DNA from: a virus
Length of the DNA stretch: 29,924 nucleotides
Virus record (IMG/VR): IMGVR_UViG_3300046167_000053
Location: 1-29,924 of that record
Reading direction: 5' to 3' (one strand)
The notes under the pieces are model-generated. The model had not been told where the DNA came from. It saw only the letters and a program-made list of their open reading frames with translations, and made no database searches. Positions 1-29,924 of the stretch are shown here, one piece after another (positions within the stretch are counted from its first letter, which is position 1; the number at the start of each line of letters is the position of its first letter). The position numbers were made by a program, and so were the translations under genes.

Positions 1-43
1 GAAAAATGGTAGATTAGTACCAAATTGTATACCTATAAAATAA
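1..43 (+). CDS. C-terminal end of capsid protease (continues from 28906-29924)
   Basis: These bases hold the last 13 codons and stop (TAA at 41-43) of the gene that starts at 28906. Joining base 29924 to base 1 keeps the frame: the last two bases of the window (AT) plus the first base (G) form a Met codon, followed by KNGRLVPNCIPIK and stop. A short basic tail with a lone Cys after a YGMK motif is a natural end for this phage family. The next gene starts six bases after the stop. The complete protein is 353 residues. This is direct sequence evidence that the window is a circular molecule or a circularly permuted or concatemeric one. Confidence 0.9.
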   Translation, partial: KNGRLVPNCIPIK

Positions 44-49
44 AACAAA

Positions 50-427
50 ATGACTAATAAAGAAAAAGCACTAAAATTAATTAACGAGTATTTAGCAAAG
101 CAAGAGCCACAAAAAGTAGAGTTATCTAAATATGATTTTACCGAATTTAAAAAACAATATGATAAAGCGTTTTCTAATTATAGAACAGATTTTAGAAAAT
201 CTATAAATCAAGCAAAACAAAGTGCAGATTTATATTTTAAAACCTTAAATGACATACTACAAGATGCAGACAAATTAGCTGATGAGTTTGGTAATAAAGC
301 AGAAGATTTAGGTTTAGAATATAGAGGAACTAAACCTTATCAACAATTTCAAGAAATTAAAAAAATTATATTAAGTGCAATATCTAATGCAAGAGAGAAG
401 CAAAAAGATATTTCTAAAATAATGTAA
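50..427 (+). CDS. small helical protein, possible head-associated protein (paralogue A)
   Basis: A 125-residue, Lys/Asp/Glu-rich protein that looks entirely alpha-helical, with no membrane segment or Cys. I do not recognise a named family. It lies between the capsid protease and the scaffold/capsid genes, so a role in the virion head or its assembly is a positional inference. It resembles the product of 854-1234 in length and layout: both begin with an ALK-IN segment, then QKxEL around residues 20-25, a long coiled helix, and a DLGxE segment near residue 88. The start has the A-rich context AAAACAAAATG typical of Bacteroidota genes, six bases after the protease stop. Confidence 0.7.
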   Translation: MTNKEKALKLINEYLAKQEPQKVELSKYDFTEFKKQYDKAFSNYRTDFRKSINQAKQSADLYFKTLNDILQDADKLADEFGNKAEDLGLEYRGTKPYQQFQEIKKIILSAISNAREKQKDISKIM

Positions 428-450
428 TGCGTAAGGTAGCGATACAATAA

Positions 451-837
451 ATGAAAAGATTTAAACAATTCTTTACACCAAGTAGAACAAGTCCAAAGGG
501 TGGGCGCAGAGCGTGTTTATGCAAGGATAATACCTACTCTATAAAGTGCTGTGATGGTAGTTTAAGGGCGCAAGGGATTGGTAGTACAGTCGGACAAGAA
601 ACAACACCGCCAGAAGGTAGCTACGGATATAAAATACAACGCTGTGGGCATAGCCAACAAAAACACGTTTGGAACGGAGAAGAACTAACAATAGGTAATG
701 TATATTATTTTGATTTAGTACACGATGGACACGATGGGTGCTATACTGTATTAAGTAGAGATGATGAAACAAGTGGCTTTGAATGGCAAAGCGTTACTGC
801 TTATGATAATTGTACAACTTGTGAAAATGCAAATTAA
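451..837 (+). CDS. small Cys-rich phage structural-region protein
   Basis: A 128-residue protein with eight Cys and several His residues. The N-terminal block (residues 1-45) is basic and contains RTSPKGGRRACLCKD then CCDGSLRAQGIG, which resembles a conserved protein I associate with the capsid region of Bacteroidota phages. The middle (about 80-120) is beta-rich and ends in CTTC. The cysteines could bind metal or cross-link, but no standard zinc-finger spacing is obvious. It sits between two paralogous helical proteins, upstream of the scaffold and capsid genes. Function is unknown; a minor head protein is inferred from position only. Confidence 0.7.
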   Translation: MKRFKQFFTPSRTSPKGGRRACLCKDNTYSIKCCDGSLRAQGIGSTVGQETTPPEGSYGYKIQRCGHSQQKHVWNGEELTIGNVYYFDLVHDGHDGCYTVLSRDDETSGFEWQSVTAYDNCTTCENAN

Positions 838-853
838 TTAAATAACTATAAAA

Positions 854-1234
854 ATGAGAAATTACAAAAACGCTTTAAAGCATATTAACAAAGAGGAACT
901 ATCTACTCAAAAGATTGAACTTGCTTTAGTTGATGATATTGAAAAAACTTATAATAAAATAAAATCTGATGCAGATGCTTTAAGCGGTGCTATAAGAAGA
1001 GCAGCAAATGAAGTAGATGACATTGCTAACAAATCAAAAGCTATAGTTAAAAGAATTGATGCTACAGATAGCGATGTTAAAAAATTAGTTTCTTCTGCAA
1101 AAGATTTAGGGATTGAACTACCACCAGAAGCAAAAATATCTATTAGACAATTACAAGCATATAGAAGTGATTTATCAGAATTACAATCAAGAGCAGATAA
1201 AGCCGCAAATGGTCTTTATGCTATGTTAGGATAA
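854..1234 (+). CDS. small helical protein, possible head-associated protein (paralogue B)
   Basis: A 126-residue all-helical protein with heptad-like spacing of hydrophobic residues over residues 25-120 and no Cys. It resembles the product of 50-427 (shared ALKxIN start, QKIEL, and a KDLGIE segment), so the two are probably diverged duplicates on either side of the Cys-rich gene. It starts at ATG 854 with the A-rich leader CTATAAAAATG. The late-promoter-like motif at 1243-1274 follows directly, so this gene probably ends the transcription unit that begins at the protease. Function unknown; head morphogenesis is an inference from position. Confidence 0.7.
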   Translation: MRNYKNALKHINKEELSTQKIELALVDDIEKTYNKIKSDADALSGAIRRAANEVDDIANKSKAIVKRIDATDSDVKKLVSSAKDLGIELPPEAKISIRQLQAYRSDLSELQSRADKAANGLYAMLG

Positions 1235-1242
1235 TAAAAATG

Positions 1243-1274
1243 CAAAATTAATTTTTAACACTTATATATTAATA
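1243..1274 (+). promoter_or_regulatory. candidate phage late promoter, copy a
   Basis: CAAAAT starts at 1243, and 19 bases after its C begins TTATATATTAATATG (1262-1276), whose last three bases are the start codon of the scaffold-like gene. The same two-part arrangement with identical spacing occurs at 3530, 19885, 21418 and 28875. Whether it is a promoter is inferred. If it is, the transcript would begin at or very near the ATG. Confidence 0.5.
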
Positions 1275-1642
1275 TGAACACGAACGATATGATTAGTAAA
1301 ATCAAAGATGTTCTAAACTTATCCGAAGAAGTTAAGTTGGAACAACAAGCGTTAGAGAACGGTGCTGTTTTAGAAGCAGAAGCGTTTGAAGCTGGTAACG
1401 AAGTATTTATTGTTACCGAAGATGAGAAAGTAGCTGTACCAGTTGGAGAGTATGAACTTGAAGATGGTAAAATACTTGTAGTAGCAGAAGAAGGTCTTAT
1501 TGCTGAAATTAAAGAAGCTACCGCAGAAGAAGAAGTGGTAGAAGAAGAAGTAGAAGCAACAGAAGATGTAGTCCTTGAGAAGAAGAAAAAGAAGAAATGG
1601 GCTATGCTACTAAAGAAGAACTTGCAGAGGTTAAATCTATGA
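1274..1642 (+). CDS. probable scaffold/decoration protein, N-terminal part (frameshifted)
   Basis: N-terminal part of a very acidic head protein just upstream of the capsid gene. Residues 1-85 include a compact beta-rich block (FEAGNEVFIVTEDEKVAVPVGEYE), followed by a Glu-rich stretch. The frame then runs through an apparent single-base deletion near 1577-1580. Restoring one A would turn CTTGAGAAG into CTTGAAGAAG and lead directly into the frame of 1597-1905, giving one protein of about 210 residues. The final residues after the Lys run (KKKKKKWAMLLKKNLQRLNL) look out of character with the acidic protein and are probably read in the wrong frame. An acidic protein at this location suits a scaffold or decoration role, but that is inference. 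Confidence 0.65.
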   Translation: MNTNDMISKIKDVLNLSEEVKLEQQALENGAVLEAEAFEAGNEVFIVTEDEKVAVPVGEYELEDGKILVVAEEGLIAEIKEATAEEEVVEEEVEATEDVVLEKKKKKKWAMLLKKNLQRLNL

Positions 1643-1905
1643 TTGAGGAAATCAAAGCAATGTTAGAGCCTAAAGAGGACTTAAGCGCAGATGAGTTAGG
1701 AAACCTTGTAACAGAGGAACTATGCAAGCACGAAAAAGTAGAGTTAAGCGAAGTACCAGAAGAAGTACAAGCAGAACTTAACGAGCCAGCAGCCGAGCCA
1801 ATCAAAGCTAACCCAGAGGCAAAACAAAACCTATCAAAATTCAGTATCTCACAAAACAGAAGAATGAGTACATTAGATAGAGTAATGGCAAAATTTAATA
1901 ATTAA
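1597..1905 (+). CDS. probable scaffold/decoration protein, C-terminal part (frameshifted)
   Basis: This frame, -1 relative to 1274-1642, carries what looks like the rest of the same protein. It begins MGYATKEELAEVKSMIEEIK, a coiled-coil helix, continues through an acidic Pro-rich linker, and ends in a basic tail SISQNRRMSTLDRVMAKFNN. The basic, conserved-looking tail immediately before the capsid gene is what a scaffold's capsid-binding end would look like. There is no promoter or separate leader, so independent translation from ATG 1597 is unlikely. A programmed -1 shift on the A-rich run at about 1582-1590 is possible, but a sequencing or assembly deletion is simpler given two other indels in this genome. 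Confidence 0.6.
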   Translation: MGYATKEELAEVKSMIEEIKAMLEPKEDLSADELGNLVTEELCKHEKVELSEVPEEVQAELNEPAAEPIKANPEAKQNLSKFSISQNRRMSTLDRVMAKFNN

Positions 1906-1928
1906 TAAACAACTAAAAACTAAATAAA

Positions 1929-2006
1929 ATGAGTGTATCAATTACATCAAGTTATAGCGGAGAGTTCAGTGGCAAATACGTAGCCGCAGCTGCTTCTCTC
2001 GGCTGA
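1929..2006 (+). CDS. major capsid protein, N-terminal piece (frame broken)
   Basis: ATG 1929 follows an A-rich leader (CTAAATAAAATG). The first 21 codons read MSVSITSSYSGEFSGKYVAA then A. The frame hits TGA at 2004-2006. If one base near 1992 is skipped, translation continues LLSADTLDKGNITI and enters the long frame of 2035-2862, giving a continuous capsid protein of about 310 residues. The joined sequence (GEFSGKYVAAALLSADTLDKG) looks like a typical capsid N-arm, so the break is almost certainly one extra base in the assembly or a real inactivating indel, not a separate gene. Confidence 0.75.
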   Translation: MSVSITSSYSGEFSGKYVAAAASLG

Positions 2007-2034
2007 CACATTAGACAAAGGCAATATCACAATT

Positions 2035-2862
2035 ATGCCTAACGTTAAGTTTAAGTCTGTAATCAAAAAGGCTTCAACTGACAGTATCGTAAAAGACGCT
2101 ACTTGCGACTTTCAAACTGGACAAGGGACATTAACTCTTACAGAGAAAATCCTTCAGCCAGAAGAATTTCAAGTAAACCTTGACATCTGTAAAAAAGACC
2201 TACATTCGGATTGGGAAGCTGCACAAATGGGATATTCTGCATTTGACAACCTACCAGCTAACTTTTCTGATTTTGTATTGGCTCACGTTGCTGCTAAAGT
2301 AGCTGACCGCACAGAAAGAAACATTTGGAGTGGAAATACTTCAACTTCTGGACAATTTAACGGATTTGCTACATTGTTAGCTGCTGATGGAGATTTGCCA
2401 TCTGGACAAGATATTACTGGTACTGCTGTAACTGCTGCAAACGTAGTTGCTGAATTAGGAGATGTTGTAGATGCTATTCCAAGCACAGTTTACGGAAGTG
2501 AAGATTTAGCTATCTATGCTGCTTCAAACGTAGTTCGCGCATATACTCGTGCTTTAGGCGGTTTTGGTGCTGCTGGAGTTGGCGCTAACGGATTTGAGAA
2601 CAAAGGAAACAACCAAGTATTAGGTAACCTTTTCTTTGATGGTATCCCAGTAATTCCTTGTAGAGGTGCTGCTGACGATATGATTATCGCTGCTGAAAAG
2701 TCTAACCTTTTCTTTGGTACTGGTATCTTAAGCGACCTTAACGAAGTAAGAGTTATTGATATGGCTGAAACAGACGGAAGCCAGAATGTTCGTGTAGTGA
2801 TGAGATTTACTGCTGGCGTACAATACGCACAAGTATCTGACATCGTTTACAGAACTGTATAA
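2035..2862 (+). CDS. major capsid protein (main part; true start at 1929)
   Basis: 275 residues of the major capsid protein, which builds the icosahedral head. The frame is open from 1993, so the visible Met at 2035 is internal. Features include an extended N-terminal region with ILQPEEFQVNLDICKKD, a helical spine with FSDFVLAHVAAKVADRTERN, and a C-terminal half rich in Ala/Gly ending GVQYAQVSDIVYRTV. Its size (about 310 residues when joined), position after a scaffold-like gene and a following terminator suit an HK97-fold capsid protein. Codon use is rich in GCT and ACT with few rare codons, as expected for a highly expressed gene. Confidence 0.85.
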   Translation: MPNVKFKSVIKKASTDSIVKDATCDFQTGQGTLTLTEKILQPEEFQVNLDICKKDLHSDWEAAQMGYSAFDNLPANFSDFVLAHVAAKVADRTERNIWSGNTSTSGQFNGFATLLAADGDLPSGQDITGTAVTAANVVAELGDVVDAIPSTVYGSEDLAIYAASNVVRAYTRALGGFGAAGVGANGFENKGNNQVLGNLFFDGIPVIPCRGAADDMIIAAEKSNLFFGTGILSDLNEVRVIDMAETDGSQNVRVVMRFTAGVQYAQVSDIVYRTV

Positions 2863-2882
2863 TAATTAATTAATCAACGTAG

Positions 2883-2916
2883 AAAGGGGTGGGGCAATTT
2901 ACCCTACCCTTTTTTA
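2883..2916 (+). terminator. rho-independent terminator after capsid gene
   Basis: GGGTGGGG (2887-2894) pairs with CCCTACCC (2902-2909) with one G-U pair, extended by A-T pairs, around a 7-base loop CAATTTA. A run of six T follows (2910-2915). It lies 20 bases past the capsid stop. The next gene begins 21 bases later without a visible promoter, so the terminator is probably leaky and sets a high capsid-to-tail ratio. Confidence 0.8.
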
Positions 2917-2936
2917 TTTAAAAAAACTATAAAAAT

Positions 2937-3464
2937 ATGGCTTGTTCATTAACAACTGGTAGAAAAGTACCTTGCAAAAGCGCAGTAGGTGGTATTAAAA
3001 CTATTTACTTTGCTGACTTTGGTACTTTAGGTGCTGCCACAATAGCTGCTGGAGAGATTACAGCATTTGCTGGAGACCCAGATTGGTTTCAGTTTGATGT
3101 TAAGGGTAACTCATCTTTAGAAACTGCTATCAATTCTTCTCGTGAGAATGGTACAACTTTCTATGAGAGTACACTTAATCTTACACTTACATTCCAAGAC
3201 AAAGCGACACAAGAGGAACTTAAACTAATTGCACACGCAAGACCACACATTGCAATAGAGGACTACAACGGAAACTATTTCGTTATGGGATTAGAACACG
3301 GTGCTGATGTAAATGGTGGTACTATTGTAACTGGTGCTGCAATGGGAGATTTAACTGGGTACACAATCACAGCGGTAGCGCAAGAAACTGCTCCGCCTTA
3401 CTTTGTGACTGGGTCAGTAATTACTGCTGATGCTTCTGCTTCACAAATCGACCCAACTGCATAA
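2937..3464 (+). CDS. probable major tail tube protein
   Basis: A 175-residue protein rich in beta-strand residues, Thr, Ala and Gly. It begins MACSLTTGRKVPCKSAVGGI and contains FQFDVKGNSSLETAINSSRE and TTFYESTLNLTLTFQDKAT, a pattern of alternating strands like tail-tube proteins of siphoviruses, in which strands form the inner sheet of the tube. It lies directly after the major capsid gene, is bounded by terminators on both sides, and so may be expressed at high level. No direct motif proves the role; a second capsid-decorating protein is the main alternative. Confidence 0.55.
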   Translation: MACSLTTGRKVPCKSAVGGIKTIYFADFGTLGAATIAAGEITAFAGDPDWFQFDVKGNSSLETAINSSRENGTTFYESTLNLTLTFQDKATQEELKLIAHARPHIAIEDYNGNYFVMGLEHGADVNGGTIVTGAAMGDLTGYTITAVAQETAPPYFVTGSVITADASASQIDPTA

Positions 3465-3486
3465 ACACAATTAGGGTTTTAAATTT

Positions 3487-3517
3487 AGGGTTATCTTAAC
3501 GGATAGCCCTTTTTTTA
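3487..3517 (+). terminator. rho-independent terminator
   Basis: AGGGTTATC (3487-3495) pairs with GATAGCCCT (3502-3510) over nine base pairs including one G-U, with loop TTAACG, followed by seven T (3511-3517). It closes the capsid/tail-tube unit just before the candidate late promoter at 3530. Confidence 0.85.
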
Positions 3518-3529
3518 TGCCTTACAATG

Positions 3530-3563
3530 CAAAATAAATTAGTTTTGTTTATATATTAATATG
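3530..3563 (+). promoter_or_regulatory. candidate phage late promoter, copy b
   Basis: CAAAAT at 3530, then 19 bases from its C the 15-base motif TTATATATTAATATG (3549-3563) identical to copy a. The preceding bases TGCAAAATWAA are also shared with copy a at the same distance. It lies directly after the terminator at 3487-3517 and before the gene at 3561, which is the natural place for a new transcription start. TAGTTTTG at 3540-3547 also matches the host -7 element TAnnTTTG, so host sigma could use it too. Confidence 0.55.
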
Positions 3564-3911
3564 AAGCTAATAGGCACAAACGGAAATAAGACCTTTAAGA
3601 TAATACCAAGACAATATATTAATGGTGGTATAACAGTAAATCTTACAAGCGAAAGTACTGGTACAAACGTAAACTTAACTCCTACTGCATCAACTGATGG
3701 TAATTATATGAGTTTTGATGCGGTTTTTGGAGCGCTAACAGAAGGCGATTTTTACATATTAGAAGTTAAGAACGGAACTGCGGTAATATACAAAGACAAA
3801 GTATTTTGCACAGACCAAACAATAAACCAAACTACTAACGACTACTACTCTATTAACAAAGATGAGTATGTACAAGAAGATAGTTTTGATAACGATTACA
3901 TTATATTATGA
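3561..3911 (+). CDS. small beta-rich structural-region protein
   Basis: A 116-residue protein with predicted beta-sandwich character (alternating short strands such as KTFKIIPRQYINGGITVNL and GDFYILEVKNGTAVIYKDKV). It is placed immediately before the portal gene with a 4-base overlap (ATGA). Its C-terminus, DEYVQEDSFDNDYIIL, resembles the ends of two other proteins in this genome (small protein at 7537-7710 and the large tail protein at 24323-26986), in which an acidic segment leads to a terminal YIII or TIIL. I do not recognise a named family. A virion component is likely from context. Confidence 0.65.
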   Translation: MKLIGTNGNKTFKIIPRQYINGGITVNLTSESTGTNVNLTPTASTDGNYMSFDAVFGALTEGDFYILEVKNGTAVIYKDKVFCTDQTINQTTNDYYSINKDEYVQEDSFDNDYIIL

Positions 3912-5728
3912 ACGATTTAAGAGTAGTAAATTTAAGCACCTACACAAGCCCACAAATTGTAGAGAAGTCTAACAAGGAATGGGTTAGCTATGGCGCAGAT
4001 AACAATTACTTCGCATACCTAATAGACCGTTACAATGGTAGCCCAACAAACAACGCTATTATTAACGGAGTTAGCGAAATGATATATGGCAAAGGTTTAG
4101 ATGCTTTAAACAGCAACAAGAAGCCAGAAGCATACGCTAAAATGATGTCTTTGTTTCACAAGGATTGTGTGCGTAAGTTATGCTATGACCTTAAATTAAT
4201 GGGTCAATGTTCTATGCAAGTTATATACTCTAAAGACCGCAAGACTGTGGCACAAGTAGAGCATATTCCAGTTGAGAACTTAAGAGCAGAGAAATGCAAC
4301 GACAAAGGCGAGATAGAGGCTTACTACTATTCTGACGATTGGAGTAAAGTAAAAAAAGCAGACGATTGCACACGCATACCAGCTTTTGGTTATTCAAAAG
4401 AAAACATAGAGATAGTATACGTTAAGCCTTACAGAGCTGGATATAAATATTATTCAAGCCCAGACTATCAAGGTGGTTTACAGTATGCAGAGTTAGAAGA
4501 AGAAATATCTAACTACCATTTAAACAACATCCTTAATGGACTTGCACCAAGTATGTTAATTAACTTTAACAACGGTACTCCAAATGCAGAGGAACGTCAA
4601 ATGCTTGAGAATAGAATATATCAAAAGTTTAGCGGTAGTAGTAATGCTGGTAAATTTATATTAGCGTTTAACGACAACCCAGAGAGTGCAGCTACAATAG
4701 AGCCAATACAATTAAGCGATGCGCATAACCAATACCAATTCCTTTCAGATGAGAGTGGTAAAAAAATAATGGTAGCACATAGAATTGTAAGCCCTATGTT
4801 GTTGGGTATTAAAGACAGTAGCGGTTTAGGTAACAACGCAGACGAGTTAAAGACTGCATCTATACTAATGGATAACACCGTTATTAGACCGTTTCAGACA
4901 CTTTTAATAGATGCCTTTGATAGTATATTAGCTTACAATAATATTAGCTTAAAACTATACTTTAAGACCTTACAGCCTTTAGAGTTTACAGACCTTGAAA
5001 ACGTAGAGGATGAAGAAACTAAAGAAGAAGAAACTGGTGTTAAGTTAAGCGCAGAATTACCAGACGAATTAGGTAGCGATATAGCGGATGCACTTATAGA
5101 TTTAGGGCAAGAAGAAGAAGAACTATTTAAGGATTTTGAAGTAATAGACGAAAGAGAAGTAAACTATGATGAAGAACAAGGGTTGGATGAGGTAATTACA
5201 GACCTTAACAAACCTAAAGACAAAAGTTTACTATCAAAGATTTGGGAGTTTGTAAGTACTGGTAGCGCAAAGCCCTATAAAGAGAGTGAGCAAGATGGTA
5301 CAAGTAAACAAACAAAAGAAGAAGGTAATGAGTTTTTAGTACGTTATATGTACAGCCCACAAAGATATAGTGCAAACTCAAGAAAGTTTTGCAAGAAGAT
5401 GGTAGATGCTAAAAAGGTATATAGAAAAGAGGATATTATTTCTATGGACACAAAAGTAGTAAATGCTGGATTTGGAAAAGGCGGCAGCGATACTTACAGT
5501 ATCTGGCTTTATAAAGGCGGTGCGAGATGTCAGCATAAATGGCTTCGTAAGACTTATGTACGTAAAGATGGTGCTAAAGGGTTAGGCGATGCTATAAGTA
5601 CAACAGAGGCAAGGAAAAGAGGTTTTAAGCCAGAGGCTAATGCACAAGAAGTACCAGTTGCACCAAAGGATATGAAGTATAAGGGCTATACAGCAGAGTA
5701 TTGGAACAAAATGAAATTTAGAAACTAA
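3908..5728 (+). CDS. portal protein with C-terminal extension
   Basis: A 606-residue protein forming the dodecameric channel at one head vertex, through which DNA enters and leaves. Residues 1 to about 345 carry the portal-like region: YLIDRYNGSPTNNAIINGVS, then VIYSKDRKTVAQVEHIPVEN and IVYVKPYRAG, then KIMVAHRIVSPMLLGI, all characteristic of SPP1/HK97-type portals in Bacteroidota phages. An acidic linker (about 355-450, many Glu/Asp) joins a C-terminal domain (about 475-606) with YMYSPQRYSANSRKFCKKMV and GGARCQHKWLRKTY. That C-terminal Cys/His-containing domain is not part of a minimal portal and may be a fused head-morphogenesis module. The gene overlaps its upstream neighbour by four bases and its downstream one by one base. 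Confidence 0.8.
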   Translation: MNDLRVVNLSTYTSPQIVEKSNKEWVSYGADNNYFAYLIDRYNGSPTNNAIINGVSEMIYGKGLDALNSNKKPEAYAKMMSLFHKDCVRKLCYDLKLMGQCSMQVIYSKDRKTVAQVEHIPVENLRAEKCNDKGEIEAYYYSDDWSKVKKADDCTRIPAFGYSKENIEIVYVKPYRAGYKYYSSPDYQGGLQYAELEEEISNYHLNNILNGLAPSMLINFNNGTPNAEERQMLENRIYQKFSGSSNAGKFILAFNDNPESAATIEPIQLSDAHNQYQFLSDESGKKIMVAHRIVSPMLLGIKDSSGLGNNADELKTASILMDNTVIRPFQTLLIDAFDSILAYNNISLKLYFKTLQPLEFTDLENVEDEETKEEETGVKLSAELPDELGSDIADALIDLGQEEEELFKDFEVIDEREVNYDEEQGLDEVITDLNKPKDKSLLSKIWEFVSTGSAKPYKESEQDGTSKQTKEEGNEFLVRYMYSPQRYSANSRKFCKKMVDAKKVYRKEDIISMDTKVVNAGFGKGGSDTYSIWLYKGGARCQHKWLRKTYVRKDGAKGLGDAISTTEARKRGFKPEANAQEVPVAPKDMKYKGYTAEYWNKMKFRN

Positions 5729-6228
5729 TGGCAACAGCATTATTTATAAGCACAACAGACCTTAAGAAAAACTCCATCATTGATGGGAATGTAGACATTG
5801 ACAAGATGCTACAGTTTGTGAAGGTGGCGCAACAAATAGACATACAGAATTTATTAGGTACAGACTTATACAACAAGATTAGTGCAGATATTATAGCAGA
5901 CAGTTTAAGTGGCGATTATTTGACATTAACAAATACATATATTCAGCCAACATTAATTTGGTTTGCGCAGATGAATTATATACCATTTGCAGCATACACA
6001 ATTACAAACAAATCCGTACTTAAACACAGTAGCGAAACAGCACAGAACGTAGACAAAAACGAGGTAGATTATTTAGTTGGAAAAGCAAGGGAATACGCAA
6101 ACTACTACTCAACACGATTAGTAGACTATTTATGTTTTAACAATAACTTATTCCCAGAGTATTTAAGCAACACTAACGAGGATATAAGCCCAGATACAGA
6201 TACAACGTTTAACGGATGGGTTTTATGA
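5728..6228 (+). CDS. head-tail connector (adaptor) protein
   Basis: A 166-residue, mainly helical protein translated directly after the portal (TAATG overlap). The pattern of a short N-terminal arm, helices with QQIDIQNLLGTDLYNKI, a middle helix pair around LIWFAQMNYIPFAAYTITNKSV and a C-terminal helix KAREYANYYSTRLVDYL suits adaptor proteins that sit below the portal, such as the DUF6712-type family known from Bacteroidota phages. Family assignment is by recognition of the pattern and position, not by alignment. The acidic C-terminal tail ends FNGWVL. Confidence 0.65.
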   Translation: MATALFISTTDLKKNSIIDGNVDIDKMLQFVKVAQQIDIQNLLGTDLYNKISADIIADSLSGDYLTLTNTYIQPTLIWFAQMNYIPFAAYTITNKSVLKHSSETAQNVDKNEVDYLVGKAREYANYYSTRLVDYLCFNNNLFPEYLSNTNEDISPDTDTTFNGWVL

Positions 6229-6335
6229 AGTATAAAGTAAAAGAAATAAACCTTAACAAGCTAAAACAGTATATAGAGAGCAAAAGCGAAAAAGAAGCAA
6301 AAAGGTTTTACAAAGAATTTAAAGAGAAGAAATGA
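6225..6335 (+). CDS. small basic helical protein
   Basis: A 36-residue reading frame overlapping the connector stop (ATGA) and the next start (ATGA), so it is translationally coupled on both sides. The product is one Lys/Glu-rich helix (KLKQYIESKSEKEAKRFYKE) with no membrane segment. The tight coupling supports it as a real gene even though it is short. Function unknown. Confidence 0.55.
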   Translation: MKYKVKEINLNKLKQYIESKSEKEAKRFYKEFKEKK

Positions 6336-7537
6336 CAAATCCTAAATTAGCATTAATACCAAGCGGATATAAACAATCTCCTCCTACTGTATATTCTATT
6401 TTGCCGAATAATACAGATGGCGATTTTACATACGAGCGTAATGGTAGCGCAACAAGAGTGCGTAAGGATGGTCTTATTGAGGAAGTTGTTAATGATACAC
6501 CAAGATTAGATTGGTTAAATAGCGATTGTCCTTCGCTCTTACTTGAGAGCCAACGCACAAACTTACAAGCATATAGCGAAAACTTTAGCGGTGCTGCTTG
6601 GACACCAGCTTTTTCAACTATAACTGCAAATAGTAGCATTTGTCCAAATGGGGAACTAACTGCATATAAATTAGAAACTACATCGTCTGTTGGTTTATTA
6701 GGTGGTATTGTTACAATAACAGCAAATACATTATATACTTATTCTCTTTTTGTGAAAGCAGATACAACAAGTATTTGTAAAGTTCAAATGTATGATGCTA
6801 ATACTGGTGGGCAAATTAATCCTTTTGGATGGATTGAGTTTGATATGTCTACTGAAACAATCGAAAGTAGTTTAGGTACTGCAAGTTTTGACAAATTTGA
6901 TGGAGGTTGGTATAGGTTAAAAGTAAGTGGTACTTCGCCAAATACGTTAGGTGGTGGCGCAACTGGTGTTCAAATATCTTTAACAGAAGTTGGTAGTATA
7001 TTTATATGGGGTGCGCAGATGGAAGCTGGTGGATACGCTACAAGCTATATTAAAAACGTAGATGATGCTAATGGTGTAACAAGATTAAAAGACGAATGTT
7101 TTAACGGTGGTGATGCTGATTTGTTTGACATTACAGAGGGAACATTTTTTGTTGATAGCTATGTTTATAATAGTGGAAATTTTACTATAATAACTTTATG
7201 TGATGGGAGTGCTAGCAATAGACTTGCGCTTATATTTCAAAATTATGGCACACAAGTTAGGGTTTTATCAAGTGGTGGAGTAGATAGTTATTTAAACTTG
7301 AATTTTGACCAAAGAAATAAAATAGCAGTTACTTTTAAAGAAAATGAATACAAGTTTTTTATTAATGGTGATTTAGTCGGTAGTGATACAAGTGCTACTG
7401 TTCCAAGTGGAATGGATAGACTTAACTTTAGCAACAATACAAATGTTTTAAATCATTTCGAGGGTAAAGTATACGATACAAGAGTTTACGATAGAGTATT
7501 AACAGAAGCGGAAGCAATAACATTAACAACAATATAA
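6332..7537 (+). CDS. spike/fibre protein with concanavalin-like C-terminal domain
   Basis: A 401-residue virion surface protein, probably involved in binding the host or environmental glycans. Residues 1-75 carry a motif often seen at the start of phage spike proteins: YERNGSATRVRKDGLIEEV, then TPRLDWLN and CPSLLLESQRTNL. Residues about 80-240 look like a beta-sandwich carbohydrate-binding region (LFVKADTTSICKVQMYD, GGWYRLKVSG). Residues about 265-395 resemble a LamG/concanavalin domain: EGTFFVDSYVYN, then RNKIAVTFKENEYKFFINGD and FEGKVYDTRVYDRVLTEAEA. Such domains bind sugars. It overlaps both neighbours by one to four bases. The exact receptor cannot be read from sequence. Confidence 0.7.
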   Translation: MTNPKLALIPSGYKQSPPTVYSILPNNTDGDFTYERNGSATRVRKDGLIEEVVNDTPRLDWLNSDCPSLLLESQRTNLQAYSENFSGAAWTPAFSTITANSSICPNGELTAYKLETTSSVGLLGGIVTITANTLYTYSLFVKADTTSICKVQMYDANTGGQINPFGWIEFDMSTETIESSLGTASFDKFDGGWYRLKVSGTSPNTLGGGATGVQISLTEVGSIFIWGAQMEAGGYATSYIKNVDDANGVTRLKDECFNGGDADLFDITEGTFFVDSYVYNSGNFTIITLCDGSASNRLALIFQNYGTQVRVLSSGGVDSYLNLNFDQRNKIAVTFKENEYKFFINGDLVGSDTSATVPSGMDRLNFSNNTNVLNHFEGKVYDTRVYDRVLTEAEAITLTTI

Positions 7538-7710
7538 TGAGCTGGGGAAAAATATACGAAACAACTTGGTGGGGTAATCCAACAGTAAGCGGATGGGGAA
7601 GCATTTACTATCCTTATACAGACCCAACACCTACACCTTTCTTTGAGGTATTAGCAGAGAATGGCGACTTTTTACAAACAGAACAAAACGAATATATAAT
7701 AATAGAATAA
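7537..7710 (+). CDS. small Trp/Tyr-rich protein, possible fibre-associated
   Basis: A 57-residue frame starting in the stop of the spike gene (TAATG). It begins MSWGKIYETTWWGNPTVSGW, with four Trp in the first 22 residues, and includes a short Pro/Thr stretch (TDPTPTPFF). The C-terminus EVLAENGDFLQTEQNEYIIIE resembles the end of the 887-residue tail protein (ALAEDGDTLITEVGDTIILE), suggesting a shared attachment or assembly signal. It lies between two fibre genes, which fits a small linker or fibre-tip component. No named family recognised. Confidence 0.6.
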   Translation: MSWGKIYETTWWGNPTVSGWGSIYYPYTDPTPTPFFEVLAENGDFLQTEQNEYIIIE

Positions 7711-7720
7711 ATTAAAAAAA

Positions 7721-8755
7721 ATGGCAAATAAAAAATTTAGCGAATTTACAGTAAAAACTGACCCAGCAAATGTTGATTTCTTGGTCGGTTATGATGGTAC
7801 GGATAATGTCCGTATTGACCCATCTAATTTAGGTGGTGGTGGTGCTTCAGACTTGAACGGTCTTACAGATTGTTTAGTTGATACAGATAGCTTGTACGTT
7901 GGAGAAGTGCCGAGCGGTTTGAGTGGCAATCCTCAAGGAAATACTGTTCTTGGTATTGATGCGGGAAGCGGTTTAACATCTGGAAGTAATAATACTATTA
8001 TAGGTAACGACGCTGCTAAAGTTTTAACTACAAGCTCTAATAATGTTTTTGTAGGTTTTGAAGCTGGTAAATCACAAACAACTGGACAACAAGCTACTAT
8101 TGTAGGTTATCAAGCTGGTCGTGCATTAACAACTGGAAACAATAACACTTTAATAGGTTATCAAGCTGGAGTAGTAGTAACTGGTGCAGAAAACACTTTA
8201 CTTGGCTCTTTTGCTGGAAGAACTTTAACAAGTGGAACACAAAATACTATGCTTGGAGTTGGTTATAATGGTGGTGCTATTACAACTGGAAGCAACAATA
8301 CTGTTGTAGGTCTTTCTGCTGCTGCTTCTTCTACAAGTGTAAGCAACGAAATTACTTTAGGCAATTCAAGTATCACATCTTTACGTTGTGCGGTTACATC
8401 AATAACATCTTTATCAGATGAAAGAGATAAATCAGAAATAAAAGATTTAGAATACGGTTTGGCTTTTATTGATGCTTTACAACCAAGAGAATTTGTATGG
8501 GATAACAGACTAGAAACAACAGTAGATGTTGATGAAGATGGCAACGAAACAGAAGTAGAATTTTATTCAGCTAATAAAGGTAAAAAAGACTTTGGTTTTA
8601 TAGCACAAGAAGTTAGAGAACTAGACAATGATACTTTAAGATTGGTTTACTCTGAAAACGAAGATAGACTTGAATTAAGTTACGGAAAACTTGTGCCGAT
8701 ATTAGTGAAAGCAATACAAGAGTTAAAAGAAGAAGTTGAGTTGTTAAAGGGATAA
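7721..8755 (+). CDS. tail fibre with intramolecular chaperone (S74) domain
   Basis: A 344-residue trimeric-fibre-like protein. Residues 1-40 form an N-terminal attachment segment (KFSEFTVKTDPANVDFLVGY). Residues 74-215 are about eight degenerate repeats of 16-18 residues, consensus NTxxGxxAGxxLTTGxN, of the type that winds into a beta-helical fibre shaft. Residues about 230-344 form a peptidase S74 intramolecular chaperone domain: SLSDERDKSEIKDLEYGLAF, LQPREFVWDN, FGFIAQEVREL, LSYGKLVPILVKAIQELKEEV. In known S74 proteins this domain trims itself off at a Ser after the fibre trimerises. Here Ser230 or Ser232 is the likely cleavage Ser, with a nearby Lys. Likely a receptor-binding fibre. Confidence 0.85.
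   Translation: MANKKFSEFTVKTDPANVDFLVGYDGTDNVRIDPSNLGGGGASDLNGLTDCLVDTDSLYVGEVPSGLSGNPQGNTVLGIDAGSGLTSGSNNTIIGNDAAKVLTTSSNNVFVGFEAGKSQTTGQQATIVGYQAGRALTTGNNNTLIGYQAGVVVTGAENTLLGSFAGRTLTSGTQNTMLGVGYNGGAITTGSNNTVVGLSAAASSTSVSNEITLGNSSITSLRCAVTSITSLSDERDKSEIKDLEYGLAFIDALQPREFVWDNRLETTVDVDEDGNETEVEFYSANKGKKDFGFIAQEVRELDNDTLRLVYSENEDRLELSYGKLVPILVKAIQELKEEVELLKG
7940..8365 (+). repeat. degenerate tandem repeats in fibre gene
   Basis: About eight in-frame units of roughly 48-54 bases, each encoding NTxxGxxAGxxLTTGxN or a variant. The units have drifted at DNA level (only short blocks such as GGTTATCAAGCTGG recur), so recombination between them may change shaft length. Confidence 0.75.
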
Positions 8756-8767
8756 TTTGTATATTTA
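8736..8767 (+). promoter_or_regulatory. weak Bacteroidota-type promoter before lysis-region genes
   Basis: TTG at 8736-8738, 21 bases, then TATATTTA at 8760-8767, close to the TAnnTTTG element. The spacing equals that of the early promoters at 11034 and 15692. It overlaps the end of the fibre gene and would serve the small genes and lysis cassette from 8782. Inference only. Confidence 0.3.
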
Positions 8768-8781
8768 CATAAAACACAACT

Positions 8782-8910
8782 ATGGAAATTACTAAAGAAC
8801 AAATCGCAAGAGTAAATCAAGTCATTAACACGCTTCCTATTGCAGTATTAGCACAAGCGCAAGAGATTGTAAAGATACTGAATGAGTCAATACCAAAAGA
8901 GAATGATTAA
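8782..8910 (+). CDS. small helical protein
   Basis: A 42-residue frame with an A-rich leader (AAAACACAACTATGG). The product (MEITKEQIARVNQVINTLPI, then AVLAQAQEIVKILNES) is two amphipathic helices with no charged-residue clustering. It overlaps the next gene by eight bases when the start at 8903 is used, so the two are probably coupled. No family recognised. It is short, but the context, coupling and upstream promoter-like site make it plausible. Confidence 0.5.
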   Translation: MEITKEQIARVNQVINTLPIAVLAQAQEIVKILNESIPKEND

Positions 8911-9226
8911 GATTGGTAAATATGCCTTTAAAGATGAGTCTACTTCTGACGCTAAAATAACTGCGTTAGGGGTAGATGATGAGGGCAATGCTACTCACGG
9001 ACACGCTATTGTAAAACTTGGTTATATAGTTTTAGAGCAAGGCGAATACGATGCAGAAGGTAATGAAATAAAAGCACCAGTAATAAGCGACAAGTATCAT
9101 TTGGACGTAGCTTGGAAAGACTTTGAAAGTCATCCGTATGGGTGGAAGTCAAGCGCGGTTGCGGTTACTGATGGTAATGGTGTACATAGTTTTTATGGGA
9201 TTAACTATCAAGAAAATAAAATGTAA
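8903..9226 (+). CDS. hypothetical phage protein
   Basis: A 107-residue soluble protein starting MIKIGKYAFKDESTSDAKIT. An upstream in-frame ATG at 8882 would add seven residues, but ATG 8903 overlaps the stop of the previous gene in the arrangement usual here, and the MIKIGKYAF start looks like a proper first strand. The sequence alternates strands and turns (HAIVKLGYIVLEQGEY, KYHLDVAWKDFESHPYGW), suggesting a small beta-domain. It is followed directly by the lysis cassette (TAATG). Function unknown; no motif of an enzyme is visible. Confidence 0.6.
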   Translation: MIKIGKYAFKDESTSDAKITALGVDDEGNATHGHAIVKLGYIVLEQGEYDAEGNEIKAPVISDKYHLDVAWKDFESHPYGWKSSAVAVTDGNGVHSFYGINYQENKM

Positions 9227-9324
9227 TGGTAAGAGGATTGAGATACATAGCAGATAAAATAGAACAGTTTCAGTTTTGGTTAATCGCTAAATGGAATAAC
9301 TTTCTAAAGGGTTTGATGCTATGA
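9226..9324 (+). CDS. very small amphipathic/membrane-associated protein
   Basis: A 32-residue frame beginning in the stop of the previous gene (TAATG) and overlapping the next start (ATGA). The product MVRGLRYIADKIEQFQFWLI then AKWNNFLKGLML is basic with a Trp/Phe-rich hydrophobic half, compatible with membrane association. Double coupling to neighbours and the position before a holin-like gene suggest a lysis accessory peptide, but this is weak. Confidence 0.45.
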   Translation: MVRGLRYIADKIEQFQFWLIAKWNNFLKGLML

Positions 9325-9488
9325 CAGTAGGAGATATAAGGCTAGCCTTTTTTAATGCTATATCTTTAGGGGTTAGCTTTACGCACGTTGAGAACAGTTT
9401 AAAAATTATTCTTTTATTAGCTTCTATTGTATATACGTTTCAGAAGATATACGAAACGCAGAAGAAGAAAAATGACAAAGAACTTTAA
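9321..9488 (+). CDS. small membrane protein, holin-like
   Basis: A 55-residue protein with one clear membrane segment (about residues 27-43, SLKIILLLASIVYTF) and a second weakly hydrophobic helix (about 6-21, IRLAFFNAISLGVSF). It ends in a charged Lys-rich tail (QKKKNDKEL). Small size, one or two membrane helices and a charged cytoplasmic tail next to a cell-wall hydrolase are typical of holins, which open the inner membrane at lysis. It overlaps the peptidase start by 17 bases. An antiholin partner of the larger membrane protein at 9839 is an alternative. Confidence 0.6.
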   Translation: MTVGDIRLAFFNAISLGVSFTHVENSLKIILLLASIVYTFQKIYETQKKKNDKEL

Positions 9489-9846
9489 AATACAAGAGTT
9501 TGAATGTAAGGGGGGATGTGATATGCCTTTAGAGGTATATGAGAACATTATTAAACTTGCATCACAACTACAGTTTTTAAGAGATTATACTGGTAGACCT
9601 ATAACTATCAATAGCGGTTACAGATGCCCAGAGTATAATGCGAAAATATCTGGCTCATCTAAAAAATCGCAACATCAGTATGGCAAAGCTGCAGACATAA
9701 CTATACAGAGCCTAAAACCAGCAGAGGTATACAGAATTATAGAGGACTTAATAGATATGGGACATATGCTTCAAGGCGGTTTAGGTTTATACGATACGTT
9801 TGTACATTACGACATAAGAAAAACTAAAGCAAGGTGGAATGGGTGA
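9472..9846 (+). CDS. endolysin-type peptidase M15 (D-Ala-D-Ala carboxypeptidase-like)
   Basis: A 124-residue single-domain zinc peptidase that cuts peptidoglycan cross-links at lysis. The fold is shown by NSGYRCPEYNAKISGSSKKS with SGYRC, then SQHQYGKAADI (His68, Asp75) and VHYDIR (His112), the zinc-binding set of the M15A family. I take ATG 9472 as start; an in-frame ATG at 9427 would add 15 very basic residues (RFRRYTKRRRRK) that lie inside the upstream holin-like gene. There is no signal peptide, so export depends on a holin. It overlaps the next gene by eight bases. Confidence 0.85.
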   Translation: MTKNFKIQEFECKGGCDMPLEVYENIIKLASQLQFLRDYTGRPITINSGYRCPEYNAKISGSSKKSQHQYGKAADITIQSLKPAEVYRIIEDLIDMGHMLQGGLGLYDTFVHYDIRKTKARWNG

Positions 9847-10315
9847 TTACAAAAAAAAGAACGGAACTACAAGAGTAGGCGATGCTTTAAGATGGCTCGT
9901 AAAACAAGGTAAGGAAGTAGCACCAGAACTATTGTCGGTTGTTGGTAGCGTTACTGGTATAGAACAATTAAAAGACCTTGCAGATAAAATAGGTAAAGAC
10001 GATAAACTATCGCAACCAGATAAAGAACTTCTACTTGAAGAACTGCGTTACGATATGATTGAGATGGAAGAAACCACAAAGCGATGGGTAAGCGACAACC
10101 AAACAGACAGCTACCTTACACGCAATATAAGACCATTAACACTTGCTTTTTTAACCGCCACACTATTTATTTATATAATATTAGATAGTTCGTTAGAAGG
10201 CTTTAAAATAGACCCTAACTGGATAGACTTACTTTCTTCACTTTTATTATTAGTCTATGGTGGGTATTTTGGTATGCGTAGTGCAGAGAAGATTACAAAG
10301 CATTGGAAAAAATAA
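9839..10315 (+). CDS. holin-like membrane protein (3TM holin family)
   Basis: A 158-residue protein. Residues 1-90 are soluble and helical, with a charged segment around KDDKLSQPDKELLLEELRYD. Then comes RNIRPLTLAFLTATLFIYII (membrane helix about 99-116), a short loop, a second helix about 127-145 (LLSSLLLLVYGGYFGMRS), and a basic end. The RNIRPLTL start of the membrane region and the YFGxRSxEK end match the GTA/3TM holin family. It ends the lysis cassette and the late block; a promoter-like region follows. It could work with or against the small membrane protein at 9321. Confidence 0.7.
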   Translation: MGDYKKKNGTTRVGDALRWLVKQGKEVAPELLSVVGSVTGIEQLKDLADKIGKDDKLSQPDKELLLEELRYDMIEMEETTKRWVSDNQTDSYLTRNIRPLTLAFLTATLFIYIILDSSLEGFKIDPNWIDLLSSLLLLVYGGYFGMRSAEKITKHWKK

Positions 10316-10321
10316 TTTTTT

Positions 10322-10414
10322 TTTCTAAAAATAAATATATAACTTTGTACCATTTATTATAAAAAACTGTTTTCTAAATATATAGATATAAATATATTTC
10401 TAAATAAATAGATA
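10322..10414. repeat. three imperfect copies of an AT-rich repeat
   Basis: TTTCTAAAAATAAATATAT (10322), TTTCTAAATATATAGATA (10371) and TTTCTAAATAAATAGATA (10397). They occupy most of the non-coding stretch between the lysis cassette and ninG and surround the -7 element at 10340. The second and third copies match at 17 of 18 positions. They may be operator sites or iteron-like replication sites. Evidence for function is lacking. Confidence 0.55.
10340..10347 (+). promoter_or_regulatory. Bacteroidota -7 element, promoter for ninG
   Basis: TAACTTTG is an exact match to TAnnTTTG. The expected -33 TTTG is replaced by a T-run (about 10316-10324). The leader to the start at 10470 would be about 115 bases, long for this genome, and contains two copies of the AT-rich repeat, suggesting regulation. 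Confidence 0.45.
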
Positions 10415-10469
10415 AAAAACATTAATAATAAATATAAGATATCTGTAGTGTATTCAAATGTGAAAACAA

Positions 10470-10871
10470 ATGGCAAAAAAAAAGACTTTAAAGTATTGGA
10501 AGAATAAGATTGATAAACCTTTTCACGAGTTTATAAGACGTAGAGATGCGGATAACAATACTGGTTATTGTAATTGTATAAGCTGCGGTAAAAAGGTACA
10601 CTTTACAGAAACAGATGCTGGACACTTTATTGGTAGACAACACTTAATCACAAGGTACGATGAAAGCAACGTACACGCTCAATGCAGAAAGTGTAACAGA
10701 TTTGAATATGGTAGACAGTATGAGTATAGTATAGCTTTGGGGCAAGAACTATCACAAGAACTACTACAAAAGTCAAGAGGGGTACTAAAACTTACAGACC
10801 CAGAATGGCAAGAAATATTTGACCAATACAAGACTAAACTACAAGAACTAAAAGACAAACAAAACTTTTAG
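10470..10871 (+). CDS. ninG: NinG/Rap-like recombination protein
   Basis: A 133-residue protein of the lambda NinG family, which helps phage recombination (lambda Rap acts as a branch-structure endonuclease with the Red pathway). Diagnostic parts are NCISCGK (Cys36, Cys39), DAGHFIGRQH (His52, His58) and NVHAQCRKCN (His69, Cys72, Cys75), forming an HNH-like zinc site. The N-terminal helix DKPFHEFIRRRD is also typical. It lacks the longer N-terminal part of lambda NinG. It is the first gene of the early block and stands alone between a promoter and a terminator region, away from the other recombination genes. Confidence 0.8.
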   Translation: MAKKKTLKYWKNKIDKPFHEFIRRRDADNNTGYCNCISCGKKVHFTETDAGHFIGRQHLITRYDESNVHAQCRKCNRFEYGRQYEYSIALGQELSQELLQKSRGVLKLTDPEWQEIFDQYKTKLQELKDKQNF

Positions 10872-10917
10872 TTAATAACTTCCCAATAAACCTTACTTAT
10901 ATAACGCTAATAATGTG

Positions 10918-10925
10918 TATCTTTG
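10918..10925 (+). promoter_or_regulatory. Bacteroidota -7 element upstream of possible small RNA
   Basis: TATCTTTG exactly matches TAnnTTTG, with a weak TTAC about 22 bases upstream. No gene start follows before the terminator at 10977, so if active it would make a short non-coding RNA. Confidence 0.35.
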
Positions 10926-10930
10926 AATAG

Positions 10931-11004
10931 ACTAACCAATGTCTTGTTATTGTTTTCAACTGTTTAGCAGTCAATTAAGCCACCTATCACAAGGTGGTTT
11001 TTTT
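10931..11004 (+). ncRNA. candidate small RNA of about 75 bases
   Basis: The interval runs from just after the TATCTTTG element to the end of the terminator T-run. It contains no reading frame of note, a small hairpin ACTG-TTTAG-CAGT at about 10960-10972, and ends in a strong terminator hairpin. The layout (promoter, about 75 bases, terminator) is that of a bacterial sRNA. The start point is an estimate, and the alternative is simply the ninG transcript's 3' end. Confidence 0.3.
10977..11004 (+). terminator. strong rho-independent terminator
   Basis: CCACCT (10980-10985) pairs perfectly with AGGTGG (10992-10997) around loop ATCACA, extended by weak outer pairs, followed by seven T (10998-11004). 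It separates ninG from the next early operon. Confidence 0.9.
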
Positions 11005-11024
11005 GTTATTTATAAAAAAAAGTA

Positions 11025-11065
11025 GTTTATAATTTGTTTATATTAAATATATTTTGTTAAATTTG
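11025..11065 (+). promoter_or_regulatory. early promoter with tandem GTTTATA sites
   Basis: TTTG (11033-11036), 21 bases, then TAAATTTG (11058-11065) matches the Bacteroidota promoter (-33 TTTG, -7 TAnnTTTG). The leader to ATG 11094 is about 20 bases. GTTTATA occurs twice, 11 bases apart (11025, 11036), and this block recurs with one change at the promoter at 15683, suggesting a shared operator. Confidence 0.65.
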
Positions 11066-11093
11066 TGTATCATTAATTTTAAACAATAACAAT

Positions 11094-11294
11094 ATGAATT
11101 TATTTGAACGATTACACCCAGTTTATGCGGATAAAATAAGCAAAGCTAATTTGGAGTATCCAGATTTAATTGAAAATTTAGTTGAAGATTTAGAACAAGT
11201 AGAACTTGTTACAGAACTTAAGTTTGGAACTATTATGGATTTAAGAACTATGTGTGGATGGCACAACAGTCCTTTTGATTATTTTATAGAATAA
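11094..11294 (+). CDS. hypothetical early protein
   Basis: A 66-residue acidic protein (MNLFERLHPVYADKISKANL and onward), helical in the first two thirds, with one Cys and a His near the C-terminus (TMCGWHNSPFDYFIE). It is the first gene after a strong early promoter, a place often held by host-takeover proteins, though nothing in the sequence shows that. Its leader AACAATAACAATATG is A-rich. It is coupled to the next gene by overlap of stop and start. No family recognised. Confidence 0.6.
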   Translation: MNLFERLHPVYADKISKANLEYPDLIENLVEDLEQVELVTELKFGTIMDLRTMCGWHNSPFDYFIE

Positions 11295-11434
11295 TGACAC
11301 ATTACGAGGACGTGAAAAGAGCAGCAACCCCAACGACAATAGACTATCTAAATGCAAGGATAGAGGCTTTAGAAGGTAGAGTAGAATACCTTGAAGCGAT
11401 AATAGAAGTAGAAATTTTAAACAAAGAACAATGA
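11294..11434 (+). CDS. small coiled-coil protein
   Basis: A 46-residue frame sharing its start with the previous stop (TAATG) and its stop with the next start (ATGA). Residues 17-42 (YLNARIEALEGRVEYLEAII) show a clear heptad pattern of Leu/Ile/Val, so it is probably a small coiled-coil dimer or trimer. Such peptides occur in many phage early operons as adaptors. Function unknown. Coupling on both sides supports it as real. Confidence 0.6.
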   Translation: MTHYEDVKRAATPTTIDYLNARIEALEGRVEYLEAIIEVEILNKEQ

Positions 11435-11838
11435 ACAAGGAAAAACTAACAGAGTTGTACAAAAAGTATAACCTAACTAAAGATGACTTTTTTAAGCATC
11501 AACATTACACAATTATTACAAGACAAGGTATAGACAAGATACAAGCACTTGAACAAATGAGTGTAAACTATGAAGTAATTAAATGTGAACCTAATTTTGC
11601 AGTATTTAAAGCACTTGCAGAAAAAGATGGTAAAAGCATACAAACCTTTGGTAGTGCGCTTAAAGGCGAAGGCTACAAGGATGGTAACACCAACAGCTGG
11701 TACGTTGCAGAAATGGCAGAGAAACGAGCAATGAGTAGAGCAGTACTAAAACTAACTGGCTTTTATGAACTTGGAGTATTTGGCGAAGATGAAAGCGAAA
11801 GTTTTAAAAAACAAAAAACAGAATATAAAACCCTATAA
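11431..11838 (+). CDS. possible single-strand annealing / recombination protein
   Basis: A 135-residue protein whose most conserved-looking part is SWYVAEMAEKRAMSRAVLKL with TGFYELGVFGEDE following. In annealing proteins of the Rad52/Erf group a similar segment near the end of the core (a helix with repeated Ala/Arg followed by LTG) is common, and phages place such genes beside SSB, as here. The N-terminal region holds YTIITRQGIDKIQALEQ and VNYEVIKCEPNFAVFKALAE. A RecE-like exonuclease is present at 16440, which would be the natural partner. The assignment rests on motif resemblance and context; an uncharacterised replication accessory protein is the alternative. Confidence 0.4.
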   Translation: MNKEKLTELYKKYNLTKDDFFKHQHYTIITRQGIDKIQALEQMSVNYEVIKCEPNFAVFKALAEKDGKSIQTFGSALKGEGYKDGNTNSWYVAEMAEKRAMSRAVLKLTGFYELGVFGEDESESFKKQKTEYKTL

Positions 11839-11848
11839 ATAAATAAAT

Positions 11849-12151
11849 ATGAGTGCATTAATTAATTTTAGTTTAGACGTGGCAGCATTGCCAAAAGAGA
11901 AGTTTGTATCAGCTGCTAATGGCAAGGTGTATATAAACCTTACAATGTCAGTAAATGACGAAACACGATACGGTAATAATACTGGTATCTATGTTAGTCA
12001 AACACAAGAGGAAAGAGAAGCCAAGAAAAAGAAAACTTATCTTGGTAATGGTAAAGTTGTATGGAACAACGGAACTATTGTGAACGCTGAAAAGGAAGTA
12101 CAAGAAGCTGTACAAGAACACCCAGCAGAGGCAGACGGACTGCCATTTTAA
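11849..12151 (+). CDS. SSB-like single-stranded DNA-binding protein
   Basis: A 100-residue protein. The N-terminal part (LINFSLDVAALPKEKF, KVYINLTMSVND) looks like the first strands of an OB fold. The middle is Lys-rich (REAKKKKTYLGNGKVVW) and the end is acidic, closing with EADGLPF. An acidic tail ending in Pro-Phe is the hallmark of SSB proteins, where it docks replication and recombination enzymes. It is shorter than typical SSB and lacks a clear set of aromatic DNA-stacking residues, so it may be a reduced phage variant. It lies just after the putative annealing protein. Confidence 0.55.
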   Translation: MSALINFSLDVAALPKEKFVSAANGKVYINLTMSVNDETRYGNNTGIYVSQTQEEREAKKKKTYLGNGKVVWNNGTIVNAEKEVQEAVQEHPAEADGLPF

Positions 12152-12164
12152 TTTTTTCATAATC

Positions 12165-12190
12165 AAGGGGGGTTTTTACCCCCTTTTTTT
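12165..12190 (+). terminator. rho-independent terminator after SSB-like gene
   Basis: AAGGGGG (12165-12171) pairs with CCCCCTT (12179-12185), 7-base loop GTTTTTA, followed by T to 12190. The next gene starts 37 bases later with only a weak promoter-like TACCTTTA at about 12193, so partial read-through is likely. Confidence 0.85.
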
Positions 12191-12226
12191 ATACCTTTAA
12201 GCAAAACAATAACAATAACAAAAGAA

Positions 12227-13090
12227 ATGACAGAAGAACAAACTACACAACAAATGTTGATGGAACTAATAAAAGAGGAGTGTACAATAGACACTACCGA
12301 AGTATTAGAGTATCCTCCAACCGCTTTAAGTTTAGGGGAAAAGACAATACAAACAAAAGGTGGCGATATTACAATACCAATTCCAATAGGAACTTACGGT
12401 AACTTCAGCTTCGTACAAGCACCACCAAAGACAAAGAAAACATTTTTTGCATCACTATTGGCATCAGTATATTTAAGCGGTGGTAATAACTTTGGCGGTA
12501 AGTTAAAAGGACACCGAGAGGGTAGATGCCTTATACACTTTGATACAGAGCAAGGGCATTGGCATAGCCAGAGAGTATTTAAAAGAGTTATAGATATGGC
12601 TAATGTTAGGGATGTAGGTTGTTATCAAACCTATGCCTTAAGAACAATAAGCTACAAACAAAGAATACAATTTATAGAATTTATACTAAAAGAAAACAAA
12701 GACAAAAACGGTTTAGTTGTTATTGATGGTGTGGCTGATTTAGTCAGCGATGTAAACAACCTTGAAGAAAGCAACTTATGTGTGCAAAAAATAATGGAGT
12801 GGTCAGCTAAATACAACTGCCATATAATAACTGTAATACATAGCAATTACGGAAGCGACAAACCAACTGGACACTTGGGTAGCTTTTTAGAAAAAAAGAC
12901 AGAAACACAAATACAATTAGAAGCAAACACAGTAAACAAGGAATGGGTAACAGTTAGTTGTAAGCGTTCAAGGGGTTATGCCTTTGAAACCTTTAGCTTT
13001 AGTATTAACGAGTTTGGGCTACCATTTGTAGTGGGCGAGATATACGACCCATTAGAATATTTTGTAACAACTAAAAAGAAACTATTATGA
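12227..13090 (+). CDS. RecA-fold ATPase, RepA/DnaB-helicase-like
   Basis: A 287-residue AAA_25/RepA-like ATPase, probably a replicative helicase or helicase loader for phage DNA. The P-loop at residues 65-72 reads APPKTKKT, lacking the usual Gly residues of GxxxxGKT but keeping the Lys-Thr. FDTEQ (105-109) is in the place of the catalytic Glu strand, and GLVVIDGVADLV (162-173) is the Walker B strand. HSNYGSDKPTGHLGS (about 206-220) is a sensor-like loop, as in RepA-type hexameric ATPases. It overlaps the next gene by four bases. No primase is visible in the genome, so priming is probably by the host. Confidence 0.7.
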   Translation: MTEEQTTQQMLMELIKEECTIDTTEVLEYPPTALSLGEKTIQTKGGDITIPIPIGTYGNFSFVQAPPKTKKTFFASLLASVYLSGGNNFGGKLKGHREGRCLIHFDTEQGHWHSQRVFKRVIDMANVRDVGCYQTYALRTISYKQRIQFIEFILKENKDKNGLVVIDGVADLVSDVNNLEESNLCVQKIMEWSAKYNCHIITVIHSNYGSDKPTGHLGSFLEKKTETQIQLEANTVNKEWVTVSCKRSRGYAFETFSFSINEFGLPFVVGEIYDPLEYFVTTKKKLL

Positions 13091-13935
13091 AAACAGTAAA
13101 TACAGTTAGTGGTGGTAAAACATCAAGCTACATAGCGGCTAATTACCCAGCTGATTATAATGTGTTTTCTTTAGTTAGAACAGACGATAAAAGATGTATG
13201 TTCCCAGACGATAAAATAAGACAACAAGTTAGTGATAGGTTAGGAACAGAGTTTATAGGCACATTAGAGGATGACACTATAATATATACTATGTTAGATT
13301 TAGAGCAACATATAGGTCAAAAGATTGATTGGGTTACTGGTAAAACTTTTGACGAGGTTATTGATAAGGGTGGCGGTACACTTCCAGACCCAATGCGAAG
13401 ATACTGTACAACTGAAATGAAAATGAAACCAATGTTTGAATGGTGGAGAAATAACGTCAATATACCTTGCGAGTTTAGATTGGGATTTAGAGCAAATGAA
13501 ACAAGACGAGCAAAAAGAACTTTAGGTAAAGTTAATAGTAATGGTTTTTTAGAAATGAAAGCAATAGTAGGAAAAAGAGGGACACTAAATAAATGGGCAG
13601 ATATTGAATGGCAAAAACCCACATTTCCTTTAATTGAAGATAACATATATAAAGATAATATAGAAGAATATTGGAAAGGTAAAAATGTTAGATTTGCCTA
13701 TATGAATAATTGTGTAGGTTGTTTTCATAAAACACCTATGTTAATTAAAAAAATGTATGAAAAACACCCCAATAAAATTAATTGGTTCGCATCAAAAGAA
13801 AGAGTAAAACATAAAAAAGATGTTTGGTATAAAGATAAAAATTTATCTTTTAAAGACATTATAAAATGGCAAACACAAACAGAATTATTTGACGATGACT
13901 TTAACGAATGTGACAGCGGATATTGTGGATTATAA
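13087..13935 (+). CDS. PAPS reductase-like PP-loop protein
   Basis: A 282-residue member of the adenine nucleotide alpha-hydrolase (PP-loop) superfamily. It has SGGKTSS at 8-14 (the PP-loop), RRYCTTEMKMKP at 104-115 (the Arg-Cys ... Lys motif of phosphosulfate-reductase-like enzymes) and NNCVGCFHK at 207-215, a Cys pair that could hold metal or an Fe-S cluster. The true PAPS reductase C-terminal ECGxH motif is absent; the end is CDSGYCGL. Phage members of this family are of unsettled function and are often discussed with DNA sulfur or base modification. The Mom-like gene at 18074 makes a DNA-modification role attractive but unproved. Confidence 0.75.
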   Translation: MKTVNTVSGGKTSSYIAANYPADYNVFSLVRTDDKRCMFPDDKIRQQVSDRLGTEFIGTLEDDTIIYTMLDLEQHIGQKIDWVTGKTFDEVIDKGGGTLPDPMRRYCTTEMKMKPMFEWWRNNVNIPCEFRLGFRANETRRAKRTLGKVNSNGFLEMKAIVGKRGTLNKWADIEWQKPTFPLIEDNIYKDNIEEYWKGKNVRFAYMNNCVGCFHKTPMLIKKMYEKHPNKINWFASKERVKHKKDVWYKDKNLSFKDIIKWQTQTELFDDDFNECDSGYCGL

Positions 13936-13946
13936 ATAAATAAAGA

Positions 13947-14441
13947 ATGAAAAAAAGCCTTGTTGAAATAGCCTATTTAAGACACCAAGATTGGTTAAGG
14001 GTAGTGTATGCCTTTGGATGTAACAAAAGTATGGCAGAGGACATTGTTATGAGTATGTACGAACAACTTATAAGAGATGTAGATAAGGGTTTAGACCTTT
14101 GGCATAATAACGATGTAAACATATACTACTGTTGGAAAGTGTTAAGAGGCATATACTTAAACACCCACAAAAAGGAAGCAAGGCAAATAAAAGAATACAT
14201 AGAAGAAATAGACGAACTGAAACAAGCAGAAGATTTAGGGATAGACGAAGTAGAATACGCTAAACGCAAAGACCAAATAGATGGCATATTAGATGAGCTA
14301 TACTGGTACGATAGAAAAGTATTTGAGATATGCGCAAGTGGTAAAAGCGTAGCAGCGTTAAGCAGAGAAACTGGTATAAGTTATTACTCACTTTACAACA
14401 CATACACGAACGCAAAGAAACACATAAAAGAACAGCTTTGA
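13947..14441 (+). CDS. sigma-70-like (ECF-type) transcription factor
   Basis: A 164-residue protein laid out like a small sigma factor. Residues about 1-60 resemble region 2 (HQDWLRVVYAFGCNKSMAED, then IVMSMYEQLIRDVDKG). The linker (about 60-110) is charged, and residues about 110-164 resemble region 4 with a helix-turn-helix: YDRKVFEICASGKSVAALSR followed by ETGISYYSLYNTYTNAKKHI. Such genes occur in many Bacteroidota phages. If active, it could direct host RNA polymerase to the repeated late-gene motif described at 1243, 3530, 19885, 21418 and 28875. A terminase-small-like HTH protein is the alternative. Confidence 0.6.
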   Translation: MKKSLVEIAYLRHQDWLRVVYAFGCNKSMAEDIVMSMYEQLIRDVDKGLDLWHNNDVNIYYCWKVLRGIYLNTHKKEARQIKEYIEEIDELKQAEDLGIDEVEYAKRKDQIDGILDELYWYDRKVFEICASGKSVAALSRETGISYYSLYNTYTNAKKHIKEQL

Positions 14442-14947
14442 TTAACATAAGTGTAGACATAGAAACAAAGAGAATGGTTTGGGATTTTTTATCTACAAAC
14501 AATGTTGGTAATAGGAGTAAGGCTAATGGTAGCAAAGAAGAACAATATGTAGGTTTATTAGGAGAAGTTAAAGTAAAGCAACTTTTAAATATAGACACAA
14601 AACTAATAAATGGATTTGATGGTGGATTTGATTTAAAATATAAAAACAAAAGAATAGATGTAAAAACAATGGGTAGAACTGTTGATGTAAAACCTTACTA
14701 TGTTAATAATTTTATATCTTACCAAAAAGACTTTGATTGTGATATTTATATATTCTGTTCTTTAAATAAAAAAACAAGTAATTTAACTGTATGCGGATGG
14801 GTTACTAAAAATGAGTTATTAGAACGTTCTAAATTTTATGAAGAAGGAACTATAAGAACACGAACAAACAAAACTACGTTTACTTTAAAAGCACCAACAT
14901 ACGAAATAGATAATAATAAATTAAACGATATAAATACTTTAATATGA
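14438..14947 (+). CDS. PD-(D/E)XK-type nuclease-like protein
   Basis: A 169-residue protein with a nuclease-fold signature: LLGEVKVKQLL (Glu43), GFDGGFDLKYKNKRIDVKT with Asp65 and the DxK pair Asp74-Lys76, then a beta-strand DIYIFCSL. This order (Glu, Asp, Asp-x-Lys) is that of PD-(D/E)XK endonucleases. The start is TTG at 14438, overlapping the previous stop as TTGA; the next Met would remove the first twelve residues. It may be a DNA-end or branch-cutting enzyme, or a host-DNA degrading restriction-like enzyme. Substrate not predictable. Confidence 0.6.
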   Translation: MINISVDIETKRMVWDFLSTNNVGNRSKANGSKEEQYVGLLGEVKVKQLLNIDTKLINGFDGGFDLKYKNKRIDVKTMGRTVDVKPYYVNNFISYQKDFDCDIYIFCSLNKKTSNLTVCGWVTKNELLERSKFYEEGTIRTRTNKTTFTLKAPTYEIDNNKLNDINTLI

Positions 14948-15084
14948 AATTAGGAGATTTAGTATATTACATTACTTACTATACTGGCATACGTTGGGTA
15001 GTAAAAAAAATATGGGTAGAAGATTGCGGATGTGATAAACGCAGAGATGAGTGGAATGATATAGATTTAGACTTATGGAAATAG
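14944..15084 (+). CDS. small Cys/Trp-containing protein
   Basis: A 46-residue frame coupled to the previous gene (ATGA overlap) and overlapping the next start by ten bases. The product MKLGDLVYYITYYTGIRWVV then KKIWVEDCGCDKRRDEWNDI is a small beta-like domain with a CGC motif. The length and KLGDLVYY opening recall small SH3-like or KOW-like barrels in phage proteins, but this is weak. Function unknown. Confidence 0.5.
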   Translation: MKLGDLVYYITYYTGIRWVVKKIWVEDCGCDKRRDEWNDIDLDLWK

Positions 15085-15269
15085 AACACAGAAAACAATG
15101 GGAACAATTTAAGGCAGAGGTTACAACCAAATTAACACAACCACAATACAAGCTATTATGTAATTTGCATCACATTTACTTTAATCATCACTATTTTGAA
15201 CCCTGCAGTTGCCGACCTAAAGAGTTAAAACGATGGATAGCCGATATTGACAGACTATACAATAAATGA
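15075..15269 (+). CDS. small His/Cys-rich protein
   Basis: A 64-residue protein starting MEIEHRKQWEQFKAEVTTKL. The middle holds a dense group of possible metal ligands: CNLHHIYFNHHYFEPCSCR, with two His pairs and a CSC motif, followed by an Arg/Lys/Trp helix. It could bind zinc. It lies between two nuclease-like genes and overlaps both, so it may be a small nucleic-acid-binding protein. No family recognised. Confidence 0.55.
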   Translation: MEIEHRKQWEQFKAEVTTKLTQPQYKLLCNLHHIYFNHHYFEPCSCRPKELKRWIADIDRLYNK

Positions 15270-15679
15270 TAAAAAATGTACACAAGTGGGAACAAGCTGT
15301 AATAATGCTTTTAAATTTAGATGGATGGAACTTAACACATACTGGCGATGGCTTTGAGCATTACGATGCAATAGGCACAAGCCCTAAAGGAACAGAGGTA
15401 GTAATTGAAATGAAGTTCAGAAACAAATACTACAAAGAAAAACTATTAGAGGTGTACAAGTACGACAAGCTAATAGAAACTGGTAAGATAGCCCTATACT
15501 TTGTTAATGACCCTAAAGGGAATTATATGTATTGGCTAAACAACCTAACAGACTTAAAGAAGAAAGATATGTACTGCCCAGATACAACGCTATGGACTAA
15601 AAAGAAACTATTAAAGCCTTGTTACTTGCTTGACGAAGCACAAGCATCAATAATTAATTTAAACGGATTTACAAAATAG
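15266..15679 (+). CDS. PD-(D/E)XK nuclease-like protein
   Basis: A 137-residue protein with a compact PD-(D/E)XK core: GFEHYDAIGTS (Asp34), then EVVIEMKFRNK with Glu48-x-Lys50, a helix KEKLLEVYKYDKLI and a further strand KIALYFVNDPKG. The arrangement matches Holliday-junction-resolvase-like or restriction-like nucleases of small phages. It ends the operon that starts at 11094; a new promoter follows. Its activity and substrate cannot be told from sequence. Confidence 0.6.
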   Translation: MIKNVHKWEQAVIMLLNLDGWNLTHTGDGFEHYDAIGTSPKGTEVVIEMKFRNKYYKEKLLEVYKYDKLIETGKIALYFVNDPKGNYMYWLNNLTDLKKKDMYCPDTTLWTKKKLLKPCYLLDEAQASIINLNGFTK

Positions 15680-15682
15680 CTT

Positions 15683-15723
15683 GTTTATAATTTGTTTATA
15701 ATAAAAAAAGTTTTGTATATTGC
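15683..15723 (+). promoter_or_regulatory. early/middle promoter with tandem GTTTATA sites
   Basis: TTTG (15691-15694), 21 bases, then TATATTGC (15716-15723), similar to the Bacteroidota -33 and -7 elements. GTTTATA occurs at 15683 and 15694, 11 bases apart. The block GTTTATAATTTGTTTATA is the same as at 11025, and the next five bases differ at one position. Its gene starts at 15727, so the leader would be very short. Confidence 0.6.
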
Positions 15724-15726
15724 GGT

Positions 15727-15882
15727 ATGAAAACACAACTACAAGACTTAAAACAAGAACTTCAACAAATAGAAGCCACGCTACACCACCTTAATAAAAT
15801 GGAAGGGGTTACTGAACGTATTAAGAAACGTTTAGAGGATAGAGAACTATATATAAGAAGTATAATTTATAACATACAATAA
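15727..15882 (+). CDS. small coiled-coil protein
   Basis: A 51-residue frame directly behind the promoter at 15683. It has Leu/Ile heptads over residues 5-30 (LQDLKQELQQIEATLHHLNK) and a basic second helix (ERIKKRLEDRELYIRSIIYN). It is probably a short helical hairpin. If transcription starts 5-7 bases after the -7 element its mRNA would be almost leaderless. Function unknown. Confidence 0.55.
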   Translation: MKTQLQDLKQELQQIEATLHHLNKMEGVTERIKKRLEDRELYIRSIIYNIQ

Positions 15883-15884
15883 CA

Positions 15885-16073
15885 ATGAAAAAGACAAAGA
15901 CTGGATTACATATCCAAACACGCAAAAACAGAATTGAGGTACTAACCCAAAAAGAGTTAGAACAACAAGAACAAAACAGACAAAACACAAGAGCATATAT
16001 AATTAGATTAGCTATATTATTATTTGCTTCACTTACGTTTGTATTAGGGTTTATATATGGCGCAGCACAATAA
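15885..16073 (+). CDS. small single-pass membrane protein
   Basis: A 62-residue protein with a soluble, charged N-terminal part rich in Gln/Glu (ELEQQEQNRQNTRAY) and one membrane helix at about 42-60 (RLAILLFASLTFVLGFIYG), ending GAAQ. The charges (basic residues before the helix) suggest the N-terminus stays inside. Early phage membrane proteins of this kind may act in superinfection exclusion or host takeover, but nothing specific is visible. It overlaps the next start by one base (TAATG). Confidence 0.6.
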   Translation: MKKTKTGLHIQTRKNRIEVLTQKELEQQEQNRQNTRAYIIRLAILLFASLTFVLGFIYGAAQ

Positions 16074-16453
16074 TGGACTTACTACAAAAGCAAGCATATA
16101 ATCTGTGGTTTAATTGGTTAGCCGATAAGATAATGGAGTGGAAAGATGCCAAGCCATTAAACAATGACTTACGCAACTGTATCAAAGCAATGAACGAAAT
16201 AGGTACATTTGTAAATGGTCTGCGTACAGAGGTTGAGGTACTACATAAAAGAGTACAGCTTATTAGACAACAGAAGAACGAACTGATACAAAAACAACAA
16301 GAAGAAATAACACAATTAAAAGACGACTTAAACAAATATCAAATGCACTATATAGACGAACCAGACGCAGTAAGCACTTGTAGAATGTGCGACACAGAAA
16401 CAAACGGACAAACATACTGCTCCGAAGATTGTAAAAACTATGACCTTGAATAA
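16073..16453 (+). CDS. coiled-coil protein with C-terminal zinc-finger-like motif
   Basis: A 126-residue protein. Residues 1-40 form an aromatic helical region (NLWFNWLADKIMEWKDAKPL). Residues 50-95 are a coiled coil (LRTEVEVLHKRVQLIRQQKN, then ELIQKQQEEITQLKDDLNKY). The end has Cys spacing CRMCDTETNGQTYCSEDC, a four-Cys zinc-ribbon-like site. It is immediately upstream of the RecE-like nuclease and overlaps the more distal of its two possible starts, so it may assist recombination. No named family. Confidence 0.55.
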   Translation: MDLLQKQAYNLWFNWLADKIMEWKDAKPLNNDLRNCIKAMNEIGTFVNGLRTEVEVLHKRVQLIRQQKNELIQKQQEEITQLKDDLNKYQMHYIDEPDAVSTCRMCDTETNGQTYCSEDCKNYDLE

Positions 16454-17240
16454 TATGGATAAGATAAAACTATTAGACGGAAAACAATACGACAGAGCAG
16501 AACTGCTTAAACGTATGGAAGATGACACCTTTTACTATGGGGAACTAAATACCCTTGCTTTAAGTAGTAGTAGCCTTAAACAGCTTCTATCAAGCCCAAA
16601 GACATATAACTTTAGTTTGAAGTATGGTAGCGGCGAAAGCGCGGCATTGAGAGCTGGTGCTTTGTTTCATTGGGCAATACTTGAGCCAGAGAAATTTGAG
16701 GCGCAAAAGTTTGTAGAGGTACAAAGTAGAAATACAAAGAAGTTTAGAGAGGCTAAAGAGGAGTTTGGGTCTGTGTATACTGCAAAGGAAAGAAGTGAAG
16801 CAGAGAGGCTTGTAGATGCGTTCTACAGAAACGAACACGCAAAGGAACTAATAACTAAAGCAGAGTTTGAGATACCAGCTATAGATAATGTTAGTGCTGG
16901 AGATTTCACGATGCCCTTTAGAGGCAAGGCAGATGTATTAGCTACTAATAGAATAGTAGACCTTAAAACGACTACAAACATAAAAGACTTTGCTTGGTCA
17001 GCTAAAAAGTACGGATATGATGTACAATGCTACTTATACTGCAATCTATTTGGTAAGACACACAAAGAGTTTTATTTCTTGGCATTAGACAAGGGTAGTT
17101 TGGATATTGGTATATTTAACTGCTCGGAAGAATTTTACTTTCAAGGCGAGGAAAAAGTAGAAAAAGCACTACACCTATATAATCAATTCTTTATAGAGGG
17201 TGCAGATTTAGATAACTATTGTTTAACTGGAGAATTATAA
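16440..17240 (+). CDS. RecE/ExoVIII-like PD-(D/E)XK exonuclease
   Basis: A 266-residue exonuclease of the DUF3799/PDDEXK_12 type, which digests one strand of double-stranded DNA to prepare ends for annealing. Features: GALFHWAILEPEKF (73-86, His77 and Glu82), then PFRGKADVLATNRIVDLKTT with Asp165 and Asp174-x-Lys176, then KKYGYDVQCYLYCNLF (Gln196), the motif QxxxY helix of this family. The start at 16440 overlaps the previous gene; ATG 16455 (MDKIKLLDGKQ), just after the previous stop, is equally likely. Its annealing partner may be the protein at 11431 and SSB at 11849. Confidence 0.8.
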   Translation: MTLNNMDKIKLLDGKQYDRAELLKRMEDDTFYYGELNTLALSSSSLKQLLSSPKTYNFSLKYGSGESAALRAGALFHWAILEPEKFEAQKFVEVQSRNTKKFREAKEEFGSVYTAKERSEAERLVDAFYRNEHAKELITKAEFEIPAIDNVSAGDFTMPFRGKADVLATNRIVDLKTTTNIKDFAWSAKKYGYDVQCYLYCNLFGKTHKEFYFLALDKGSLDIGIFNCSEEFYFQGEEKVEKALHLYNQFFIEGADLDNYCLTGEL

Positions 17241-17258
17241 TAACAAAATAAAAACAAA

Positions 17259-18077
17259 ATGAAAACAAAAACAAAAACAAAAAGAACAATTTACACAAAA
17301 AAAGATTTTAATAATGTAGTAATACCGACTTGGCAAAGATGGAAGAACGAAAAGAATGTTAAGGATTTAGCGGAAGCAGTTTATGAAAATGGACAGCTTC
17401 GCGATGTACTTATATGTGTTACAAAGGATGGAACTAAAATATTAACAGATGGTAATCACTTGTATAACGCAGTTTTTAATTGTCTTAAATATAGAAAGAT
17501 TAATGTTTTAGAGAAACAAGTAAAAGACAATGAAGAAGCAAGGAAAACTTTTATATCATTTAACACAAGGGGGAAATCTTTAAAGGTTATAGATTATATT
17601 GTTAGCTATGCTGGAAGTGGTAATAAAGATTATAAAAGATTTTTATTAGAAGTTATGAAAAGTCCTAACAACTTAAAAGAAGCTGAAAATGTTTATGGTA
17701 AACTTTTCACTATACCAGCTTTAGTTTCTGTTTTTTTAGGGAAAACAAATAAGGTTAAAAAAGGTATATGCGAATTGCAAAAAAATCACAATAGACTTTT
17801 AGAGTTGGTTGAGTATTTAGGTCAAAACTATTTGTATGATGGAAGATTAATAAAGCATCTTAACAAGAATGGTAAGTCAATGAGGTTAAATGGTGGTAGC
17901 ATTATACCAGTTTTAAACAAAGTTAAAAGGAACGATAAAATAATGTCTATGTCAAATAAAGAGATATTAAACTTACTAATTGATTTTACTTTTTATCATT
18001 ACAACTCAATGGAGAATTGTACTTTTACTAAAGATGCTGCGGAGAAAAGTTTTAATAGTTATTTACAAACACTATGA
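17259..18077 (+). CDS. ParB/Srx-like domain protein paired with Mom-like gene
   Basis: A 272-residue protein. Residues about 15-80 resemble the ParB/Sulfiredoxin fold: VIPTWQRWKNEKNVKDLAEA, then ENGQLRDVLICV and KILTDGNHLYNAVFNCL, matching the ParB pattern of a preference/partner sentence followed by xDGxHR. The Arg of that motif is replaced by Tyr here. The rest (100-272) is helical and lacks a DNA-binding motif I recognise. It overlaps the Mom-like gene by four bases, so the two act together. ParB-like proteins next to modification enzymes are known in phages, where they are thought to act as ATP/CTP-using partners. Role in base modification is inferred. Confidence 0.65.
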   Translation: MKTKTKTKRTIYTKKDFNNVVIPTWQRWKNEKNVKDLAEAVYENGQLRDVLICVTKDGTKILTDGNHLYNAVFNCLKYRKINVLEKQVKDNEEARKTFISFNTRGKSLKVIDYIVSYAGSGNKDYKRFLLEVMKSPNNLKEAENVYGKLFTIPALVSVFLGKTNKVKKGICELQKNHNRLLELVEYLGQNYLYDGRLIKHLNKNGKSMRLNGGSIIPVLNKVKRNDKIMSMSNKEILNLLIDFTFYHYNSMENCTFTKDAAEKSFNSYLQTL

Positions 18078-18766
18078 AAAAACAATATATATACTCAACA
18101 CAGTCATCTTTGTGGGGGGATGCAGTATGTTTAGGTTTTGGCACAGATGAATTTTATATAAAAGAAATAGACAGAAAACTTGCAAATGATATTATAGTTA
18201 AAAATCATTATAGTGGCAAATTTTATAATGGCACTTATATACATCTTGGTTTATTTAATAGTAATGAAATAATAGGTGTATTGCAATATGGATACGCTAT
18301 GAACCCAGCAAGTTGTGCAAGTGTTGTAGAGGGAACAAAAAAAAATGAATATTTAGAACTAAACAGAATGTGGATAGCAGATGATGTAGGTCAATACCCA
18401 GAGAGTAGAGCAATAAGTTACTCACTTAAATATATAAGACGTAAATACCCTAAAATAAAATGGATACAAAGCTTTGCTGACGAAAGATGTGGTGGTTTTG
18501 GAATAGTTTATCAGGCTTGTTCTTTTGGTTATTATGGAGAGCATCTTAATAAATTTTGGGAACTTGATGGAGAAACTTTTCATAATTCTATTAAAACAAG
18601 CGAAAAAGCTGGTAAGAGGGGTTATAATTTGCTTAACAATCCTAAAAATAAAGATAGAGTAATAAGACACGAATTAAGACAATTTAGGTACATAAAGTTT
18701 TTAGACCAAAGAGAAAAAAAGAAATGTAAACATAAAGAGCAGCCATATCCAAAACATTATAAATAA
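18074..18766 (+). CDS. Mom-like DNA modification protein (GNAT-type fold)
   Basis: A 230-residue protein of the Mom type. Phage Mu Mom adds a methylcarbamoyl group to adenine and shields phage DNA from host restriction. Evidence: NHYSGK at 44-49 (Mu Mom and relatives carry a similar HYSG), YIHLGLFNSNEIIGVLQYGY (55-74), ELNRMWIADD (95-103), SRAISYSLKYIRRKYPKIKW (111-130) and SFADERCGGFGIVYQACSFG (133-152), the last part resembling the GNAT acyl-CoA-binding core. The C-terminus is basic (about 195-230), suiting DNA contact. It is paired with the ParB-like gene. It could modify a base other than adenine; the exact product is not predictable. Confidence 0.75.
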   Translation: MKKQYIYSTQSSLWGDAVCLGFGTDEFYIKEIDRKLANDIIVKNHYSGKFYNGTYIHLGLFNSNEIIGVLQYGYAMNPASCASVVEGTKKNEYLELNRMWIADDVGQYPESRAISYSLKYIRRKYPKIKWIQSFADERCGGFGIVYQACSFGYYGEHLNKFWELDGETFHNSIKTSEKAGKRGYNLLNNPKNKDRVIRHELRQFRYIKFLDQREKKKCKHKEQPYPKHYK

Positions 18767-18786
18767 TAATTAAAACCAAAATAAAA

Positions 18787-18957
18787 ATGAAATTAGATTT
18801 AAAGATTGAGTATTTAGGAAAGAAAGAAAAAAAAGGAGATACAGAAAAGGATATGTATAGCTTATCGTTTAAGACTTACAACGCACAGATTAGTGGCAAG
18901 TTTGAACGTAGTGAGATACGACACCTTATACAACAATTAGATAACGCTATAATATGA
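18787..18957 (+). CDS. small hypothetical protein
   Basis: A 56-residue frame with an A-rich leader (AACCAAAATAAAAATGA) and coupling to the next gene (ATGA overlap at 18954). The product starts MKLDLKIEYLGKKEKKGDTE and includes SLSFKTYNAQISGKFERSEI, alternating strands and a final helix, so probably a small alpha/beta domain. No family recognised. It begins a cluster of short replication-associated genes. Confidence 0.5.
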   Translation: MKLDLKIEYLGKKEKKGDTEKDMYSLSFKTYNAQISGKFERSEIRHLIQQLDNAII

Positions 18958-19181
18958 GAGCAACATACTTACACTACGAAAACGGAAAAGGCTACGATGT
19001 GATAGACTTTATAAAAGACTACAACCTTAACTTCAACAGAGGTAATATAATTAAGTACGTTTGTAGAGCTGGAAAGAAAGACAACGAACTAAAAGACCTT
19101 GAAAAAGCAGCAGACTACCTAAAGCGAGAGATAGAATACATAAGAAACGAACAAGAGAAATGGATAGAGAAGAACAAGTAA
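18954..19181 (+). CDS. DUF3310-family protein
   Basis: A 75-residue protein with the pattern of DUF3310: YDVIDFIKDYNLNFNRGNII then KYVCRAGKKDNELKDLEKAA and DYLKREIEY. The CRAGxK centre and the following helix are diagnostic of this phage family, often found near nucleotide or DNA metabolism genes; the biochemical role is unknown. It is shorter than many DUF3310 proteins, which carry extra N-terminal sequence. It overlaps the next start by 22 bases. Confidence 0.75.
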   Translation: MRATYLHYENGKGYDVIDFIKDYNLNFNRGNIIKYVCRAGKKDNELKDLEKAADYLKREIEYIRNEQEKWIEKNK

Positions 19182-19531
19182 TAAGCGACAAGCACCTCAA
19201 CTATTTAAAGTGTGTGCTAATAAGCCAACTACTATTAGAGGCTAACGATGACCTAAAAGGTAGCAAAGCGTTTAAACAAAACGTAAAGTATCAAGTAGGT
19301 AAGACAAACCAGATATTAGAACAAGTCTACCAAGAGGGGTTTAATACAGTATACCACAACAATCCAGAGATGTGCATAAACGTACTAAACAAAATAGATG
19401 GACTGATACACAAAATAAAAACAGCTACCATAGACGAGTTAGTAATGATAGACGCATTAGTAGACCAATACTTTAACAACAAAGAAGAAATAAACGAAAC
19501 CCAAACAGCAGAATTTACAAAGATAGATTAG
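19160..19531 (+). CDS. hypothetical helical protein
   Basis: A 123-residue protein, all helical by composition, starting MDREEQVISDKHLNYLKCVL and including NQILEQVYQEGFNTVYHNNP. The start at 19160 overlaps the DUF3310 gene by 22 bases; no better start is evident. The end is acidic. No motif found. It sits between DUF3310 and the DnaA-C-like gene, suggesting a replication-related role without direct evidence. Confidence 0.55.
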   Translation: MDREEQVISDKHLNYLKCVLISQLLLEANDDLKGSKAFKQNVKYQVGKTNQILEQVYQEGFNTVYHNNPEMCINVLNKIDGLIHKIKTATIDELVMIDALVDQYFNNKEEINETQTAEFTKID

Positions 19532-19533
19532 AT

Positions 19534-19887
19534 ATGAAACTACAAACAGTAAGAGATACAATTAAACAAACAACAAACATAGACATCTTTGAACAAACAA
19601 GACGTAGAGATGTAATAGAAATGCGAAGCGTAGCAAACTACTACCTATATAAGATTAGCAAGATGCGACTTATGGAAATAGTAAGAGAATACGAGAAGAA
19701 CAACTACAAAACAACACACGCTTCAATAATACATAGCTTAAACACCTATGACCAACACAAAAGGTATAACACAGAATTAGAACTAATGTACAAAGCCCTA
19801 ATAGGCGACAATAGATTATACGTTATGGAACAGATACCAAAGGCTACTGAAAAGCAAATAGAACAGATAGAAGAGATACTGCTCTAA
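19534..19887 (+). CDS. DnaA C-terminal-domain-like protein
   Basis: A 117-residue protein resembling the DNA-binding domain IV of DnaA. It has RRDVIEMRSVANYYLYKISK, then LMEIVREYEKNNYKTTHASI with IHSLNTYDQHKRYN. In DnaA the corresponding parts are R-x-x-V-x-x-R-Q-x-A-M-Y-L and the DHTTVxHA signature helix; here KTTHASIIH takes that place. There is no ATPase domain. A DnaA-box-binding protein without ATPase could mark the phage origin or regulate transcription. It is the last gene of the early block. Confidence 0.65.
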   Translation: MKLQTVRDTIKQTTNIDIFEQTRRRDVIEMRSVANYYLYKISKMRLMEIVREYEKNNYKTTHASIIHSLNTYDQHKRYNTELELMYKALIGDNRLYVMEQIPKATEKQIEQIEEILL

Positions 19888-19916
19888 AAAAATATAATTA
19901 TGTTTATATATTAGTA
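19885..19916 (+). promoter_or_regulatory. candidate phage late promoter, copy c (upstream of terminase)
   Basis: TAAAAA at 19885, then 19 bases from its T the motif TTATATATTAGTA (19904-19916). Unlike the other copies it is 35 bases ahead of the start codon and does not form it, so the motif is not explained by start-codon context alone. It heads the terminase unit, the start of the late block. Confidence 0.55.
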
Positions 19917-19917
19917 G

Positions 19918-19947
19918 CTTGAATAATCAAGTTTTATCAAGATAAAA
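19918..19947. repeat. two adjacent inverted repeats before terminase small subunit
   Basis: CTTGA-ATAA-TCAAG (19918-19931) and TTTTATC-AA-GATAAAA (19932-19947), both perfect. Together they fill the leader between late-promoter copy c and ATG 19951. Palindromes at this location could be an operator or a packaging-start (pac/cos) recognition site, since packaging sites are commonly near the small terminase gene. Confidence 0.6.
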
Positions 19948-19950
19948 GAT

Positions 19951-20127
19951 ATGAGCGAAAATCACGGAGGCGCAAGAAAAGGCGCTGGTAGAAAACCAAA
20001 AGCACAAGAGCAGAAACTAATAGAACGGTTAGATGCTATAATAGACAAAGACGAAGCATTGGGTAAGTTAGGAGAGTTAGTAACAAAAGGGCGATATGAG
20101 GGCTTTACAACTGTATTTAGGGTATAG
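19951..20127 (+). CDS. terminase small subunit, N-terminal part (frameshifted)
   Basis: The frame starts MSENHGGARKGAGRKPKAQE, the Gly/Arg/Lys-rich start typical of small terminase subunits that bind DNA ends, and continues through KLIERLDAIIDKDEALGKLG to ELVTKG. It then reads RYEGFTTVFRV and stops at 20127. The last eleven residues are out of place. Skipping one base near 20089-20092 (AAAAGGGC read as AAAAGGC) leads into the downstream frame, giving an 87-residue protein. The most likely cause is a single extra G in the sequence; a natural +1 shift is less likely. Confidence 0.7.
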   Translation: MSENHGGARKGAGRKPKAQEQKLIERLDAIIDKDEALGKLGELVTKGRYEGFTTVFRV

Positions 20128-20215
20128 GTATGGTAAACCTAAAGATAGCGTAGACATAAACTCTTCAGAGGGCTTAAACATTAATTTTAGAGATTTATTA
20201 AAATTCGTTGATTGA
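20093..20215 (+). CDS. terminase small subunit, C-terminal part (frameshifted)
   Basis: This +1 frame, open from 20093, reads DMRALQLYLGYRYGKPKDSV then DINSSEGLNINFRDLLKFVD and stops at 20215. It has a charged helix and acidic end as expected for the oligomerisation and portal/large-subunit contact region of a small terminase. No promoter or leader precedes it, and it overlaps the large subunit start by eight bases, so it makes sense only as the continuation of 19951. Confidence 0.65.
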   Translation, partial: DMRALQLYLGYRYGKPKDSVDINSSEGLNINFRDLLKFVD

Positions 20216-21413
20216 GGTAAAGAAAAAATATATGCCTATTGTTCAGAGTGACAGTAGGTACTACATAGTTAGTGGTGGGCGTGGTTCTGGAAAGTCATTT
20301 TCAGTAAACGCCCTTTTAGTTATGCTTACCTACGAACAAGGTCATACAATACTATTTACACGCTATACATTAACATCTGCATATATATCTATCATACCAG
20401 AGTTTATAGACAAGCTTGAACAGTTTGGCTCAATAGAACACTTTCACATAACTAAAGACGAGATACTAAACAAAAAGACTGGAAGCAAAATAATATTCAG
20501 AGGTATAAAGACTTCAAGCGGTGACCAAACCGCAAACCTTAAATCCTTACAAGGTATTACTACTTGGGTGGTAGATGAAGCTGAAGAACTAACAGACGAG
20601 CAGAAGTTTGACACCATAGATTTATCCGTAAGAGAAAAAGGCTTACAGAACAGAGTTATACTAATACTAAACCCAACAACAAAAGAGCATTTTATATACA
20701 AGCGTTTCTTTGAGGACAGAGGGGTACAAGAGGGAAGCAATATAACCAAAGACAACACAACCTACATACACACCACATACATAGACAACATAGACAACTT
20801 ATCTAAAAGCTATATAGACCAAATAGCACAGATGCGTGAACGTAGACCAGAGAAGTATAAACAACAAATGTTAGGTGCGTGGTTAAACAAAGCAGAGGGG
20901 GTTATATTTAGCAACTGGACAATAGGAGAATTTAAAAGATACAGCGTTAGTGTGTGGGGACAAGATTACGGATTTGCAGCAGACCCAAGTACACTTGTTG
21001 AGGTAAACATAAACACAAGCACAAAGACAATATATTTAAAAGAGTGCTTTTACTTACCAAGACTAACAACATCACAAATAGCAGAGTTAAATCAGAAACA
21101 CGCAAAGGATGGTTTAATTGTAGCTGATAGTGCAGAGCCAAGACTAATAACAGAACTTAAAAGACATTGTAACGTAAAGCCAAGTATTAAAGGGCAAGGT
21201 AGTGTAACGTATGGCATAAGCCTATTACAAGACTATGACCTTGTTGTAAGCCCAGACAGCACAAACCTAATTAAAGAACTAAACAACTACTGCTGGTTAG
21301 AACGCAAGAGCAACACACCAATAGATAAGTACAATCACTTAATAGATGCGGTTAGGTATGCAGTAGGCTATCAATTACAAAATCCAAACAGAGGTAAATA
21401 CGCAGTACATTAA
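20208..21413 (+). CDS. terminase large subunit
   Basis: A 401-residue packaging motor that pumps DNA into the head and cuts it. ATPase part: VSGGRGSGKS (21-30, Walker A), then ITTWVVDEAEELTD (117-130, Walker B with catalytic Glu), and ILILNPTTKEHF (coupling motif). Nuclease part (RNase H fold): WGQDYGFAADPS (Asp253), LIVADSAEP (Asp307) and HLIDAVRYA (Asp380). This is the PBSX/Terminase_3-type family. The start is TTG at 20208; ATG at 20232 would remove eight residues. It overlaps the small subunit end by eight bases. The last codons lead directly into late promoter copy d. Confidence 0.9.
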   Translation: MIEVKKKYMPIVQSDSRYYIVSGGRGSGKSFSVNALLVMLTYEQGHTILFTRYTLTSAYISIIPEFIDKLEQFGSIEHFHITKDEILNKKTGSKIIFRGIKTSSGDQTANLKSLQGITTWVVDEAEELTDEQKFDTIDLSVREKGLQNRVILILNPTTKEHFIYKRFFEDRGVQEGSNITKDNTTYIHTTYIDNIDNLSKSYIDQIAQMRERRPEKYKQQMLGAWLNKAEGVIFSNWTIGEFKRYSVSVWGQDYGFAADPSTLVEVNINTSTKTIYLKECFYLPRLTTSQIAELNQKHAKDGLIVADSAEPRLITELKRHCNVKPSIKGQGSVTYGISLLQDYDLVVSPDSTNLIKELNNYCWLERKSNTPIDKYNHLIDAVRYAVGYQLQNPNRGKYAVH

Positions 21414-21417
21414 CCAC

Positions 21418-21451
21418 TAAAATAATTTGAAAACGTTTATATATTAGTATG
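21418..21451 (+). promoter_or_regulatory. candidate phage late promoter, copy d
   Basis: TAAAAT at 21418, then 19 bases from its T the motif TTATATATTAGTATG (21437-21451), whose last bases are the ATG of the tail chaperone gene. Same two-part spacing as copies a, b, c and e. Confidence 0.55.
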
Positions 21452-22093
21452 AAAGTTAATTTAACTATACCAACAACACTCAACGAGATAACTTTAGGGC
21501 AGTACCAAGAGTATGCAAAATTAGCTGATTTAAGTGAAACAGACTTACAACTAAAGACCATTGAGATATTCTGCAACGTGCCAGAGTTAGTGGTTAGAAA
21601 TATGAAAGCCACAGACATAGTAGAGATATGCAGTATTATAAATGGTATGTTTGACACAAAGCACCAGCTTATAAGTATGTTTAAAATGAATGGTGTTGAG
21701 TATGGCTTTATACCAAGCCTTGAGGATATGTCTTTTGGCGAGTATGTAGACCTTGATACTTTCATAGGGGATAACGATAATTTGCACAGAGCAGTAAACG
21801 TACTATACAGACCCATAGAACACAGAAGCGGAAGCAGATACACCATAAAAGACTACGAGCCTAACAATAGCGAGCTGGCAAAAGATATGCCTTTAGATGC
21901 TGTACTTGGTGCGGTGGTTTTTTTTTACAATTTAGGCAAGGACTTATCGATAGCTATGCTGAACTCTTTGGACAAGAAGAACGAGGAGATTTTAGCGCAG
22001 TATCTAACTTCACAGCCAAATGGGGGTGGTACAACTCAATCTATGGGTTATCTAACGGAGATATTACAAAATTTGAACATATCACTAAATTAG
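21449..22093 (+). CDS. tail assembly chaperone, short form (gpG-like)
   Basis: A 214-residue protein beginning MKVNLTIPTTLNEITLGQYQ. It is helical with several acidic segments and lies between terminase and the tail-completion and tape-measure genes, where siphoviruses place the tail chaperone pair (lambda gpG/gpGT) that coats the tape measure during tail assembly. After residue 159 (codon TTT at 21923-21925, within a run of nine T) the frame continues as a plausible protein with ATLDKKNEE-type helices and stops at 22091-22093, ending ILQNLNISLN. The -1 frame is also open across this region; see the frameshift product. Confidence 0.7.
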   Translation: MKVNLTIPTTLNEITLGQYQEYAKLADLSETDLQLKTIEIFCNVPELVVRNMKATDIVEICSIINGMFDTKHQLISMFKMNGVEYGFIPSLEDMSFGEYVDLDTFIGDNDNLHRAVNVLYRPIEHRSGSRYTIKDYEPNNSELAKDMPLDAVLGAVVFFYNLGKDLSIAMLNSLDKKNEEILAQYLTSQPNGGGTTQSMGYLTEILQNLNISLN

Positions 22094-22179
22094 GTGTACA
22101 CGAGTGCTTAACATACTTAACATACACAAAAGAAAAAAACGAAATAGAAGCAAGACAAATAAAAAGTAAATTTAAATAG
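21449..22179 (+). CDS. tail assembly chaperone, long frameshift form (gpGT-like)
   Basis: A -1 shift on T_TTT_TTT at 21919-21925 would extend the first 159 residues by 84 residues to give a 243-residue fusion. The -1 part reads LQFRQGLIDSYAELFGQEER, then GDFSAVSNFTAKWGWYNSIY and GLSNGDITKFEHITKLGVHE, ending KEKNEIEARQIKSKFK with stop at 22177-22179. It has no ATG, GTG or TTG start of its own between the T-run and the end of the short form, so a frameshift is the only obvious way to translate it. The WGWYxSIY and ITKF segments look like a conserved protein, as in gpT-like extensions of tail chaperones. Confidence 0.65.
21918..21926 (+). promoter_or_regulatory. -1 ribosomal frameshift slippery run (T9)
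   Basis: Nine T in a row, in zero frame GTT TTT TTT TAC, containing the heptamer T TTT TTT. After slippage the next codon is TTA at 21925. The position in the second half of the chaperone gene, with open frames on both sides, is that of known tail-chaperone frameshift sites. A T9 run is also prone to length error in sequencing. Confidence 0.6.
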
Positions 22180-22185
22180 CATAGA

Positions 22186-22656
22186 ATGAGCCAGACTGGA
22201 ATAAGAGGGTTTTACCTACTAACAGAAACAATAAAAGACCAACTACTTGGCGATGTAAATGTAAACACAGTTACAACTGGCGATATATACGACATTGATT
22301 TAGCAAAGCAATCTATATTTCCATTAAGCCACATTATAATAAACAACGTTACAACACAAGAGCAAACGCTAACGTTTAATATTAGTGTATTAGCAATGGA
22401 CATAGTAGACGAAAGCAAAGAACCTACTACAGACGTATTTAGAGGAAATAACAACGAACAAGATATATTAAACACACAATTAGCAGTTTTAAACAAGTTA
22501 GTAATGGTATTAAGAAAAGGCACACTATATAGCGACCAATACCAATTAGATGGCGATGCAACCCTTGAGCCTTTTTACGAAAGGTTTGACAATCGTTTAG
22601 CTGGGTGGAGTGCTACGTTTAATGTGTTTGTTAAGAATGATATTACAATATGTTAG
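22186..22656 (+). CDS. probable tail terminator/neck protein
   Basis: A 156-residue protein starting MSQTGIRGFYLLTETIKDQL. It is an alpha/beta protein with a strand-rich middle (TTQEQTLTFNISVLAMDIVD) and a strand-turn end (DGDATLEPFYERFDNRLAGW, then SATFNVFVKNDITIC). Such proteins precede the gp10-like neck protein in Bacteroidota phages and resemble tail-terminator proteins that cap the tube. It overlaps the next gene by seven bases. Identification is by context and general shape; direct family motifs are not visible. Confidence 0.5.
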   Translation: MSQTGIRGFYLLTETIKDQLLGDVNVNTVTTGDIYDIDLAKQSIFPLSHIIINNVTTQEQTLTFNISVLAMDIVDESKEPTTDVFRGNNNEQDILNTQLAVLNKLVMVLRKGTLYSDQYQLDGDATLEPFYERFDNRLAGWSATFNVFVKNDITIC

Positions 22657-23159
22657 CAGATAAGTATTTAAGGGATGAACTTAATAAGTTTGCTAAATAC
22701 GTTATACAGCAAAGTAGAAGTAACTTGACTAAAGGCAAAAAGAACGCTTCTAAAGAACTTTATAACAGTCTTGGGTATGACATAACACAAAAAGGTTCAA
22801 CTACGTCTATGGGCTTTAAAATGGCTGATTATGGTGTGTTTCAAGACAGAGGGGTAAGCGGTAAAGAAAAGAAATACAATACACCTTATTCCTATACAAC
22901 TAAAATGCCACCAAGAAAAGCATTTGACAAGTGGATAGTTAGAAAGGGTATAGCACCAAGAGGCAAAGGAGGTAAGTTTTTAAGCAGACAAAGTTTACAA
23001 TACTTAATAGCAAGAGCAATATATAAAAAAGGAATAAAGCCAAGTTTGTTTTTTACAAAACCATTTGAAGCAGCGTTTAAGCGTTTACCAGATGATTTAG
23101 TACAAGCATACTCAATAGGATTAGAGAAACAAATACAAGTAAACATAAACAAGAAATGA
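22650..23159 (+). CDS. HK97 gp10-like neck/tail completion protein
   Basis: A 169-residue basic protein starting MLADKYLRDELNKFAKYVIQ. The centre has YGVFQDRGVSGKEKKYNTPY and a basic helix KAFDKWIVRKGIAPRGKGGK, a pattern of the HK97 gp10/tail-joining family in which an initial helix is followed by a small beta domain carrying the YGxFQxxGV motif. These proteins sit at the head-tail joint. It is coupled to both neighbours (7-base and 4-base overlaps). Confidence 0.65.
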   Translation: MLADKYLRDELNKFAKYVIQQSRSNLTKGKKNASKELYNSLGYDITQKGSTTSMGFKMADYGVFQDRGVSGKEKKYNTPYSYTTKMPPRKAFDKWIVRKGIAPRGKGGKFLSRQSLQYLIARAIYKKGIKPSLFFTKPFEAAFKRLPDDLVQAYSIGLEKQIQVNINKK

Positions 23160-24322
23160 GCAAGATAAACGCAAGAAGCCCATATTACATAAACATTTCA
23201 GCAACTAACTTAACACAAGTAGACTTGCAACTTTACATATATACTGGTACTAAAAATGATGCAACGGATAGAAGTGCTGGTGCGTTTTTTCAATTAACAT
23301 CGTTTGCAGTTGGTGTGCCTTCTGGGTTTTCATCTGTTACTATTCCAAGAGTAACTTTTGAGATTAGCGAATTGGTTAGAGATTATTTACTACAAACTTT
23401 TAATGGGGATTACGCAACTGACATTGTTTGGGTAGATTATAGGTTTAACAACTATATTAGTGGCTCTCCACAAGGATACACAAGCTACACTAATTTAACT
23501 GGGTTTGATGGCTATGGCTTTTATGAAGATGGTGCGCAAAATCAAACAACATCAATAAACAATCAAGGGCTATTACAGTCAAACACAAAGGTTGTAAAGT
23601 TAGACGACGCACCAGCAGTAATACCAGTTGATACATCAACAACCACACAAGTAACATACGAACTTAACGGAGAATTAGTATACACTAAAGCAATAACAAG
23701 TAGCAATGAAAACGATGAGCAAATAGAATACGTTACAAACACTATAAATGGCTCTGATGAGTTTGAGGATAGAGTTATACAAGATGGTGGTACGTTTGAG
23801 GGTAGCTCTTGTTTAGAGCAGTTTGCTAATGACTTTACTTTATTTGACTTTGATACTATTTATGTAGACACTACTGATGGAGTAATAAAGCTAACAGTAG
23901 ACAATATAGAGGAGTGTAAGTATGACCCATATAAAGTAACGTTTGTAAATAAGTTTGGTGCATTACAAGACCTATGGTTTTTCAAAAGAACTAACGAGGT
24001 ACTAACTACTAAAACAGAAAAGTTTAAACGTAATATAGTTGTAGGTGGTTCTTACGATACAAGCAGACACCAACAAAAGATACTTACTAAAAACGGAAGC
24101 GAGAAGCTAACTCTAAATACTGGTTTTTATCCAGAGGAATACAACGAGGTATTTAAGCAGATGCAGTTAAGCGAAGATTGTTGGATTGAGATAAACTCAC
24201 AGACACTACCAATAAACGTAAGCAGTAGCAGTCTAAACTATAAAACACACTTAAACGACAAACTAATAAACTACACAATAGAGATAGACTTTGCTTTTGA
24301 TACTATTAACAACATACGATAG
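23156..24322 (+). CDS. tail structural protein
   Basis: A 388-residue, beta-rich protein with no signal peptide, starting MSKINARSPYYINISATNLT and including VTIPRVTFEISELVRDYLLQ and TQVTYELNGELVYTKAI. It contains strand-rich blocks of Thr/Asn/Ser and one CEQ/SCL cysteine pair region. It lies between the neck genes and the large tail protein at 24323 (stop TAG directly followed by ATG), a common place for distal-tail or tail-tip proteins. It may interact with the 887-residue neighbour. No family recognised. Confidence 0.6.
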   Translation: MSKINARSPYYINISATNLTQVDLQLYIYTGTKNDATDRSAGAFFQLTSFAVGVPSGFSSVTIPRVTFEISELVRDYLLQTFNGDYATDIVWVDYRFNNYISGSPQGYTSYTNLTGFDGYGFYEDGAQNQTTSINNQGLLQSNTKVVKLDDAPAVIPVDTSTTTQVTYELNGELVYTKAITSSNENDEQIEYVTNTINGSDEFEDRVIQDGGTFEGSSCLEQFANDFTLFDFDTIYVDTTDGVIKLTVDNIEECKYDPYKVTFVNKFGALQDLWFFKRTNEVLTTKTEKFKRNIVVGGSYDTSRHQQKILTKNGSEKLTLNTGFYPEEYNEVFKQMQLSEDCWIEINSQTLPINVSSSSLNYKTHLNDKLINYTIEIDFAFDTINNIR

Positions 24323-26986
24323 ATGCAGATAATAGAACTATACATAAAAGGGTATAATAGATTAGAGGGCGGTATTACTGGGTTTGCATCTAATAAACTT
24401 GTAGACAATACTGGTATATTTAATACAAGCGTGAGTGTAGGAGATATTGTCACTAACAAAAGAACACATCTAACCGCATCAATTACAGCTATTGATAGCG
24501 ATACGCAGTTAAGCCTTTCTGCTGATTTATTTACAAGCCCTAATACAGACCAATACATAATTGAAAGCGATTACTTTAGAGCAGACTTGTTTGAGGATGA
24601 AAGCATAACTATAACAGACACCTTACTAAACCTTAAAGACATAGGTAAGGTGTTTACCCCTTTCAGTCAGCAGTTTAATCTACCAGCTTCTAAAACCAAT
24701 AACAAACTATTTAGACATTACGAGAAACAAAATGTGCTTAACAGTTTTGATGCACGATTTAAACACGATGCTATAATAAAGCTGAACGGAATAGACTACA
24801 AAAAAGGTAAGATACAGTTTAAAAGCGTAACATTAAAAGACAACAAGGCACACGCATACAAGGTAGTATTTTTTGGCGATGCAGTGGTATTAAAGGAGAT
24901 TGTAGGCGATACAACGCTACAAGGCTTGATATATGACAACGCTTATAATTTTACATATAACCAAACAAACATAGAGAACTTCTTTACTGCTGATTTAGCT
25001 ACGCTAACATCTACTTACGGAAGCGATGATATAATAGTGCCTAATATACACCATAGTAAAAATATGCGCTATTCTACTGCTGATGGTTATGAGGATAGCA
25101 TTACTGATACTGGACTTGTTTATACTGACTTAAAACCAGCTATAAAACTAAAAGCTATTATAGAGGCAATAGAGAGAACGTATCCAGAGTTAAGTTTTAC
25201 TGGCTTCTTTAAGACTTCAATGTTTTTTAACTTTTATATGTGGATGCACAAAAATGAGGGTTATGTAACTAATGCAAATCCAGATGGCGCTTTAAACATT
25301 TCTGTTAACAGATTTAGAAACCAAGACGATGAGGACCCAAAATATACTTATACTTCTGGTCCTATTGGCGATGTAAGAACTTTGTATTTGTTGCCTTATT
25401 TTAATGCAGATGGAGTAAGAAATCGTTATAATGTAACGCTATCAATAACAACATCAACTGCAGAGAATTATACTGTAAGAATAAAAAATGGTGCTACTGG
25501 GAATTTGATTACATCAAGAGAATTTACAAACCAAAGTGGAACAGTAAATATTCAAGAGGAGTTTAGAAACACAAGTGGTGTTTTTGGTAGCAGTCCAAAC
25601 AATCTTGATTTGTTAGACTTAATTATAGAGATAGAAAGTGAGAATACAATAACAATGACACACACGCTTTCTGTTGAATATGAAAGAAAACCACAAGGCT
25701 CTGGAGCATACGTCACACAATGGACTGCTAACTATACACCTACAAACCAAGATGTGCTAAACACTTTTGAGATAAGTAGACAAATGCCAGAGATGAAAGT
25801 AATAGACTTCTTAAGCGGATTGTTTAAGTTCTTTAATTTATTGGTTTATAAAGATGGCGATAATATAAATGTAGAGTTAGCAAAAGTATACTATCAAAAC
25901 GAAGATGCCTACGACATTACAAAGTATGTAGATATGGAAAAGGCAACTGTAGATAGGCTTTTTCAGTACAAGAAAATGGACTTTAAATTTAAAAGCAAAG
26001 AAAGTTTCCTTGTTCAGTTTTCAGACGAGATACAAGGTGTGCCATTTGCAGAAGAAGATTTTGGCGATGACAAATTTGATGGCGGTACTTATACAGTAGA
26101 ATTGCCTTTTGAAAAGATGATGTATGAAAGGCTAACCGACACAGACAATAGTTTAACTCTTATTGGTCAAGGTGCATTTTTAAATAAACAGTTTGAGCCT
26201 ACCATTGGAGAGCCTTTAATATTTTCAAGTTTATATCAATCTAATGCAGATAGTGAACTAACAATTGGTGGTAGTGCGCCAAGTAATTACAGACGTCCGA
26301 GTAATGTTACAGCAATAGGGGAATGGGGTTATAATAAAAGATTGCAGTTAAACTTTGGATTAGAAGCTGATGAGTTTCTACAAGAAACACCAACGTTAAG
26401 CACTAACTTATTTGAGGATGGTTATTTTGATTATGTACAGACAATGTTTGACCCAGCGTCAAGGTTGTTTAAATACACCGCATACTTACCCTTAAGCATA
26501 TTACTAAAGCTACAATTAAAAGACAAATTAGTAATAGCAAACAACGCATATAGAATAAACAGTATAAAGACAAATCTACTAACCAATAAAACAGAATTAG
26601 AACTATATAACAGACAAGAGTTTGTAAGTCAAATAAACAACAGTCAATTCGCTTATTTAGATAGGGTTGCTCAAGTTACATCTCCATCAAAATCTTCAAC
26701 TGCTATTAATTTAAGCTGGACTGCGGTTACTGGTGCAGTTGGTTATGATGTTATTTTAAATGGTGGCGTATTTGGAACAGCTGTTGTCACAAGTGTAAAA
26801 GTAACGCCTTTAGAACCAGATACAACTTATACATTAGGGGTAAGAGCAAAATACAACATAGATGGAAACGATGCTTACTCATTTGATACAAGTATAGTAG
26901 TAACAACAGACCCACCTCCAGTTGCACTTGCAGAGGATGGAGATACATTAATAACAGAGGTAGGAGATACAATAATATTAGAATAA
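24323..26986 (+). CDS. large tail protein with C-terminal fibronectin type III domain
   Basis: An 887-residue protein, the longest in the genome, probably a tail-tip or baseplate component, or a central fibre. Residues about 80-130 contain FEDESITITDTLLNLKDIGK and PFSQQFNLPASKTNNKLF, reminiscent of insertion domains that hold the tube. The middle is beta-rich. Residues about 782-868 look like one FNIII domain: TSPSKSSTAINLSWTAVTGA, VGYDVILNGG, LEPDTTYTLGVRAKYNIDG, IVVTTDPPP. FNIII modules on phage tails are thought to aid adhesion to cell surfaces. The C-terminus ALAEDGDTLITEVGDTIILE resembles ends of two other genes here. Confidence 0.7.
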   Translation: MQIIELYIKGYNRLEGGITGFASNKLVDNTGIFNTSVSVGDIVTNKRTHLTASITAIDSDTQLSLSADLFTSPNTDQYIIESDYFRADLFEDESITITDTLLNLKDIGKVFTPFSQQFNLPASKTNNKLFRHYEKQNVLNSFDARFKHDAIIKLNGIDYKKGKIQFKSVTLKDNKAHAYKVVFFGDAVVLKEIVGDTTLQGLIYDNAYNFTYNQTNIENFFTADLATLTSTYGSDDIIVPNIHHSKNMRYSTADGYEDSITDTGLVYTDLKPAIKLKAIIEAIERTYPELSFTGFFKTSMFFNFYMWMHKNEGYVTNANPDGALNISVNRFRNQDDEDPKYTYTSGPIGDVRTLYLLPYFNADGVRNRYNVTLSITTSTAENYTVRIKNGATGNLITSREFTNQSGTVNIQEEFRNTSGVFGSSPNNLDLLDLIIEIESENTITMTHTLSVEYERKPQGSGAYVTQWTANYTPTNQDVLNTFEISRQMPEMKVIDFLSGLFKFFNLLVYKDGDNINVELAKVYYQNEDAYDITKYVDMEKATVDRLFQYKKMDFKFKSKESFLVQFSDEIQGVPFAEEDFGDDKFDGGTYTVELPFEKMMYERLTDTDNSLTLIGQGAFLNKQFEPTIGEPLIFSSLYQSNADSELTIGGSAPSNYRRPSNVTAIGEWGYNKRLQLNFGLEADEFLQETPTLSTNLFEDGYFDYVQTMFDPASRLFKYTAYLPLSILLKLQLKDKLVIANNAYRINSIKTNLLTNKTELELYNRQEFVSQINNSQFAYLDRVAQVTSPSKSSTAINLSWTAVTGAVGYDVILNGGVFGTAVVTSVKVTPLEPDTTYTLGVRAKYNIDGNDAYSFDTSIVVTTDPPPVALAEDGDTLITEVGDTIILE

Positions 26987-27126
26987 TGATAAAACTAATT
27001 TTAGACAGCTTAAAATACGCAAACGGAGAAACAGAAAACATCCGAATAGCACAAGGTAAACACAAACTACCTACAACACTAAAAGAGGGTTACAAAGCAC
27101 TTAAACAAGAAATAAAATGGCAATAG
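26986..27126 (+). CDS. small basic protein
   Basis: A 46-residue frame starting in the stop of the large tail protein (TAATG) and overlapping the tape-measure start by ten bases. The product MIKLILDSLKYANGETENIR then IAQGKHKLPTTLKEGYKALK is a small basic alpha/beta peptide. Coupling on both sides supports it as real; no function known. It may assist tape-measure or tail-tip assembly by position. Confidence 0.5.
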   Translation: MIKLILDSLKYANGETENIRIAQGKHKLPTTLKEGYKALKQEIKWQ

Positions 27127-28871
27127 AGAAAACAGTTAATATTAACGTAGATAGTAAAGATGCTGTTAAAGGCATTGAAAACATTAACTATGAACTAAAC
27201 CAAGTAGACAAAGGAGCTGCTAAAGCTGAAAAAGGAGTAGGTGGTATATCTAAAGGTTTTAAGGGTTTAGGTACAGCTATTAAGGCTGCTGGTATTGGTT
27301 TAGTCATTGCTGCGTTAGGTAAACTTGCAGAGATATTTATGCAAAACCAAAAGGTAGCTGACTTATTCAATACAGCATTTGAGGCGGTTAGTATTGCGTT
27401 TAATGACTTTGTTGGTTTTATTGTAGATAATAGCGGTGCGGTTATAGACTTCTTTAAGGCAATATTTGAAAATCCAGTTGAAAGCCTAAAAAAGTTAAGT
27501 GCTGCTATTAAGGCTAATTTTATTGAAAGACTTAATAGTGCTATAGATACATTAGGTTTTTTAGCAAGTGCAGTAAAGAAAGTATTTAGTGGTGATTTCG
27601 CTGGTGCTTTAGAAGATGTTAAAAATGCTGGCAAAGAAAGTATAGACGCAATAACTGGTGTAAATAATACTTTTGATAAAGGCGTAGAATTTGTAGAAAA
27701 AAACAAGGATGCAATAAAAGGCTATATAAAAGAAACAATAAAATCTGCAAAAGCAAATGTAGAACTTGCTAATTCAGCAGAGTTAGCAGCCGCACAACAA
27801 TCCTTACTTGTAGAGAAATACGATATACAAGCCGAGCAGTTACGACAAATACGAGATGAAGAACGTAATAGTATTGAGGATAGAAGAAAAGCAAATGACC
27901 AATTATTAGAAGTATTAGCAGAGCAAGAAAAAGCAATGTTAGCCCAAGCTGATGCTCAATTGAGGTCAGCACAAGCAGAGTTAAACAAAAACGCATCCAT
28001 AGAAAACCAAGTAGCATTAACAGAAGCACTTGCAAACAAGCAAGGTGTGTTAGCGCAGATAGAAGGCTTTAGGTCAGAACAAAAAGCAAATGATTTAGCT
28101 TTAGACAGAGAGGAAGTAGAACTAACCAACACTAAATTAGAAAGCGAAAGCAAACTATCTATTGAAAGACAAAGATTTAACGCAGAGCAAATAGAAGATG
28201 AGGTTAAAAGGTTAGAAGCCCTTAAACAAATTGATTTATTAGAAGCTGAACAAGAAGCAATAAGATTACAAGCTATTGTAGATAATGCAAACGCTGGCAC
28301 ACAAGCTAAAATAGACGCACAGATAGCCCTTGATGAGTTTACGGAACAGTCAAGGCAAACTAATTTACAAAGAGATACAGAGTTAGAAGATGCCAAGAAA
28401 AAATTAGATGATACAACTGCTGAAGCTAAAATGAAAAACGTTGAGGCAATTAATGGTGCTTTAAATGGTTTGAGTGCATTAGCTGGCGATAACGCAGAGG
28501 CACAAAAAGGCATAGGGATAGCACAAGCAATAATAGACACATATACTGGTGCAAACAAAGCCCTTGCACAAGGCGGTATAGCTGGCCCAATAGCCGCTGC
28601 TGGTATTATAGCTTCTGGTTTAGCAAACGTTAAGACTATTATAAGTACAAAAATACCAAAGCCAAGTGGTAGTGCTGCTGGTGCTGGCGCACAAGCGCAA
28701 CAACAACCACCATCATTTAACATAGTAGGCGCAACAGAAACAAGCCAATTAGCACAAGCAGTAGGAGGACAAACACAACAGCCAGTACAAGCGTATGTAG
28801 TAGCTAATGATATTACAACAGCACAGAGTTTAGAGAACAACATTGTAGAGGGTGCAACGATTGGAAGCTAA
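27117..28871 (+). CDS. tape measure protein
   Basis: A 584-residue helical protein setting tail length. N-terminal half: charged coil (VDSKDAVKGIENINYELNQV), Gly/Lys-rich KGFKGLGTAIKAAGIGLVIA hydrophobic segment (about 49-73) and Ala/Phe-rich region. Middle (about 205-435): long coiled coil rich in Glu, Gln, Ala and Leu. C-terminus: Ala/Gly-rich hydrophobic GIGIAQAIIDTYTGANKALA and GPIAAAGIIASGLANVKTII. This layout (coiled coils with hydrophobic, membrane-prone segments) is typical of tape measures. Assuming about 1.5 angstroms per residue, the tail would be roughly 85-90 nm. No muralytic domain is visible. Confidence 0.8.
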   Translation: MAIEKTVNINVDSKDAVKGIENINYELNQVDKGAAKAEKGVGGISKGFKGLGTAIKAAGIGLVIAALGKLAEIFMQNQKVADLFNTAFEAVSIAFNDFVGFIVDNSGAVIDFFKAIFENPVESLKKLSAAIKANFIERLNSAIDTLGFLASAVKKVFSGDFAGALEDVKNAGKESIDAITGVNNTFDKGVEFVEKNKDAIKGYIKETIKSAKANVELANSAELAAAQQSLLVEKYDIQAEQLRQIRDEERNSIEDRRKANDQLLEVLAEQEKAMLAQADAQLRSAQAELNKNASIENQVALTEALANKQGVLAQIEGFRSEQKANDLALDREEVELTNTKLESESKLSIERQRFNAEQIEDEVKRLEALKQIDLLEAEQEAIRLQAIVDNANAGTQAKIDAQIALDEFTEQSRQTNLQRDTELEDAKKKLDDTTAEAKMKNVEAINGALNGLSALAGDNAEAQKGIGIAQAIIDTYTGANKALAQGGIAGPIAAAGIIASGLANVKTIISTKIPKPSGSAAGAGAQAQQQPPSFNIVGATETSQLAQAVGGQTQQPVQAYVVANDITTAQSLENNIVEGATIGS

Positions 28872-28874
28872 ATA

Positions 28875-28908
28875 CAAAAAATAATTAAAAACATTATATA
28901 ATAGTATG
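28875..28908 (+). promoter_or_regulatory. candidate phage late promoter, copy e
   Basis: CAAAAA at 28875, then 19 bases from its C the motif TTATATAATAGTATG (28894-28908) whose last bases are the ATG of the capsid protease. One base differs from copies a and b at position 8 and one at position 11 of the motif. It begins the head-gene unit that crosses the window ends. Confidence 0.5.
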
Positions 28909-29924
28909 CGGATAGTAGAACTAATTTTAGACGAAGAACAAGAAATAGGTATAGAAGCTATTAGCGTAGTGGAAAACCCAGCAATAGAAGAAGATTTTAT
29001 TGCACTTAAATCGCAAGAGTTTAAACTTGCAGAGGTAGACAAGGAAAAGCGTATTTTAATGGGTGCGTTACTTATTCCAAATAAGCCTATATACAGACGA
29101 AACGGAGAAGATGAGTATTATATATATTTCTCAAAAGATACTGTCTTAAAAGCCTCGCAAATGTACTTAATGCAAGGCAAACAAAACAACAGTACATTAG
29201 AACACCAATACCAAATAAACGGACTATCATTAGTTGAGAGTTGGATAGTAGAGGACAAGGTACACGACAAGAGTGTTAAGTATGGTATGGATTTGCCATT
29301 AGGTACTTGGGTAGGTGCGGTTAAAGTAAACAACGATGAGATTTGGAACGAGTTTGTAAAGACTGGTAAGGTTAAAGGGTTTAGTATAGAAGGCTACTTT
29401 GCTGATAAAATGGAAAGACCTAAAGACCAAACTCTAGGGGACTTTATGACTGATGAGCAAAAGCAAAAAGAGTTAGCAGCTATTGAAGAAGCTGAAGCAG
29501 AGTATTTATTAAGTGAGATACGAGCCATTATAAAAAGCGACAAGCGTGTAAAGGGTGGCAAGAAGATGATACTTGAAAGCTATACAGACTATCCAAGCGG
29601 TGTAAAGAACAACGCAAAGCGAGGATTAGAACTTAACGAAAAGGTAAACAACAAATGTGCAACCCAAGTAGGTAAGGTAAGAGCTCAACAATTAGCACAA
29701 GGTAAAGCGATAAGCGTAGAAACTATTAAGCGTATGTATTCTTATTTGTCAAGAGCAGAAGAATACTACGACGAGAACGATACAAAGGCTTGCGGTACGA
29801 TTTCATACTTGTTATGGGGTGGTAAAGCTGGCAAGCGTTGGGCATTAAGCAAATTAAAAGAGTTAGACTTAATAGACCTTAAAGCACCTTGCCAAGATGG
29901 TTATGAGCAATACGGAATGAAAAT
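28906..29924 (+). CDS. capsid maturation protease, XkdF/S78-like (continues at 1-43)
   Basis: 353 residues once joined across the window ends; the first 340 codons are here. Peptidase S78_2 (XkdF-like) region: IGIEAISVVENPAIEEDFIA (14-33), NNSTLEHQYQINGLSLVESW (94-113) with His100 and Ser112 as probable catalytic pair, LPLGTWVGAVKVNNDEIW (130-147) and KVKGFSIEGYF (155-165). Such proteases cut scaffold or capsid arms during head maturation. The C-terminal third (about 195-340) is a separate helical domain, with GGKKMILESYTDYPSGVKNN and EYYDENDTKACGTISYLLWG, often fused to this protease in Bacteroidota phages. It starts behind late promoter copy e. Confidence 0.85.
   Translation, partial: MRIVELILDEEQEIGIEAISVVENPAIEEDFIALKSQEFKLAEVDKEKRILMGALLIPNKPIYRRNGEDEYYIYFSKDTVLKASQMYLMQGKQNNSTLEHQYQINGLSLVESWIVEDKVHDKSVKYGMDLPLGTWVGAVKVNNDEIWNEFVKTGKVKGFSIEGYFADKMERPKDQTLGDFMTDEQKQKELAAIEEAEAEYLLSEIRAIIKSDKRVKGGKKMILESYTDYPSGVKNNAKRGLELNEKVNNKCATQVGKVRAQQLAQGKAISVETIKRMYSYLSRAEEYYDENDTKACGTISYLLWGGKAGKRWALSKLKELDLIDLKAPCQDGYEQYGMK

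Follow-up and report, generated by a model that had tools for sequence, protein, structure and literature searches.

ECF sigma factors, of which E. coli sigmaE, B. subtilis SigW and M. tuberculosis SigH are examples, pair a two-domain sigma with a bipartite promoter of fixed spacing, and CGT with an upstream AAC is the textbook form of that promoter. In phage T4 a late promoter is just a -10 element, and its use depends on gp33 and the sliding clamp. Phage-encoded sigma factors for middle and late genes have long been known, T4 gp55 and SPO1 gp28/gp34 among them (PMC9429907). In Flavobacterium psychrophilum a CGT -10 box has been taken as the mark of an ECF promoter and TAnnTTTG as that of the primary sigma, and 5.5% of mapped mRNAs are leaderless (PMC9723704).

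Here we analysed the virus record IMGVR_UViG_3300046167_000053 over 29,924 nt (the window, to whose whole length all coordinates refer). It represents a phage of ~30 kb whose host appears to be of the Bacteroidota type, most likely a flavobacterium. The protease ORF 28906-29924 exits the end of the window and resumes in frame at base 1, with its stop just before an ATG at position 50 (1-44); the record is therefore probably a complete circular or circularly permuted genome. Like the ECF systems named above, the window holds a two-domain sigma factor and a bipartite motif of fixed spacing. The best explanation, in which sequence comparison gives us considerable confidence, is that the late genes have phage-specific promoters used by host RNA polymerase together with a phage ECF-type sigma, yielding near-leaderless late mRNAs.

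A bipartite motif at the starts of late units

The pattern TTATATAWTARTA matches the window exactly five times, always on the + strand (1262, 3549, 19904, 21437 and 28894), against a chance expectation of 0.06, or 0.042 per shuffle when estimated by shuffling. Exactly 19 bases 5' of each match begins [CT]AAAA (1243, 3530, 19885, 21418 and 28875), and the bipartite form YAAAA-N14-TTATATAWTARTA has five forward and no reverse matches, compared with 0.001 per shuffle over 1000 shuffles. All five copies reported in the initial annotation were thus located, with the spacing exact and the number far above that in shuffled sequence. When two mismatches were allowed in the second part there was no excess in the window (21 found, 21.5 expected), indicating that the signal lies in the near-exact copies and that no weaker hidden copies can be claimed. 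A generic sigma-70 promoter scan of the window was not informative.

Each copy forms a candidate late promoter on the + strand. That of unit A (1243-1274) is an exact bipartite match, with a -35-like CAAAA at 1243-1247 and a -10-like TTATATATTAATA at 1262-1274 that reaches the scaffold ATG at 1274; it occupies the same place in 19 distinct related start regions. In this record both the scaffold gene and the beginning of the capsid gene (1274-1905, 1930-2862) are split into two frames, while relatives have single longer ORFs (about 208-214 codons between stops for scaffold, about 312-317 for capsid), and a sequencing or assembly error is the likely cause. Unit B (3530-3561) has CAAAA at 3530-3534 and TTATATATTAATA at 3549-3561, ending at ATG 3561 of a small gene before the portal gene. 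Directly upstream, at 3487-3510 on the same strand, lies a hairpin followed by a T run (10 pairs, 4 of them G-C, loop of 4) that resembles an intrinsic terminator, found in a scan that was not enriched overall (6 hits versus 4.9 in shuffles).

The candidate promoter of unit C (19885-19916) consists of TAAAA from 19885 and TTATATATTAGTA at 19904-19916, and stands 34 nt before ATG 19951 of a terminase small subunit-like gene. It is followed directly by the inverted repeat GCTTGAATAATCAAG (19917-19931, + strand), a candidate 5' hairpin of the terminase mRNA. Folding of the unit C leader gave a mean z of -1.2 across 20 distinct leaders, versus about +0.26 for units B and D, and the stem is kept with different letters in several lineages and missing in others; a hairpin right after the motif, at the 5' end of the terminase mRNA, is suggestive only. 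The terminase small subunit-like ORF (19951-20127) has 66 codons between stops, versus about 95-118 in most relatives, and may also be interrupted. The product of the gene just before this promoter (19534-19887) weakly resembles the C-terminal helix-turn-helix of DnaA (Pfam E 1.9e-4, below the cut-off). Unit D (21418-21449) has TAAAA from 21418 and TTATATATTAGTA at 21437-21449, ending at ATG 21449 of a tail gene, and unit E (28875-28906) has CAAAA from 28875 and TTATATAATAGTA at 28894-28906, ending at ATG 28906 of an XkdF-like protease.

Because the pattern was read off these five copies, other genomes are the fair test. The 887-aa tail protein served as query and identified 79 related loci in IMG/VR, and the 55 contigs (718 kb) with a tail protein at most 65% identical to that of the window were scanned with the pattern unchanged. 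The core pattern had 121 forward and no reverse matches (shuffle mean 0.65), and the bipartite form 112 and none (shuffle mean 0.0). All but two of the core matches (119/121) coincide with the starts of the same units (scaffold for A, the pre-portal gene for B, terminase for C, the tail gene for D and protease for E), the other two being at the end of the unit B gene, beside the portal start; an exact scan of the early half of the window found no copy, so the motif is confined to late units in both data sets. This one-strand recurrence at the same units is the strongest evidence of a functional, orientation-dependent element. The motif therefore precedes the same genes in related phages, and the earlier statement that every copy heads a late unit stands, with the exception of one name: the unit D product had been called a tail chaperone, for which the sole support is a weak tail-family match (phrog_166, E 0.004). 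A nucleotide search against phage records returned no match.

The geometry of the element is equally constrained. A profile averaged over the five non-homologous start regions has Y at -19, AAAA at -18 to -15, 14 weakly constrained A/T-rich positions and then TTATATAWTARTA. Two features had escaped the initial annotation: the -10 box starts exactly 12 nt before the start codon, and relatives have a different, canonical ECF box in the same position. In both main box classes 14 nt separate the end of the -35 A tract from the -10 box, whose first base lies exactly 12 nt before the ATG at 79/97 TT-type and 58/62 CG-type distinct sites, with most others at 24 nt. Thirteen of the TT-type exceptions belong to unit D and lie at 24 nt; the copy there often has ~12 extra bases before the ATG, which has shifted downstream of a motif that stayed in place. 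These shifted sites, together with the 34-nt offset of unit C, bear out the earlier view that the motif is not merely start-codon context. In most units the element is nonetheless locked to the start codon, and the N-terminus beginning at the motif-adjoining ATG is conserved.

A phage sigma factor and its proposed promoter boxes

The gene at 13947-14441 (+ strand), in the early half of the window, encodes the proposed promoter reader, a protein of 164 aa with sigma2 and sigma4 domains and without sigma1 and sigma3. It had been described as sigma-like, and can now be placed more precisely as ECF-type on the basis of TIGR02937 and structural matches of its AlphaFold model. The window protein matches TIGR02937 (sigma70-ECF) over residues 18-164 of 164 with E 2.5e-8 (33.7 bits, below the curated cut-off of 42.9), and the same family is matched by 25/25 sigma family members, including gp35 of the cultured Nonlabens phage P12024L. 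Searched alone against PHROGs and Pfam, the window protein gave weak sigma matches, below the curated cut-off in Pfam, and a PDB profile search placed SigR and SigH on top with weak E-values. The model (mean pLDDT 81) consists of two helical domains, one at each terminus, with a linker of low confidence between them, and in Foldseek the top matches of the whole model are ECF sigmas (E about 1e-3). Residues 1-83 superpose on region 2 of E. coli sigmaE (4lup; Z 7.7, rmsd 2.8) and residues 105-164 on sigmaE region 4 bound to -35 DNA (2h27; Z 8.7, rmsd 2.4), each Z being middling by itself.

A sigma homolog was present in 6/6 outgroup records searched (at least 27 kb each), and the window and P12024L proteins are 21% identical. 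No match was found by tblastn when the sigma of the window or that of the related locus L161 was compared with phage records, and gp35 of P12024L found only P12024S/L there. A search of 84,980 bacterial and archaeal species, each represented by a single genome, confirmed no sigma relative, and thus there is no sign of prophage carriage at that sensitivity.

Across the family the -10 box takes several forms. CGTT is present in most lineages, P12024L and dozens of others, and TTAT, TGAT, CTAT, CGAT, TGTT and AGTT occur elsewhere. In many uncultured lineages the orthologous starts of units D, E and B have CGTTATA at the 12-nt offset and, as in the window, an A tract that stops 14 nt short of it, and smaller groups of relatives have TTGATATA, AACTATATA, CGATATA or TGTTAT. 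P12024L, whose portal and terminase are 37% and 55% identical to those of the window phage, encodes gp35 as a sigma-70 region 2 protein and has six annotated gene starts preceded by AAAAC-N16/17-CGTTA, with CGT exactly 12 nt before the ATG and a spacer 3-4 nt longer than that of the window family; its record annotates no promoters. The letters are CGT/AAC in P12024L, CGTT with a plain A tract in most other lineages, and TTAT with YAAAA in the window clade.

Within a genome the units agree in box class. All 260 pairs of classified units were concordant and none discordant, including 26 pairs in 13 non-TTAT contigs, although many contigs are close relatives and the total is not a count of independent events. 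A concerted change of several separate loci is what a shared trans-acting factor predicts. In four CGTT genomes unit A has no recognisable box. Two loci, L002 and L044, are mosaic, with a tail gene 92-96% identical to that of the window, a sigma 34% and a terminase 30% identical, and CGTT boxes at late units (B, D and E in L002; D in L044). They were considered as a natural promoter-swap test and set aside, the exchanged stretch having no promoter.

Box class also follows the sigma clade. In a maximum-likelihood sigma tree the TTAT class forms one clade (99/97), and mapping the box classes on the tree takes 6 changes, where the minimum possible is 5 and the shuffled mean 17.2; with 83 sigma rows the same test gave 7 changes versus 34.4. 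Among these 83 sigmas, the residue at column 72 (region 2.4) is D in 41/41 with CGTT (38), CGAT (2) or AGTT (1) boxes, N in 40/40 with TTAT (35), TGAT (3) or TGTT (2) boxes, and A or S in the two with CTAT; column 75 is R in 40/42 sigmas whose box starts with C and in 0/41 of the others. The lone AGTT-type box, at unit D of locus L260 (GAGTTATATA), goes with a sigma that has no R at column 75. Judged from its place in the ECF alignment, the stretch containing both columns would be the helix that reads the -10 box. Independent contrasts between residues 72 and 75 and the box letters number 1 on supported branches and up to 4 in all, with none in the opposite direction, and are so few that they do not separate co-evolution from shared phage ancestry; box class and sigma clade could both simply be tracking that ancestry.

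Alternative readings and a proposed late switch

In a phylum that lacks Shine-Dalgarno sequences, an A/T-rich element with A at -3 might instead aid ribosomes at translation starts. Of the window copies, four of five overlap an ATG, and A at -3, which the phage motif has, is favourable in Flavobacterium johnsoniae (PMC6847099). The position of the unit C copy 34 nt upstream, the many unit D copies 24 nt before a moved ATG and the absence of the motif from other genes of the same genomes all count against such an element. Its letters from -12 to -9 moreover shift in concert between lineages, which a ribosome would not need, and we know of no role in translation initiation for a fixed element 30 nt upstream; a translational function is very unlikely.

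It is extremely unlikely that the motif is a set of host primary sigma promoters with a variant -7 box. The earlier description of the second part as unlike TAnnTTTG holds insofar as TTG-N15-22-TAnnTTTG is absent at all five sites, but not letter by letter, since TATATTAG within the G-type copies agrees with the host box at 7/8 positions. Such a box, at -12 to -5, would place the transcription start just after the ATG, yet the N-terminus from that ATG is conserved, and the most constrained, lineage-specific letters lie upstream of it. Reading by a host ECF sigma in place of the phage protein would fit the several ECF sigmas and CGT-type promoters of flavobacteria (PMC9723704). Every near-complete outgroup genome examined, however, has its own sigma, and box class tracks the clade and the region 2.4 residue of the phage protein. 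The TTAT form is, to our knowledge, not a host ECF box, and we consider a host reader highly improbable.

Taken together, the one-strand occurrence of the motif at late units, the concerted change of the boxes and the match between box class and sigma clade favour the proposal of the initial annotation as the best-supported reading: the motif would be a late promoter specific to the phage, with the 13947 protein as its reader. Early genes would be transcribed by host RNA polymerase with the host primary sigma at TAnnTTTG boxes. Candidates on the + strand are the intergenic matches TAACTTTG (10340-10347) and TATCTTTG (10918-10925) before early genes and, before early gene 11094, TAAATTTG (11058-11065) with an upstream TTG at 11034 in the arrangement TTG-N15-22-TAnnTTTG. 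One early product, the ECF-type sigma, would bind the host core polymerase, its sigma4 domain reading YAAAA and its sigma2 domain TTATATAWTA 14 nt further on; the terminase, tail, protease, scaffold/capsid and portal units would then start to be transcribed, presumably late in infection.

Under ECF spacing, transcription would here start on the A of the ATG or immediately beside it. Because the -10 box precedes the ATG by 12 nt at 4/5 window units, near-leaderless late mRNAs are implied: the predicted first base is the A of the AUG or lies no more than about 3 nt from it, leaving leaders of 0 to about 3 nt in units A, B, D and E, and unit C would be the exception, with a leader of ~34 nt and a possible 5' hairpin. 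The box would have diverged across the family together with the sigma. We lean slightly towards a broader view as well, that the whole late regulon is near-leaderless by design: the -10 box would keep a fixed place 12 nt ahead of the start codon in dozens of lineages, the sigma would determine both the genes and AUG-start mRNAs, and region 2.4 and the box would have co-diverged repeatedly into orthogonal sigma-promoter pairs.

Comparison with known systems

ECF sigmas and their promoters, as a large class, and phage sigmas for middle and late genes were already known. Three features appear to be new: the use of an ECF-type sigma as the late switch, the placement of promoters directly on start codons throughout a phage family, and the matched series of sigmas and boxes. 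In the open-licence literature we found no description of this motif, of P12024 transcription or of an ECF-type sigma as a phage late switch. If correct, the proposal explains at the level of sequence how late genes are controlled in this phage family. By its 12-nt offset it also predicts that late mRNAs are near-leaderless, in a phylum that lacks Shine-Dalgarno sequences and in which few messages are leaderless, and the lineage-specific boxes with their matched sigmas offer a ready data set on how sigma region 2 specificity evolves. The cultured member P12024L makes the late-promoter proposal testable now.

The phage promoters share with the AAC...CGT promoters of ECF sigmas the CGT -10 box in most phage lineages and P12024L, with AAAAC upstream in P12024L. 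The phage system differs from the ECF class in being phage-borne, in serving virion genes, in having its promoter fused to the start codon and, in the window clade, in using TTAT/YAAAA for CGT/AAC. With T4 gp55 and SPO1 gp28/gp34 it shares the principle that a phage-made sigma redirects host polymerase to middle or late phage promoters (PMC9429907). Unlike the T4 late system it would use an ECF-type sigma with a region 4 domain and a -35 element; the conserved YAAAA 14 nt upstream in all five unrelated units departs from a promoter made of a -10 element alone. The Nonlabens phages P12024L and P12024S (Inhavirus) are alike in their related portal and terminase, in gp35 and in six late starts with the 12-nt offset, and differ in their CGTT box, longer spacer and a sigma of such low identity. 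In leaderless bacterial genes, too, the start codon coincides with the predicted 5' end or adjoins it; here a whole late regulon is predicted to follow that arrangement as a rule, through the placement of its promoters.

Follow-up and report, generated by a model that had tools for sequence, protein, structure and literature searches.

The window analysed here is the full 29,924 bases of a virus record (IMG/VR record IMGVR_UViG_3300046167_000053), the large terminase subunit of which is 55% identical to that of Nonlabens phage P12024L and approximately 46% identical to those of Riemerella phages. From this similarity, the carrier, an uncultured phage, probably has its host in the Flavobacteriia. 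On the plus strand, a gene at 17259..18077 encodes a 272-residue ParB/Srx-fold protein resembling GmrS/DUF262 (hereafter the ParB-like protein), a putative accessory factor, and mom, at 18074..18766, encodes a 230-residue, GNAT-fold member of the Mom family of DNA adenine modification enzymes. The open reading frames share the ATGA at 18074..18077, in which the stop codon of the ParB-like gene overlaps the start of mom, confirming the four-base overlap reported in the initial annotation, and we consider the gene pair real. A moderately stable RNA fold (z -2.4) is predicted across the mom start at 18020..18120 and might influence translation.

The product of 18074..18766 is a true Mom. It matched PF25680 across the entire profile (1-202 of 202) with 237.9 bits against a curated cut-off of 27.1 (E=1.1e-70), matched phrog_1384, 'Mom-like DNA modification protein', at E=7.7e-57, and aligned with Mu Mom in tblastn along 98% of its length at 44.8% identity, with values of 45-48% across comparisons. 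Against the sequence of 8bv8, the crystal structure of Mu Mom, phmmer gave E=2.9e-61. The predicted model (pLDDT 86.9) matched 8bv8 with a Foldseek E of 4e-27 and a TM of 0.83-0.86, and with a VIA Z of 27.8 (rmsd 2.5 over 217 residues), the next GNAT enzymes following at Z of approximately 12; the comparison with Mu Mom that the initial annotation had proposed as a check thus places the protein with Mom and the GNAT enzymes. The 8bv8 entry is described as the inactive Mu Mom mutant S124A, position 124 being Ala in the structure. S111 of the window Mom aligns with Mu S124, and this Ser is invariant in our Mom alignment set A3. Across 24 diverse Moms there is no variation at H45, Y46, E95, L96, R98, D136, G143, Y146, R205, or Y206, and the first two of these belong to the HYSG motif (45-48) by which the protein had originally been called Mom-like. 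DNA base modification, also put forward there, is strongly supported by the sequence, the fold, and the key conserved Ser of this enzyme.

Mu Mom converts adenine to N6-(methylcarbamoyl)adenine, a modification with an anti-restriction role, and by homology the adduct in this phage should be the same or something close to it. From the homology of the two enzymes we infer that Mom very probably modifies adenines of the phage genome and shields it from restriction. In Mu and in the window alike, an overlapping gene lies directly upstream of mom, but in Mu this gene encodes Com, a zinc-binding translational activator, whereas in the window it encodes the 272-residue ParB/Srx-like protein.

The window Mom further differs from Mu Mom in that, within the window's phage group, the loop at residues 166-202 is a mobile cassette. 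In the window it occupies 18569..18679 on the plus strand, belongs to class c5 (GETFHNSIKTSEKAGKRGYNLLNNPKNKDRVIRHEL), and lies in the model between the β strands 152-164 and 197-209. Among 85 nonredundant Moms of the group, these residues fell into 12 classes, and in 245 pairs of Moms the segment 166-200 was less than 45% identical while the rest was at least 80% identical; 35-residue segments starting before residue 151 gave 0 discordant pairs in the same set of Moms. The best pair, from records L225 and L011, shared 98% identity outside the cassette and 28% inside it, and at the DNA level the two mom genes dropped from 97-100% identity to approximately 40% for approximately 150 bases before rising again. 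On a tree built from the sequences without the loop, cassette classes changed 29 times where 11 changes would suffice, and one class was found on Mom backbones just 64-72% identical to each other. Cassette exchange within the Mom of this phage group is a new observation. It is not a general property of Mom proteins: among 43 proteobacterial or Mu-like Moms, in which this region varies as well, only 1 discordant pair was seen (thresholds 75%/40%).

The corresponding region of GNAT enzymes helps to form the acceptor site, and we lean slightly toward the view that the cassette is the part of Mom that recognises the DNA target. The arrangement recalls type I restriction-modification systems, in which specificity domains of HsdS are exchanged. 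Both have a discrete, exchangeable segment set in a conserved frame, but the segment of the window Mom, with its putative role in specificity, sits within the catalytic enzyme itself.

The initial annotation had called the product of 17259..18077 ParB/Srx-like, and it is indeed a ParB/Srx-fold protein, nearest to GmrS/DUF262. It matched phrog_12305 (E=7.4e-7) and, weakly, PF03235 (GmrSD_N; 20.0 bits, under the Pfam gathering cut-off of 33.2), and weak matches to PF03235, every one below the curated cut-off, were found in all 11 family members searched. In a moderate AlphaFold model (pLDDT 69), an N-terminal ParB/Srx domain spanning approximately residues 1-106 is followed by a helical C-terminal part. 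With this model, the top Foldseek matches for residues 1-106 were all ParB, Noc, KorB, or Srx structures (best E=1.6e-4), and the similarities to ParB-N (Z 7.2 over 95 residues) and Srx (Z 6.0) were both under a Z of 8. GmrSD and DUF1524 chains were absent from the list of PDB fold matches, an absence that carries no evidential weight. The window protein had no match to PF02195 (ParB_N) at E 0.1, a family that the ParB partners of Mom in L089 and L184 do match, and the domain search matched no DUF1524, HNH, or other nuclease domain in the ParB-like protein or in Mom. Neither a search of 84,980 bacterial and archaeal genomes with the profile of the ParB-like protein nor a single-protein tblastn search of 50,697 phage records found a relative.

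Three motifs, QR, DGQ(Q/H)R, and FxxxN, are common to GmrS and DGQHR proteins, and the His and Arg of the corresponding motif in sulfiredoxin bind the phosphates of ATP (PMC4619093). The window protein keeps QR (Q26-R27) and FxxxN (F98-ISF-N102), and 37 of the 39 nonredundant family members carry both WQRW and FxxFN. The place of DGQ(Q/H)R is taken by DGNHL (residues 64-68; 17448..17462 on the plus strand), a degenerate form of the nucleotide-pocket motif that retains the His but has Leu68 instead of the Arg. This Leu is invariant in an 11-member alignment, and LTDG(A/N/K)HL was present in 36/39 nonredundant members. The initial annotation was therefore right that DGNHLYNA is altered, but the Tyr that it named as the changed residue is ruled out, Leu68 occupying the place of the Arg. 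Other ParB partners of Mom retain the Arg (those of L021/L029, L028/L030/L210/L211, L225, Psychrobacter phage Y8A, and the Clostridia). Because the phosphate-binding Arg of Srx is Leu in this family, NTP hydrolysis by the ParB-like protein appears doubtful. Its likeness to the GmrS/DUF262 (PF03235) and DGQHR/DndB families lies in the weak profile match of all members and in the retained QR, FxxxN, and DG.H; the differences from GmrS/DUF262 are scores below the Pfam cut-off, Leu for the motif Arg, a lack of the DUF1524 nuclease, and a gene that adjoins mom.

The association of the two genes is close. When IMG/VR was scanned with the ParB-like protein, 12 contigs were returned, and in 12/12 mom lay directly downstream with the identical four-base overlap. 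A profile of the ParB-like family alone, which holds no information on Mom, returned 49 viral contigs, most of them pieces of related phages from metagenomes (numbers refer to contigs except where marked nonredundant), and mom adjoined the ParB-like gene in 47 of them, downstream in 45 and upstream in 2. The exceptions were L134, cut off by the contig end at the flank that carries mom in its closest relatives, and L132, in which an N6_N4 DNA methylase gene lies two genes from the ParB-like gene. Because most of the 49 contigs come from related phages, they represent few independent linkage events, and because the outer neighbours of the ParB-like gene differ (an exonuclease in 14, a homologue of o137 in 11, and a FEN gene in 7), the linkage is more than one frozen gene order.

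Several genes near the pair deserve mention in their own right. The o137 gene of the window (15266-15679) is kept in many Mom-bearing relatives, immediately upstream of the ParB-like gene in 11. Together with 14438-14947 it is a small gene that by eye resembles PD-(D/E)XK nucleases (GFDLKYKNKRIDVKT; YDAIG...EVVIEMKFR), and the products of both match no Pfam family. N6_N4-type DNA methylase genes were also found near Mom in L035, L047, and L057, as near the ParB-like gene in L132, and in each of two unrelated phages a gene of dATP/dGTP diphosphohydrolase type lies close to the ParB-Mom pair (L034:2935-3276 and Psychrobacter phage Y8A 4710-5015).

Mom also occurs without the ParB-like gene. In L014 and L015, the Moms of which are 98% identical to that of the window, the ATG of mom overlaps the stop codon of the exonuclease gene directly and by the same ATGA; the ParB-like gene thus sits between exonuclease and mom as a cleanly inserted, dispensable unit. 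Because so similar a Mom is found without it, we regard the ParB-like gene as an accessory. No annotated ParB lies beside Mom in phages Mu, PAN70, pAEv1818, Liebe, vB_EfaS_159, and a Porphyromonas phage. For 39 nonredundant pairs, the identity matrices of the ParB-like protein and Mom were only weakly correlated (Mantel r = 0.22), which rules out a tightly co-diverging pair, and this reshuffling of alleles therefore counts against a finely co-evolved ParB-Mom complex. Whatever its role, the ParB-like protein is compatible with many Mom loop classes, and Mom tolerates several types of ParB. We found no description of a ParB-Mom pair in the open literature searched, and an earlier mention is possible.

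The slot beside Mom is also filled by other ParB/Srx subfamilies. It is occupied by a distinct ParB/Srx protein, approximately 24-26% identical, in L021/L029, by an EGQHR-type protein in L028/L030/L210/L211, by an EGHHR-type protein in L225, and by a PF02195-type ParB in Psychrobacter phage Y8A, while Clostridia genomes show the order ParB_N-Mom-Mom, with an adjoining terminase small-subunit gene in L184, where the locus was checked. Unrelated ParB genes precede mom in L225 and L011, although the two moms share 98% identity beyond the loop. It is this recurrence of different ParB/Srx subfamilies beside Mom, although not universal, that argues most strongly for a functional tie between the two. 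ParB/Srx domains are also found fused to N6_N4 DNA methylases (phrog_498; L184:7281-8579), and the N-terminal part of phrog_498 is matched by the ParB proteins that accompany Mom in Psychrobacter phage Y8A and the Clostridia. In these fusions, as beside mom, a ParB/Srx domain is coupled to an enzyme acting on DNA bases, but the ParB-like protein of the window is encoded by a separate gene and belongs to a separate subfamily.

Tandem moms in overlapping reading frames were observed in large phages (L067, L070-L074, L078-L080, L084, and L088) and in the Clostridia (L181-L189); the two copies have diverged and could act on different targets. In L063, a full-length mom (8001-8702) is accompanied on one contig by a second, 5'-truncated copy (9976-10464) that is identical in the aligned sequence.

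Based on these data, we propose that Mom, a GNAT-fold enzyme, would modify genomic adenines of the phage, the product probably being N6-(methylcarbamoyl)adenine, the adduct of Mu, and that this would protect the genome from host restriction. The ParB/Srx-like protein would be translated from the message of mom as a dispensable accessory to the modification step, binding DNA and/or nucleotides and helping or tuning Mom much as DpdB does DpdA or DndB the Dnd enzymes, while swaps of the cassette would let related phages change the modified target and keep the catalytic body and the partner. We estimate the probability of this model as a whole at roughly 60%. For the role of the ParB-like protein as an accessory acting through DNA and/or nucleotide binding, we would give even chances. 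DpdB, a ParB-like ATPase, is required for base insertion with DpdA, and some clusters have been suggested to manage without it (PMC12839542); phosphorothioation has a ParB-superfamily regulator of its own, DndB, which is reported to act on transcription in an ATP-dependent way (PMC10853773). The DpdB/DpdA system for 7-deazaguanine resembles the window in placing a ParB-like protein, with suggested dispensability in some clusters, beside a base-modifying enzyme (PMC12839542), but the chemistry of that enzyme is another one, and the only NCBIfam DpdB match came from L028, not from the window protein, and was marginal (E=0.016).

The main rival to this model is that the ParB-like protein controls when mom is expressed or how strongly, in the way that Com acts on Mu mom and DndB on dnd, and has no role in the chemistry. 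Its gene is placed directly upstream of mom and overlapping it, as com is in Mu, the RNA fold noted above (z -2.4) spans the mom start, DndB has been reported to act as a transcriptional regulator dependent on ATP (PMC10853773), and close relatives have mom alone, all of which would suit such a regulator. However, no Com-like sequence was seen, the ParB-like gene lies downstream of mom in L034 and L133, and the mom start is unchanged behind unrelated ParB genes or the exonuclease, with no conserved leader recognisable by eye, and we hold regulation of this kind to be possible but the less probable role. Nucleases and NTPases among the ParB/Srx and GmrS relatives (PMC4619093; PMC12839542) point to another role, that of a nickase or NTPase effector directed at unmodified DNA of the host or of rival phages, with Mom marking self, as in a restriction-modification pair. 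This is improbable: no HNH/DUF1524 or other nuclease domain was matched, Leu takes the place of the pocket Arg across the family, and Moms without a ParB, together with ParB proteins swapped across Mom loop classes, misfit a matched pair.

The other two alternatives concern the cassette and the chemistry. Ordinary fast divergence or relaxed constraint, with no functional exchange of recognition, might explain the loop differences, and in Mu-like Moms, too, conservation is lowest in the region 166-202; but the classes are discrete and have the abrupt DNA borders seen between L225 and L011, one class is shared by backbones as distant as those described above, and against the 245 discordant pairs here stands a single one among the 43 proteobacterial Moms, in which the region is similarly variable, and we consider such divergence a poor candidate. 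As for the chemistry, the initial annotation correctly described the PP-loop gene at 13087-13935 as PAPS-reductase-like (phrog_424, E=2.3e-17) but tied it to Mom and suggested that the two might make a sulfur-containing or otherwise novel adduct. The gene does share the window with mom, and Psychrobacter phage Y8A likewise has a PAPS reductase gene, a ParB, and a Mom. It lies 4 kb from mom, however, with several genes between them, is present in 2/30 Mom-bearing records and missing from the other 28, and in relatives that keep Mom the genes flanking it adjoin each other without it. This co-occurrence and synteny rule out the PAPS-like gene as part of the Mom system, and joint sulfur or novel chemistry is unsupported and exceedingly unlikely. 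Elsewhere, L054:3830-5154 contains two consecutive PAPS-reductase-like matches, the first of which is broken by two stop codons.

More tentatively, the Moms of these flavobacterial phages may be modular, with a constant catalytic body, a traded cassette of approximately 37 residues that sets the DNA target, and interchangeable ParB/Srx proteins acting as loaders or licensors, some of them, like that of the window, with an altered nucleotide pocket. If true, this would be a two-gene type of DNA hypermodification that recurs and can switch its specificity rapidly. The L225/L011 pair offers natural sequences with which both the site choice of Mom and its need for a partner can be put to a direct test. 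Were a ParB/Srx partner of Mom to prove recurrent, Mom would join a pattern of ParB-superfamily proteins in DNA-modification systems that already includes DndB, DpdB, GmrS, SspE, and the ParB-methylase fusions.

Follow-up and report, generated by a model that had tools for sequence, protein, structure and literature searches.

We suggest that, in a large and for the most part uncultured family of flavobacterial tailed phages, the tail-chaperone pair arises through programmed RNA-polymerase slippage at a run of nine or more Ts, with the stoichiometry set in transcription and both alternative tails under selection, a reading that we regard as evenly poised. The window, i.e. the whole 29,924-nucleotide stretch analysed (IMG/VR record IMGVR_UViG_3300046167_000053, positions 1 to 29,924), contains one such gene (Table 1), whose zero-frame open reading frame (ORF) comprises a folded N-terminal domain (approximately residues 1-172) followed by a zero-frame tail. 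In the proposed mechanism the host RNA polymerase would stutter on the T9-T12 tract, and ordinary ribosomes would enter the -1 frame on messages that had gained one U or lost two; a U10 message would give a 243-residue fusion and a U7 message a 242-residue fusion. Where a single U had been lost, translation would end no more than about three codons further on, and only the N-terminal domain would be made. Messages without a shift would yield the 214-residue protein, i.e. the shared N-terminal domain with its conserved zero-frame tail, and in the minority 243-residue product this tail would be swapped for an all-helical 84-residue -1 domain. If the products act as they do in lambda, coating of the tape-measure protein would fall to the shorter one and recruitment of the tail-tube protein to the longer. 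We infer from the sequence both that the two products are made and that the polymerase slips.

Ribosomal recoding is classically illustrated by frameshifted tail chaperones. Polymerase slippage here, if correct, would show the two mechanisms to be interchangeable in phage assembly, as is already known for dnaX, and would suggest a fusion fraction much above lambda's roughly 1 in 30. No report of a T9 run or of slippage in tail-chaperone genes was found in the open-access literature searched.

Table 1. Positions in the window of the putative recoded gene, its parts and two neighbouring genes
Feature	Position	Strand	Basis
Zero-frame ORF, 214 aa, G-like product	21449..22093	+	ATG 21449, stop 22091-22093; homologues
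T9 slip site, zero frame GTT TTT TTT TAC	21918..21926	+	Run of at least 9 across relatives
In-phase T_TTT_TTT heptamer inside T9	21919-21925	+	Sequence
Open -1 frame	21871..22179	+	Bounded by TAG 21868-21870 and TAG 22177-22179
-1-frame C-terminal domain, 84 aa, T-like, all-helical prediction	21925..22176	+	F..KWGWY..GDITKF..KEKNE motifs
Dual-coding overlap: zero-frame tail and first two thirds of -1 domain	21927..22093	+	Divergence, resampling, zero-frame stop position
Terminase large subunit, upstream neighbour	20208..21413	+	phrog_2 and others, E 2.9e-47
Probable tail tape-measure protein, downstream	27117..28871	+	phrog_3336, E 9.6e-10; phrog_1538, E 6e-4

Layout of the gene in the window and in related phages

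A preliminary description of this DNA had drawn a zero frame running to 22093, which our coordinates reproduce, and a -1 frame from 21869 to 22179, of which the end stands and the start is moved by two bases. Its two predicted products of 214 and 243 residues agree with the lengths recomputed here, the fusion being 159 + 84 residues with -1 reading starting at the TTA at 21925, past the heptamer. Equally, the -1 frame of the window was found to lack a start codon of its own, with no ATG, GTG or TTG preceding the conserved block.

To place the gene among relatives, the two proteins, zero-frame and -1, and alignments built from each were used as queries against viral contigs, and the Nonlabens phage records were added; bacterial genome contigs, searched likewise, contributed four Bacteroidota metagenome-assembled contigs, including Flavobacteriaceae and Winogradskyella. 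The resulting set holds at least 550 usable loci and at least 389 distinct 300-base sequences, with identity in the N-terminal half falling to approximately 29%. Loci retrieved by the C-terminal queries were found blind to the slip site and are therefore unbiased in that respect. Judged from these sequences, the gene is one of marine flavobacterial phages, with a shared front half and two different conserved tails. The lambda G/GT-like layout with a T-run slip, proposed from the window alone, is kept by all of the at least 550 loci among the matches listed. At all listed loci the WGWY domain lies in the -1 frame, with its stop 80-97 codons past the slip, and a WGWY block continuing the zero frame was found at none of them. 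In 383 of 384 testable distinct sequences the zero frame is open, and the -1 frame closed, upstream of the slip. The one exception, L061 (IMGVR_UViG_3300021373_000801), has a zero frame broken upstream relative to all other members whilst its T9 and -1 domain are intact; the disruption is probably an assembly error or a pseudogene.

Poly-T tracts are prone both to phase variation and to sequencing error, and the two frames might accordingly reflect DNA-level variation or a miscounted run, the true or alternative allele being one continuous frame. We consider this barely credible: the two halves share a frame in none of the 384 testable distinct sequences (the L061 irregularity lies upstream of the run), loci with T9, T10 and T12 all retain the -1 relation, and both frames are conserved downstream of the run. 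The worry that the T count itself was wrong is likewise met by the recurrence of the same run in at least 550 loci from many assemblies, which argues against a read error.

The only cultured relatives found are the Nonlabens (Persicivirga) phages P12024L and P12024S, whose annotation splits the same gene, its T9 in an identical phase, into two hypothetical ones (40/41 and 38/39, respectively); tblastn searches for cultured phages beyond this pair returned nothing except chance-level matches to Bacillus phages. P12024L, cultured from seawater, carries the gene at approximately 29% identity, and the KWGWY domain (KWSWY in P12024S) lies in the -1 frame as it does here; unlike in the window, the zero frame ends 25 codons past the slip. 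The GenBank annotation of P12024L (gp40/gp41) embodies a further reading, that of two separate genes with the -1 frame translated alone by coupling or reinitiation. In that phage a TAATG does join the genes, its ATG overlapping the zero-frame stop, and an ATG precedes the conserved block in the -1 frame of 11 of 389 distinct sequences. However, 260 of the 389 have no ATG, GTG or TTG there, a conserved L.FR....Y.EL block lies directly 3' of the T run and 5' of the annotated P12024L start, and separate genes would leave the T run without a role, so that we regard this reading as very improbable. The paired hypothetical genes of P12024L and P12024S are indicated instead to be a single recoded gene.

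The same division appears in the PHROGs catalogue, which lists the two halves as unrelated families of unknown function: phrog_32199, corresponding to the N-terminal half, matches 95 of 95 aligned members, and phrog_38404, corresponding to the -1-frame half, matches 19 of 93 relatives. On the reading given here these two families become one gene.

Coding in both frames downstream of the T run

In the window both frames remain open for approximately 168 nucleotides beyond the T run, as had first been noticed. Among relatives the zero frame is open for 50-88 codons beyond the slip, and in 279 of the 383 distinct sequences that could be counted its stop comes at 54-57 codons. The Nonlabens-phage type departs from this, with a stop at 16 or 25 codons; the long overlap is thus widespread but not obligatory.

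Mean pairwise divergence at zero-frame codon positions 1, 2 and 3 was calculated for 72 non-redundant close relatives. Upstream of the slip the values are 0.31, 0.22 and 0.54, the pattern of normal single coding; in the overlap they are 0.20, 0.27 and 0.28, indicating that both frames are held; and in the part read in the -1 frame only they are 0.15, 0.41 and 0.20, as for normal -1 coding. By this measure of codon-position divergence both frames are under purifying selection in the overlap, and the long dual-coding region proposed in the preliminary description is real. When the -1 protein was fixed and its synonymous codons resampled, the zero frame stayed open for at least 50 codons in approximately 2% of trials, and for the window's 55 codons in 0.6%; in the reverse resampling, with the zero-frame protein fixed, the -1 frame was open in approximately 0.9%. 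One protein does not, therefore, account for the other frame being open.

Length of the T run and the nature of the slip

Among the matches listed, 451 loci have T9, 97 have T10 and two have T12 (550 of 550 loci, 389 distinct sequences), and neither T7 nor T8 was found at the slip site in the at least 550 loci, including those from C-terminal queries. Across 584 kb of the remaining forward ORFs in related loci, a run of nine or more Ts was seen a single time. T runs as such are unremarkable in the window, where 41 matches to T7 were seen against 45 expected.

These counts need to be read with the encoded residues in mind. The usual zero-frame residues at the site are V, I or L, then F-F, then Y, W, F or a TTG leucine; V/I/L-F-F-Y together with the heptamer gives T9 automatically, so that most loci are uninformative on mechanism. 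The informative loci are those in which the flanking codons depart from this pattern. Codon 4 is CTG in three groups (L192; L482/L486; L527), and codon 1 is TTT in each; codon 1 is AGT in a further locus (L310), and codon 4 is there TTT. A T lost at one end of the run is thus accompanied by a T gained at the other in three or four lineages. When codon 4 was shuffled against codon 1, all runs remained at nine or more in 1 of 20,000 shuffles with 216 lineages (clustered at 90% identity), in 2 of 20,000 with 165 lineages (80%) and in 136 of 20,000 with 111 lineages (70%), i.e. p of approximately 5e-5 to 7e-3 with the tree ignored, the value of 0.7% coming from the coarsest clustering, which no longer includes the AGT lineage. 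Since changes at the two ends compensate, the run length itself appears to be selected beyond the seven-base heptamer, an argument that rests on these three or four exceptional lineages. The T run was correctly picked out at the start as the slip site, whereas the ribosomal heptamer T_TTT_TTT then named is less certain, the conserved unit being at least nine Ts, more than such a heptamer requires.

We lean slightly towards programmed transcriptional slippage as the switch, over ribosomal -1 frameshifting, because the nine-T threshold coincides with a known requirement of RNA-polymerase slippage and because there is no stem-loop signal downstream. Efficient slippage by bacterial RNA polymerase in vivo is reported to involve runs of nine A or T (PMC5009743, a review of experiments), Tn with n>8 is a listed motif of transcriptional realignment (PMC3711429), and in type III secretion genes the slippage product amounts to 15-55% (PMC4256274). 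The genes mxiE, spa13, mxiA and spa33 of Shigella, dnaX of Thermus thermophilus and tssM1 of Citrobacter rodentium, all subject to transcriptional slippage, share with the window gene an A/T homopolymer of at least nine as the principal signal and the lack of an evident stimulatory RNA structure, and their two products made in a ratio match what is predicted here. They differ in that the present gene is a putative phage virion-assembly gene with a run conserved family-wide and a long dual-coding overlap, and in that slippage is here deduced.

Programmed -1 ribosomal frameshifting at U_UUU_UUU, as first proposed, which would be the lambda G/GT mechanism with another heptamer, has an appreciable though less than even chance of being correct, the extra Ts then being a by-product of hydrophobic codons. 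The in-phase T_TTT_TTT is present at every listed locus, a ribosomal shift on U_UUU_UUU would yield the identical 243-residue protein, most T9 runs follow from V/I/L-FFY plus the heptamer, and characterised lambda-type chaperone pairs use ribosomal shifts (PMC5009743). Any nine-T run contains the in-phase heptamer, and every locus consequently also fits ribosomal slippage by its sequence. Nevertheless, a T8 with an intact in-phase heptamer would serve the ribosome, yet T8, like T7, is absent from the listed loci, and in the exceptional lineages compensation keeps the run from falling below nine. Many different heptamers are in use among other chaperone genes, whereas no variation of the X_XXY_YYZ kind occurs among the listed loci. 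A conserved stem-loop downstream of the run was not found either: the mean folding z was approximately 0 in 50 relatives, and an alignment of 27 sequences contained no consensus base pair. Polymerase and ribosomal slippage could also operate together.

Two further candidates for evidence were set aside. A hairpin predicted in the window at approximately +25 to +80, considered as a stimulator, is not a feature of the family by folding z or alignment. A third-frame stop, considered as a sign of slippage, lies within 0-3 codons in 115 of 115 representatives, but in 114 of the 115 the two protein sequences leave no alternative to it.

The window also has A9 runs in two forward ORFs, at 10475-10483 (ORF 10470-10871) and 18337-18345 (ORF 18074-18766), which are possible further slippage sites by their sequence. 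The second of these ORFs strongly matches Mom-like DNA modification proteins (phrog_1384, E 7.7e-57).

Identity of the products and genomic setting

The layout, weak matches to tail families and the probable tape-measure gene downstream point to a two-product gene resembling the lambda G/GT tail-assembly chaperones. Lambda uses its short form to bind the tape-measure protein and its fusion to bring in tail-tube subunits (PMC5009743). Like gpG/gpGT, the window gene would give an N-terminal product and a minority fusion to a short -1-frame C-terminal domain, with a probable tape-measure gene downstream. Unlike lambda, it has a run of at least nine Ts in place of a mixed heptamer, approximately 168 nucleotides of dual coding after the slip, with both tails conserved, in place of a zero-frame stop some 26-36 nucleotides further on (averages cited in PMC10885494), and a position beside terminase; no sequence or solved-fold match was found.

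AlphaFold2 models are confident for the N-terminal domain, of low confidence for the zero-frame tail and helical in the -1 domain; for the 214-residue product pLDDT is approximately 90 over most of residues 1-160 and below 50 for residues 181-214. Sequence and fold searches of the PDB with either product returned no significant match (none with a fold E of 0.001 or less; best VIA Z 3.8). A BFVD fold match, gp10 of Flavobacterium phage 6H (E 1e-4), was considered as a member of the T-run family and rejected, having no nine-T run; it has only TTTTTTC, followed immediately by a -1 stop, and any shift would lie elsewhere. This distant fold relative (L326, 10352-10927, minus strand) does have a long -1 frame open after its stop.

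It is conceivable, though in our judgement unlikely, that the recoding is real and the protein is some other scaffold or connector factor encoded beside terminase. Neither Pfam nor NCBIfam gave a meaningful match, the PDB fold search was negative as above, and the gene adjoins terminase and is separated by four genes from the probable tape-measure gene, unlike lambda's direct upstream position. Against this, a late frameshift joining an N-terminal domain to a small C-terminal domain, 5' of a tape-measure gene, is a signature of chaperone function; weak matches to phrog_166 ('tail protein') were obtained for 37 of 95 members, and one of the BFVD neighbours bears the name tail assembly chaperone (E 0.11). 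The initial designation as a tail chaperone thus fits in layout, and its identity as such is suggested by that layout and the weak family matches.

The probable tape-measure product also matches a head-and-packaging family (E 1.3e-13). Elsewhere in the window, the ORF at 13087-13935 matches the phosphoadenosine phosphosulfate reductase family (phrog_424, E 2.3e-17). The contig ends in an open gene matching head maturation proteases (28906-29922), and its start (50-5728) holds small ORFs, a probable capsid protein and a portal; on the basis of these two ends, the contig may have been cut from a circularly permuted genome.
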